Shown: positions 1 to 44,388 of the stretch, one piece after another | Numbering within the stretch: the first letter of the stretch is position 1 | Layout of the letters: each line of letters begins with the position of its first letter | Virus record (IMG/VR): IMGVR_UViG_3300023219_000232 | Span: 1-44,388 of that record | Length of the DNA: 44,388 nt | Origin: a virus | Direction: 5' to 3' (one strand) | Translations under genes and position numbers: made by a program | The notes under the pieces: model-generated | Told to the model about the DNA's origin: nothing | The model's database searches: none | The model's input: only the letters and a program-made list of their open reading frames with translations

Positions 1-65
1 GATACAAAAAATTCAAAAGGAAAGAACAGACACCTTAAAATAATCATAATACCCTCCCTAATCTA

Positions 66-224
66 AAGGTCAAGCCCTTTAGCCCAAAAAAGAAAGACAC
101 AAATTTTTGCTTTTGTAAAAAGGTGTATTTCGCTTCGCATTTTCGCGAATTTTTGGGCTTACTGTTGAGGTAGAACGCTGAGGTCATTTCAGCAAAAGTA
201 TGTATTCTTAGCCATTTGACCAAA
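66..224 (-). repeat. Promoter-led structured repeat element, copy 1
   Basis: Copy 1 of an element that recurs at 20929-21084. On the minus strand it opens with a promoter (193-224). An outer helix pairs 81-90 with 150-159 over 10 bp. Inside are two hairpins (104-110 with 115-121, and 134-138 with 145-149), separated by a linker containing AAGGTGTATTT on the plus strand that both copies share. The two copies differ by small indels but keep the helices, and the innermost outer-helix pair switches from A-T to T-A between them. It lies about 70 bp past the last gene of the minus-strand array. A 47-codon ORF (187-44) begins right after the promoter, but its reading frame is not kept in copy 2, so a structured RNA is the better reading. 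Confidence 0.65.
193..224 (-). promoter_or_regulatory. Bacteroidota-type promoter of repeat copy 1
   Basis: TTTG at 224-221, a 20-nt spacer, then TACTTTTG at 200-193. This is a full match to the Bacteroidota TTTG / TAnnTTTG pattern. An ATG follows 5 nt later, so any message from that ATG would be leaderless. Confidence 0.6.
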
Positions 225-246
225 TTATTTTTGATTTATTTTACAA

Positions 247-277
247 ATCCCCGCCTTTCCAAAGAAATGACGGGGAT
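247..277 (-). terminator. Hairpin after the last late gene
   Basis: A perfect 7-bp stem (247-253 with 271-277, ATCCCCG/CGGGGAT) encloses a smaller CTTT-GG-AAAG hairpin, 19 bases past the stop of the 297-1007 gene. The bases that follow on the minus strand are A/T-rich but hold no clean T run, so it could be a terminator or an mRNA 3' end structure. Confidence 0.4.
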
Positions 278-296
278 AAGCGAGGGACACTAAAGA

Positions 297-1007
297 TTAT
301 CTACCGATGAGGTTATATTGAACCCCTCCGCCAAGTATCAATGAGGGCTTGAGTGTGGGTATGGAAAAGCCGTAGTAAACGCCAACCCCTAACGACATCC
401 GTCTTGGATGTGGCTTTATTGCAAAACTTCGGAGCTCCCGGGTTTCAGTATTCGGGTTCATATTCTTTATAGTAATAACCGGCACCTTTCTTTTGAACAG
501 TCCTTTTATTCGTTTCTCTCTTGCCTGGGTTATCTCAAATTCATTGAACAATGTATAATTGATATCGAATGTGTCCTTGTCGGCTGTTATTATGAAATCC
601 TCCCAGCGATTTTTGAAATTTGTGCTGTAAACCGGATAAAGATATATCAAGCTGTCCTGAATGACTGTATCCCTGCCCGTAATATTGGACGCTGAGCGCA
701 CCACGTTAGCCGTGCTGTTGGATAATATGGTGGCTGATAGCAAACCCTTCGTATGGGCTACAAGCGTTTTAAGGGCTTTAATCGTGCTGTCTTTTGTTCT
801 GATCATCAAAAGCCCTCTTTTGTCGAATGCTGTAATAACTGAGATTTTGGCTGTCTGCCTGCCCAGGGAATCGCGTGTGAGTGTGAGCGTATCTGAAATG
901 GCAAAGCTGATATCCCCCTGCTGAGTGGTCTTATTGCATTGGCGCCATAATAATATGAATAGGATAGCGGCAACTACTAATGTAATAAGGAAGGGTTTGT
1001 TTTTCAT
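297..1007 (-). CDS. Membrane-anchored protein with barrel-like C-terminus (spanin-like candidate)
   Basis: 236 aa. Residues 5-21 form a single hydrophobic segment after MKNK, so the protein is probably anchored in the inner membrane by its N-terminus. A coiled or mixed middle follows. The last ~35 residues are rich in alternating G/aromatic/hydrophobic residues (GVGVYYGF, GGGVQYNLI), like the terminal strands of Bacteroidota outer-membrane barrels. It is the last gene of the late array and overlaps the DUF5675 gene by one base. Proteins of this layout are common at the end of Bacteroidota phage lysis cassettes (DUF6808/DUF6549-like). A spanin role, linking the two membranes at lysis, is an inference. 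Confidence 0.5.
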   Translation of the reverse strand: MKNKPFLITLVVAAILFILLWRQCNKTTQQGDISFAISDTLTLTRDSLGRQTAKISVITAFDKRGLLMIRTKDSTIKALKTLVAHTKGLLSATILSNSTANVVRSASNITGRDTVIQDSLIYLYPVYSTNFKNRWEDFIITADKDTFDINYTLFNEFEITQAREKRIKGLFKRKVPVITIKNMNPNTETRELRSFAIKPHPRRMSLGVGVYYGFSIPTLKPSLILGGGVQYNLIGR

Positions 1008-1426
1008 TAAAAGAAATTATTTACGGTCAACATAAAGTCTTCGCCATTCATAATTTTTTCAAACTCTTTACAAGTCTTTCCCGAATGAATCACGTCCATG
1101 TCCCCATCCAAATCCAAATCTTTGTGTTGATCGCCCAAAGCCGTGCATCCGGCAAGTTGTTCGACATAATTTGCGGGATGGATTCTGATGCCACTACGGT
1201 TCGCCACATCGCAGACAAGATACATCATTCGCTTAAAGCGATTTGACATTGTCCATTTGCAGATGTATTTTCCAGGCGGGTAACAGCTTATTCGTTTCTG
1301 ATTGTCAAGATATGGCAATTCAAGTGTCTTGCACTTAAAAATCATTTCGTTGTCATCGAATACGTACAGACGCCCTAATGTCTGGTGCCCATCGTCCGAA
1401 TCTCTGTGAATTTGTACTGTCTTCAT
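1007..1426 (-). CDS. DUF5675 family protein, probable lysis-related enzyme
   Basis: 139 aa from the ATG at 1426, which overlaps the upstream homing-endonuclease stop as ATGA. The first in-frame ATG lies nine codons further upstream and is less likely. DUF5675 hallmarks are visible: ELPYLDNQ near residue 38, a PPGKY turn, the NRSGIRIHPANY segment, and AGCTALG. The histidine followed about a dozen residues later by a cysteine recalls the catalytic His/Cys layout of YkuD-type L,D-transpeptidases, but that link is an inference. Position between holin-like genes and a spanin-like gene suggests a role in peptidoglycan breakdown. No other endolysin is recognisable in the window. Confidence 0.65.
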   Translation of the reverse strand: MKTVQIHRDSDDGHQTLGRLYVFDDNEMIFKCKTLELPYLDNQKRISCYPPGKYICKWTMSNRFKRMMYLVCDVANRSGIRIHPANYVEQLAGCTALGDQHKDLDLDGDMDVIHSGKTCKEFEKIMNGEDFMLTVNNFF

Positions 1427-1866
1427 TGATTTATTGCTTTTTCGATACTCCAATTTAATCTGTTAATTCTTGAATTTAATGTGCTATATGATATATTGTA
1501 TAATCTTGCAATTTGCGCGAGGGTTAATTTCTTTCCATCAATAACAAAACACCTATTATTTATCCTGTTATTATTTTGTGTTCTGCTATCAGCCCACCGA
1601 CAATTATCGGGTTCATAATTTCCGTTTGTATTTATGCGGTCTAATGATAAATTATCTTTGTATCCATTCGCTAAAGCCCATTCTTTAAATGGAACAAATT
1701 CGCCCCATTCTTGACAGACATCTATGCCTCTGCCCCCATAATTCTTAAATATTGAACTGTTAGGATTGTGACATCTTTTTTTGATGCCCTTCCAAATATT
1801 ATACAATCTTGTTCCCTTAAATCCATGCTTATATTTTGGATTGTCTTTACCTGTAGAAAATGTCAT
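1423..1866 (-). CDS. HNH homing endonuclease, AP2/NUMOD-like
   Basis: 147 aa. It has the phage HNH pattern: TRLYNIWKGIKKRC near the N-terminus, YGGRGIDVCQEW, then SLDRINTNGNYEPDNCRWA, where D/N/C residues form the nuclease core, and a C-terminal helix-turn-helix (LAQIARLYNISYSTLNSRI) that would set DNA specificity. It is free-standing, inserted between the 225-aa membrane protein and DUF5675, and overlaps the latter by ATGA. A palindrome containing a -7 element sits just upstream, so it probably has its own promoter. No intron borders are visible. Confidence 0.85.
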   Translation of the reverse strand: MTFSTGKDNPKYKHGFKGTRLYNIWKGIKKRCHNPNSSIFKNYGGRGIDVCQEWGEFVPFKEWALANGYKDNLSLDRINTNGNYEPDNCRWADSRTQNNNRINNRCFVIDGKKLTLAQIARLYNISYSTLNSRINRLNWSIEKAINQ

Positions 1867-1869
1867 TCT

Positions 1870-1897
1870 CTTTGTAGTTTAGTTTACTACAAAGATA
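1870..1897 (-). promoter_or_regulatory. -7 element embedded in a palindrome upstream of HNH gene
   Basis: CTTTGTAGT (1894-1886) and ACTACAAAG (1878-1870) form a perfect 9-bp inverted repeat with a 7-nt loop. The first arm overlaps TATCTTTG (1897-1890), a perfect Bacteroidota -7 box. The HNH ATG is 3 nt beyond the palindrome. No good -33 TTTG lies 19-21 nt upstream. It could be a promoter with an operator, or a 5' hairpin on the mRNA. Confidence 0.4.
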
Positions 1898-1962
1898 ACA
1901 AATAGTCGTTAATAAAAACCCCTCAATATCGATTAATTCGTTAAATGCAATATCGAATAATT

Positions 1963-2640
1963 TCATGTTTTAATAGCTTTTCTTAAATGATAGATGTAAA
2001 AAATATCGAGCGCAAAGCACGTCCATCCGGCAGCAATAATCACCGGATAGTGTACTCCGAAGTAATTAGCTGCGTCTGGCAAGAAAGTAAATCCTATCGT
2101 TATTACACCCGTGCCTATAAATTTACTCCATGCAATGCCCATACTTTGCCCCGCTGTGCCACGTAACCATAAGAATGAAGTAATAAAGAGCGCTGACATC
2201 GGCACATTAACGCCCGTAGAAGTGATCTCATGTAAATATTTAATGCCTGCTTCTCCGTCTGCTACCATATAAAGCACACCAAATATTAAAAAAGTAAAGC
2301 CAAGCACAAAAGTACTATAAGCTCTAAAGAGATTTTTTGGTACTCCTTTGACTTTCCCATACCTAAAATGGGTTACCAGTATAAGTACATCAAACACACA
2401 CCAAATTGAATTGATCCATGTCTGCCACACATCTGCCCATCCGGTAGGATTCCACACAAAACCGAAATAAAACTCCCACACGAAATTGAGAGCCAAAGCA
2501 TAGAGAGGCATGCAGCATATCTTCTCTTTAAATCCTTTCCAGATGATTTGAATATAGCAAATAGTCCAAGAGAGCCCGCACAGACCAGCCAACAAATGAA
2601 AAACGGTAAAATCTCCGAATAATATTGTATCAAGTCCCAT
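1963..2640 (-). CDS. Seven-TM protein of the Pyr4/PaxB terpene-cyclase-like family
   Basis: 225 aa from the ATG at 2640, one base after the previous stop; an upstream in-frame TTG is less likely. About seven hydrophobic segments span the whole protein. The N-terminal third reads LSWTICYIQIIWKGFKE, then ALALNFVWEF. The C-terminal part reads WSKFIGTGVITIGFTFL, and ends ALDIFYIYHL. This matches the layout I know from small membrane-bound terpene cyclases (Pyr4, PaxB), including the acidic residue after Trp (Glu56) and the late Asp212, which correspond to the acidic pair reported as essential in Pyr4. No terpenoid pathway gene is nearby. Catalysis in a phage is unproven, and an alternative is a role in the lysis cassette it sits in. 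Confidence 0.55.
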   Translation of the reverse strand: MGLDTILFGDFTVFHLLAGLCGLSWTICYIQIIWKGFKEKICCMPLYALALNFVWEFYFGFVWNPTGWADVWQTWINSIWCVFDVLILVTHFRYGKVKGVPKNLFRAYSTFVLGFTFLIFGVLYMVADGEAGIKYLHEITSTGVNVPMSALFITSFLWLRGTAGQSMGIAWSKFIGTGVITIGFTFLPDAANYFGVHYPVIIAAGWTCFALDIFYIYHLRKAIKT

Positions 2641-2641
2641 G

Positions 2642-3025
2642 TCAATAAATTCGATATTCAAGCCCGTCTTGCAAAAACACCCACTCCCCGTAATATGTGC
2701 TTGAACGGGATATGTAAGCAGGATAGATAGCTTTTTTGCCGTTTACTATTGTCCTGAGTTCCCATGATTCCGTCTCAAAGTTCCATTGCACTACTCTTGC
2801 CATTGTGCCTCCGTGTTTTAATTCCAGTATCTCAAGACGCATTTCATGGTTTTCATCGATTGCCTCTGAATTTTCGTAAACTTCAATGATCTCCAATAGT
2901 TGTTTGCCCGTATCGGTAGTATTAAAAAATCCCCATATAAGAGCACTGCCAATTACACCACTGGCAACAATAATACCAGCAATATATTTGGCAGAATTAA
3001 ATACGGACTTCAGGGTAATACTCAT
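2642..3025 (-). CDS. Membrane-anchored protein, Rz-like candidate
   Basis: 127 aa using the ATG at 3025 that overlaps the upstream stop as ATGA. One hydrophobic segment (about residues 14-33, AGIIVASGVIGSALIWGF) is followed by an acidic, probably helical stretch and a small globular end. The next ORF start is 2 bases downstream. Position after two holin-like genes suggests a lysis accessory or i-spanin-like role, but I do not recognise a family. Confidence 0.45.
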   Translation of the reverse strand: MSITLKSVFNSAKYIAGIIVASGVIGSALIWGFFNTTDTGKQLLEIIEVYENSEAIDENHEMRLEILELKHGGTMARVVQWNFETESWELRTIVNGKKAIYPAYISRSSTYYGEWVFLQDGLEYRIY

Positions 3026-3252
3026 TCTTTCTTCTTTGGCTTTTTCTTTAAGACCCATCTGTAAAAGAAATGTTTGCCAAGTGCGCCTAAAAATCCGCCT
3101 ACAATCGCAGCAATAGCAGTAACTCCTATCTTGAAAATCGCATCTTCCAAATTGACATTCAACATAAATATATTAATATCGAATTGCAACCAGGCAGAGA
3201 ACACACTACATGATGCCCCGGCAACTGCGCTTATGGCGGTATCATTTGTCAT
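3022..3252 (-). CDS. Small two-TM membrane protein, holin-like
   Basis: 76 aa from the ATG at 3252, which overlaps the previous gene by 11 bases. Two hydrophobic segments (about 8-24 and 43-60) are followed by a strongly basic tail (KKKPKKKE). This is the usual holin or antiholin layout. It sits in tandem with another two-TM gene (3242-3508), as in holin/antiholin pairs. No family is recognised. Confidence 0.5.
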   Translation of the reverse strand: MTNDTAISAVAGASCSVFSAWLQFDINIFMLNVNLEDAIFKIGVTAIAAIVGGFLGALGKHFFYRWVLKKKPKKKE

Positions 3253-3508
3253 TCTTGATAGTTTCAATAAGTCCTTTTATCTCCTGCATTTTGGCTAATT
3301 GTTTCGGGGCAAATATGCCCGTCAAAACAAGAACATCATGGATCAGAATAAACATCAATGTGTTTAATGGGATATCGCCTATCCCGTTAAATACACTAAT
3401 CAAAATAACAGTATTGCTCAAAAAGAAATACCATAACAACAAAAAACTCATTAATCTTGTCATTGATTGTTTGCCATCCTTCTCTGTAAAGAATCCTGAT
3501 TTTTCCAT
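3242..3508 (-). CDS. Putative phage holin
   Basis: 88 aa. A short N-terminus with KDGKQSMTRLMSF is followed by two hydrophobic helices (about 19-41 and 47-66) and a charged C-terminal helix (KQLAKMQEIKGLIETIKNDK). The K-x-S-x-x-R motif before the first helix is familiar from Bacteroidota phage holin-like proteins. It would collect in the host inner membrane and time lysis. It overlaps the next small membrane gene by 11 bases. Confidence 0.6.
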   Translation of the reverse strand: MEKSGFFTEKDGKQSMTRLMSFLLLWYFFLSNTVILISVFNGIGDIPLNTLMFILIHDVLVLTGIFAPKQLAKMQEIKGLIETIKNDK

Positions 3509-3510
3509 CG

Positions 3511-3762
3511 TTATTTAGGTTTTGAGCCAGTAAATTCCGGCAGTTTTAATAATTCATTTAATAGTGCTTGCTCTACATACGTAGCTGGATTGGCTATTTC
3601 GTATCGCCTTGAATGTTTGAAGCCTCCCGATTCCATAATAACAGTTCCATGAGAAACAGTTGCTTCATAATCGTGGTGAAACTCTGATAACCACCAATCA
3701 AAATCTTTTAATGTAGCACCATCATCTAATATGATTTGATCTGTATTATGATACTTTTTCAT
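3511..3762 (-). CDS. Hypothetical protein
   Basis: 83 aa from the ATG at 3762, 2 bases after the upstream stop. The in-frame ATG 10 codons earlier would overlap the previous gene. Soluble and slightly acidic. DFDWWLSEFHHDYEATV and the ending LLNELLKLPEFTGSKPK are typical of small Bacteroidota phage proteins between fibre and holin genes. No function is assigned. Confidence 0.55.
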   Translation of the reverse strand: MKKYHNTDQIILDDGATLKDFDWWLSEFHHDYEATVSHGTVIMESGGFKHSRRYEIANPATYVEQALLNELLKLPEFTGSKPK

Positions 3763-3764
3763 TA

Positions 3765-4478
3765 TTATGTATTTGTAAAATGTATTCTGCAATAAATCCC
3801 CATCCCTGTTGTTGTGGTTTTGGTATCTAAGTTCATTATTCCATCTCGTCTGCCTCCGAGATATTTGGGTGTATTCCCTACGGCTGTGGTGCTTGTGGTA
3901 TATCTGTTATTGGCGCTATTATCAAGCGGAACAGGATATGGCGCAGATGCACCCCATTGTAAAATCCTCCCTGGATGATGTTTTGAAATAGATTCAAATT
4001 GAAATTTATTGGGGACAAACCAATCAGAAAATCCGCCAAAAGTAGCCGCCAAAGCAGCGTCAATCTGTGCATTAAATAAGGCATTTGCCTGAAGTATTCT
4101 AAACCATCCAAGCCCAGTATAATGATCGATGAAATAATCTGAGATTGCGCCATCCGATGTGAGCCCGCCACCGACATCCGTATATGCGGTCCCCCCTTTG
4201 GTGTTTGTAAATCGCTTCTTGTCTATATCGAAATCATTGTTATTAAGAAGATTAAAAAAGTCTACTAAAGGATTGACTATACCTGATTTCCTTAGCGGTG
4301 CTGTTATAGTGGCTTCAATATCTGCGTCATCGCCAGTTCGGAATACAGAAGTTTGTCCGGTTGGTGGGGTATATGGATAAACTTTGGCGATAGGCGCACC
4401 GACCACCGTATTCTGGACAGCAATAGCAATACTAATCGTACTTACAACCCTAACTGATATGTTTACTATATTACTCAT
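3765..4478 (-). CDS. DUF1566-like (Lcl C-terminal domain) tail-end protein
   Basis: 237 aa. The centre holds GLGWFRILQANALFNAQID and FGGFSDWFVPNKFQFESI. Together these give the W-x-x-x-P-N-K-x-E/Q-F pattern of DUF1566, a C-type-lectin-like fold often found at receptor-binding tips. The end (GIYCRIHFTNT) also fits. The N-terminus is an extended, mostly beta region. It overlaps the upstream gene by ATGA at the end of the fibre cluster. I infer a host-binding role. Confidence 0.6.
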   Translation of the reverse strand: MSNIVNISVRVVSTISIAIAVQNTVVGAPIAKVYPYTPPTGQTSVFRTGDDADIEATITAPLRKSGIVNPLVDFFNLLNNNDFDIDKKRFTNTKGGTAYTDVGGGLTSDGAISDYFIDHYTGLGWFRILQANALFNAQIDAALAATFGGFSDWFVPNKFQFESISKHHPGRILQWGASAPYPVPLDNSANNRYTTSTTAVGNTPKYLGGRRDGIMNLDTKTTTTGMGIYCRIHFTNT

Positions 4479-4864
4479 GCCGTTAAATCAGTATATTGTT
4501 CAGATTGTGATTTAACTATATTGCCTAAAGAAATTCCTGTTTCGGGATCATGCTTAGTGCTATCATCGAAAATCGCATCTACTGTCTCTAATTTTATTTC
4601 GCCAAATATTTCCTCTACTCTGGCTATTTTGGTATCTGCGGATTGTAATAATACTCTGAATATTCCGTTTGTTTCATCATGCCTGATAAGTGGCTTGAAC
4701 CCTGCTTTAGTTTGTTCACTATATTGTTGAAGTACAGTATTATCGGAATAGAATATGATAAATATATAACCTGCCAAAGTAGTGAGATCAATAACCGCCC
4801 CTGCCTCGTCTGTGGCTGTTATTTGCAAGGTGTAATCCCCTCCCTGAACAAATTTATTTGCCAT
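4475..4864 (-). CDS. Small tail/baseplate-associated protein (BppU-N-like)
   Basis: 129 aa. It begins with a beta-rich domain (FVQGGDYTLQITATDEAGAVIDLTT ... FIIFYSDNTVLQQY ... GIFRVLLQS) that resembles BppU-type N-terminal Ig-like domains carried by baseplate or fibre proteins. It lacks the signal peptide of its four upstream neighbours. It overlaps the neighbouring genes by 1 and 4 bases, so it is translationally coupled to the fibre set. Confidence 0.5.
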   Translation of the reverse strand: MANKFVQGGDYTLQITATDEAGAVIDLTTLAGYIFIIFYSDNTVLQQYSEQTKAGFKPLIRHDETNGIFRVLLQSADTKIARVEEIFGEIKLETVDAIFDDSTKHDPETGISLGNIVKSQSEQYTDLTA

Positions 4865-5247
4865 TATTGGGCTAATTGAGAAATCATTTGCAGATTTGTT
4901 CCGTCATATATTACTACAACTACCTGCCCGGCTTCTATATCGCCTGTCGCCAAATCCTGATCATGTAATTTCTTGATTGTTTTGGCTCCCAAAGCATTAA
5001 CATTTAATGTTGCCGCTCCTGTATTGGCTGTATTGGCTGTAAATGAAAACATCATCCCTGTGTAGTAAGCAAACGGTATGGGAGAAAGTGTTATGACGTA
5101 GGTATCTGATGCCTCGGCATCTGCCGCAAAATTCAACTTATGCAAACATACAGATTCTATATGCGCGGTATTTATCACCATATCTGTCCCATGTTGCCCA
5201 AAAGCGCAAACAGGAAGTAACGCGAAAAATAATAATAGCTTTTTCAT
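4864..5247 (-). CDS. Fibre-like protein with N-terminal signal peptide
   Basis: 127 aa. Residues 1-17 are a clear Sec signal peptide (MKKLLLFFALLPVCAFGQ) with a lipid-free A-F-G|Q cleavage site. The rest is a beta-rich domain with YVITLSPIPFAYYTGMMFSF, TGAATLNVNALGAKTI and GQVVVVIYDGTNLQMI. This is the common short phage tail-fibre repeat domain found in many prophage fibres. One base separates it from the upstream fibre gene. The signal peptide closely matches those of the three preceding genes. Confidence 0.6.
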   Translation of the reverse strand: MKKLLLFFALLPVCAFGQHGTDMVINTAHIESVCLHKLNFAADAEASDTYVITLSPIPFAYYTGMMFSFTANTANTGAATLNVNALGAKTIKKLHDQDLATGDIEAGQVVVVIYDGTNLQMISQLAQ

Positions 5248-5248
5248 G

Positions 5249-6187
5249 TTAGAATATTCTTGACATTTTTATATAAATAATTAAGGTAGAGCCATTAAAA
5301 GAGTTGGCATCAAAAAATATTTCATCAGCCGCATCGAAATCTGCAATCCTTTGTAATATAGTAAAACTCCCTTCTGAATTTCCTGATATATTGCCATTGG
5401 CTACAATCTCTCCGCCTCCGGCTGTAAATCCTATATCGAATTGAGTTATCGAACTCCCTGTTGTGTTCTTGAAAATAATATTATCTATTATGTAGCCAGC
5501 AGGGAGTAACCCCACAACAGAGCCATCTGCCGTCATTGTTGAATCATTGAATATTTTAACTGTCGTCCAATTGGTTACGTTGCCTGTGGTTCCTGTTTGA
5601 ACATTGGTGCCATTAATATCCCCGGTTACATCTAATTTAGTGGCAGGAGTTATGGTGCCAATACCTACATTGCCTCCTGTTAATATTCTCATCCTTTCAC
5701 TACCGGCTTCGTCAAATATTAATGTGGTCGCAAAATCAAGAGTGGCAGAAGCATCCATAAACATAGATGCCACCCTGTTCGTTGCTGTTACACCAATATT
5801 AGAACCATCTGTTATGGGATGTAATGTGTTGGTTGAAAACGCCCATGTTCCGTTCTCTATTATATTCGTACCAGACCACGAAGTTATCCTGTTGGTCGTT
5901 CCTGTTCCGAGGGCAAACGTACCGGTGAATCCAGGTAATAACCAACTTACATCGCCAGTCAAAACCCCGTCAAGTTTAAAAACTCCTGTGGATATACCGC
6001 TTAAAAATTCTATTGTTTCTCCATCGCTGATTCGTAAAGTGGTATCGATTTTGATTATATCTTTCACATCTAATATGCCTCCATTAAGAGCCTTTACGCT
6101 ATCAATTATAATAGAACGGTAACGCTTCTCGGATTGCGGAAAAGCAAACAGGGGCAATAATAGAAGCGTGAATAATAGTTTTTTCAT
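5249..6187 (-). CDS. Fibre/adhesin-like protein with signal peptide
   Basis: 312 aa. It starts with a signal peptide (MKKLLFTLLLLPLFAFPQ). Next come beta-rich repeats, then the fibre signature MRILTGGNVGIGTITPATKLDVTGDI, seen in many Bacteroidota phage fibres and secreted adhesins. A C-terminal beta domain ends NGSTLIIYIKMSRIF. The start overlaps the preceding frameshifted remnant as ATGA. The virion fibre assignment comes from motif and position; the signal peptide is unexpected for a virion protein. Confidence 0.6.
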   Translation of the reverse strand: MKKLLFTLLLLPLFAFPQSEKRYRSIIIDSVKALNGGILDVKDIIKIDTTLRISDGETIEFLSGISTGVFKLDGVLTGDVSWLLPGFTGTFALGTGTTNRITSWSGTNIIENGTWAFSTNTLHPITDGSNIGVTATNRVASMFMDASATLDFATTLIFDEAGSERMRILTGGNVGIGTITPATKLDVTGDINGTNVQTGTTGNVTNWTTVKIFNDSTMTADGSVVGLLPAGYIIDNIIFKNTTGSSITQFDIGFTAGGGEIVANGNISGNSEGSFTILQRIADFDAADEIFFDANSFNGSTLIIYIKMSRIF

Positions 6188-6302
6188 TCTTTAAGTTGTT
6201 GAACTTCCTGTTTTAATTCTTTTATTTGTTTTGTTGTTGTTGAATTGCTTTAACCAAAACGGCAATAATCTTTTTTTCATTCATTAACCAAGGCTGCCCC
6301 AT
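6184..6302 (-). pseudogene. Remnant of S74-type chaperone C-terminal helix, frameshifted
   Basis: The 114-base gap holds an ORF starting at 6302 (TAATG overlap with the preceding stop) that reads GQPWLMNEKKIIAVLVKAIQ and then stops. A second frame continues QIKELKQEVQQLKE and ends in an ATGA overlap with the next gene. Read together they match the last helix of the intramolecular chaperone (peptidase S74) domain found at the end of many phage fibres. The length (119 nt) is one base short of a whole number of codons, with the break near a CAA repeat. It is either a decayed fibre end or a sequencing indel. Confidence 0.4.
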
Positions 6303-7894
6303 TATTCTTCATACATTATTGTTATGGCAAAAGCATCAGAAACAACACTTGCACTATTTGTCGGGTGTAATTTCAATTTCAGACCTGCTGAATCATGCCA
6401 TACACTAAATTGAAATTCATTGTTTGCTTGATATTCATTCGTTACCGGAGTTGTAAATCCCGTATCGGCCCAAACAACTGCTTGAAACCCAATAATTTTA
6501 GCTTGTGCAATCCCTGTCACTATCGCAGTAATTTGTCCACCTTCCGATGACGGTGTTGTGCCGGTGAATTTCTTGAATTTAATATTTGGGGCGTCACTTC
6601 CAAGTTTAGTAAAACCATTAATATCAACATTACCAGTCTGAGTTACAGTCACCACTGTTCCACCACTGTTCTTTAACTGGAGAATATCTCCTGTGCTACT
6701 GGCATGAATTTGTTGCACTGTTAGTGTTGGATTGGCGTCTGCTATATTCCTTTTTATCTTTACTCCGGTAGTTTCTACCCTTACATCTGCGTTATTAAAG
6801 GTGGAATTATTTGCCATTCCCTGATTAGTCTTATAGCTTGTAGCCAGAATCATTCCATTAACATCGAGAGCTTGAGCGGGAGTCGTAGTACCAATACCTA
6901 CATTTCCTCCAGATGGTTGCAGCGCAAGGGCACGAACAGAAACTCCTTGTTCTACTGATTGAATATCTACATAACGATCTGCTCCTGTCGCACCACCGAA
7001 AACCCTCGTAGCCAATTCCATAGTACCCCCACCATCATCTGTTCCAATATTCCATTTTACCTGCTCTCCTGCGGATGTTTTACTGCCACGTACAATGTGA
7101 AAATCTGATAAAGGCGCGGCAATGCCAATTCCTAACCTATTGTTAGTATTGTCCCAGAACAAATTTGCATTATCCTGACTATAAATACCAGATGCTCCTG
7201 CAAATACAATACTGCCAGTTGTAAACGCAGTTGCAGTACCAGTACCACCTTTGTTAACTGCTATGGTAGTTGCACCCCAAGTTCCTGCTGTTATTGTTCC
7301 GGTATTATCGAATATTATATTATCTGTTGAACCACTAAGATCAAAATGTATACTTTGTGCTTGTAATGTTAGGTCATGCCATGCAGCTCCCTGATCGACA
7401 CTCGTTATAAATGCCTCAGTTCCGTCATGAAACAAAGAAACGCCTTCATGTCCTGACGTATTTACGCTTAACCCAAGCAACGTTTCACTAACATTGGGAG
7501 TACCAAATATTCCAACACCCTGAACGCTCAAATCTTGAGTTGGTGCAGCAGTCCCGATACCTAATCTATTATTTACTTCATCATAAGCAGAATTGCCAAA
7601 TAATATCTTGCCCTTTGTTGCATTTGAAGTGGAACTCAATGTTAGATTTTCACTGGCATCCGTTGCACCTATCAAGGTTTGACCTCCTTCCCTGCCTCCT
7701 AATAAAGTTATTGTTGATTCATCTGAAATAGTAGAAAGCAGTTGTGTGCCTGTATGATTTGCTCTGCCTAAATGAAAAGCTGAGTTATTACCATCTAACA
7801 AAAGAGCATCCGTAGCGGCATCACCTATAGTTACAGTTGTTTGAGATGCTCCGAATAAGGGCAATAATAGCGCGAATAATAGTATCTTTTTCAT
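6302..7894 (-). CDS. Large fibre/adhesin protein with signal peptide
   Basis: 530 aa. Signal peptide at 1-17 (MKKILLFALLLPLFGASQ). Long beta-rich body with repeated fibre motifs: NRLGIGTAAPTQDLSVQG, NRLGIGIAAPLSDFHIVRG and NVGIGTTTPAQALDVNG. The C-terminal ~100 residues (TVTQTGNVDINGFTKLG ... AFAITIMYEE) look like a separate globular tip. The nearest gene (7891) overlaps by ATGA. The GIGT-x-P-x-x-L-D-V-x-G repeats support a tail fibre or surface adhesin. No enzymatic motif is seen. Confidence 0.65.
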   Translation of the reverse strand: MKKILLFALLLPLFGASQTTVTIGDAATDALLLDGNNSAFHLGRANHTGTQLLSTISDESTITLLGGREGGQTLIGATDASENLTLSSTSNATKGKILFGNSAYDEVNNRLGIGTAAPTQDLSVQGVGIFGTPNVSETLLGLSVNTSGHEGVSLFHDGTEAFITSVDQGAAWHDLTLQAQSIHFDLSGSTDNIIFDNTGTITAGTWGATTIAVNKGGTGTATAFTTGSIVFAGASGIYSQDNANLFWDNTNNRLGIGIAAPLSDFHIVRGSKTSAGEQVKWNIGTDDGGGTMELATRVFGGATGADRYVDIQSVEQGVSVRALALQPSGGNVGIGTTTPAQALDVNGMILATSYKTNQGMANNSTFNNADVRVETTGVKIKRNIADANPTLTVQQIHASSTGDILQLKNSGGTVVTVTQTGNVDINGFTKLGSDAPNIKFKKFTGTTPSSEGGQITAIVTGIAQAKIIGFQAVVWADTGFTTPVTNEYQANNEFQFSVWHDSAGLKLKLHPTNSASVVSDAFAITIMYEE

Positions 7895-8268
7895 CTTGAT
7901 CCTGTTAAGTCAATTGATAATGTTCCTGAAGTCACTGAGTTCACTGTGATAACGAGCTTGTAAAACTCATTTTTAGCCCCAACAATCTCTATGAAATTGG
8001 TCGTTGTCGAACTTGGAAGCGTAATTACAGCCCCTGATATGTCGGCAAAGTTATTCCCGTTATTGGATTTCTGAATCTGTACTGTTGCGTCTGCCGCATC
8101 CAAAGAAGTTGCATCAAGCTGAAAAGACAATCCATTATAGCGGATGAAATTGCTTGTAGTAACGGTGCCGTCCCCGCCTGACAAATCAAAGGCAAGGGTC
8201 TGTTCTTTGAATTGTGCAGAGCAAGTAAATACGATAAGGAAAGCGAATAATGTAAATAGTTTTTTCAT
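7891..8268 (-). CDS. Small beta-rich protein with signal peptide, fibre cassette
   Basis: 125 aa. Signal peptide at 1-18 (MKKLFTLFAFLIVFTCSAQ). The mature part is beta-rich with Ser/Thr-rich strands (TVQIQKSNNGNNFADISGAVITL ending TSGTLSIDL is its tail). No family is recognised. It lies at the head of four signal-peptide genes and is coupled to the 530-aa fibre by ATGA. Confidence 0.55.
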   Translation of the reverse strand: MKKLFTLFAFLIVFTCSAQFKEQTLAFDLSGGDGTVTTSNFIRYNGLSFQLDATSLDAADATVQIQKSNNGNNFADISGAVITLPSSTTTNFIEIVGAKNEFYKLVITVNSVTSGTLSIDLTGSR

Positions 8269-8270
8269 GA

Positions 8271-8639
8271 TTAGTTATTTAAGATTACATAAAATCCATA
8301 AGTCCCACTTGATAGGGGTGTTATCTTGAAGCTGGCTGTCGTTTTTGTCACTATGTTTTCCCATCCCAATCCATTATCCTGAATAAATACTTCATAACTC
8401 GACACGCTCAATGCGCTGCTGAAAGTAACTATTTTTTGAACACCCGCTACACCGACAAATGAGCCGGCTCTATAAATGTCAAGTGCCAAACTCGTTGAAT
8501 CATCACTCAGATTGAGGAAACTGTCTGTCAGGTCTACCAATATGGTGTTCAATTGATCGCCTGTGATGGCATTGGTGCCATTTGCTATCAGATTCGCGTT
8601 AATAAATGCCAGCAAAGCTGTTCTGTTGAGTGCTGTCAT
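8271..8639 (-). CDS. Tail fibre-associated protein
   Basis: 122 aa. The N-terminus (LLAFINANLIANGTNAITGDQLNTILVDLTDSF) matches the short helical adaptor that opens many Bacteroidota phage fibre proteins and probably docks to the tail. The C-terminal ~60 residues are beta-rich. One-base overlap with the upstream homing endonuclease. It has no signal peptide, unlike the next four fibre genes. Confidence 0.55.
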   Translation of the reverse strand: MTALNRTALLAFINANLIANGTNAITGDQLNTILVDLTDSFLNLSDDSTSLALDIYRAGSFVGVAGVQKIVTFSSALSVSSYEVFIQDNGLGWENIVTKTTASFKITPLSSGTYGFYVILNN

Positions 8640-9175
8640 TAGTTCTGCCAGAGTTGGTTTCTGATTATTTTCCCGGTTGTACTTTGATTAATACCGAACA
8701 TTGCCCCTACCTCTGATTGTTTATATTTGCCAGTTGCGTATAATTGTCTTATTTCTATTGCGTCTACTTTAGTTATTTTGGTCGGCATTAATCCGTTCTC
8801 GAAGGCATGAATTGTGTTTTCTTGATGCGTACACCACTCTAAATTATCAGCATGATTATTTAATTTATTCCCGTCAATATGATTAACACATGGCTTATTT
8901 TCGTGATTTGGAATGAAAGCCAAAGCCACTAATCTTGAAACTCTGTATCTTTTATTTATTCCGTTATATTTCAATATAAGGCCTAAATATTGCCTACCAT
9001 CAGGCCCGACTAAATTTGCTCTCATTATGATTTCATCAATTTCATATTGTGTAGTTTTGCCCCAGCTTTTACCTTCTACGACTCGTTTCAATCTTTTTAT
9101 TCTACCTGAATTAGAAACACGATAGGCATTTTCCCATCCCACTATTGGCAACCATATTTCTTTAATAGAAGTCAT
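8639..9175 (-). CDS. NUMOD4-HNH homing endonuclease
   Basis: 178 aa. N-terminal NUMOD4 (EIWLPIVGWENAYRVSNSGRIKRL), then the HNH core (RLVALAFIPN, CVNHIDGNKLNNHADNLEWCTHQEN, where NHIDGNKxNN and NLEWCT are catalytic or structural), then a C-terminal helix-turn-helix (QSEVGAMFGINQSTTGKIIRN). It is free-standing, between the tail X gene (14-base overlap) and a fibre gene. No intron is evident, so this is a selfish insertion beside late tail genes. Confidence 0.9.
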   Translation of the reverse strand: MTSIKEIWLPIVGWENAYRVSNSGRIKRLKRVVEGKSWGKTTQYEIDEIIMRANLVGPDGRQYLGLILKYNGINKRYRVSRLVALAFIPNHENKPCVNHIDGNKLNNHADNLEWCTHQENTIHAFENGLMPTKITKVDAIEIRQLYATGKYKQSEVGAMFGINQSTTGKIIRNQLWQN

Positions 9176-9440
9176 TATTCATGTCGTTGTTAAAATCCCC
9201 GCCCGTAAGCGGGGGCAATGATTGTCCCTGATCATTGTTCATTGTGATTTCGCCCAAAGATATGAAATCTTTTACCTCCTCATCGCCAACATTTGTTTTA
9301 TTTATCACCAATTCCTGACCGCTAAGTAATTTTGCGTTCACAGATATGTCATTATCGTTCAATAAAACAAATAATTGCTCAAGTGTACCGAATTCTTGCG
9401 CGGATATATCTAAGGTCGATTGATTATCGAAAACTGTCAT
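9162..9440 (-). CDS. Tail protein X-like (LysM-like) protein
   Basis: 92 aa. The N-terminal half reads NQSTLDISAQEFGTLEQLFVLLNDNDISVNAKLLSGQELVI, the compact LysM-like domain of Bacteroidota phage tail X proteins (LDIA-x-Q-x-x-G ... N-x-x-S-x-x-x-x-L-x-x-G-Q-x-L). It likely sits in or near the baseplate. It overlaps gp25 by ATGA. Confidence 0.6.
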   Translation of the reverse strand: MTVFDNQSTLDISAQEFGTLEQLFVLLNDNDISVNAKLLSGQELVINKTNVGDEEVKDFISLGEITMNNDQGQSLPPLTGGDFNNDMNNDFY

Positions 9441-9739
9441 CCCAATCGTGTTGCATCAATGCTTATTTTTCTCTCATCCAATTCACCGGATAGTTCTATT
9501 TTGTTCACCCTGTAATTGTCTTCCTCAAGATTCTTTTTCACTATTCGCCTCATGTCCTGCTCGCTGATATTGCCGTGTTGCAGCATATTTGTGCCGGCTC
9601 CAATGGTCGGAAACTGATAAAATTGCCCCGGATTAGCCCGCAAAATGTGCTCGATATGCTGCTGATCACTGTCGCCAACATCCAAATCTCCATTCTTGAT
9701 TGCGATATCATCATTGATTAATATGTCTTCGACTGCCAT
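9437..9739 (-). CDS. Baseplate wedge protein, gp25/Mu gp46-like
   Basis: 100 aa. It shows the GPW_gp25 pattern: DILINDDIAIKNGDLDVGDSDQQHIEHILRANPG near the start, FPTIGAGTNML, and a C-terminal helix-strand unit with NYRVNKIEL. In T4 and Mu this protein helps anchor the sheath to the baseplate. It follows the spike gene with one-base overlap. Confidence 0.75.
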   Translation of the reverse strand: MAVEDILINDDIAIKNGDLDVGDSDQQHIEHILRANPGQFYQFPTIGAGTNMLQHGNISEQDMRRIVKKNLEEDNYRVNKIELSGELDERKISIDATRLG

Positions 9740-10281
9740 TAGTGTTTTACTTTAGTGTCTTCCAAATTTGCAACAACTGTCGGGGTTAATGTGGCTCCGA
9801 AAAATGCGGTAAGGGCAACCTTTAAAGCAGCGCCCCCGTCATTTGGCACAGGAACCCATCCAGAAATAGCCGATTTTAAACTATTGAGATCATTTTCTAT
9901 ATTATTTAGCTTTGTTATCAGGTCATTTATGTTCACTAATCCTCCGTTTGCGCCTCCATTAAACTGAGTTAAATCAGTATCAATCAGTATTTTTTCCAGT
10001 TCACTTGTCAAAGATACGAAAGCCAGCGTTGTGTTTATGAAAGTAATTACAACTTTTGAATTTTCTTTTGGAATAAGCACAATTCCTGTACTGCCGCTTT
10101 CTATTGCCTGCAATCTTACATCAAATCTATCCGCCTCATCGCCAACAGGCGTAACATCACACAAGCGGGTGATTTCGTTCACATTCTTGGCAGTACCGAC
10201 CAAAGAATAAATCTTTTCCTTTGCGATTGCCTGGTCGATGAATGCGTTGATAATGTCTCTTAATTCTGCATCGCTTGCCAT
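9739..10281 (-). CDS. Baseplate spike protein, gpV/Mu gp45-like
   Basis: 180 aa. An N-terminal helix (AELRDIINAFIDQAIAKEKIY) leads into a beta-barrel with VGTAKNVNEITRLCDVTPVG and GIVLIPKENSKVVITFINTTLAFVSL, the OB-fold layout of membrane-piercing spikes. The C-terminal part is a short coil with a beta end. Order hub-spike-gp25 is as in Mu. Confidence 0.65.
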   Translation of the reverse strand: MASDAELRDIINAFIDQAIAKEKIYSLVGTAKNVNEITRLCDVTPVGDEADRFDVRLQAIESGSTGIVLIPKENSKVVITFINTTLAFVSLTSELEKILIDTDLTQFNGGANGGLVNINDLITKLNNIENDLNSLKSAISGWVPVPNDGGAALKVALTAFFGATLTPTVVANLEDTKVKH

Positions 10282-11300
10282 TATGCGCTGATTTTATTCT
10301 TTAAACTGATTACCTGCCTGGCTCCATTTATTCCGAAATTTGACTCTACGGTTCTTATCAGATACCGCCCCTCGCGTTCTACATGCTTGTTATCTATCAA
10401 ATCCACCCTGTCGGAATGGCTTACTGCCGGCTCAAGAAAGGTAGTGAAGTTTCCTGCATAGCCCTCATAAATAAATCGGTCAATATTTCTTCTGACTTCG
10501 GTTTCTAATTCGCTGGCTGTAAAATTATACACAAGCAATGCCCTCATTTCACCTGCTTTTGGCGTGGCAGTTACGACCACTTTCCCATTCTGCTTGAATC
10601 CAAATCTGACAATCCTTGTATTGTCGGCTTTTATGCTTTCTGCTTTTATCACTATGTTGATGTCGTCTTCGCGCACATATTCAAGGGTGGAATTTATTAT
10701 ATTTTGCTGAAATCCGAATCTATGAACGGGATTATTGAGGGCTATTATAGAGTTCATGCCCTTGACTTGCAATTTATCATCCACAAAATAGATGTGAAAT
10801 CCGAATTGCTTTTTTAATACCTCAAATATCTTGACTGCATTAACGAAATTCTTGTTATCGATCTCGAACCCGCCAATCGATACCGTAGGGGTATCGTATT
10901 CGATCACTAATCCCGTCAGGGAGGCAGCGGCATAGTCCACCACATCCTTAATGGTGGCTTTTTTGAATGACCTTGAATCCAAATTGACTTGTTTTAGCAG
11001 CCACATCTTGTCCTCGCACTCAATTATTAATGGGCTGTCGGGGATGATTTTTGAAATCACGCCCTTAAATTTGGTTGTGAGATTGGGAAAATAGCCGAGT
11101 TTAATCTCAACCTCATCGCCCCTTTGAAATACGTTATTTGCCCCTACAACTATTGATTTTCCGTTCCTGTCTTTGAATTTATTAGGCAATGTGATGGAGG
11201 CGGTATCTGTAAAGGTGTCCCAACTGCTTTTTATGTTCACATTGGTAACATAATCGAACTGGAAATTGCCTATCGTTATTTTACTTACTGGTCTTAACAC
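10281..11300 (-). CDS. Tail hub protein, Mu gp44 / gpD-like
   Basis: 339 aa. Beta-rich N-terminal domain (ITLPNKFKDRNGKSI, GDEVEIKLGYFPNLTTKFKGVISKI), then FKKATIKDVVDYAAASL and a long C-terminal domain with LETEVRRNIDRFIYEGYAG and GRYLIRTVESNFGINGARQVISL. This matches the gp27-fold hub of myoviruses, which caps the tube and holds the spike. One-base overlaps with both neighbours. Confidence 0.7.
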   Translation of the reverse strand: MLRPVSKITIGNFQFDYVTNVNIKSSWDTFTDTASITLPNKFKDRNGKSIVVGANNVFQRGDEVEIKLGYFPNLTTKFKGVISKIIPDSPLIIECEDKMWLLKQVNLDSRSFKKATIKDVVDYAAASLTGLVIEYDTPTVSIGGFEIDNKNFVNAVKIFEVLKKQFGFHIYFVDDKLQVKGMNSIIALNNPVHRFGFQQNIINSTLEYVREDDINIVIKAESIKADNTRIVRFGFKQNGKVVVTATPKAGEMRALLVYNFTASELETEVRRNIDRFIYEGYAGNFTTFLEPAVSHSDRVDLIDNKHVEREGRYLIRTVESNFGINGARQVISLKNKISA

Positions 11301-11956
11301 TATACCTCCAGTTCATTCAATTCGATTGCTGTATCTGAAGACATATCAACTTTAAAGGGCTGCATATTTCTTGTGGCTTCCAATTGGGGTATGTCATAAT
11401 CGGTTATTACTACTTCGTTAATGCCGAATATAGTATTTAGAAAATTTGATATGATGGTGATTTGCTGGGGTACTTTACAAATCTCTACAAGCGATTTGGC
11501 ATCATCTTCGGGATATGCGTTACCAATATTGCGTATGAATGCCGTTGGAATCAATGCCCCGGCTGTTGTTATTCCTGCATAAACAGTCCCCCCTACTATT
11601 GTGCCGTTCATTGTGATGAGAAAATCCCCGTCTGATACATGCTCTTTTATTGTGCCGTTTCTGCCCTGTATGGCTGTCTTAATAATGTTTTTTGATTGGG
11701 TTACAGTCAATAGCACGGCATGTAAGGTAAGTCCATTAAACGGAATAGGCGTGAGTTTTTTAAGATCATCCAAAGCAAAAAAACTGCCTTGCTTAATAAT
11801 GACTTCATCAAATACTGGTCTGCCCAAATAGCTCCTGACATCACTAAATTCATCGGGTGCCGATCCCTGTAGCCGGAATAAACCCGCTTTTGCCAGTTGC
11901 ACGGCAGCGCCCTTTATGGCTACCTGGGACGGAAGGGGTATCGTAAACTCTCCCAT
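11300..11956 (-). CDS. DUF6046 family tail protein
   Basis: 218 aa. DUF6046 is a Bacteroidota phage family located just after the tape measure. The visible pattern fits: SYLGRPVFDEVIIKQGSF, then ITQSK-like VTVTQSKNIIKTAIQGRNGTIKEHV, DGDFLITMNGTI, and YPEDDAKSLVEICKVPQQI. By position it should fill the Mu gp43 or distal-tail role. Function is inferred from context. Confidence 0.65.
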   Translation of the reverse strand: MGEFTIPLPSQVAIKGAAVQLAKAGLFRLQGSAPDEFSDVRSYLGRPVFDEVIIKQGSFFALDDLKKLTPIPFNGLTLHAVLLTVTQSKNIIKTAIQGRNGTIKEHVSDGDFLITMNGTIVGGTVYAGITTAGALIPTAFIRNIGNAYPEDDAKSLVEICKVPQQITIISNFLNTIFGINEVVITDYDIPQLEATRNMQPFKVDMSSDTAIELNELEV

Positions 11957-13776
11957 TATCCTGCTGTTTGTGCTGTTTGGGTATCGGTCAAAGCGGCTAA
12001 CAATGCTTCAGTCACCCCGTCTTTAACTTCCGTCAAACCCTCTTTGAAAGTTTGCGGATTAATAGTAATCATTTCTACCAATTTCTCAACGGTTATATTA
12101 AATACCTTCGGGGCAGCGCTTGTTATCCTTGTAACCCCTGGAGCTTGTTTGCCTGTTGCCGTTCCCCTCAATTCCTGTAATCGCTTTATTTCTGCTTGTG
12201 CTTCTTTAAATTCCTTGCTTCCAAGTGCGGCTTTTCCAAGTTTTGTTCTTTGTACTGATAATAATTGGGTTATTTTATTGAGTGATAATATCTTTCCTTC
12301 CTCTCTTTTTAAGTCATTAAGGCGTTTTAATGCTTCCTTTTTTTCTTTCGCAACCCTTTCGGCATCGCTTTTTTTACGTGCATCCTGTATTTCTTTCAGC
12401 CGCCTTGCCTGCCTTTCTTCCGGTGTTTCTTTCGCTAATGCCCTCTTTTTTTCCAACTCATCAAATGCTCCTTTTAATTTCTGTATTTCCTTCTTATATT
12501 CTTTAATAGATATGGCGCCTTTATTAAATTCGTCTTTAAGTATATTTAGTGCTTTCTTATTGGCTTCGAGAAATGGTATATGTTCCGTTAGTGCCTGTCC
12601 GGTTTTTCTAAGTTCTTCAGTAATCAATCCTTGTGATTCCAACATATCAAGTCCCGCATCAACCAAACCAAAAGTGGCACTTTCCTGATTGTTGAGATTT
12701 GCTATTAAATCAAGGATGGCTGATCCTACAATCGCTGCCTGGCTGGCAGTTTTTGCCATTGACCCGGTTCCGTCTTCAAAACTCAGTATAAGATTCTCCC
12801 ATGAAACACTTAAACCTTTGGCTTTTTCATCCAAGCTGCCCATGTTTATCTCGGCTTGGCTCATTGCATTTCCGACCTCATTCAGCGTGCCATCAAGTTC
12901 CTGGAATATGGCATTTTGATCTATCAGGGTAAGTAATCCTGTTGCACTTTCAAGACCAACCAACTTAACAGCATCAGCCAGCGAGAGATTTCTTTTTTTC
13001 AGTTCGGTTACGGTAGCGCTAAGTCCTACTATCGAAGGATTGATTTTTTTGTCATTCTGGGATGCTAATTTGCTCAGTACACCCCTTAATTTAGTGCCGG
13101 CTTCTGCGCCCCTTATGCCGCCTTTAGCAAGCGCCTGTATAGCTGCGTTGGTAGTTTCAAAGCTAACCCCTGCCGCTTTGGCTGCCGCTCCTGAGTTCTT
13201 TAGCGCCTCGGCTGTGTCGGCTATTATGGAGCTACCTTTCTGCTGTGAGGTTGCGAGTATATCAGTAAATCTTGCCGCGTCTTTTGCCTCTGCCCCAAAT
13301 TGGTTCATGGCGCTTGTCAGAGCATCAGCACCGGCAACGCCCTCTATCCCTGCCGCTTTTGCCAGTATAAGGGCTTGCTTAGTTACTTCTGCAAGGGCTT
13401 CTTTGTTCTTTAATAGCTCTGGCTGGGCCGAACCAACACGGGTAAATGCAGCAACAATATCAGCCGATGATGTATTAAGTTGCCCGCTCATGCTTCGGGC
13501 TGACTTTGAGAAAAATGCCATTTCCTCTGAAGCCAATCCGGTGATTGACTTGAGCGTGGTCATCTCCTTATCAAACTTTACAACAGTATCTATCGCACCC
13601 CTTGCTAATGCCGCTGCTCCGAAGGCAATTCCCAAAGCACCGCCTAACGCAAGCGCACTTTTACCCAATCCTTTCATGCGGCTATCCATAGCCCTTGCCT
13701 TGCCACTGACCTTATCCATCTTGCCAGAGAACCTGTCTCTGAGACCGATAATATATTCTACGTTTTTAGCGGGCAT
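11956..13776 (-). CDS. Tail tape measure protein
   Basis: 606 aa. It begins with a basic helical region and a Gly/Ala-rich hydrophobic segment (LALGGALGIAFGAAALARGA). Next is the TP901/PhageMin_Tail core (VVKFDKEMTTLKSITGL, NTSSADIVAAFTRVGSAQPEL, ALAKGGIRGAEAGTKLRGVLSKL). A long charged coiled-coil (about 410-550) follows, and the protein ends with a short domain. Using the usual ~0.15 nm per residue, the tail would be about 90 nm. It lies just after the frameshifting chaperone, as in nearly all long-tailed phages. Confidence 0.85.
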   Translation of the reverse strand: MPAKNVEYIIGLRDRFSGKMDKVSGKARAMDSRMKGLGKSALALGGALGIAFGAAALARGAIDTVVKFDKEMTTLKSITGLASEEMAFFSKSARSMSGQLNTSSADIVAAFTRVGSAQPELLKNKEALAEVTKQALILAKAAGIEGVAGADALTSAMNQFGAEAKDAARFTDILATSQQKGSSIIADTAEALKNSGAAAKAAGVSFETTNAAIQALAKGGIRGAEAGTKLRGVLSKLASQNDKKINPSIVGLSATVTELKKRNLSLADAVKLVGLESATGLLTLIDQNAIFQELDGTLNEVGNAMSQAEINMGSLDEKAKGLSVSWENLILSFEDGTGSMAKTASQAAIVGSAILDLIANLNNQESATFGLVDAGLDMLESQGLITEELRKTGQALTEHIPFLEANKKALNILKDEFNKGAISIKEYKKEIQKLKGAFDELEKKRALAKETPEERQARRLKEIQDARKKSDAERVAKEKKEALKRLNDLKREEGKILSLNKITQLLSVQRTKLGKAALGSKEFKEAQAEIKRLQELRGTATGKQAPGVTRITSAAPKVFNITVEKLVEMITINPQTFKEGLTEVKDGVTEALLAALTDTQTAQTAG

Positions 13777-14258
13777 CTATGAAAGTTTTAACGGCACTTG
13801 TGCCATTGGTATTATCTCTCTTTTGATTAACCATCTTATTTCGCATTCTCTTTTGACAAATGTGTCAATATCCATTTCATCGGGATTTTCCTTAAAAAAA
13901 AACCGGATTAACGCTTTCATTTGCGCGAATCCGATCACGTTTGTATCTGCCAGCGAATATTCGCTTAATTTTTTTTTATATCAACTTCAACTGGTATTAA
14001 AAATTCCTCTGCTATTTTTATGCAAATCGAAGCTGTCATTCTCCCACTTTGTTCTATCTCCTTATCACAGCTTACTTTGCAGGTATCAAAAATCGCTTTT
14101 CCTCCGTCTGCCATCGCCAGATTACCAGAAGGAGAAGTAAGTGCGGTAAGCCCGAAAGAAATTGCCTGAAAATCCGGCTCTTTTATGACGCATTCCAGCT
14201 TCTTTTTTCCGCTCTTTACAATGAAAGTGGTTGTATTTTTTGGCTTGTCTGTTGCCAT
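13777..14258 (-). CDS. Tail assembly chaperone fusion made by -1 frameshift
   Basis: A run of nine A (13977-13969) precedes the 0-frame stop of the 97-aa gene and contains the slippery heptamer A-AAA-AAA. A -1 slip there avoids the stop and continues through LSEYSLADTNVIGFAQMKAL to the stop at 13777, next to the tape measure ATG. The product would be 160 aa. This is the classic G/GT pattern of tail chaperones in long-tailed phages. The extension is open for 62 codons and has no good start of its own. Confidence 0.75.
13965..14258 (-). CDS. Tail assembly chaperone, short form
   Basis: 97 aa. Small alpha/beta protein with TTTFIVKSGKKKLECVIKEPDF, similar in layout to gpG-type chaperones (a conserved domain recognised by position and by the frameshift site at its end). 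One-base overlap with the tube gene. It should bind the tape measure during tail assembly and not be in the finished virion. Confidence 0.7.
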   Translation of the reverse strand: MATDKPKNTTTFIVKSGKKKLECVIKEPDFQAISFGLTALTSPSGNLAMADGGKAIFDTCKVSCDKEIEQSGRMTASICIKIAEEFLIPVEVDIKKN

Positions 14259-14677
14259 TATGTGCGTACTACGTGAGAGAATACGATATTGAATGTCCCC
14301 ACCAGGTCCGTGTCCCCTTGTGCCCCACCTCCGGGGTCATTGGTAAACTCTACGTTTTTTATGACATGGGTTCTCACCACACTTCCTGCGTTGGCAAAAA
14401 CAAGTATGACATCAAAGAGGGGTATGTCCAACAATGAGCGGCTTGATGCTGCTGCCCGTATCGCCTCTGTTTCATTCATTGAGATATCAAACGAGCCGGT
14501 GCCGTCCTTGGCGCCATGACCTCTGCTTACTGCATTGTTTCCGGTGCCGAAGTTGTTTACCTTGTCCTGGGTTTCCTCATAGTTAATTGCGGTAACTCCC
14601 ACAACAGGAATATTGAGAATCAACATCGTGATGCTGACATAATCATATGCTCTCCCGTTCACCAGCGGCACCGCCAT
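14258..14677 (-). CDS. Tail tube protein
   Basis: 139 aa. Starts MAVPLVNGRAYDYVSITMLI, followed by PVVGVTAINYEETQDKVNNFGTG, VSRGHGAKDGTGSFDISMNETEA, and ends in LVGTFNIVFSHVVRT. This is the Bacteroidota tube family next to DUF2586 sheaths. It forms the inner tube through which DNA passes. It would normally follow the sheath directly but is separated from it here by a GIY-YIG gene. Confidence 0.8.
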   Translation of the reverse strand: MAVPLVNGRAYDYVSITMLILNIPVVGVTAINYEETQDKVNNFGTGNNAVSRGHGAKDGTGSFDISMNETEAIRAAASSRSLLDIPLFDVILVFANAGSVVRTHVIKNVEFTNDPGGGAQGDTDLVGTFNIVFSHVVRT

Positions 14678-14679
14678 AG

Positions 14680-15366
14680 CTATAAGTATTTATAGGTTAG
14701 TCCTTTATATTGTTTGTTTTCTCTTGCGATTTCTGCTACGTATGGCTGACATAATCCTATCTGCTTACTCATTTCAGTAGTGCTTTGATATATCTTGCCA
14801 GTTTCAATTTCTAAAACGGCTCTCCTTTTATCATGGTTCATCATGTGATTTTCCTTATATTGACGAATAGATAAACCTGATTTTAATATTCGATTGAATG
14901 TTGTTCGTGGAATACCATAATAATCTGCCGCTATCTGCCGTGATTTAAACTCCTTATCATCAAATGTAACCGATTTACCAATACCTTTATTTGGAGGTGA
15001 TATTCCCGTTAATGGATGCACAAAACCTACTTGCCTACACTTATGATTCTTTGCTATTTTGGCTTTTGCTTCTGCTGTATGGTTGCCTTTAAAACCATCA
15101 CCCCCTTTGGTTAGATTGTATCCTATTCCTGTAACATAAGAGGCATGTAATTGAATGAAGTGTTTTTCCAGGTCATTAAGGAGATTTTCATTAGAGATAT
15201 TATCGGCAAGAATTGTCTTTTCAAATCCATCAACTCCATACTTTTCAATAGCCCTATTTATTGCGATTCCAGAACCCAAATAGTTTTGACTTTTCGCCAC
15301 TTCCTTATAGCTTTTGCCGATATAAATTTTATCGTTAGCGGTGTTTGTGGTTGCATAAATATACAT
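14680..15366 (-). CDS. GIY-YIG homing endonuclease
   Basis: 228 aa from the ATG at 15366, which places the first motif Tyr at residue 2 (MYIYATTN ... KIYIGKS, the GIY-YIG pair). The catalytic domain continues with NYLGSGIAINRAIEKYG, LEKHFIQ and GYNLTKGGDG, with the expected Glu in the E-K-H-F segment. The C-terminal half has DNA-binding repeats, including an HTH-like SRQIAADYYGIPRTTFNRIL. An in-frame ATG at 15408 exists but its 14 extra codons overlap a promoter-like sequence. Inserted between sheath and tube genes without intron borders. Confidence 0.85.
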   Translation of the reverse strand: MYIYATTNTANDKIYIGKSYKEVAKSQNYLGSGIAINRAIEKYGVDGFEKTILADNISNENLLNDLEKHFIQLHASYVTGIGYNLTKGGDGFKGNHTAEAKAKIAKNHKCRQVGFVHPLTGISPPNKGIGKSVTFDDKEFKSRQIAADYYGIPRTTFNRILKSGLSIRQYKENHMMNHDKRRAVLEIETGKIYQSTTEMSKQIGLCQPYVAEIARENKQYKGLTYKYL

Positions 15367-15369
15367 GCC

Positions 15370-15400
15370 TAAAAATACGAATAATATGGTTGTTATCAAA
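15370..15400 (-). promoter_or_regulatory. Candidate internal promoter for the GIY-YIG gene
   Basis: TTTG at 15400-15397, a 19-nt spacer, then TATTTTTA at 15377-15370, one base off the TAnnTTTG consensus. The GIY-YIG ATG at 15366 follows 3 nt later, so the message could be leaderless. Confidence 0.4.
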
Positions 15401-15407
15401 GTTTTCA

Positions 15408-17084
15408 TTATGCTATTTTCAAAACAAATCCGATGTCAAATTGTATTTCTCTCGCTACCCCAACAGGTATTATCTGAACACCAATAATTATTTTTGAAGT
15501 CGATAATACATTTTGTAATGGATCAATAGTTACCGCAAAGAATGATACTTCACCATCTATCTCCATTGCCTCCAATGCTTTGTCTGTATCGTTCTTAAAG
15601 ATTGCAATAGTGTCTTCGCTTAATGTGCCGTCCTCATTCACGTATAGAGGTCTGTTCAGATTTGGCAGGTTATTGGTCCTGATATTCCGTACCGCTTTGT
15701 CCATTGTGCGGACGTTCTCTAATGTGGCAAAATCATTTGTCTCTATAATTGCTGTCCATGAATCAGAGAACCATGTGCCGGATAATCCTTGTTGCTTTCT
15801 CAGGAAGACATAATGAAAATCATCCAGCGTGTCTTTTAACGATGCCGAAATATCTTTGTAAAGGTCGCCTGTGGCAAATGCCACTTCATCCAATCCTGTT
15901 CCGGTAACGAGTGGGAATTTCTCAACCCATGCAATATTTTCATGCACTGACGCGAAAGCTACTGTACCTAAAGTAACCCCTGTGGTGCCAATTGAAAAGC
16001 CATTTACACCTTGCAGGTTATCTCGCAAGAATACCCAATTCGAGGCATCGTATGGTCCCGGGTTATCGCCAGGCGAGGCAACCGCAATTGCTGATTTTGC
16101 CTGATATGCTCCGCCTTGGAATATTACTTTCTCTCCTGCTACGTATGCCTTTGTATTGACATAAGCGGGCTGATGATAATCGCCTTCCTCACCAATCAGC
16201 ATAGTAACACGCTCATTTGAAAGCGTCTGTAATGTAGCAAGGGTTGATAATGTGGCTGAACTCATATCTGAATGGAAGACAACACTCAACGGCTGATGCA
16301 ATGCTTCTAAGTCATCAAGTATGCCCTGAGTGGTAGTTAAAGCCCCTGCAGTAAATGTTTCATGACTGACATAAACACCCATTTGCCTGATAGCACCATC
16401 GGCAAAAGTTTGAACAGTTTCAATCTCTGTGGCATCATAAGTTCCTTGCGCAAAAATTCCAACGAATAGAACACCTTTCGGCTCAAGGCGGAAATATTCG
16501 CTGATATGATAGTGCAGTACCGCGAAATAAGCACCTACACCGCCTGACATCTGTACGTCTGTACTGCTTCCTCCTGCGCTTGCTGCTGTATCCGTTGCGT
16601 TTCTATTTACAAATACAATAGGAGTGCCTGTATCATTCTTTAAGCCGAGTTTTGCCGGTTGTACAAGTGTGATAATAGGATTTGCGTCTGTCGCCACCCA
16701 TCCATGATTTCTGCCTGTGTTTGTCTCTGCGTTGATGGCAGCTACTAATCCGGCTACCAATGAGGCGATAGTAGTGGCAGTTAGGGTGAATTGACCAATA
16801 GAAGCGCCATCAATTTCAATCCTTACAATCTCTCCGATAATCCATGTTCCGGTTACTGTTACCTGCCCGCCTGTGGCAACTGTTTCATCTGCGTGCTGAT
16901 CGAGTATGCCAAGGTCTTCGGCTTCTTTTACAGAAAATATCTTCTTGATGCGATCAGAAGTGCCAAAACCGGAAGGCAAAGTGCCAGCAGTGTAGAATAC
17001 CATGCTGGATATGTGATCTTCTCCTGTTAGTGGGCGACCAAGCCCGCTTGCGGCTCGATTAAATATAATGTCATTTAAAGCCAT
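15408..17084 (-). CDS. Contractile tail sheath protein, DUF2586 family
   Basis: 558 aa. The N-terminus (MALNDIIFNRAASGLGRPLTGEDHIS is its opening), SSMVFYTAGTLPSGFGTSDRIKKIF and the end (VSFFAVTIDPLQNVLSTSKI ... REIQFDIGFVLKIA) match Bacteroidota DUF2586 sheaths. The sheath contracts to drive the tube into the host. A W/Y-rich insert around residues 305-355 (NTKAYVAGEKVIFQGGAYQA ... ASNWVFL) looks like a CBM5/12-type module. Overlaps the GIY-YIG upstream ATG by one base. Confidence 0.85.
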   Translation of the reverse strand: MALNDIIFNRAASGLGRPLTGEDHISSMVFYTAGTLPSGFGTSDRIKKIFSVKEAEDLGILDQHADETVATGGQVTVTGTWIIGEIVRIEIDGASIGQFTLTATTIASLVAGLVAAINAETNTGRNHGWVATDANPIITLVQPAKLGLKNDTGTPIVFVNRNATDTAASAGGSSTDVQMSGGVGAYFAVLHYHISEYFRLEPKGVLFVGIFAQGTYDATEIETVQTFADGAIRQMGVYVSHETFTAGALTTTQGILDDLEALHQPLSVVFHSDMSSATLSTLATLQTLSNERVTMLIGEEGDYHQPAYVNTKAYVAGEKVIFQGGAYQAKSAIAVASPGDNPGPYDASNWVFLRDNLQGVNGFSIGTTGVTLGTVAFASVHENIAWVEKFPLVTGTGLDEVAFATGDLYKDISASLKDTLDDFHYVFLRKQQGLSGTWFSDSWTAIIETNDFATLENVRTMDKAVRNIRTNNLPNLNRPLYVNEDGTLSEDTIAIFKNDTDKALEAMEIDGEVSFFAVTIDPLQNVLSTSKIIIGVQIIPVGVAREIQFDIGFVLKIA

Positions 17085-17087
17085 TAT

Positions 17088-17417
17088 CTACTTGCTTTCC
17101 ACTTCTTTGTCAGCCATGTATTTTTTCAATGGCTCTTTGTTCAGCTTCTTCCATTCAGCTTCAGGATATCCTTTTTCCGCACATACCGCTTTGAGTTCTT
17201 TTACGGAAAGTTCAGCAGGAGGCGTAGGTGTTGATAAATCCGCCCGACCAATAGTTATCATTTCGGTTTTCAGATCATGGGCGTGGCTTGCGGCAAAATG
17301 ACTCTCGTTAAAGAAATTGCCATCTGTGGCTGCGTATATTATCTGCCGGTCATTATCTTTGAAATAATGCCTGCATCTTTCAATAAGTTCTTTTTTATCA
17401 AATACGGGGGCTGTCAT
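17088..17417 (-). CDS. Head-region protein with ATDGN domain and SAP-like tail
   Basis: 109 aa. Residues 5-60 share a domain with the plus-strand protein at 20452-20835 (IYAATDGNFFNESHFAASHA and LKTEMITI). The C-terminal half (LSVKELKAVCAEKGYPEAEWKKL) looks like a SAP or short helical DNA-binding motif. Between major capsid and sheath, so a head-tail joining or packaging role is possible. Function is not established. Confidence 0.55.
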   Translation of the reverse strand: MTAPVFDKKELIERCRHYFKDNDRQIIYAATDGNFFNESHFAASHAHDLKTEMITIGRADLSTPTPPAELSVKELKAVCAEKGYPEAEWKKLNKEPLKKYMADKEVESK

Positions 17418-17429
17418 AATAAAGTATTT

Positions 17430-18356
17430 TTAAGAAGATTGAACAATAGTAACAATCCCTCTGCCATCTGTTCGGAGGGCAATAGAGCCGTGCATCGCAA
17501 TGGCACTCATCAAGACATCTGCATAAAATTCAGGTGCGTTTTCCTGTGCGAATACCCTGGTTGCTCCAAGTGCGTTAGCAACTTGATCGCTTTGCCAGCA
17601 AATCGCACCGAAATTATCATCTGTTGCCGGGGTGAACCCAACTGCTCTTAATACGGGAGTGGTATTGTTATCATATACTGTTACGTTTGATCTGACCATG
17701 ATATTGAATCCCCAGAGATTCCGAACAACTGCTTCTGGCAGGTTGCCTTGATTCATAAACTCAGCACTGAGCAATTCGGCTTTGTTCTCGATGAGCATGT
17801 TGTGATACATTGTTGCAGGCATTAAACACCATCTATCCTGTTGCATTACATCGTCATTGTCCAACTTTGCTGCTGCACTTGCAAGGTCATCAATCTTAAC
17901 TGCTTTCCTGTTGCCTGTTCCGGTAGGAGGTGCAATATTTGCTGTATCTGTTCCTGTGGTTTCTACGATTTGCCCTGATGCACTGACAAGACCTGCCCCT
18001 GCCCATGTATTAGCAGTTTCATCACCGATACGCTTGTTGATTTGGGTTACGTGATCCCTCAAAAGGGAAGCACGTTTGTCATAGCTGACCTGCAATTCAT
18101 CCAACGCCCGTACAATAAATGTATCGGTTGAATATTCATTCAAATCATAAGTCCTGTCCGTATCAGTTCGTTGCTCGATTGTGCTCGGAAGGGAGGCACG
18201 ATTTTTCACAACCGTTGGCGCTGTTCCTGCCTGTGGCACATGAACTGTCAGGTTTTTGATGAATTCGCTGTGATTCATCGACTTATTTACAAAATCGCTT
18301 TCGGGTAACAGGGTTTCCTGAATCTGTCTTACCCACATTTCGGTTTGGATAGCCAT
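17430..18356 (-). CDS. Major capsid protein
   Basis: 308 aa. Opens with a helix (TEMWVRQIQETLLPESDFVN), followed by a beta-hairpin with Lys/Arg-rich loop and the HK97-like body with AEFMNQGNLPEAVVRNLWGF and GFNIMVRSNV. Placement after protease and decoration genes, length, and the absence of a cleaved delta domain all fit. It is the only capsid candidate in the window. Confidence 0.75.
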   Translation of the reverse strand: MAIQTEMWVRQIQETLLPESDFVNKSMNHSEFIKNLTVHVPQAGTAPTVVKNRASLPSTIEQRTDTDRTYDLNEYSTDTFIVRALDELQVSYDKRASLLRDHVTQINKRIGDETANTWAGAGLVSASGQIVETTGTDTANIAPPTGTGNRKAVKIDDLASAAAKLDNDDVMQQDRWCLMPATMYHNMLIENKAELLSAEFMNQGNLPEAVVRNLWGFNIMVRSNVTVYDNNTTPVLRAVGFTPATDDNFGAICWQSDQVANALGATRVFAQENAPEFYADVLMSAIAMHGSIALRTDGRGIVTIVQSS

Positions 18357-18381
18357 TGTCTTATTTATTAATGGTTAATAA

Positions 18382-18732
18382 TTAGTCAATTTGTTGATCT
18401 GCGCCAGTTGCAACGAAAGCTGTTCCGTTGTATCTGAATGCTTGTGTGTGTGTTTTGCCTGCAACCCCTGTCTGAACAGGTGCGGTTATCCCCGTACCAT
18501 GTGTCAGCGTTTCAGTGCCATTTGTTTTGTTTTCGATCACGATTTGTGCTCCTACCCTTACCCCGGAATCGATAGTCAGATCAATTGTGCGGTTGCCAGT
18601 GGCTTCGGTAGTTACTCCGTCTATCCGTGTGTATTCATCTGAAATCGTTATGGCTTGTGTTCCGGTAGCGCTTAATGTCGCTGTTGCGCCTCCGCCATGT
18701 GGGTGTCTGATTACTGTTACTACTGCTGCCAT
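18382..18732 (-). CDS. Head decoration-like protein
   Basis: 116 aa. Small, beta-rich, Thr/Gly-rich protein (ATLSATGTQAITISDEY, HGTGITAPVQTGVAGKTHTQ) between protease/scaffold and capsid genes. Size and place match head decoration proteins (gpD-like position). No sequence motif proves it. Confidence 0.45.
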   Translation of the reverse strand: MAAVVTVIRHPHGGGATATLSATGTQAITISDEYTRIDGVTTEATGNRTIDLTIDSGVRVGAQIVIENKTNGTETLTHGTGITAPVQTGVAGKTHTQAFRYNGTAFVATGADQQID

Positions 18733-18767
18733 GATATTGGGTTTTTAGAGGTTATTATTCGTTTTAC

Positions 18768-20222
18768 TTATGCTGCTACTTGGTCTTCGGGATGTTTGAC
18801 ATCGTAATATGCTTCATACATTTTGCAGAACAAAGCCAGGTTCTTTTCCTTGATCTTGTTCAATCCTGCTCCGTCTTCTTTCTGCCACTTGTCAAAGTTC
18901 CAATCCTTTCTGTCTGCAGGAATCAACTCACTGCTGCCTTCACCGGTTAATTGGTCGGTTATGATTTGTGCCGGTGTCTTGAATGATTCAACAACCAATT
19001 TCAAGCCATCAAAGTTGTTTTCAAACTTCTCCATGAGTTCATCCTTTTTGGTCTTATCGACCTTGCCTGCCTTGATTGCGGTATCAATTGTTTCCTCAAC
19101 CATTGTTTTGTTCAAGTCCTTTTGCTTGTCCTCAAACGCTTTGATTGTTAGCTTTTGGGCAACAATTGTTTCGTTTGCCTCAGTCAGACTTGTTTCTGAT
19201 GTTGCCAATTCTGTTGTTTTGGTTTCGAGGTTTTTTGCAATCTTTTTGATTGCTTTAAGGATTGCGCTTTCGTTTGCATCCTCGTTCAAGCCGAGAAAAT
19301 CAGTGATAGATTTCATAGTATTGGTATTTGATGGGTTTGTGTTATGGTCAAAATTTATCGGGTTTTCGTGGTATTCGTTGGTCATTGCAAGCATCATATC
19401 AACGGTTACTTCCGTATCATTTTTGGGCTTTTGATTTGTCTTGTCAATCTTATCGATAAAGCCATGCTTGTTTTTTGCATCGTGAGCGCCAATCCAGGTT
19501 TCCGCCTCAACCATATCTGTTATTGTCTTACGGCTTTCCTTGGAGTTGTTTGTCAGGTGAGTAATGATTGAATCCTTCATCGCAATCAAACCATTCTTCA
19601 CGGTTTCATCTTCGGTTTCATCAATCGTTTCACCTGCAAGATTCGGCTCATGCACCATTATTTTTGCAAAATCTGTACTGTGCCTTGAACCTTTATTGCC
19701 TGAAACTAAAATAAGTGAAGCCATCGAAGCTGCAATTCCTACATTATGGGTATGAATTTTGGCGGATGATTTTTGATTCTCAGCTATAATGGAAAAGCCG
19801 TCAATTATACTGCCCCCCGGTGAGTTAATCCATTGGTGAATATCGGTTACTCCTTCACTTACTAATCTTGCGATTTCCCTCGCAACCTCTGTGCCGTCTA
19901 TCTCGCCTCCAACAGTACCATACAGCAAAATGTCTGCTGTCTTGTCACCGTTGCGCATATTGGTTGTAAAACCTTTCATGCCAGTTGCTTCTTCAAAAAG
20001 GGTGAATTTGATGTTGTGATCTTTGAGCCATTTTCTTGCGCGTTCAACAGTGAACCTGTCTTTTGGAAATCTGTATGATTGTGTTTTACCGCTGCCACTT
20101 GGGTCGCTTTTTAATGGTCCGCCTAAAATCTGTATTCCATTTGGTAATGTTTGCAGAGTGAGAATTCTTACAAAATTATCAGGGTCTGCTACCCTTGCCG
20201 CATGAAAATTTGGAAAAGGCAT
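18768..20222 (-). CDS. Head maturation protease fused to scaffold
   Basis: 484 aa. N-terminal ~75 residues (FPKDRFTVERARKWLKDHNI) resemble XkdF/Mu gpI-type elements. Residues ~95-255 are a ClpP-like Ser protease: INSPGG (132-137), nucleophile region GIAASMASL (Ser166), IMVHEP (His191), and WIGAHDAKNKHGFIDKI. Residues ~300-440 are a charged helical coil that fits an internal scaffold. This fusion is a known layout. It leads the capsid-tail array and has a strong promoter 4 nt from its ATG. Confidence 0.8.
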   Translation of the reverse strand: MPFPNFHAARVADPDNFVRILTLQTLPNGIQILGGPLKSDPSGSGKTQSYRFPKDRFTVERARKWLKDHNIKFTLFEEATGMKGFTTNMRNGDKTADILLYGTVGGEIDGTEVAREIARLVSEGVTDIHQWINSPGGSIIDGFSIIAENQKSSAKIHTHNVGIAASMASLILVSGNKGSRHSTDFAKIMVHEPNLAGETIDETEDETVKNGLIAMKDSIITHLTNNSKESRKTITDMVEAETWIGAHDAKNKHGFIDKIDKTNQKPKNDTEVTVDMMLAMTNEYHENPINFDHNTNPSNTNTMKSITDFLGLNEDANESAILKAIKKIAKNLETKTTELATSETSLTEANETIVAQKLTIKAFEDKQKDLNKTMVEETIDTAIKAGKVDKTKKDELMEKFENNFDGLKLVVESFKTPAQIITDQLTGEGSSELIPADRKDWNFDKWQKEDGAGLNKIKEKNLALFCKMYEAYYDVKHPEDQVAA

Positions 20223-20226
20223 AGGA

Positions 20227-20258
20227 CAAAACTATGGCAGGAAAAAAGAAAATGCAAA
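20227..20258 (-). promoter_or_regulatory. Promoter of the capsid-tail array
   Basis: TTTG (20258-20255), 20-nt spacer, TAGTTTTG (20234-20227), then 4 nt to the protease ATG. Perfect match to the Bacteroidota consensus, and the short gap predicts a leaderless transcript. The region up to the plus-strand ATG at 20452 (229 bases) contains no other gene. Confidence 0.65.
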
Positions 20259-20451
20259 TTTGGTTTCCTACGTGTCAGTAGATTTTAAGACGATGGGAGG
20301 TAGGGTATTTTTTGTTTTTGGGTCTCGAATGTTTCCTTTAAAAAGTGGGTAACGATAGTTACAAGAGCTTTTTAGAGGAATGAAATTAGCGGTTATTTAC
20401 ACATAATTCTATTTATAGGGCGATGCCGGAAGGCAAGGATATTTGTAAGTA

Positions 20452-20835
20452 ATGGCTTTGAAAAAACAGGATTTAGTTAAGAAGTGCTGGAAACAAGAAT
20501 ATCTTAAAAAGAAAAAGGTTGAATTAATGTATGCCACAACGGATGGCAACTTATTTAATGAAAAGCATTTTGCCAGTAGTCATGCTCAAGCCCTGAAAAC
20601 AGAAGTGATAACAATTACAATCGATGACATTAAAGAGATTTCCTGGCTTTGGAAATTCCGTGTTAGGGTAGGTCATTTTTTGTCTTTATGCTCCAGAATT
20701 GCGTATGTAATTTGGAATACTATCATTCCAAAAACAGCAGGAAGCATTTTAAGGACACTGCTTTTGAGTATAATCGCTATGATTATAGCTACCATTATAG
20801 GATATTGGCTGATGCGAATGTTAGGATGGGTATAA
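20452..20835 (+). CDS. Plus-strand membrane protein with ATDGN domain
   Basis: 127 aa, the only convincing plus-strand gene. Residues 1-60 match the head-region protein 17088-17417 (LMYATTDGNLFNEKHFASSH, LKTEVITI). Instead of the SAP-like tail it ends with a hydrophobic region (about residues 88-125, two segments, with GSILRTLLLSIIAMIIATII), so it should be in the host membrane. Upstream, GATATTTG lies 6 nt before the ATG with a weak -33. Divergent from the protease gene. Possibly expressed outside the lytic programme (superinfection or lysogeny function), which is an inference. Confidence 0.7.
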   Translation: MALKKQDLVKKCWKQEYLKKKKVELMYATTDGNLFNEKHFASSHAQALKTEVITITIDDIKEISWLWKFRVRVGHFLSLCSRIAYVIWNTIIPKTAGSILRTLLLSIIAMIIATIIGYWLMRMLGWV

Positions 20836-20928
20836 ACAGTCCCCCTGCAAATATCCCAATTTGCCCTATAATATCGCAGGAATTATGTTCAATAACTTTG
20901 GTCATTGTGTGTTGGTTAATTTCAAATT

Positions 20929-21084
20929 CGAGACCTTTAGCCCAAAATAAAAAGATACGAGTTGTTTCGCAATAGCGAAATAAGGTGTATTTTGTTCCGC
21001 CCTTGCGGAATTTTGGGCTGTTTGCTGAGGTATAACCGATGAGGTCATTTGGCAAATGTAAATCTTATCAGGTAAATAATCAAA
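20929..21084 (-). repeat. Promoter-led structured repeat element, copy 2
   Basis: Homologous to 66-224. Outer helix 20939-20948 with 21010-21019 (10 bp). Hairpins 20965-20970 with 20975-20980 (TTTCGC/GCGAAA) and 20995-21000 with 21005-21010 (TTCCGC/GCGGAA). Promoter at its minus-strand 5' end. It lies between the end of the minus-strand array (21096) and the end of the plus-strand gene (20835), where transcripts converge. A minus-strand 86-codon ORF crosses it (TTG start at 21055) but is not conserved in copy 1. Confidence 0.65.
21053..21084 (-). promoter_or_regulatory. Bacteroidota-type promoter of repeat copy 2
   Basis: TTTG (21084-21081), 20-nt spacer, TACATTTG (21060-21053), then ATG 4 nt later. 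Same geometry as copy 1 and the protease promoter. Confidence 0.6.
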
Positions 21085-21095
21085 CTTTTTAGTGA

Positions 21096-21251
21096 TTATC
21101 TCACCAAATCGCGCCAGATAGTGCGCTCGGATAGATAGAATTTTCTGGCGAGCTTGATAACTGCATTGGATGAGGAAGAGGAGTTTGCAACCACTTTTTT
21201 AACATGGTCGCTGCGCTTTTGCACGTTGCTTTTATCTCTCATTCTGCTCAT
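21096..21251 (-). CDS. Small HTH protein
   Basis: 51 aa, starting in an ATGA overlap with the gp37-like stop. Very basic N-terminus (MSRMRDKSNVQKRSDHVKKV), a Ser run, then a helix-turn-helix (VIKLARKFYLSERTIWRDLVR). Similar small HTH proteins follow the tail-terminator gene in other Bacteroidota prophages. Probably a DNA-binding regulator. It is the last gene of this minus-strand array. Confidence 0.6.
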   Translation of the reverse strand: MSRMRDKSNVQKRSDHVKKVVANSSSSSNAVIKLARKFYLSERTIWRDLVR

Positions 21252-21817
21252 ATCGTATCATCGGTTCTTATGCCTGATTCAGTCCCTGGTTGAATAACCA
21301 TATCCCTTGTCTGTTCAAGAGCCAATGTGCCTGCTGCTATCAATTCCAAGTTAGTATCAAGTACGCCCTGCTGTGTCATTTGGCAGGTGAAATCCATTTG
21401 CCAATCGGTTATTCGGTCATGGTCTGTGTCTTGTCTTTCTGCCTGCCGTACTAATTTGGTATATTGAGTACCTTCAATTCCATGTATAGCAAAATAAATG
21501 AGTTCCAGCGTTGCGTCTATTGCTGCGAATACTTGCGTAGCAGACTTGAGTTCCGAGAATCCTATATGAAGGGTAATGACTGTATCGGGAGCGTCCTGTT
21601 CATCGTTTACGTTACCTACGCTGCTATCACGGTTCGGGGTATGATGAGTTCTCGACCAGGGAATAGAAGTAAATTCTATAAATACAGCAGGATAATTAAA
21701 TGCCCTTTCGGTTGCCTCGTTATCAAACTGATTATTCCATAATCCGGTTGTCTTAATAACCTTAACGGTTTCAAGGGCGGTAACAATGTCATTAAACAAT
21801 TCTAATTTAACTCCCAT
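21248..21817 (-). CDS. Tail terminator-like protein, Mu gp37-like
   Basis: 189 aa. YPAVFIEFTSIPW, then VITLHIGFSELKSATQVFAAIDATLELIYFAIHG, are the core of gp37/DUF1834-like proteins that cap the tail tube. It follows the gpG-like and zinc-finger genes, matching the Mu gene order. Overlaps the zinc-finger gene by 11 bases. Confidence 0.6.
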   Translation of the reverse strand: MGVKLELFNDIVTALETVKVIKTTGLWNNQFDNEATERAFNYPAVFIEFTSIPWSRTHHTPNRDSSVGNVNDEQDAPDTVITLHIGFSELKSATQVFAAIDATLELIYFAIHGIEGTQYTKLVRQAERQDTDHDRITDWQMDFTCQMTQQGVLDTNLELIAAGTLALEQTRDMVIQPGTESGIRTDDTI

Positions 21818-22025
21818 ATTCTTCTATTATTTCATGACAAGATGAACAAACAACTTTTTCAGTTTTATGCACTTCCTCTTTAATGTTTGGTTTGCTTCCT
21901 ACAAAAAACACCAATCTCCACATATCGGAAAATATCATATCTCCACATGCTGAACATTTGCGGCAATCCGTTTGCTCTTTTTCCCACCGATAATTAATGT
22001 AAAGATTAACTGTTGCCTCTACCAT
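21807..22025 (-). CDS. Small zinc-binding protein
   Basis: 72 aa. Two Cys pairs (CRKCSAC near residue 21 and CSSC near residue 60) could bind one zinc. The middle is beta-rich. Overlaps the gpG-like gene by one base. No known family; fits an assembly accessory by place only. Confidence 0.5.
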   Translation of the reverse strand: MVEATVNLYINYRWEKEQTDCRKCSACGDMIFSDMWRLVFFVGSKPNIKEEVHKTEKVVCSSCHEIIEEYGS

Positions 22026-22462
22026 TATCTGAATACTTTGTCCATTTCCTTAAATATTCTGCGCTCCAAATCCCTTTCAAGTTTCCGAGAATCCCCAATG
22101 AATTGTCTTTGTGGCATGTTTTTCAGTCCGAGATTGTGCCTTGCTGCATAAGGTATGCCGCTTGTGCCTATCTTGATCTGAAAAAATGTGGCAATGCGTA
22201 CCGCCATTGACCCCTTTAATGAACTTGACATTTGCAAATTAGATGGCTCTCTTTCGGTTTTTGAAACCCTTGTGCGGGATAATCTTTTCAATCGTGGCGC
22301 CCATTTCTTGAATCCTTTGTCGGTAAATCCACCTTTGCGGAAACCCTCTAAAAAGAAATTTAGTGCCTCATTGCCTAATATTTTGGGCAGGGTGGCTTTC
22401 TGCAATCTGAATAATTGTTGCGTTCTCTTTAATTGAAAACTGCCTATTTTTCTGACGCTCAT
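22025..22462 (-). CDS. Phage virion morphogenesis protein, gpG/gpS-like
   Basis: 145 aa. Basic, with the family ending AARHNLGLKNMPQRQFIG followed by a C-terminal helix (LERDLERRIFKEMDKVF). The H-N-x-G and P-x-R-x-F-I-G motifs are typical of the Mu gpG/P2 gpS tail completion family. Start overlaps the DUF551 gene by ATGA. Confidence 0.75.
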   Translation of the reverse strand: MSVRKIGSFQLKRTQQLFRLQKATLPKILGNEALNFFLEGFRKGGFTDKGFKKWAPRLKRLSRTRVSKTEREPSNLQMSSSLKGSMAVRIATFFQIKIGTSGIPYAARHNLGLKNMPQRQFIGDSRKLERDLERRIFKEMDKVFR

Positions 22463-22659
22463 TCTTTAGGAGGTTTGGGTAAAGGCATCCAATAATTTGG
22501 TTCGCAATCAGTTTCATCATACGCCTGATTAGGTAATGACCATGTTTTATCTTCGCAATCATAAAATACAATATCATAATTGCTCTCACCAGCCGGAAAA
22601 AAAGCTAACAATTCATCGCTGGTTTTCGGTAATCTGTCTTTAACGCTTATCCAGTCCAT
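22459..22659 (-). CDS. DUF551 domain protein
   Basis: 66 aa. Begins DWISVKDRLPKTSDELLAFF and ends PNYWMPLPKPPKE, the W-x-x-P ... W-x-P-L-P-x-P-P pattern of DUF551. Usually found among early phage genes, here lies between the gpF-like and gpG-like morphogenesis genes. Function unknown. Confidence 0.65.
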   Translation of the reverse strand: MDWISVKDRLPKTSDELLAFFPAGESNYDIVFYDCEDKTWSLPNQAYDETDCEPNYWMPLPKPPKE

Positions 22660-22662
22660 ATC

Positions 22663-23421
22663 TTACGGATTAAGTGGTAAATTAAAATTGCGTTTTTTCA
22701 ATGCCTCATGTTTGGCGCTAACATTAAAATATGGGTGTTGTCCCTTACCTTTTTCAGTAAATATCAGTTCGGTTTTGCCGGGATTATTAGCAAATAGCTT
22801 TTCTTCATTCATCGGCACTCCTTGCAAATCGCTCACTTTTGCCTTCTCTAATTTAATAACAATGCACCTGCAATTAAAACCATTTTTTGGCATCCTTGTA
22901 TCCCAAAATTCGTCATCTACGGGACGCACTATGCCATCCCATGCAGCATGTTGCGCCCTTACTTTGTCGTCTTTGGCTGTTTGGTATTTTAGGAAGGGCA
23001 AAATCTCCTTATCTTCCTGGATGCCTTGCCATCTACGGGCTGATTGCGCTTGTCCGATAGTCGTATCAAATTCGGTTCTTTGCCATGCTACATTATACGT
23101 TTCATAAATTTGGTCTGCATCTTTTTTGAAAGCTGAAAATGAGCGCTTAAATCCCTTGTCATCAAAGATAAAATTACGGATGTCCTTTGTCTGGTTGAAT
23201 ACTTTGGCTGCTGAAAAGAAATGAATGTTGCGATTGAGTTCCTTTAATGTATCGAAAGCGGGTCGCTCAATGCTTTTTAACGTGCCTCCATAGCCCTCAA
23301 ATAAACCCTTTTGCAAGTCCCCCGCAATGGCATCGTAGAGATTTTGAGGCAGGTCGGTAAGTTTTATTTTGCCGGTCCATATATCCCTGAGTATCTTGTT
23401 TTTTTCCTTTTCTGTAAGCAT
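22663..23421 (-). CDS. Head morphogenesis protein, Mu gpF-like
   Basis: 252 aa. The C-terminal half reads LKYQTAKDDKVRAQHAAWDG, IVRPVDDEFWDTRMPKNGFNCRC, the signature of the Phage_Mu_F/SPP1 gp7 minor head family. N-terminal half is helical. Probably needed for DNA entry or head assembly. One-base overlap with the preceding fibre gene. Confidence 0.8.
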   Translation of the reverse strand: MLTEKEKNKILRDIWTGKIKLTDLPQNLYDAIAGDLQKGLFEGYGGTLKSIERPAFDTLKELNRNIHFFSAAKVFNQTKDIRNFIFDDKGFKRSFSAFKKDADQIYETYNVAWQRTEFDTTIGQAQSARRWQGIQEDKEILPFLKYQTAKDDKVRAQHAAWDGIVRPVDDEFWDTRMPKNGFNCRCIVIKLEKAKVSDLQGVPMNEEKLFANNPGKTELIFTEKGKGQHPYFNVSAKHEALKKRNFNLPLNP

Positions 23422-24191
23422 TAATCTTCAAAATCAAGAGTGATAAATCCTCTATTAAATGCAGGGAATGTATCATAAACTGTACTATCAAATACCCCGC
23501 CAGTTCGCCTGAAAAGAACAATTACAGTATCAGTGATAGAACCAACACCACCATCTATGTCCCCGGTAGCGCTATTAAAAATTTCAAGTGGAGTATAAAT
23601 TCCATCGCCATCATCCCTGATGATAACATTGACTTTTCTAATCAGCTTAAATACATCAGTTGCCAGTCCATGTGATATGCTCACAAATCCCGTAGCATTC
23701 ATATCCCAATCGCCTATGTCAAATGTTTTGGTCTTGATTGGTGTTTCAACACCGGCTTTATCAGTTACTGATCTTAAATCGGAAAAGTTGTTATCATCAA
23801 ATCTCAGGGGTCCGGTAGTGCCTGTTACGCTGGCTCTGTTTACTTCATAAGTACTGATAGACGCCCCGTTTCGGAAGGTCTTATCTCCGGCTGTATCGAA
23901 AGTGGTGGCTTTGACAAACTTGTTATCCGTAGCTGTATTAATTCCTGTCTGTGCGTTTACTTTTATGAGTTCTCCAGCTAACATAATCCATCCCTCTGTA
24001 ATGGCTACGTTTGGGGTTGTTCCAGAAGCTACCACACCTTGTACTATGAAGTTATCACCATATCCTCTCAAGAGATGATTTAAGGCAACGTATATGCCTT
24101 GATTTCCTGCTATGGTTCTACCTAAAAACCATCTTATATCATCTAATACGAAAGGAAATCCTCCGGTGCCAGTTGTTGCGAGTTTGTCCAT
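23421..24191 (-). CDS. Tail fibre/baseplate-associated protein
   Basis: 256 aa. Beta-rich, with GNQGIYVALNHLLRGYGDNF, GWIMLAGELIKVNAQTG, and a C-terminal domain with SITDTVIVLFRRTGGVF. The I-x-x-G-W-x-x-x-x-G-E motif is common in phage fibre connector proteins. It follows the gpI-like gene, so it may be the fibre that attaches to the baseplate wedge. Confidence 0.55.
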   Translation of the reverse strand: MDKLATTGTGGFPFVLDDIRWFLGRTIAGNQGIYVALNHLLRGYGDNFIVQGVVASGTTPNVAITEGWIMLAGELIKVNAQTGINTATDNKFVKATTFDTAGDKTFRNGASISTYEVNRASVTGTTGPLRFDDNNFSDLRSVTDKAGVETPIKTKTFDIGDWDMNATGFVSISHGLATDVFKLIRKVNVIIRDDGDGIYTPLEIFNSATGDIDGGVGSITDTVIVLFRRTGGVFDSTVYDTFPAFNRGFITLDFED

Positions 24192-24194
24192 GAT

Positions 24195-24881
24195 CTATGT
24201 TAATGAATTAAAAAATTGATTTGTTATGTTCCCTTTCTCCACCCCTTCAAATGACCTACCGGCAGAGTTGAATAATCTTACCTGGTTCTTGAATCTTTCA
24301 TCTGAGTAATTAATCTGTCCTGTTATTGACAGTGGTATATCTATTCTGTAATTAAATGGGAATTCATCTTCGACACTGAATAGGAATGTAATGGTGCTGT
24401 CAATCACCCAAAAAGTAGCGTTGGGAGGTTGCTGGTTTGTATTATCTGCTATGCACTTGAAAATTGTATTGTCCTCCATCACATAATCTTCCGGGGATGC
24501 TATGTAATCGGTAGTGGGGTCCCAATTATTGTAAAAAAATACCGGATCGGATTGCTCTGCATCATTGAACAGATACAATACCTCGCTCACGTTATTATTG
24601 ACTATTACAATGCCTTCATTGATCGGATCCCATCTATTGTTCAGATACTTCTCCAGATATATGGTACGTGCATCAAAAAGGAGAAATTCATTAATGAACA
24701 ATTGAAATTGATACAGTGATGGGTTCTTTTGCCCAAAACTCTCAATCACCACATTGTTATTATTTAGCGTCTGCAGCGGCTTGATTGCAGAGAATATGTA
24801 TTTCAGAAAGTCGCTTTTCCGCAAGAAATGAGGAAGCGCCTGGAATGATAATTCTCTGAAGTTTACGTTAAAAACTGACAT
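24195..24881 (-). CDS. Baseplate protein, gpI-like candidate, with CBM5/12-like module
   Basis: 228 aa. The N-terminus (LSFQALPHFLRKSDFLKYIFSAIKPLQTL) resembles the wedge proteins that follow gpJ. Residues ~118-160 (NNWDPTTDYIASPEDYVMED ... ATFWVID) look like a CBM5/12-type insert. 3 bases before the next gene. Assignment from order and short motifs. Confidence 0.5.
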   Translation of the reverse strand: MSVFNVNFRELSFQALPHFLRKSDFLKYIFSAIKPLQTLNNNNVVIESFGQKNPSLYQFQLFINEFLLFDARTIYLEKYLNNRWDPINEGIVIVNNNVSEVLYLFNDAEQSDPVFFYNNWDPTTDYIASPEDYVMEDNTIFKCIADNTNQQPPNATFWVIDSTITFLFSVEDEFPFNYRIDIPLSITGQINYSDERFKNQVRLFNSAGRSFEGVEKGNITNQFFNSLT

Positions 24882-24887
24882 TGTTTT

Positions 24888-25916
24888 TTAAGTACTGATA
24901 AATGTTAAATTGCTGATTGTTTTCCAATCCGTTGGGTTTTGGTCGGGTTGTTTGTTGGTGTTATTTGTTAATGCCTCATATACTATTTGATTGAATCTTA
25001 CCTGATTTCCTATTACATAAGCGGTCACAGGGCTCCAATCGGATGGCGTAAGTATAAGAATCGGGGAGGGATCGGTTACGTAATATCCAGCGTTTGGCAG
25101 GTTTGTCTGGGTCAGCGTTGCCAGTATATCCTCAAAAGTCAATAATCCGAACTTCGCCTCCACTACATCGGCAATAACATTCTCAACCCCTCGCGCCAAT
25201 TGTATGGCATCGGTCAAATCCTGCACCCTGAATGTTGAATCAAATGGCAGCCCTTCAATATATCCGTCAATAGCAACCTGTACTGGACTTGTACCATCTT
25301 CGATTAGTGTTCCGTCCGCTTTTAATACAAGGGGATCAAATACAATTGTATATGCTAATTTTAGCGTGTCAGGGTCATCGCTTATTACTATTGTCTTGGT
25401 GCCGGCTATTTTGTACTGATCAAGATACGCCTCAAAGGCGGTTTTTTCTGCTGTCGTTAGCTTTTCCAGCCCTCCCACACCATCATCCTTGGCTACCTTT
25501 AATGTGACCAGTTGATTAATATCCCTTGCCGATGCCTGTTCAATTATTTGTTTTGCCAATGCCTCTGTCGATGTGGTGTCTGCATATACGAATATCTCGT
25601 TGATGAATTCAAGTTCATCCCCGTTTTGGAATTTCTTGGCTTCATTCACATACCACCTGGTAACTCCGGGGGTTATCTCTAAAGCCCTTTTCTCTATGTC
25701 CGCAACATGCTTATCGAATAATTGTTCATGTACAAATACCTCGAAAGCGACAACCCAAAATAGAAGTCGCCAGATAGCGACCTTTGAAGCCGTTGTCAAA
25801 TCGGTTAGGAATGTTTGTGCGCTGTCGGGGTTGGGTACAAGCGTATCCAAGCTACTGAAGGTTTCTTTTTCAGTAATTATCTCATCGAAGATTTGTTGTA
25901 TTGTGCGAGATGCCAT
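24888..25916 (-). CDS. Baseplate gpJ-like protein with C-terminal CBM5/12-like module
   Basis: 342 aa. Helical N-terminus (DIEKRALEITPGVTRWYVNEAKKFQ), then the gpJ-like core (IEQASARDINQLVTLKVAKDD, LEAYLDQYKIAG-like EAYLDQYKIAGTKTIVIS). At the end is SDWSPVTAYVIGNQVRFNQI, VYEALTNNTNKQPDQNPTDWK, a CBM5/12-type module (W-S-x-x-T-x-Y-x-x-G-x-x-V-x-x-x-x-x-x-Y-x-A). Located between portal and gpF-like genes, far from the hub-spike-gp25 group. Confidence 0.6.
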   Translation of the reverse strand: MASRTIQQIFDEIITEKETFSSLDTLVPNPDSAQTFLTDLTTASKVAIWRLLFWVVAFEVFVHEQLFDKHVADIEKRALEITPGVTRWYVNEAKKFQNGDELEFINEIFVYADTTSTEALAKQIIEQASARDINQLVTLKVAKDDGVGGLEKLTTAEKTAFEAYLDQYKIAGTKTIVISDDPDTLKLAYTIVFDPLVLKADGTLIEDGTSPVQVAIDGYIEGLPFDSTFRVQDLTDAIQLARGVENVIADVVEAKFGLLTFEDILATLTQTNLPNAGYYVTDPSPILILTPSDWSPVTAYVIGNQVRFNQIVYEALTNNTNKQPDQNPTDWKTISNLTFIST

Positions 25917-25919
25917 TAT

Positions 25920-26096
25920 TTATGGGCGTTTAAGTATTGCTACTATTTGAAATGTTGAATTGTCATTATGAGGTTTAGCTGCCATTGTCATCAACACTTT
26001 GTATCTGATTTCGGCTAATGCCTCATCTAATGCTATTCCATCGCCTTTATTGCGACAGATAGGTGTTATTGTTGCTTGTGTTATTTGCATTTCCAT
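25920..26096 (-). CDS. Small hypothetical protein
   Basis: 58 aa, from the ATG at 26096 sharing TAATG with the portal stop. Short alpha/beta protein (ITQATITPICRNKGDGIALD, LDEALAEIRYKVL, FQIVAILKRP). The stop falls just before the gpJ-like ATG. Not recognised. Confidence 0.5.
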   Translation of the reverse strand: MEMQITQATITPICRNKGDGIALDEALAEIRYKVLMTMAAKPHNDNSTFQIVAILKRP

Positions 26097-27352
26097 TATA
26101 CAAAATTCTCATATAATTTTGCCACATCATTCATTATCGTTGCTATATTTTCAGGCGGTTCCGGTTCTTCGCCCCTAATTGATTCAACTTTGATGCCTGT
26201 AGCTTCCTCGATGGTTTCTGCTGAATATTGAACTCCCAATGGCAGCAGGTCTTTGATAATATCCTTCTTTTCTATTGTTGTCAGGGTTTCATCTGCCTTA
26301 AATTTAAACTTGTCGCCTTCTTGAAGTATTCCATGAATGATCATTCGCGGAATCAAATCGTCATTTATTACAAATTCTGCTTGCCGCATAAAGGTTATTA
26401 TGAACTTCTGAAATAATCTTTCCTGTACTTCTGCACTGCCAACAAATGCCTTTTCATCAAACACAGCCACTTGTCCTGCAAATCCCTTGCTTATTTCTTC
26501 GTTATCTAACTTGATGGGCTCGATAAATACTTTGGCATCGCCTTTGGCTGCTTCTGCAAATACAATTTCATCATCACGATCAAACACTCCCCAGGCAGCA
26601 GCGCCCATGCGTTGCATCATTTCCTCCATGTTCTTTCTTTTCTTGGTATCGTGGATGTCTGTGCGCCCCTGACGAATAGGCATCCCGAATATCTCGGCAA
26701 ACTCCCACATTTCAGTAAAGAGGTTCTTTTTACTCAGAGCGTGAGGCGTGGCGCCATTGAGCCAACCCATATTATCGTCTTCCTCCCCAATATAAATAAA
26801 CCAATCCTTTAAAGGTGGTTCACGATATGGAAACCCCTTCCTCTCCGTATTAAATATATCAGGTTTTACCAAGTCCCATTCCGGCACTACATTCTCTCTC
26901 GGAACAAGTTTCATCTCAGGGAATCCGTCCTCTATAATATCGCCAAGCTCTATAAGTGAATAACCGAAAAACGTGGCTTCTACCGTATGGTCAAGGAATT
27001 TAAAAAACCATTTCTTCTTAAATAGTTTGGTTTTGTCCTTATCTTCCTCTCCATCTGCATTGATTATCATAAATTCCTTTGCCTTGATCTCGTTTTTGAT
27101 GGATTTGATAATGCCACTGATATGTCCGTCCAGTATTACGTCTTTGTAGATTCTGATAAGTGTATGGCGGCTGGGGATGTCGGGGTCTTCTGCCATTTGC
27201 AGAGCGATTCTCCATTTCCTGACATCCTCGACCTGGCGAAATTGCTGGCGAGCTATAATCTGCTCGGTTATCGCGGTCCGGGTGGGCTGGGGTTTATCGA
27301 CATTTTCTATTTTGCCGAGTGTGATATTAAGATATGGTACTTTCCATGCCAT
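26096..27352 (-). CDS. Portal protein, DUF935 (Mu gp29-like)
   Basis: 418 aa. IPSRHTLIRIYKDVILDGHI, LDHTVEATFFGYSLIELG and LFTEMWEFAEIFGMPIRQGR are DUF935 hallmarks; the late part (FIITFMRQAEFVINDDLIP) also fits. It forms the dodecameric DNA gate at the capsid vertex and docks TerL. One-base overlap with the upstream gene. Confidence 0.85.
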   Translation of the reverse strand: MAWKVPYLNITLGKIENVDKPQPTRTAITEQIIARQQFRQVEDVRKWRIALQMAEDPDIPSRHTLIRIYKDVILDGHISGIIKSIKNEIKAKEFMIINADGEEDKDKTKLFKKKWFFKFLDHTVEATFFGYSLIELGDIIEDGFPEMKLVPRENVVPEWDLVKPDIFNTERKGFPYREPPLKDWFIYIGEEDDNMGWLNGATPHALSKKNLFTEMWEFAEIFGMPIRQGRTDIHDTKKRKNMEEMMQRMGAAAWGVFDRDDEIVFAEAAKGDAKVFIEPIKLDNEEISKGFAGQVAVFDEKAFVGSAEVQERLFQKFIITFMRQAEFVINDDLIPRMIIHGILQEGDKFKFKADETLTTIEKKDIIKDLLPLGVQYSAETIEEATGIKVESIRGEEPEPPENIATIMNDVAKLYENFV

Positions 27353-27873
27353 TAGCTTGCTTTATTGATTGCTGTGATTATTTCGTTATACCATTTCATA
27401 ACCTTTGTGGCGTGGTATGGTAAGAACTGTTCTTCATCATAGCCCGGGCAAATAAAATGCATGATGCCGCGTTGATGGGTATAATATATTTCAGGAACCG
27501 GCTGGCTGTCCAAGTGCTCCTGCAGGTTGTCGAAGGCATCGGCTAAAGTGATTGTTTTTCCCTGCATTTTGCCGTCTTTTGGTGCTTTGTAAATAACCGC
27601 CCCGCCTAACTTTTCAAGAGAATCTGCATTTACCCAATGGGTTTCATCATCCATGAAGCGTACCATCTTTACGATATTGCTTTTATTGGCGTGGGTGTGT
27701 GGAATATAAAGACCTGGTTTTCCAGGGGTTCGTTTTCCAGGGGTTCGTTTTCCCTGTTTGATGCAATAGAGAATATCAGTATTGATTGTTTCTGATACCC
27801 ATTCCTGCCCTTCTTTATAGGGTGGCTTGGGCTTTTGTTTAACTAAAGGTTCTTGTTTTTCGCCTATGGTCAT
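27352..27873 (-). CDS. Hypothetical protein with TPGKR tandem repeat
   Basis: 173 aa, ATGA overlap with the small membrane gene. A 15-bp tandem repeat gives GKRTPGKRTPGKPG at about residues 41-54. The rest is soluble with YIPHTHANKSNIVKMVRFMD and PEIYYTHQRGIMHFICPGYD. Lies before the portal gene. Function unknown. Confidence 0.55.
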   Translation of the reverse strand: MTIGEKQEPLVKQKPKPPYKEGQEWVSETINTDILYCIKQGKRTPGKRTPGKPGLYIPHTHANKSNIVKMVRFMDDETHWVNADSLEKLGGAVIYKAPKDGKMQGKTITLADAFDNLQEHLDSQPVPEIYYTHQRGIMHFICPGYDEEQFLPYHATKVMKWYNEIITAINKAS

Positions 27874-27968
27874 AACGATAATACTATTATGATAAGAAGG
27901 GTAAAAGAAATCACCATCGCTAAAACGAATTTATCGGTATCGGGATTCCCATGTGTGTAATTTTCCAT
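27870..27968 (-). CDS. 32-aa single-TM protein
   Basis: Starts in a TAATG overlap with the gp36-like stop and ends in an ATGA overlap with the next gene. Hydrophilic start (MENYTHGNPDTDKFVLAM) then one TM helix to the end (VISFTLLIIIVLSL). The perfect coupling at both ends argues it is real. Function unknown. Confidence 0.55.
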   Translation of the reverse strand: MENYTHGNPDTDKFVLAMVISFTLLIIIVLSL

Positions 27969-29080
27969 TAGTACCTATGGCTTAATTTCGGCTGACTTCC
28001 ATAAGTTATATTCTGCCCTTTCTGGTCATCATGGAATATTGGTAAATCGGCAGTTACTTTACCTGTGCTTATTTTTTTCATCAGTATCATTGCCTCTGCC
28101 CTGGCATCAATTCTTATATCGGGAATATTGCGGGGGTTGATCAGCTTATGGAGTTGAAATATAGTCAAGACAACGGCAAGGTTTTTGACCATACGGTTGC
28201 GGTTATCACCCTTGATAAATGAGTTGGAAGGCACTACATCCCATTCCTGCGTGTCGGGGGTAAATCCTATAATGCTCAAATCACCACTCAATGAGTTTTC
28301 CCTATCTGTGCCGAATTGGATTGGTATATTGGTAGGGAATTGCTTGACTGCCCTGTCAAAATCATCATGTGCTTGATGGCGCAAATGGATGTGATTATTA
28401 TGGCGATGGTCATGGTGATGTCCCAAAGCTGATATAACACTCGGATCGAAATCAACAACTCCAATAGAATTGGTATCATTTGTGCGGTCCGCTGCTGTAT
28501 AGTAAATGCGTATCCTGGTTTCTATACGTTTTAAGAAAATGGTCTTTGTCTTATCCCAGCCCAATATTGTATCGTGATTGCCGGTGAAATTATTTGCAGT
28601 GAATGAAAATGTAGTATCGGGATTAACCCCTGTGGTTATCTGTTCGGCATGAAATAGTGAAAAGTTCTCAGTTTTATTATCCCATTTGCCCGGTGTAGTT
28701 GCGGGCGTCTCTCCTGCCGCCACAGACGCATTGGCTTCAAAGATATCATCATTGAGTACCGTACTAATTGTTTGCTGAAAACTGACCCTATTGCCTAAAA
28801 CATAGGTTGTGGCAACATCATAAGGCGTCTCAGAATACTCAACCAAATCATTGATCTGATAAGTGTCTGCCTTGACAAAAGGGATTATCTCAGGGAAAAA
28901 CTTTCGCTCATCATAGCGGTGCCGGAGGTGAGTGGCGATAATTTCCTGCACATCGAATTCGGCATTTTGGCGGACTTGCAATAATGTCTTGGCGGTTGTT
29001 TGGCTGGTTTGTTCGAGAATATCGTCTAAATCGGTTTCCCGGATTTCTGTGAAGTAATCCCGAATGCGCAAGAATGCCAT
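27968..29080 (-). CDS. Mu gp36-like (DUF1320) head completion protein, extended
   Basis: 370 aa. The N-terminal DUF1320-like part (MAFLRIRDYFTEIRETDLDD, ... IIATHLRHRYDERKFFPEI) and the C-terminal part (VLTIFQLHKLINPRNIPDIR, then MILMKKISTGKVTADLP) bracket a ~200-residue insert that includes YDVATTYVLGNRVSFQQ (CBM5/12-like) and a His-rich run (HHHDHRHNNHIHLRHQ). Ordinary gp36 proteins are near 150 aa, so the insert doubles the size. TACATTTG, a perfect -7 box, lies 5 nt before the ATG, without a clear -33. Confidence 0.6.
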   Translation of the reverse strand: MAFLRIRDYFTEIRETDLDDILEQTSQTTAKTLLQVRQNAEFDVQEIIATHLRHRYDERKFFPEIIPFVKADTYQINDLVEYSETPYDVATTYVLGNRVSFQQTISTVLNDDIFEANASVAAGETPATTPGKWDNKTENFSLFHAEQITTGVNPDTTFSFTANNFTGNHDTILGWDKTKTIFLKRIETRIRIYYTAADRTNDTNSIGVVDFDPSVISALGHHHDHRHNNHIHLRHQAHDDFDRAVKQFPTNIPIQFGTDRENSLSGDLSIIGFTPDTQEWDVVPSNSFIKGDNRNRMVKNLAVVLTIFQLHKLINPRNIPDIRIDARAEAMILMKKISTGKVTADLPIFHDDQKGQNITYGSQPKLSHRY

Positions 29081-29159
29081 ATCCGCAAATGTACGAAATG
29101 TACAAAGCGATTTTGACTGCCTAAAAAACTTTCTGTAAAAAAGATATTAACACGGAGTT

Positions 29160-29600
29160 GTTGAAACCCCACAAGGAGGTGCGCTGTTTCGTGTATCTCC
29201 CGAATACACAAGGCGGGCGATGGTCTTTCACATCAATAAAGCACGCTGCTCTCCTCTTTGGCTATATGAATGGGAGGGCAGGATTCGATACCTGCATGGA
29301 ATCCATCAGCACATCACAAAAGCAGATTCCACGTGTTCTCTTTCGGATTAAACTGTGATGTTTCGCGCGTCTCATTCCGCCACCTCCCAAATCTTAACCC
29401 CTTTCGGGGCTTGCCCTGTCAATCCTATACAGATCAGATCGAACAACTATCTTATACGTTTTAACAAAGCAGGTCGTAACCCTGCCTGTGTCTCTCCTAT
29501 TGATGCTGCAAACTGTACCCGCAGGATTTTCACCTTACCCCTCTTTTAATCGGGGCTGCCGAGCGGTTACTATCATATCGAAGAGCAGGGCAATATCTCA
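29160..29600 (-). ncRNA. Candidate large structured phage RNA
   Basis: The 530-base stretch 29081-29610 has no gene on either strand with natural codon use. On the minus strand, many helices follow one another: CCCC/GGGG (29555-29552 with 29541-29538), GCAGG-GTTACGA-CCTGC (29485-29469), CCCC-GAAA-GGGG (29409-29398, GNRA loop), a tRNA-like domain (29389-29271), GTGTAT/ATACAC (29209-29191), and GAAAC/GTTTC (29190-29163). TTTG with 21-nt spacer and TATGATAG (29602-29570) could be its promoter. Known large phage RNAs (GOLLD, ROOL) are candidates. I could not match a family. Confidence 0.5.
29271..29389 (-). other. tRNA-like domain with pseudoknot
   Basis: A 7-bp acceptor-like stem (29389-29383 with 29277-29271) is followed by a tRNA-Leu-like D arm (TGGCGGAATGAGACGCGC). 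The T arm (29295-29278) has a 5-bp stem and an 8-nt loop containing TCGAAT, one base longer than normal. Instead of an anticodon arm there is a 7-bp stem (29331-29325 with 29303-29297) whose loop pairs by 8 bp (29318-29311) with upstream 29361-29354, a pseudoknot. No CCA is encoded. Not an ordinary tRNA: there is no credible anticodon loop. Confidence 0.5.
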
Positions 29601-29610
29601 AAGAACTCTA

Positions 29611-29841
29611 TTACTCGTTACTATACTTGAACCAATACAATAATTGGTCGCTAACCGTGTCCCAGGTTTTCTTTTTCAATATGATTGTTTCTGCTCCTAT
29701 TAGATGAACCTCATCGCCTATATTCACATAGAACATTTTTTTGTCTGTGAAATATTTGCTGAGTTCTTTGTCTAATCTTGAAAGGGGGTACGGGCTTGCT
29801 GTTGTTCTTCTTGGTTCAATATACACTAATATTTTTTCCAT
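29611..29841 (-). CDS. Small hypothetical protein
   Basis: 76 aa. Short beta-rich protein (EKILVYIEPRRTTASPYPLS, GDEVHLIGAETIILKKK, DQLLYWFKYSNE). 21 bases after the preceding gene; its stop lies just before the structured-RNA region. Not recognised. Confidence 0.5.
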   Translation of the reverse strand: MEKILVYIEPRRTTASPYPLSRLDKELSKYFTDKKMFYVNIGDEVHLIGAETIILKKKTWDTVSDQLLYWFKYSNE

Positions 29842-29862
29842 AGCTGCAAATATAATCTTTTA

Positions 29863-30198
29863 TCATCTGCCGGCAAACTGAATCCGGTGTCCGGTTGAAC
29901 GTCTTGTGAAATCTGTTTTATCCCTGCCCAAAGCGTATGCTTTGTCCCGCCATTTCTCTGCCAGGTTATCCCCGAATCTGCTTCTTAATTTCTGCATCGA
30001 TATTAAGCGCGGGCATCTGGTTTGCCCTCTGCGATAAAGGCGAATGAAGAAATCACGGTTTACTTTGGTGTCGGAAACGTCCATTGTGTTATATGGTAGT
30101 GAAAATACTTTTGTGAATTTAGTTGCCTGTTTTGTGGTTGCCCCAAATTGGCTTATGGCACTGGCAATAGATTTTATTTCCTTGTCTGTTCGTGTCAT
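29863..30198 (-). CDS. Hypothetical protein, basic
   Basis: 111 aa from the ATG at 30198 in an ATGA overlap (an upstream in-frame start would add 23 residues inside the previous gene). Opens MTRTDKEIKSIASAISQFGA; the second half is rich in Arg/Lys (QKLRSRFGDNLAEKWRDKAY). No family known; possibly nucleic-acid binding, judged only from charge. Confidence 0.5.
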   Translation of the reverse strand: MTRTDKEIKSIASAISQFGATTKQATKFTKVFSLPYNTMDVSDTKVNRDFFIRLYRRGQTRCPRLISMQKLRSRFGDNLAEKWRDKAYALGRDKTDFTRRSTGHRIQFAGR

Positions 30199-30530
30199 TT
30201 CTTTATTGCAAGTCCTTTTGGAATTAATCCGAATACATCGAAGTGTAGTTCTAACGCAACCTGCCACGTGCTGTGCGTAACCCTTCCGTTTAAAATTTCC
30301 TGCTCAAGTGTTTGAACTGAATTGTATGCTGACCACTTAGCGAATGAAAGTCCACATAACCTGTCAAATTCTTTTGTGAGGTCGGATAAGGGGCGGAGGA
30401 GTGGTTTTGCTGATTCTTTGATTCTGCCAATATTTTCAATAGTCATTAAAAATGGACTTGCTACTGGCGTTTTAAACCAGAGCCGATAAGGCAAATAAGG
30501 TGCGAGGTGTTTTAGTTCTAATTTTTCCAT
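30195..30530 (-). CDS. Bacteroidota phage protein of KPLLRPLSDL type
   Basis: 111 aa. MEKLELKHLAPYLPYRL and KPLLRPLSDLTKEF are typical of a small, conserved Bacteroidota phage protein. Its end (LELHFDVFGLIPKGLAIKK) matches in part the end of the 34317-34706 protein (LNLDVHRWIEQGLAIKK), and the last 26 bp around the two stops are identical. A perfect promoter sits 4 nt before the ATG. Function unknown. Confidence 0.6.
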   Translation of the reverse strand: MEKLELKHLAPYLPYRLWFKTPVASPFLMTIENIGRIKESAKPLLRPLSDLTKEFDRLCGLSFAKWSAYNSVQTLEQEILNGRVTHSTWQVALELHFDVFGLIPKGLAIKK

Positions 30531-30534
30531 ACCC

Positions 30535-30566
30535 CAAAACTATGCAACATTAGCCAAATGACCAAA
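30535..30566 (-). promoter_or_regulatory. Leaderless-type promoter before 30195-30530
   Basis: TTTG (30566-30563), 20-nt spacer, TAGTTTTG (30542-30535), then 4 nt to the ATG. Identical geometry to the protease promoter. It falls in a 187-base gap (30531-30717) that otherwise shows no gene. Confidence 0.65.
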
Positions 30567-30717
30567 CTTTTTGTTGCTTTTTTTTCAACTATTTTGTATT
30601 CAGTTAAATTTTTGCGAATTTGCCGTGTGTTGCGTGAACACATTTTTAGCGTTGGGTGGGTTTCAAAACAGGTATTTCGTTAAATACAGGAGAGGAAAAG
30701 GGGTACAAATGGAGGCA

Positions 30718-30957
30718 TTAATTCTTTATCAGATTATAGATGCCCATCCAGTGAGTTTCTTTGTGTGAATTGTCCCCAAATCGTGATAAGTTCATTCCTT
30801 TGGCTGATATTTCTTCCTCTACCCAAGATAGGTGAACGAATCCGATTCCCAAATATTTTATGATGGCTCTGGCTGTATGCTGATTCGGGGCGATTATCTC
30901 TGTCTTGCTTATCTCAGGGACTTTGCCATTCCAGCCGGTTTGTATTGAGTAAGTCAT
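30718..30957 (-). CDS. Small hypothetical protein
   Basis: 79 aa, ATGA overlap with the upstream gene. MTYSIQTGWNGKVPEIS, IIAPNQHTARAIIKYLG and IGFVHLSWVEEEISAKG. Not recognised; lies in the small-gene run after terminase. Confidence 0.5.
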   Translation of the reverse strand: MTYSIQTGWNGKVPEISKTEIIAPNQHTARAIIKYLGIGFVHLSWVEEEISAKGMNLSRFGDNSHKETHWMGIYNLIKN

Positions 30958-31160
30958 TTTATTAGATGGATAAATCTTCTTATTTTCCCTTTCGGATAGG
31001 AAATAGCATCTTCGATTTCATATTTACTAAAAGTGCCGAACTGGCATTTAATAATTCCGACAGGATTGTATAACATCCCCAATAAAACATGCTGACTTCC
31101 ATCGGGTGCCATTAATCGTGTTTCTACAATTTCGGGTTTAGTTGTTTCTCGTTTTGCCAT
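30954..31160 (-). CDS. Small hypothetical protein
   Basis: 68 aa. PEIVETRLMAPDGSQHVLLG and YPKGKIRRFIHLIK. Paired with the 30718 gene by ATGA. A palindrome lies 35 bases upstream. Function unknown. Confidence 0.5.
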   Translation of the reverse strand: MAKRETTKPEIVETRLMAPDGSQHVLLGMLYNPVGIIKCQFGTFSKYEIEDAISYPKGKIRRFIHLIK

Positions 31161-31195
31161 TTTATTTATGGGTTACATTATGTATTTATGTATAT

Positions 31196-31207
31196 GGCAA
31201 TATTGCC
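31196..31207. repeat. 12-bp perfect palindrome between TerL and 31160
   Basis: GGCAATATTGCC. On the minus strand it falls between TTTG (31215-31212) and TACATAAA, the place of a promoter spacer, so it could be an operator. The -7 match is weak. Confidence 0.4.
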
Positions 31208-31227
31208 GGAACAAATATAATAAATTA

Positions 31228-32694
31228 TCAGTATGATCTTTGCTTTTGTCCTGCAATTGTATATTCGGCTTTGTCCGTGAATCTGCGTCTTTGATATTGC
31301 TTGTATTCTGTACTGAAAAGCTCTACAAATAAATAGCGTTTCGTCTCGCTCAGATGCCCAAGCAGCTCTATCCCGTTTTTATCTTTCGGCTTTTTCATAG
31401 TGCCATCTGTCTTTTCCTGCACAAGTAGATAATCGTTGGTACTCTCCTTGCAGTTATCGCCTATGATGATTTGAATGCCCTTATAGTTCACAGCATAGCA
31501 GGCATTAACAAACTCGGCACTCATAACAACAGAAGGGTTTTGCCGGGGCATTCTTATCTGTACAGGGAAATGCTCGTCTATGACATCCCGCAACATGGTA
31601 GCGTAATTATGCCCTGCCTCCAATTTAGTATCTTCTTTAACGCTTGTTTTATCTCCATAAAGATATACTTTGCCCTCCCAATCGTTGCGCCTGCACCATG
31701 ATATAAATTCCCGCCCTACCGATTTCACCTTGTTGTTTGGATTGCGAAGGCATATCTCATGCACTTGCCAGACCAATTTTTCAGCGTCCTTATCGGGATC
31801 GTCATTTTCTATGATATCCAGTTGCCAAACAGTCAGTGCCGGATATGGGTTCACATTCTCATCGAAACTTATATGAAGGGGTAAATCCAAATCCAGTTCA
31901 ACGCTCTGTACATGCTTGAGCCGGTCAAAGGACTTCCAAAACTTGTCTGTTACTGCCCTATTGCCCCACTCGCCCAAAGTGTAAATAGTGTAATAATAGG
32001 GGTTGATGTCTTTCCATTGTTCAAGGTCCGCCATTTGGGTTTCGGTCAAATAGCGGTTATCCATATAGGTAGAATGATGGGAGGTGTAATTGGTCTCTAT
32101 TATTTTCCCGCTTGGTAATGGTATGTTAATCGTGTCTTTGAAGCTCTTTTCAACATGCCCTTTAAAGAACATCTGCCAGAGCCAGAAGTCCTCATAATCT
32201 ATTTCCGTTTCAGGGTTGAATGAAAATATCTCCTGAATGTAGTCGGCTCTTATGGACCGGATAGATGTGGTTACTGTGATAAAGTCCTCCTCTGTGATTT
32301 GGTTGCCCTCCTCGTACCATGCCCCGGTAGGGTCTTTAATGGATTTGAGTTTTTCGACCTTATCAAGCCCCCTGGCAATGAACTTATTTCCATTTACGCA
32401 CTCTATCTCAAGTGGCGCCTTGCGGAATATGAACAGCTCGCTCAATCCGAGTTGATCCACATCATCCTTCAGGGTTTGGTATTGGCTGTCTTTGATACTT
32501 TCAAAGGTCTTTTTGATAAGGATGTACCGGAAGTACTTTTCATTCAGGCAGCGATAAATCAGCTTGCGGGATGCACTTACTGACTTACTGCTGTTGCGAC
32601 TGCCCCATAAAAACAAATAGCGGTCTTTATTATTGAATATCTCAACAAACCTGTCATTGACCAGCTTTCTGAGTGGTGGGAATATCACTTGCAT
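31228..32694 (-). CDS. Terminase large subunit (PBSX/Terminase_6 type)
   Basis: 488 aa. Walker A-like GSRNSSKS (31-38), Walker B-like GAWYEEGNQ (about 124-132), coupling region TSIRSIRADYIQEIFSFNP, and a C-terminal RNase H-like nuclease part with LHISFDENVNPYPAL and YLYGDKTS. It is the ATPase and nuclease that packages DNA through the portal. Overlaps the small subunit by 41 bases. Ends with RRRFTDKAEYTIAGQKQRS. Confidence 0.9.
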   Translation of the reverse strand: MQVIFPPLRKLVNDRFVEIFNNKDRYLFLWGSRNSSKSVSASRKLIYRCLNEKYFRYILIKKTFESIKDSQYQTLKDDVDQLGLSELFIFRKAPLEIECVNGNKFIARGLDKVEKLKSIKDPTGAWYEEGNQITEEDFITVTTSIRSIRADYIQEIFSFNPETEIDYEDFWLWQMFFKGHVEKSFKDTINIPLPSGKIIETNYTSHHSTYMDNRYLTETQMADLEQWKDINPYYYTIYTLGEWGNRAVTDKFWKSFDRLKHVQSVELDLDLPLHISFDENVNPYPALTVWQLDIIENDDPDKDAEKLVWQVHEICLRNPNNKVKSVGREFISWCRRNDWEGKVYLYGDKTSVKEDTKLEAGHNYATMLRDVIDEHFPVQIRMPRQNPSVVMSAEFVNACYAVNYKGIQIIIGDNCKESTNDYLLVQEKTDGTMKKPKDKNGIELLGHLSETKRYLFVELFSTEYKQYQRRRFTDKAEYTIAGQKQRSY

Positions 32695-33070
32695 CGTCTT
32701 CTGCTATTGTTACATTTATTATGGCATGTGCCACCTCTTGCCGTTCTGCCCAGCCCTCAACAATCTGGAACCATAGTTTTTGACTTGCGCTGCTCCCTCG
32801 CTTTGCTGATCTGGCTATTGCAACAACGATATCGGGTGTCAATAACCTGAAATAACTATCCATTGGTTTGAAATCCACCTCCTTATATCGCTTCTCTATT
32901 GTGCTATAACTCAATCCGGTTCTCTCTGCTATGTCTGTATAGGATGGGGCTTGACCTTTTGTTTCGATAATGTGATTGTAGATAGCGTCTCGAATGGCTT
33001 TTAGATTGCGATCTTTATCCTTTCTGACTTTATCGGTAGGTTTTTCGCACTTTTTCACATCTTCAGCCAC
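32654..33070 (-). CDS. Terminase small subunit-like HTH protein
   Basis: 138 aa. N-terminal charged segment, then HTH (APSYTDIAERTGLSYSTIEKRY) and a C-terminal helical region (FRLLTPDIVVAIARSAKRGS). It directly precedes TerL and overlaps it. Binds the packaging start site by analogy. Confidence 0.7.
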   Translation of the reverse strand: MAEDVKKCEKPTDKVRKDKDRNLKAIRDAIYNHIIETKGQAPSYTDIAERTGLSYSTIEKRYKEVDFKPMDSYFRLLTPDIVVAIARSAKRGSSASQKLWFQIVEGWAERQEVAHAIINVTIAEDDASDIPTTQKAGQ

Positions 33071-33082
33071 AAAGCAAAGATA

Positions 33083-33460
33083 TTAATTATTTTCAAATAA
33101 GCCAATTGGATTACTTCGGTATTGGCGCGTTACGTGCAACATATCATTAGCCCGGATTATATAATCAATGAATCCTGCAGTCGCCTTGATAGGGTTGAGC
33201 ATTTCATATTCTGAAAGTGAATATCCGTCATGTGGTTCAAATGAGCAGTTTACTGTTCCCCTTTCTTTTTCAAACATCACGGAATCTTGTTTTCTCAGAT
33301 ACCCGCCAAGTTGCCAAACAATATCATAAATTGTGTTTATGCTGACATTATATGCCCTCCCAAGTATTCTGGCAACAACATTCCCGTACATATATTTCTT
33401 ATACACTTCCTGGCGTTGTTGATCGGTGAGATATACTGCTGTCTTTCTTTTTCCTATCAT
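33083..33460 (-). CDS. HTH protein, resolvase-like domain
   Basis: 125 aa. KTAVYLTDQQRQEVYKKYMY, VVARILGRAYNVSINTIYDI is a homeodomain-like HTH. The C-terminal half is unknown (SLSEYEMLNPIKATAGFIDY). Just upstream of terminase; may be a regulator of late genes or a packaging factor. Confidence 0.6.
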   Translation of the reverse strand: MIGKRKTAVYLTDQQRQEVYKKYMYGNVVARILGRAYNVSINTIYDIVWQLGGYLRKQDSVMFEKERGTVNCSFEPHDGYSLSEYEMLNPIKATAGFIDYIIRANDMLHVTRQYRSNPIGLFENN

Positions 33461-33660
33461 CCTTCCTCCTTTCCCCCTTCTGAGTTAAAAGCGTTTAGGA
33501 TAGTTATTGCTTTTGAAAGCTCGGTTAATGTTATTGATGCCTGTAATGCTGACTTTTCGAATCCTTTAATTGAATACTTCATTTTAATGAAACCTATCAT
33601 AGCAGTTGAAAATGGCATCTTCGTGATTTTCTTTTTTAGCTTACGGGGTAATCTATTCAT
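33457..33660 (-). CDS. Small basic hypothetical protein
   Basis: 67 aa. Very basic start (MNRLPRKLKKKITKMPF), then MIGFIKMKYSIKGFEKSAL and a helical end. ATGA overlap at its end; the start overlaps the zinc-ribbon gene by 8 bases. Not recognised. Confidence 0.5.
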   Translation of the reverse strand: MNRLPRKLKKKITKMPFSTAMIGFIKMKYSIKGFEKSALQASITLTELSKAITILNAFNSEGGKEEG

Positions 33661-33814
33661 ACTTAAAATTTTTAATGCCTTTTAGTTTTAGTTTATGGGC
33701 GAATAGTATTATCCGGTCTGTCTCACGGTCCCTGCACCCCCTGCATACGTCTATTTCGGTTGTTCCTATCATAACCTTTATTGTGGTCTTATTGTCGCAA
33801 CACACGCAGTTCAT
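33653..33814 (-). CDS. Small zinc-ribbon protein
   Basis: 53 aa. CVCC at residues 3-6 and CRGC at 24-27 form a two-knuckle zinc ribbon; the rest is DRETDRIILFAHKLKLKG. Starts in an ATGA overlap with the upstream ORF. Typical of small phage nucleic-acid-binding proteins. Confidence 0.55.
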   Translation of the reverse strand: MNCVCCDNKTTIKVMIGTTEIDVCRGCRDRETDRIILFAHKLKLKGIKNFKYE

Positions 33815-33942
33815 TTAAGTTTATACTGGCATTTTTTCATATATTTAATTTCTACTTCGTTGGGAATTATTTTATTGTCGAAGTTATCCCTGAAATAAAC
33901 CCACTTGTTTCTCCATTTTGAAAAGTATTGTGTATATGTCAT
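33811..33942 (-). CDS. Small hypothetical protein
   Basis: 43 aa, aromatic and basic (MTYTQYFSKWRNKWVYFRDN). Starts in an ATGA overlap with the +1-frame tail of the upstream gene and ends in another with the zinc-ribbon gene, which supports both. Confidence 0.5.
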   Translation of the reverse strand: MTYTQYFSKWRNKWVYFRDNFDNKIIPNEVEIKYMKKCQYKLK

Positions 33943-34320
33943 AGTTGCTTATTTGTTTTGGTTCTCATCTCTCCGTTTACAAGAAAATGCCCTTTTCGAT
34001 ATTCTATTCTGGGACGCTTTTTCCTTTTGGGCTTGACTGCAGCGCCTTTTATCGGGGTTCTTTCCGGTTCCTGCTTTGGCTCCTCCTGGGGTTTCGATTC
34101 GATTACTGCCTTTGGCGGTTTCATCCAAACTTATAGGGCTGTACTGATCATTCATCGCCTGTTCAAGATTCATTTCTTTTGCCCGGGCTTCCTCAATATT
34201 CAGGAATTCGATGCCATACTTTTTGATGCCTTCCTTCCCGCACCAATTTTCAATTCGTTCTATGGCTGCAGACCTGTCGCTTTCTTCGGCATATACTATT
34301 GTTGTGGGGATATGTGTCAT
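33939..34320 (-). pseudogene. Hypothetical gene with +1 frameshift (or two overlapping genes)
   Basis: Frame 0 runs 34320-33949 (123 aa) but after MNDQYSPISL its composition becomes unnatural. In the +1 frame, MKPPKAVIESKPQEEPKQEP then KPKRKKRPRIEYRKGHFLVN (34124-33939) reads naturally and stops in an ATGA overlap with the next gene. One extra base near the GGATGA at ~34125 explains this. Alternatively the 61-aa part is its own gene starting inside the first. Confidence 0.5.
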
Positions 34321-34706
34321 TTCTTTATTGCAAGTCCTTGTTCAATCCAGCGATGTACATCTAAATTTAAAAATAAATATTTCAGAGCTTCCGTTCCGCC
34401 ATATTCTGCTATCATCCTAAATATCTTGTAAACGCTCACACCTTCTGGTTGTTTATTTATCCAATGATTAAAATAGGGTAGATTAAACGATGTGTCCCCG
34501 ATTTGCTGTAAATCATGTAAGTTTATATCTTCTATTGGTTTAAGAATTGGTTGGATGTATTTCACATTCCAATAGTCCTGATTTCCTATGGCTTGAGCTA
34601 TTTGTATATTACCGTTTTCGTGAATGCCTATTATATGGGTTTTTTTGGTGCTGCTTACTAAGCATTCCATTCCAATAATTAGGTCTTGAGGGGTTAGTGT
34701 TTTCAT
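34317..34706 (-). CDS. Hypothetical phage protein
   Basis: 129 aa. TPQDLIIGMECLVSSTKKTH, then NIQIAQAIGNQDYWNVKYIQ and a C-terminal part (FNLPYFNHWINKQPEGVSVY ... DVHRWIEQGLAIKK) shared in part with 30195-30530. Probably a common Bacteroidota phage protein family; function unknown. Confidence 0.55.
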   Translation of the reverse strand: MKTLTPQDLIIGMECLVSSTKKTHIIGIHENGNIQIAQAIGNQDYWNVKYIQPILKPIEDINLHDLQQIGDTSFNLPYFNHWINKQPEGVSVYKIFRMIAEYGGTEALKYLFLNLDVHRWIEQGLAIKK

Positions 34707-34746
34707 TCTGAAGGGGGTTTTGGTTTTTCTTTCGGCTTTAGAACAA

Positions 34747-34971
34747 TTATTTTACTGTCAGCTTCATTGTATATCCTAAGATATCCGCCTTGCACGTTCC
34801 AATATTGGCGCCCAATGGTTTGACGCATTCATTTCCAAAAGAACCCTCATTGACCAATATCTCCATGTCATCATCGGCTGTGATTAATGAAAGGGCGAAT
34901 TTTTCATCATCATTTTCAGGGGTTAAAACAATCTGCTTTACTCCGCCTGCGAATATTACGGCTGTTTGCAT
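34747..34971 (-). CDS. Small hypothetical protein
   Basis: 74 aa, acidic, beta-rich (TAVIFAGGVKQIVLTPENDD, DDDMEILVNEGSFGNECVK, ADILGYTMKLTVK). Starts 2 bases after the upstream stop. Known as a frequent small early phage protein; no function. Confidence 0.55.
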   Translation of the reverse strand: MQTAVIFAGGVKQIVLTPENDDEKFALSLITADDDMEILVNEGSFGNECVKPLGANIGTCKADILGYTMKLTVK

Positions 34972-34973
34972 AG

Positions 34974-35105
34974 TTAAAATATTAGTTGATCATTGGTATA
35001 TTCCGTTGTGCAATCTGCATAATCACACCAAGTACCCCGGTTGAGTTTGTAAACCTGGATTTTCTTGCCGGTGGCTTTTACTGTTGCTGTTTTTAGTTTG
35101 CTCAT
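34974..35105 (-). CDS. Small hypothetical protein
   Basis: 43 aa (MSKLKTATVKATGKKIQVYK, then GTWCDYADCTTEYTNDQLIF). Similar tiny proteins are common in Bacteroidota phage early regions. Coupled to the 74-aa gene. Confidence 0.55.
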   Translation of the reverse strand: MSKLKTATVKATGKKIQVYKLNRGTWCDYADCTTEYTNDQLIF

Positions 35106-35115
35106 GGTTTTTGAT

Positions 35116-35445
35116 TTAAAATGGTAATTCCGTATTATCTGAATGCCGTTCTGCTATAATTCGCTCCTGTTCGCTTTTTGGAAGGGCACAAAAACAAATC
35201 CCTTTACTCCATTGACCGCAATAACATGATTCATGTTCGTGCGTAATGCTTTCAATTCTACATCCATCTGATTTTCCTATCGTAAACGGATTCCATTGTG
35301 TCGGTGAAAATGCCCAACTTACACAATCAGCCCAACAGTATGTTCCTATATTCTTAGAATCCCACCAAGAAACGAATTTGAGTTTTATTTTTTGTAAGTG
35401 ATTGCTGTGAAATTTATACCACCAATATTTGATGTGTTTTCCCAT
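35116..35445 (-). CDS. Cys/Trp-rich hypothetical protein
   Basis: 109 aa from the ATG at 35445. Cys-rich in the second half (YCWADCVSW, CRIESITHEHESCYCGQW, ICFCAL) with Cys/His that could bind a metal. TATATTTG, a perfect -7 box, lies 3 nt before the ATG but no -33 is seen. Not recognised. Confidence 0.55.
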   Translation of the reverse strand: MGKHIKYWWYKFHSNHLQKIKLKFVSWWDSKNIGTYCWADCVSWAFSPTQWNPFTIGKSDGCRIESITHEHESCYCGQWSKGICFCALPKSEQERIIAERHSDNTELPF

Positions 35446-35463
35446 TTTCAAATATAACGATTT

Positions 35464-35580
35464 TCACTTGAATAAATACCATATTATCTGCCTTATTGTT
35501 GATTCATCGCCATGCTGTAAATCACCGGCACAGTAGCCGCAACCAAAGACAAGCAAACCGATTATGATAAAATCAACCAT
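35464..35580 (-). CDS. 38-aa single-TM protein
   Basis: MVDFIIIGLLVFGCGYCAGD is one hydrophobic segment with two Cys; the end is IRQIIWYLFK. The gene starts 6 bases after the preceding stop. Possible membrane-acting early protein; function unknown. Confidence 0.5.
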   Translation of the reverse strand: MVDFIIIGLLVFGCGYCAGDLQHGDESTIRQIIWYLFK

Positions 35581-35586
35581 TTTTAT

Positions 35587-35727
35587 TTAACTATTCCTTA
35601 ATGCTCTGTCGCTTGAATTAGGAGCATAGCCAGCCAAGGCTGAATTGTGGCGCTTCTGTGCTCTCCGGTTCGGTCTGGAACCTGTTAGCCCCTTATATCT
35701 GTCTGCACATGGGTTTTTATGATTCAT
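35587..35727 (-). CDS. 46-aa basic protein
   Basis: Arg-rich (GSRPNRRAQKRHNSALAGYA). Overlaps the upstream gene's end by 11 bases. Natural codon use over the full length, no known family. Confidence 0.4.
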   Translation of the reverse strand: MNHKNPCADRYKGLTGSRPNRRAQKRHNSALAGYAPNSSDRALRNS

Positions 35728-36037
35728 TGTTGCGTTGTTTTTTCCATTTTTCCAAGTATGCAAAACCTACACCGGTAGCCCCTTCTGTGCCATAGAGTAT
35801 TGTATTGCTCATAACAAAGTTTCCAAACTCAATTATATCTTCTTTAGAAAATACTTCACCGTTATCAGATTTATTTGCTTGCTCAACTATCTCGTTATGC
35901 TCCTTAATCCATTCAATAGGTATTTTTGCTCCTGCGTTGTAATATCGGGCTATTGCTTGACATACTTCAATATACCTTTTTTCCATCCATATGTATTTTG
36001 GGATTAATCCTAATGGTGGTTTTATGGCTTTGCTCAT
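35717..36037 (-). CDS. Bacteroidota phage hypothetical protein (KPPLGLIPKYIW type)
   Basis: 106 aa. The start KPPLGLIPKYIWMEKRYIE, AIARYYNAGAKIPIEWIKEH is a frequently seen Bacteroidota phage and prophage protein of unknown function. Confidence 0.6.
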   Translation of the reverse strand: MSKAIKPPLGLIPKYIWMEKRYIEVCQAIARYYNAGAKIPIEWIKEHNEIVEQANKSDNGEVFSKEDIIEFGNFVMSNTILYGTEGATGVGFAYLEKWKKQRNNES

Positions 36038-36054
36038 GGTTTTGGTTTTATGGT

Positions 36055-36423
36055 TTATTCTGATACCTTATTTTGCCTGAGTTCATCGAAATACGGCTTC
36101 ATTTCCTTGAGTGAATTTGCTGCCATCCCCGGATTTTTTCAAATGTCTCTTTGGTTAATATCTGTTTTGCTATCTTCATAAAGTTGTACCGGATTCTATT
36201 TTGCTCGTTCTTATTAGCTTGAGCGGTTTCCTTGAGGTCTGCAACCCTGCCTTTGGCGGCATCTAACAACAGATATTGGTCTTTCATTGCCAATCACTTC
36301 ATGATAATCGTGGTTGGGATCGTTCTTTTGTTTGTGCAGAATTGCCATGTCAGAATTTATGTCTTGCATGGTTTCATACAACTCAATCAAATCCGTTTCC
36401 TGCATTATTTCTTTGATGGTCAT
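36055..36423 (-). pseudogene. Hypothetical gene with two compensating frameshifts
   Basis: Frame 0 starts at 36423 (TAATG with DUF4326 stop) and reads MTIKEIMQETDLIELYETMQ ... YHEVIGNE, then turns unnatural. The +1 frame continues DQYLLLDAAKGRVADLKETA ... TKETFEKIR (to ~36130). Then frame 0 resumes AANSLKEMKPYFDELRQNK to 36055. Total length 369 is a whole number of codons, so one base gained near GAAAGA and one lost near GGGG restore the frame. The rebuilt protein (~122 aa) resembles helical Q-L-L-x-D-A phage proteins. Confidence 0.55.
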
Positions 36424-36803
36424 TAGTTTGCGATTTCGAGTAATATATCTGCATGACAAGGGTCGCCCTCTTTACAGAAACAAATCAAATCCTTGCCGCC
36501 CAATTCATTGATAATCTTTTGCTTATTGACCTTTTCAAATAACATCGTTGCAGCCCTTTTTAAGTAATCCGTTTTCCAATCACCGGTTATCCACATTCGA
36601 TAGAGTTCTATTGCGTGTGCTATATCCCTTACAATAACACCTTCATCCAAAACAATAGGATCGGTCACCCTGGCAACGTCTTTATTGATGTGCTCACCTA
36701 CAATAAAAGGATTACCCCATTTGCTCGTTCTATCAACTATGACAGAATTTGGCGGCTTGCTCCAACCCTTTTGTCTTTTGCGTTGTAATCGTTTTGGTTT
36801 CAT
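36423..36803 (-). CDS. DUF4326 family protein
   Basis: 126 aa from the ATG at 36803. SVIVDRTSKWGNPFIVGEH and LGGKDLICFCKEGDPCHADI are DUF4326 hallmarks, with conserved W-G-N-P and C-x-x-x-x-x-C-H. Some DUF4326 proteins are phage-borne; function unknown. Upstream a promoter-like sequence lies at 36845-36876. Confidence 0.75.
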   Translation of the reverse strand: MKPKRLQRKRQKGWSKPPNSVIVDRTSKWGNPFIVGEHINKDVARVTDPIVLDEGVIVRDIAHAIELYRMWITGDWKTDYLKRAATMLFEKVNKQKIINELGGKDLICFCKEGDPCHADILLEIAN

Positions 36804-36844
36804 TTTCAATGCCCTTTTTTGGGATAGGGCTTTTTCCCATTGGT

Positions 36845-36876
36845 CAAATGTATAAAGTTTTTGTTTAATTGGCTAA
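36845..36876 (-). promoter_or_regulatory. Candidate promoter before DUF4326
   Basis: TTAG (36876-36873), 20-nt spacer, TACATTTG (36852-36845). The -7 box is perfect, the -33 is one base off. A short hairpin (GCCC/GGGC, 36811-36830) lies in the leader. Confidence 0.35.
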
Positions 36877-36877
36877 T

Positions 36878-37297
36878 TTATATTTCAACATTATTGGCTT
36901 TATTATCAACATTCGATTGTTGAAACATATCGCCCTGCCTGAATCTTTGGTTGTGCTGTTTTACAAGGCAATCTTTTAAATATACCTCAGAATCTATCCG
37001 GTCCTGCAAACTCTTTGTGTAGCGTTTCATGTCCTCTGAACTTGTGGCTATGTAATATCCCTTTGAATTTGCGACCAGGCAACTAACGAGGTTTTGAGTT
37101 CTTATATGATGTAGGATTTTTCGGATTCTGGCACCGCCTGTTTTTATTCCTTGCTCCTGAAAGAACTTTTGCATCTTGGAGTTGGTGACTGCGTTTTCTG
37201 CGCCTCTGTGATATTTCAATTTTGTGGCAATTGTCTGGGCAATCTTTATTTCGTCTTCGGTCAATGGCGCTGTTTGTTCTGGGAATCCTTCGATCAT
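36878..37297 (-). CDS. Winged-helix-like protein
   Basis: 139 aa. LTEDEIKIAQTIATKLKYHR, KTGGARIRKILHHIRTQNLV, LVANSKGYYIATSSEDMKRY is the phage winged-helix pattern seen next to methyltransferases and replication genes in Bacteroidota. ATGA overlap with the methyltransferase. DNA binding by inference. Confidence 0.65.
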   Translation of the reverse strand: MIEGFPEQTAPLTEDEIKIAQTIATKLKYHRGAENAVTNSKMQKFFQEQGIKTGGARIRKILHHIRTQNLVSCLVANSKGYYIATSSEDMKRYTKSLQDRIDSEVYLKDCLVKQHNQRFRQGDMFQQSNVDNKANNVEI

Positions 37298-37941
37298 TGG
37301 AACATTCGTGTTTGTGAAGTAACCTCTTTAAAGCGTTTCTTAGCTGCTTTATAGTAGTCGTGATCTATCTCAATGCCTGTAAAGTCGAAGCCCTCAATAT
37401 GGGCAGCTATTGCGCTTGAGCCACTACCTAAATGGGTGTCAAGTATGATGTCGCCTTCTTTGGCATAACGCTTTAGAAGCCATTTGTAAAGTTGAATCGG
37501 CTTTTGAGTAGGGTGCACGCGTATTTCCTTGTTTTTCATATCATGCTGCAACATTCCTGCCCACCGATATTTAACATATCTTATTGCCTTCGTAAATGAT
37601 TGATAAGCAAGTTCGCAATCTGAAAAATTATTATTTCCATTGTCTTTATGCCAGACAATTCTACCTGGGCTAAAATTCATTACATGGGTATAATAATTGA
37701 TACCCCAAATGATTTGATTTTTCGACACTCTAATTAATTCTGAAAAATATTCAATTGTAGGTATTTTCATATCCCAAGTTTCCTTCTTATACATCTGTGT
37801 TTTTGCTAATTTAGTTCGGCTTTTATTTCTATGTGCTGATTCTTTTATCCCATAAGGAGGATCCACAATAGCCAAATCAAATTCATTATCTTTGAACGAG
37901 GACAGATAATCCATGCAATCTCCGTGTATTAAATCAATCAT
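37294..37941 (-). CDS. DNA methyltransferase, N6-adenine/N4-cytosine type
   Basis: 215 aa. DPPYG (27-31, motif IV) and DTHLGSGSSAIAA near residue 166 (motif I) give the beta-class order. RVHPTQKPIQLYKWLLKRYA is the usual link. It adds a methyl group to adenine or cytosine, probably to hide phage DNA from host restriction. No partner nuclease in the window. Confidence 0.85.
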   Translation of the reverse strand: MIDLIHGDCMDYLSSFKDNEFDLAIVDPPYGIKESAHRNKSRTKLAKTQMYKKETWDMKIPTIEYFSELIRVSKNQIIWGINYYTHVMNFSPGRIVWHKDNGNNNFSDCELAYQSFTKAIRYVKYRWAGMLQHDMKNKEIRVHPTQKPIQLYKWLLKRYAKEGDIILDTHLGSGSSAIAAHIEGFDFTGIEIDHDYYKAAKKRFKEVTSQTRMFQ

Positions 37942-37966
37942 TCTCCTCGATATTCAGCGTCCAATT

Positions 37967-38410
37967 TTACGGTTGATTTTGGTTTTTTTGCGTTCTCTCA
38001 AGTTCTGACTTTTCATAGGATATTCGTTGCTGTGATGCCTGTAGTACTTTATTTACTTGGCGCAATAATATATCGCACCTGACAGCTTCCGCTTCTGCAT
38101 CCTGTTCCTCTTTGTATTGTTTTTCTGCCTGAATAAGCGCCTCCGCTTTTGCTTCTCCTATTTTGTGTCCGGCTTTAATTAGCGTTTGTTCTTTTTTAGC
38201 CACTGTTATTTTACGCATGAAGTATGAACCGTTGTATTTTTTATTTGCCTCTGCGAGCATTGATGCCAGCCAATATGAGCGAATTGCCATTTCATCCTGC
38301 CATTTGAGTAATTCCGATGGATTGGATTTATAGCTGTTGTTGTTGTACCAAATTAATCCCGCCTCAAGTTCCTCTAATAATTGTTCGGTATCGCTTTCTG
38401 TATAATTCAT
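37967..38410 (-). CDS. Coiled-coil phage protein
   Basis: 147 aa. Highly helical (KKYNGSYFMRKITVAKKEQT, IGEAKAEALIQAEKQYKEEQ, LLRQVNKVLQASQQRISYEK). Such proteins are common near phage recombination genes; function not known. Confidence 0.55.
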   Translation of the reverse strand: MNYTESDTEQLLEELEAGLIWYNNNSYKSNPSELLKWQDEMAIRSYWLASMLAEANKKYNGSYFMRKITVAKKEQTLIKAGHKIGEAKAEALIQAEKQYKEEQDAEAEAVRCDILLRQVNKVLQASQQRISYEKSELERTQKNQNQP

Positions 38411-38428
38411 TTTGGGGTTATGAATATT

Positions 38429-39436
38429 TCAAAGGGTTTTCGGGAATCCATCTTTTATTGCTTTGAAGATTTCCGTTGCTACTTGGGGGACTATTGCGTT
38501 TCCTAATGCATTTATTCTTTTAGCTTTGTCCAGTTCTTTGGGTATCCCATCATTATTTCTACAAAGTTCGGATGCAACCTCAATCCAGTTTCTATTCCAA
38601 TCTGTTTCATAAATACTTCGTCCAAGTGGGCTTTTTTCTCTCTCATGTCCCAATTTATTCCTTCGCTCAGGTTCTTTCCCGTGTTTGCTGTAGGGGTTGG
38701 TATTAGTTTTAGGATTGTGTCTAATCTTACCATGTGGGAGTGTTTTCCGTCCTTTGATTTTGCCCGAATTAGCCCTGTTTTTGTTCGGTAATATCTTTTT
38801 TTGTCCTTGAATCCTCCCCCTTCCGATGATGTTGATGTTGGTAACATCGAATTTATCTGTGTTGTCAGGTTTGGCATTGTCGTTCCGTTGGGATACTTCT
38901 TCATTCGTTCCTTGAACTTTTCCACGTCTTGTAGGTTTTCGGATGCTGTCGGAGTGAGCAATAATCCAAATTCTTTCTCTTTTGTGCCACGCACCGATAC
39001 CGCAAGCTGGAATATTGTAACATTCGAGCGAGTACCCTTCATCTTCCAGCGAAGTGCATATCCCGTCAAATGTTTTGCCATTGTCCATGCTGAGGATGCC
39101 AGCAACGTTTTCGCCAATAACCCAAGACGGTTTAATCTCAGAGATAACTCTAAGCATTTCATCCCAGAGGTAACGGTTATCTTCTTTGCCCTTTCGTTTT
39201 CCTGCTTGGCTGAAGGGCTGGCAGGGGAATCCTCCTGAAATAATGTCAACTGATTTGAGGTTATGTTTCCCGATTTCTCTAATGTCTTTTTCATGCACCT
39301 CTAAGTTAGGGAAATTCTTGCGTAATACCTTGCAACAAAACGAATCATTTTCATTAGCCCATACATTCTCAATCCCTGCCCATTGTGCTGCCAACCCAAA
39401 ACCTCCGATACCAGCAAATAACTGTCCATGTGTCAT
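38429..39436 (-). CDS. dcm: DNA cytosine-C5 methyltransferase
   Basis: 335 aa from the ATG at 39436, 1 base after the upstream stop. FAGIGG (7-12, motif I), SGGFPCQPFS with catalytic Cys72 (motif IV), GENVAGI (Glu109, motif VI), KRERIW (motif VIII). Motifs IX-X are at the end (NALGNAIVPQVATEIFKAI). Residues ~180-290 are low-complexity and basic, in the region that also encodes a second protein in the +1 frame (38512-39294). Confidence 0.9.
   Translation of the reverse strand: MTHGQLFAGIGGFGLAAQWAGIENVWANENDSFCCKVLRKNFPNLEVHEKDIREIGKHNLKSVDIISGGFPCQPFSQAGKRKGKEDNRYLWDEMLRVISEIKPSWVIGENVAGILSMDNGKTFDGICTSLEDEGYSLECYNIPACGIGAWHKRERIWIIAHSDSIRKPTRRGKVQGTNEEVSQRNDNAKPDNTDKFDVTNINIIGRGRIQGQKKILPNKNRANSGKIKGRKTLPHGKIRHNPKTNTNPYSKHGKEPERRNKLGHEREKSPLGRSIYETDWNRNWIEVASELCRNNDGIPKELDKAKRINALGNAIVPQVATEIFKAIKDGFPKTL
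38512..39294 (-). CDS. Protein encoded in +1 frame inside dcm
   Basis: 260 aa, entirely inside dcm. It reads like a real protein: KITVTSGMKCLELSLRLNRL, LLASSAWTMAKHLTGYALRW, K-x-KGTRSNVTIFQLAVSV, LLLTPTASENLQ, LIPTPTANTGKNLSEG and the end RLHPNFVEIMMGYPKNWTKL. The T-S-G-x-K-C, L-x-W-K, L-P-T-P-T-A and G-(F/Y)-P-x-x-W-T-x-L motifs recur in proteins I know to accompany phage dcm genes. Function is unknown. I chose the first ATG; a later start (39162, before TSGMKC) is possible. Confidence 0.65.
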   Translation of the reverse strand: MKKTLEKSGNITSNQLTLFQEDSPASPSAKQENERAKKITVTSGMKCLELSLRLNRLGLLAKTLLASSAWTMAKHLTGYALRWKMKGTRSNVTIFQLAVSVRGTKEKEFGLLLTPTASENLQDVEKFKERMKKYPNGTTMPNLTTQINSMLPTSTSSEGGGFKDKKRYYRTKTGLIRAKSKDGKHSHMVRLDTILKLIPTPTANTGKNLSEGINWDMREKKAHLDEVFMKQIGIETGLRLHPNFVEIMMGYPKNWTKLKE

Positions 39437-39437
39437 A

Positions 39438-39680
39438 TCAATAAGCCCGTTCGCCTTTTTGTAGTTTTTCAATCGCTGCCTCAATGTGGCTGACTTCGCA
39501 GATTATCTTTTCAAGTGCGTTCCATTGCTCCGGTTCCATCTTTTCCTGAAGTGCTGATAATTCTTTACTGTTTTGCTTGGTTTCATCTATATCAATTTCC
39601 GTCCTTTTGATGATAGCGTGATAATCTACCATTAATTGGCTTTGTGCTGTTCTGAGGGTGTTTATTGAGTGAGTGAACAT
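39438..39680 (-). CDS. Coiled-coil hypothetical protein
   Basis: 80 aa. HSINTLRTAQSQLMVDYHAI then LSALQEKMEPEQWNALEKII: largely helical. One base before the dcm start. Not recognised. Confidence 0.5.
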   Translation of the reverse strand: MFTHSINTLRTAQSQLMVDYHAIIKRTEIDIDETKQNSKELSALQEKMEPEQWNALEKIICEVSHIEAAIEKLQKGERAY

Positions 39681-39684
39681 ATTT

Positions 39685-40170
39685 TTATTTTGCTATTTTC
39701 TTTTTCAATCCAAGTATTCGCATAGCACCTAATCGTGCAAGTTGAAGCCGTTCTGAATCATTCCATTTAACAGCGTTTTTATTTCTCTCACATTGCCTTA
39801 TCTGCTTTACTGTTGTGTACCATTCATATATTCCTTCAAGTGCAGGATGTTCATTCCTATGCTTTTCAATGACAAATAATCCTGACCTTGCTGGGATGGT
39901 TTTTAGTGCCGATTTTTCAAGGTATGTTGGTACGGCAAAAAATAGTTGTGCGATATGATTATGAATGTGTCCGTGCTTTTTTTCACCATCTTTTAATAAA
40001 TCACTTTTCGATACCTTTATTTCTATTTCTGTCGCATAATTGGATTTTGATAAACTGAGTAAATCACATTCATGTAGCATCGCAATGCCCCAGCTCACAT
40101 TAGGCACAATAAGATTTGTTCTTATGCCTAAATATCCCATAACTGCTATTTCTATTTCTATTGTTTTCAC
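39685..40170 (-). CDS. MmcB/PD-(D/E)XK-like nuclease-fold protein
   Basis: 161 aa. IVPNVSWGIAMLHECDLLSL then YATEIEIKVSKSDLLKDGEK is the PD-(D/E)XK layout (Asp in ECDLL, E-x-K in EIEIK). HIHNHIAQLFFAVPTYLE follows. Phage proteins of this kind are known and resemble DNA repair nuclease MmcB. It may process replication or recombination intermediates. Confidence 0.65.
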   Translation of the reverse strand: MKTIEIEIAVMGYLGIRTNLIVPNVSWGIAMLHECDLLSLSKSNYATEIEIKVSKSDLLKDGEKKHGHIHNHIAQLFFAVPTYLEKSALKTIPARSGLFVIEKHRNEHPALEGIYEWYTTVKQIRQCERNKNAVKWNDSERLQLARLGAMRILGLKKKIAK

Positions 40171-40195
40171 TTCCTGAATGATTGACCTGTGAATA

Positions 40196-40711
40196 CTATT
40201 GTTTTTGACCCCTTTCGAGTTCTTTTAAATCTTCAGATGATAGCATTGCCGCTTTTTTGATTGTGATTTCGCTTGTCCGGTTGCTATCACCGAATGTCTT
40301 GTCTGCTTTTTCCTGGATTTCTATGGCTTCAAAATGTTTGTTGCGGTCTTTTTCGTGTTCCATAAACCATTCTGAAATAATGCCATAATTGGGTGCCCCG
40401 TATATTTTCCCGTACCTCCCATTCACTCCATTGGAAAAGACAATAGAAAATTCCTGTATTCTCATACCCCAATGTTCGTTGCATATAATTTCTGCATATC
40501 CGGCAATATCTTCTGTTGTCAATTCTGCTTTCAATAGGGTATTTACTTCACCCAATAGTAGCGCTATGTATCCTTCGGCTATTGCAGGGCTTTCACGCCT
40601 AACCTTGCTCATTTGGTCGCTTTTCAGGGCGATTTCCAAGCCGTTGGGCTTTTTAACGGTTGGCAATGTTTTTGTGAACCGCTCTAAGGATGTCTTGTTT
40701 TGATGTTCCAT
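40196..40711 (-). CDS. Hypothetical replication-associated protein (DUF6633-like)
   Basis: 171 aa. The C-terminal half (EFSIVFSNGVNGRYGKIYGA, then PNYGIISEWFMEHEKDRNKH) resembles DUF6633-type proteins found next to Bacteroidota replication genes. Overlaps the replication protein by 59 bases. Function inferred only from context. Confidence 0.5.
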   Translation of the reverse strand: MEHQNKTSLERFTKTLPTVKKPNGLEIALKSDQMSKVRRESPAIAEGYIALLLGEVNTLLKAELTTEDIAGYAEIICNEHWGMRIQEFSIVFSNGVNGRYGKIYGAPNYGIISEWFMEHEKDRNKHFEAIEIQEKADKTFGDSNRTSEITIKKAAMLSSEDLKELERGQKQ

Positions 40712-41336
40712 TTTGTTTGCCTGTTATTATTTCATCGAGCCAACCATCATTATTCAGGAATGTCTCTGGGTTTTTACGGTATTTTTTATTTGGCTCTGCT
40801 TTTCGATAATAAGGGATATATTCCATTATTAGTTTTCGGGTTTTTTCTGGCAACTTGTCCCACTTCTTTTGAACCTTCTCTTTTTTGCCAGCTTTCTTGT
40901 CGTATAAATCCCAAAAATCAGAAAATGGGTAAGGGTCTAATATTTCATATTCAGTTTCTTTTTTATCTTTATTTTTAATTTTAATTTCATTTTCAGGTAG
41001 GTTTGTTTTAGCTTTACCTAATGGTTTTTCTTTTTTAGGGCGTCCCCCCTTGCGTCCGTTTTCAATTCTACTCTGTACAAACGCCTTACGTTTTTCCATC
41101 TCATCTTCAAGCCGTTTATTATACCAAAACCCATCTTTATCAATACCGAACTTTAACCTAAGTGTATCCGAAACAGAACCTACCATAAACCTAATGGTTT
41201 CCTCTTTTAACCTCCCTTGTTGGTGCATCTGAGCTAAAATTGTGATGTATTTTCCTCTATCCTCAAAGTTCATTGTCTGCACTCCAACTATAAAATCCTG
41301 GCTGTAAAACAAAAATGCAGGGTCTTTTCCCATCAT
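40653..41336 (-). CDS. DUF1376-like phage replication protein
   Basis: 227 aa. PAFLFYSQDFIVGVQTMNFE, DRGKYITILAQMHQQGRL and ENGRKGGRPKKEKP are DUF1376 signs. C-terminal part (FWDLYDKKAGKKEKVQKKWD ... KNPETFLNNDGWLDEI) is the usual replication-initiation or helicase-loader end. Opens with ATGA overlap with the upstream small gene. Confidence 0.75.
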   Translation of the reverse strand: MMGKDPAFLFYSQDFIVGVQTMNFEDRGKYITILAQMHQQGRLKEETIRFMVGSVSDTLRLKFGIDKDGFWYNKRLEDEMEKRKAFVQSRIENGRKGGRPKKEKPLGKAKTNLPENEIKIKNKDKKETEYEILDPYPFSDFWDLYDKKAGKKEKVQKKWDKLPEKTRKLIMEYIPYYRKAEPNKKYRKNPETFLNNDGWLDEIITGKQNGTSKQDILRAVHKNIANR

Positions 41337-41530
41337 TCATAAATATTAGGATTGAGAATACGTTTTATCCGGTTAATTTCATCCTGCCTGTATCCCGTTG
41401 GATTGACGTTTTGCAGGACTTCCAAGTGCCTGATTTTTGGCTGGTAAATTTCGGGTAGGTTGATTCTTATCATGCCTGTTATATAAGGTCGCCCAAGCCC
41501 AAGAAGGAAACGTAATTGGCGTGCCAGCAC
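41333..41530 (-). CDS. Small hypothetical protein with strong SD
   Basis: 65 aa. The GTG start at 41530 is preceded by AGGAGG 9 nt upstream, an unusually strong ribosome site for a Bacteroidota phage. A later ATG (41473) would give 46 aa. The end (YRQDEINRIKRILNPNIYE) is helical. It precedes the replication protein by ATGA. Not recognised. Confidence 0.5.
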   Translation of the reverse strand: MLARQLRFLLGLGRPYITGMIRINLPEIYQPKIRHLEVLQNVNPTGYRQDEINRIKRILNPNIYE

Positions 41531-41615
41531 AAAGAGAAACCTCCTCGAACTTGAGCTAAATTTTAATCTGGTTTGGTTGGTACTGGCACTTTACGTTAAT
41601 TTGATGCAATACTAA

Positions 41616-41658
41616 AACAACTATTCGATTATTCCAAGATAAAGGAGGGATAGTTGTT
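41616..41658. repeat. Inverted repeat in 151-base gap
   Basis: AACAACTAT (41616-41624) and ATAGTTGTT (41650-41658), a 9-bp perfect inverted repeat with a 25-nt loop, between DUF7666 and the replication cluster (gap 41531-41681). Could be an operator or an mRNA hairpin; no other feature seen in the gap. Confidence 0.4.
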
Positions 41659-41681
41659 AACGTGGGATTGTTGATGGGGTG

Positions 41682-42395
41682 TTAATTAGCTTCCACAAAT
41701 TTCCCATCTTCAAGTTTATAGAAAGTGTCTGCCTTTAGCTTTTTGCCGTCTATTTTGGCTGATTTTATTGTCTTAATATGCCAATCATAATTTTCATCTT
41801 CCTCCCATTCAGCTAAAATAATCCAAGAACCTTTTGATGCTTTTGCTTTTGAATTAATTCCAAACGCACAAGCAAATGAATTATCTGCGTTGGTTTCTGA
41901 TTTGGCATCATTTCCTATACTAAAAGCAGCGCCACTGTAACCGGAGTTTGAGGCAGCGCCACTGTAACCGGAGTTTGAGGCAGCGCCCCTGTAACCGGAG
42001 TTTGAGGCAGCGCCCCTGTCACCGGAGTTTGAGGCAGCGCCCCTGTCACCGGAGTTTGTTTTCTTTCCAGTCTTTTTAACTTTTGAAAATATCAAATCTA
42101 TTCCGACCTGAATCATTTGATGCAAACTAAACTTTGCCTTTATTTTGATTTTAGAAGACACTATTTTTATTTCATCGGTTTTAGTCTTTCCGCTTACCTC
42201 ACATTCTGCATATCTACTGTCTGCTGGAGGATAAAAAATCCAAGCATCAAAAGGATTTTCACATGAATGAAAACCATGCTCACATAATCCAATGGGCTTG
42301 TTCGTGGAGTATTCTTTGCCTGCCTCATATTGGTGATTCCTGCATTTTAGGTCAGAATCAAAACCTTTGTAAGTTGTAATTTTTTTCTTTTTCAT
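41682..42395 (-). CDS. DUF7666 family repeat protein
   Basis: 237 aa. The N-terminal domain (KITTYKGFDSDLKCRNHQYE, GLCEHGFHSCENPFDAWIFY) is DUF7666-like. The middle has five 9-residue repeats of the NSG(D/Y)(R/S)GAAS type, then a C-terminal domain (FGINSKAKASKGSWIILAEW, KADTFYKLEDGKFVEAN). The repeats may form a beta-solenoid spacer. Function unknown; common in phages and gut bacteria. Confidence 0.7.
   Translation of the reverse strand: MKKKKITTYKGFDSDLKCRNHQYEAGKEYSTNKPIGLCEHGFHSCENPFDAWIFYPPADSRYAECEVSGKTKTDEIKIVSSKIKIKAKFSLHQMIQVGIDLIFSKVKKTGKKTNSGDRGAASNSGDRGAASNSGYRGAASNSGYSGAASNSGYSGAAFSIGNDAKSETNADNSFACAFGINSKAKASKGSWIILAEWEEDENYDWHIKTIKSAKIDGKKLKADTFYKLEDGKFVEAN
41926..42060 (-). 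repeat. Five 27-bp tandem repeats inside DUF7666 gene
   Basis: Five direct units of 27 bp, coding NSG-x-x-GAAS-type nonapeptides. Units differ at one or two positions (D/Y, R/S codons). In frame, so copy-number change would lengthen or shorten the protein without breaking it. Confidence 0.8.
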
Positions 42396-42565
42396 GTCTT
42401 TTTTTGTTTATCCCATTCGATGTAATCTGGGAGGTTAGAAGGTGTGAATAAACACTTTTTACATTCGCCATCGCATTTTGATACTCTCCTTTGACATTCA
42501 TACCCCTGCTCCATAGACGCGGTTGTTGCCGGTTCGGGCACATTTAATCCATTGAATTTTTCCAT
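42392..42565 (-). CDS. Small Cys-rich protein
   Basis: 57 aa from the ATG at 42565, 4 bases after the previous stop; ORFs extended upstream overlap the preceding gene. Four Cys (YECQRRVSKCDGECKKCLF) could bind zinc. ATGA overlap with DUF7666. Function unknown. Confidence 0.55.
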   Translation of the reverse strand: MEKFNGLNVPEPATTASMEQGYECQRRVSKCDGECKKCLFTPSNLPDYIEWDKQKKT

Positions 42566-42569
42566 AACT

Positions 42570-42782
42570 TTATTTTTTTGGTGAATCTTTATCCAATATA
42601 CGGGCATGAAACCTCTCATCATTTGGCTTGTCAATACGAACCTGGGCGTCAAGTTCTTTAACAAGCGTGATGCCGTAATTTGATGCCTGAATGATATTCT
42701 GTTGCTTCACGATGAATTTATCAATGTTATCCCATGATACCTCATCTGATTTGTTGCGAATCTGAAAGGTGAAGGTTTGCAT
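42570..42782 (-). CDS. Small hypothetical protein
   Basis: 70 aa. TFTFQIRNKSDEVSWDNIDK, FIVKQQNIIQASNYGITLVK, with a lysine-rich end. Possibly a small Bacteroidota phage early protein; not recognised. Confidence 0.5.
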   Translation of the reverse strand: MQTFTFQIRNKSDEVSWDNIDKFIVKQQNIIQASNYGITLVKELDAQVRIDKPNDERFHARILDKDSPKK

Positions 42783-42802
42783 CGTTTTACTTTTGGTTAA
42801 AC

Positions 42803-42934
42803 TTATTCGTCTTTCATTTCATTGACAAACTGCTTTAATTCTGCGCGATATTCCGTTTTTTCTTCAACTTCCTGCTCAATGAGTTCGTTATATTTATCCT
42901 CATCGAAATATTCCTTTATTGCATCGGAAGCCAT
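42803..42934 (-). other. Frameshifted C-terminal tail of Toprim gene
   Basis: A 43-codon ORF in the +1 frame (MASDAIKEYFDEDKYNELIE, then a charged coil). Its first residues continue the Toprim protein naturally: the usual end of that family is acidic helical right after E-P-x-x-L-x. Removing one G in CAGGTC makes a single protein with LQSMASDAIKEYF. Either the Toprim gene is frameshifted or this is a short separate gene starting inside it. Confidence 0.45.
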
Positions 42935-43679
42935 TGACCTGTAATTTCTTTGGCTCTACTGCATCAAGTTCGACTTGTCCTAATCCATCCCAATTTGCAG
43001 AACGCGAATCAGCTGCTTTTTTTGGTGCCGGTGGTAACTTCCATTTAATTACTTGGTTCTCCATTAAGGCAATTCTTTTTATCTCAACCTCGGTGCCAAT
43101 TCGATAGAGTGTGTCGCCAATACTCCGGGGGATGTCTTCGCCACTTGGATCATAGTCACCAAAATATAATATTATTGGTTCTTGCCCTCGCGATATTGCT
43201 TCATCAAATCGTTCAGCAGCTTGATTAACGTATGTTAAGCTGGGATATCCTTTACATGGACATAAGGCAACATCTAAAGCACTACATGGCTTACCAAAAA
43301 CACCCTGTAATGCTTTCTTTTCTATAAATACTTCAGGATAATATTTTTGATTTTCCCAACGATTTTTGCTATAACTATTCATCCAGGCGTTGATTTGATT
43401 TTTTCCATAACTTATTTCGTCTTCTAATATAGTTTCGTCTGCATCTGTATTTCCTTCAACACTCCTTTCGTGGTCAACGAATGAATCAAAGGTTAGTAAT
43501 CCATCCCAGCGTGCTTTGCTCATGGCAGCAATTACGCGCTTATAGTGGTTGGTGCTGTTTGTCATACCAGAAGCCACTAAGCGATAATGAAGCGCCCTTA
43601 ATGTAATGTTTCCGGCATAGCTTTCAACAATAGGAATACCGTTTTCGATAATCCAGCTTCTTGTGAATTCGTCCTTCAT
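42900..43679 (-). CDS. Toprim-domain protein (TopoVI-A/Spo11-like fold)
   Basis: 259 aa from the ATG at 43679 (a TTG 12 codons upstream overlaps the previous gene). N-terminal winged-helix-like part (ITLRALHYRLVASGMTNSTN, then YKRVIAAMSKARWDGLL). Toprim acidic residues in EVFIEKKAL (Glu120) and FGDYDPSGEDI (Asp175, Asp177). It keeps the Toprim metal site but the topoisomerase partner subunit is absent. The end after Q-V-E-L-D-A-V-E-P-K-K-L-Q is probably frameshifted. Confidence 0.65.
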   Translation of the reverse strand: MKDEFTRSWIIENGIPIVESYAGNITLRALHYRLVASGMTNSTNHYKRVIAAMSKARWDGLLTFDSFVDHERSVEGNTDADETILEDEISYGKNQINAWMNSYSKNRWENQKYYPEVFIEKKALQGVFGKPCSALDVALCPCKGYPSLTYVNQAAERFDEAISRGQEPIILYFGDYDPSGEDIPRSIGDTLYRIGTEVEIKRIALMENQVIKWKLPPAPKKAADSRSANWDGLGQVELDAVEPKKLQVNGFRCNKGIFR

Positions 43680-43693
43680 GGTTATTTTTTCAT

Positions 43694-44388
43694 TTATAGC
43701 TGACTTTTTGCCCAACCTGGTAGGTCGAGAGTGTTGTAATGGGCAGGCGCCATGTATTCGTAACCCTGATCGAATGACTGTTCATCAAGGCAATGCTTGA
43801 CCTTATCCAATGCCTCGCGGTATTGCTTTTTGCCGAGCTCCATGAAATCAGCAGAACAAAGAAAAACATTCGTGGCATAGGGTTCCGCCTTCTCTATTGC
43901 GACAATATAGTAATCGGGGAATTTGCCTGTTGATCGTACATATCCATGATAGTATGTGCCCGCCTGTAAGGGATAACCAAACCTAACAGCGGTACGCATG
44001 AAATCCTCCTCGCTTGCGTTTATGGTGGTCTTTAAATCCCATACAAATGGCTTGCCGTCAATTTCGCCCTCACCATCATTGTAGCCGATCAGATCAAGCC
44101 CTGTTTTCTTGTCTGTCCATAACATTTTTCGTTGCGTCATTGTGGTGTTGTCTATTATTTTCCTGCTCATCGGATTCTGATAAGCGGAGGCGACCATTAA
44201 CTGAGCCCGTTGCAAATCTCCTTCTGTTATGACGTGCTTGCCTTGGTTGTTTTCAAGAAACTCAGCGTATTCCGCTTTTCCTGCATTGGTTCGTTTGTTT
44301 ATTTCGGGGATTATCACGAAGTCCTTTTCATAATCATCGGGTTTCAATATCAGGCAATCAACCAGGTTGCCGAATACAAACTCCGCCT
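43694..44388 (-). CDS. RecE/Exo VIII-like PD-(D/E)XK nuclease, partial at window edge
   Basis: The frame stays open to the window end, so the true start lies outside. At 44383-44345 it reads AEFVFGNLVDCLIL, the family's start-domain pattern (G-x-x-V-H-x-L-x-L-x-P) with Asp where His is usual. Later are GYNDGEGEIDGKPFVWDLKTT (D...D-x-K) and YPLQAGTYYHGY (QxxxY motif). Such nucleases resect DNA ends for single-strand annealing recombination. No annealing protein gene is recognisable in the window. Confidence 0.7.
   Translation of the reverse strand, partial: AEFVFGNLVDCLILKPDDYEKDFVIIPEINKRTNAGKAEYAEFLENNQGKHVITEGDLQRAQLMVASAYQNPMSRKIIDNTTMTQRKMLWTDKKTGLDLIGYNDGEGEIDGKPFVWDLKTTINASEEDFMRTAVRFGYPLQAGTYYHGYVRSTGKFPDYYIVAIEKAEPYATNVFLCSADFMELGKKQYREALDKVKHCLDEQSFDQGYEYMAPAHYNTLDLPGWAKSQL

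Follow-up and report, generated by a model that had tools for sequence, protein, structure and literature searches.

Two reading frames of a phage dcm gene as probable complementary subunits of one C5-cytosine methyltransferase

The virus DNA analysed here (the window, IMG/VR record IMGVR_UViG_3300023219_000232, positions 1 to 44,388, 44,388 nucleotides) most probably encodes one C5-cytosine methyltransferase as two polypeptides from a single stretch of DNA, a reading to which we assign a probability of about 85%. Alpha, read in the dcm frame, would supply motif X as well as the core for SAM binding and catalysis (motifs I-VIII). Motif IX, and most likely also the target-recognition domain, would come from beta, which is read in the +1 frame from its own start codon. 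These two chains would bind each other in trans to give an active enzyme, and this enzyme would methylate the phage DNA, probably as a defence against host restriction. A sequence-only reading of the window had reported a 260-codon open reading frame (38512-39294) inside dcm at +1; it is indeed present, although it lies on the minus strand. The same reading treated its product as an independent second protein. Since beta carries motif IX, it is better read as a complementary subunit of the dcm-encoded enzyme than as a functionally separate second gene.

The features of the locus can be listed as follows:

38429 to 39436, minus strand: alpha, the dcm frame, C5-cytosine methyltransferase, 335 amino acids from the ATG at 39436, with motifs I-VIII and X
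39395 to 39421, minus strand: alpha motif I, LFAGIGGFG, seen in the sequence; G9, G11 and G12 invariant in alignment A4
39296 to 39301, minus strand: GAGGTG, a Shine-Dalgarno-like stretch seen in the sequence, one base 5' of the beta ATG
38512 to 39294, minus strand: beta, the nested +1-frame protein, 260 codons with an ATG start, indicated by phrog_1008, frame conservation and codon-position reversal
39209 to 39235, minus strand: alpha motif IV, catalytic loop GGFPCQPFS; beta reads EDSPASPSA in the two-frame map
39154 to 39171, minus strand: TSGMKC of beta, in the two-frame map an image of alpha RYLWDEM on the same DNA
39104 to 39112, minus strand: alpha motif VI, ENV, invariant in alignment A4
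38972 to 38986, minus strand: alpha motif VIII, HKRER; H151, R153 and R155 invariant in alignment A4
38581 to 38950, minus strand: putative target-recognition region of beta, with dN/dS low in beta and about 1 in the alpha frame
38944 to 38955, minus strand: LTPTA in beta, part of the putative recognition region
38686 to 38700, minus strand: PTPTA in beta, part of the putative recognition region
38527 to 38580, minus strand: motif IX in the beta frame, RLHPNFVEIMMGYPKNWT; alpha reads NNDGIPKELDK in the two-frame map
38477 to 38506, minus strand: alpha motif X, LGNAIVPQVA, 3' of the beta stop; G312 and N313 invariant in alignment A4, AlphaFold helix 315-328

The dcm frame is open on the minus strand from 38429 to 39484, where a TTG is found. 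The ATG at 39436 is the likelier start, because the stop codon of the upstream gene closely precedes it in a TGATATG junction. The beta frame lies entirely within the dcm frame. The GAGGTG before the beta ATG is only suggestive of a ribosome-binding stretch, its spacing being tight.

Alpha has the characteristics of a C5-cytosine methyltransferase. It matches PF00145 (E=1.2e-53) and phrog_363 (E=7.9e-80), scores 161.9 bits against TIGR00675 (cut-off 100.65), and presents motifs I, IV (PCQ), VI (ENV), VIII (RxR) and X (GN) in order. In the AlphaFold model, built with 38 sequences, the pLDDT of the core is about 95, mostly 84-96, and the motif X helix is confident. The modelled core resembles those of M.HhaI (Z 20.9 over 183 residues, rmsd 2.9) and M.HaeIII (Z 20.7), and the motif order is shared with both; these enzymes differ in consisting of one chain, with the recognition domain and motif IX in one frame. 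C5-methyltransferases otherwise hold the recognition domain and motif IX at the place of alpha residues 166-300. In the alpha model, nearly all of these residues have a pLDDT below 50 and are predicted to be unfolded, and across the putative recognition region of beta the alpha chain is a polar linker. The model of alpha predicts no folded domain at the place expected for target recognition. The phmmer match of alpha to M.HhaI covers motifs I-VIII only and stops at motif VIII, and motif IX is absent from the alpha frame of the window.

It had been stated in the sequence-only reading that the dcm frame keeps all motifs. Comparison of the sequences shows instead that motif IX is missing from alpha and carried by beta, where it forms the C-terminal end (LHPNFVEIMMGYPKNWT, beta residues 240-256). 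The motif itself reads LHPNFVEIMMGYP in beta, and its counterpart in M.HhaI is KLHPRECARVMGYP. The correspondence is seen at locus L050, whose lineage keeps IX in alpha: the M.HhaI stretch KLHPRECARVMGYP is aligned there with KLNPVFVEYMMGLP of L050 alpha, which is the same motif as LHPNFVEIMMGYP of beta. The HMMER alignment between KLNPVFVEYMMGLPKGWV...LGNGVV of L050 alpha and KLHPRECARVMGYPDSYK...FGNSVV of M.HhaI (residues 273-312) spans motifs IX and X and is weak, at -1.4 bits as a second domain. A query joining the motif IX stretch of beta to the motif X stretch of alpha gave very weak matches only.

Beta belongs to a conserved family, and its relatives do accompany phage dcm genes, as had been supposed. 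It matches phrog_1008 ('DNA methyltransferase') over residues 13-258 (E=1e-22, 82 bits). Profile searches of Pfam and NCBIfam gave no family match, and sequence searches with beta and the beta alignment against solved structures gave no meaningful one. Homologues were found in phages of Paenibacillus and Lacticaseibacillus, one marine phage and many uncultured viruses. The relative sits at +1 within a dcm gene in 17 of the first 17 loci. In one of these, L013, a single-base break interrupts both frames; it may be an assembly error, and the locus was not used further. Frames and overlap are likewise conserved in Lc-Nu and in further loci found by the beta profile. A search of viral contigs with the single dcm protein gave no matches, and the alpha profile gave 80 loci. 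As this set was chosen through the alpha profile alone, its selection is unbiased towards beta. All 80 contain a nested +1 frame matching the beta profile; their longest open run has a median of 256 codons at +1 and of 41.5 at +2. These loci are the best matches to the dcm of the window, so the statement applies to this dcm subfamily and not to all cytosine methyltransferases.

More distant nested cases include gene 58 of phage N15, Salmonella phage SEN4, Burkholderia phage BcepC6B and Bordetella phage PHB09. Nested +1 beta frames are also found in plasmid pMETHO01 of the archaeon Methanomethylovorans hollandica (L078) and in a plasmid of the cyanobacterium Nostoc (L079); in the annotation tables examined, the nested beta of both plasmids is without annotation. 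E. coli genomes contained no near copy of N15 gene 58. A Klebsiella relative has matches in 13 genomes, the gene being broken in the one genome inspected. A chromosomal relative in E. coli ECCTRSRTH03 (L168:555-1724) has its alpha gene annotated as two incomplete pieces.

The open +1 frame might be a mere by-product of the codon usage and the conserved motifs of dcm, with no gene behind it, and two observations agree with such an origin. Some beta motifs are frame images of dcm motifs: EDSPASPSA corresponds to GGFPCQPFS, and TSGMKC, which the sequence-only reading took as a motif of the nested protein itself, corresponds to RYLWDEM. In addition, synonymous permutation of alpha retains about 80 of the 189 bits (about 40%) of the beta-profile score, which makes similarity in the beta frame a weak proof on its own. 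Much of the BLAST similarity in this frame follows from alpha conservation; after the permutation control it was not taken as proof, and the argument is built on open frames and codon positions instead. The +1 frame stayed open in 0 of 1000 synonymous recodings of dcm (mean 7.9 stops) and in 0 of 1000 within-gene codon permutations (mean 7.2 stops). The longest +1 open run in dcm is 262 codons, and none exceeds 114 in the other 26 long minus-strand open reading frames of the window. The real beta-profile score exceeds every one of the ten permutations at each of the 81 loci, and the dcm of E. coli K-12, a one-chain enzyme, has a +1 open run of 88 codons and a beta-profile score of 0.1 bits. 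A by-product is hardly credible on these figures, and the substitution pattern, with codon positions reversed in 55 of 55 pairs, refutes it.

In a +1 overlap, position 1 of the alpha codon is the wobble position of beta, and position 3 of alpha coincides with position 2 of beta. For 55 disjoint pairs (L069 excluded), the differences beyond motif VIII, in the 3' half of the overlap, were 0.472 at alpha position 1, 0.315 at position 2 and 0.302 at position 3, position 1 exceeding position 3 in every pair (sign p 5.6e-17). The alpha-only DNA upstream of beta gave 0.219, 0.159 and 0.432, and the order was reversed in all 53 informative pairs. Over motifs IV-VIII, in the 5' half, the pattern is of the alpha type, with less change at position 3. 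Naive dN/dS values, which are pairwise counts that ignore the overlap and are hence biased by it, ranged from 0.05 to 0.56 for beta and from 0.74 to 2.48 for alpha in the 3' half, and from 0.07 to 0.64 for alpha and 0.41 to 1.84 for beta in the 5' half. For individual pairs, the 3' half gave 0.22 for beta and 0.85 for alpha between N15 and Citrobacter, and 0.05 and 2.48 between L049 and L059. Against the two closest relatives of the window the values were 0.40 and 1.01 (L005) and 0.34 and 0.94 (L006), so that the nested frame, at 0.34-0.40, is not near 1. The reversal between the two halves is more than a single frame would yield, and by this measure both reading frames are under selection. 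The earlier suggestion that the middle of dcm is freed from constraint while the other frame is selected agrees with these results.

From this we infer that beta residues 107-238 are the recognition domain, because beta is kept where IX no longer depends on it and the alpha counterpart behaves as a linker. The region includes the motif previously described as PTPTA occurring twice; the second copy is correct, and the first is actually LTPTA. The AlphaFold model of beta alone (40 relatives) has a mean pLDDT of 58 and a pTM of 0.28. Foldseek and VIA found no recognition-domain fold in it, an outcome that carries no weight since the model is of low confidence. A smaller role for beta would result if the published layout of M.EcoHK31I were applied here. 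In that enzyme, motifs I-VIII and X and the predicted recognition domain are in the large subunit and the small subunit has only IX (PMC3404938). Beta would then be a scaffold giving motif IX, and the recognition domain would be the middle of alpha, which, like the corresponding part of one-chain enzymes, does sit between VIII and X. This arrangement is considered unlikely, as alpha evolves at a dN/dS of about 1 or above in the middle region while beta is constrained, and alpha 166-300 is predicted to be unfolded. Moreover, loci of the L047 type have IX in alpha, yet their nested beta is strongly selected.

The placement of motifs IX and X differs among lineages. In the window and most relatives, the recognition region and IX are in beta and X is in alpha. 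In L047-L051, L053 and L057-L061, IX is in the alpha frame and the nested beta is without it, though still selected, as the beta value of the L049-L059 pair indicates. Mycobacteriophage Rebeuca gp80/gp79 (L082:981-1974) and Arthrobacter phage Chocolat gp80/gp81 (L084:759-2856) have the beta-like region, IX and X together on gp79 and gp81, respectively, as a separate C-terminal polypeptide. The alpha frame and the nested +1 frame each hold part of the PTP-repeat region in Gordonia phage Gudmit and in prophiGD91-2. Besides the nested one, L016 (2845-3411) and the Paenibacillus bovis plasmid L080 (2513-2914) contain a second, non-overlapping beta just 3' of alpha, possibly a second specificity subunit for one core. 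We lean towards the view that a recognition and IX module changed frame relative to the core. In the 5' half of the overlap the alpha frame would be ancestral and beta overprinted; in the 3' half the beta frame would be the ancestral recognition and IX frame, and the alpha linker an out-of-frame reading of it. The border between frames would vary by lineage (IX in beta, IX in alpha, or IX and X in beta), linking the M.EcoHK31I and M.AquI architectures in one series. If the frame did change in this way, the target sequence is determined by beta, and in M.EcoHK31I, too, the recognition domain ought to be assigned to the beta subunit.

Beta is likely to be initiated independently of alpha, to judge by its start codons. 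A beta-frame ATG is found 5-35 codons 5' of the PCQ catalytic loop in 86 of 91 loci, and in the bins closest to this loop beta-frame ATGs are far commoner than +2-frame ATGs. A Shine-Dalgarno-like stretch at the beta start was observed in 19 loci only. The +1 relation of the frames, which is fixed in all loci, would also suit programmed frameshifting that fuses alpha and beta into a single long chain. Such a fusion is very improbable in view of the conserved place of beta's own ATG and the separate beta genes of L016 and L080; furthermore, beta starts 5' of the catalytic loop, and most of it overlaps the essential alpha core.

Those standalone genes, and the lack of any Pfam domain, are in turn what could be expected if beta were an independent protein with an unrelated job, such as anti-restriction or regulation, that overlaps dcm by accident. 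We regard this as slightly less probable still than a fusion, because beta holds the motif IX that alpha is without, co-occurs with alpha throughout the 80 loci, and has actinophage homologues fused to motif X.

The complementary-subunit reading can be compared with known two-polypeptide enzymes. The small subunit of M.EcoHK31I was reportedly found by Lee et al. in 1995 to be nested in the large-subunit gene in another frame. By motif anatomy, the window system is best read as a methyltransferase of the M.EcoHK31I/M.EaeI kind: alpha, having I-VIII and X and lacking IX, would correspond to the large subunit, and beta to the small polypeptide carrying IX (LHPNFVEIMMGYPKNWT, the M.HhaI alignment of the homologous stretch being weak), and beta lies inside the large-subunit gene in another frame in the window and in 80 of 80 relatives. 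An enzyme of the M.EcoHK31I type would also need both polypeptides for methylation, and its specificity would be YGGCCR. The system differs from these two enzymes in that its host is a phage, and from M.EcoHK31I in that the recognition domain published for the large subunit is placed here, on present evidence, in the nested beta. No restriction endonuclease was found among the scanned neighbours. M.AquI is split inside the variable region, with the recognition sequence and IX on the second polypeptide (PMC3404938), and in this respect resembles the window system. Its second chain also carries X, however, whereas X of the window is in the alpha frame, 3' of the beta stop, and no second polypeptide with both IX and X is encoded there. 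The Rebeuca and Chocolat pairs do look M.AquI-type, and their second chain is homologous to the nested beta family.

Both frames are already annotated in some records. PHROG 1008 and the 'g50 internal gene' of Paenibacillus phage Redbud represent the same protein family in the same nested position as beta, but the records call either frame methyltransferase or hypothetical, without stating the nested role. No paper on a nested subunit in phages was found among the open-licence papers searched. The kind of system was known, and what is new is its generality in this phage subfamily, the exchange of IX and X between frames, the two loci with an extra non-overlapping beta, and the likely placement of the recognition domain in beta. 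The sequence-only reading had called dual coding of this length rare; within this subfamily overlap is the rule, and M.EcoHK31I is a characterised precedent. Few long same-strand nested genes can be shown to be under selection in both frames, and for most of them the evidence comes from a single case. The recurrence of this overlap in phages of many hosts and in bacterial and archaeal plasmids provides a replicated natural data set on overlapping-gene evolution. These findings also imply that many phage 'Dcm' proteins recorded as complete enzymes are probably without their specificity part. Cloning that preserves the dcm frame but disrupts the nested one, as codon optimisation could, would be expected to yield an inactive enzyme.

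Other methyltransferase genes are found near dcm. The window encodes an N6/N4 methyltransferase at 37294-37941 (PF01555, E=6e-18), two genes 3' of dcm, and adenine methyltransferase genes precede dcm in SEN4, PHB09 and Lily. At 11956-13776 and 18768-20222 of the window, antisense open runs of 285 and 208 codons lie within long minus-strand open reading frames.
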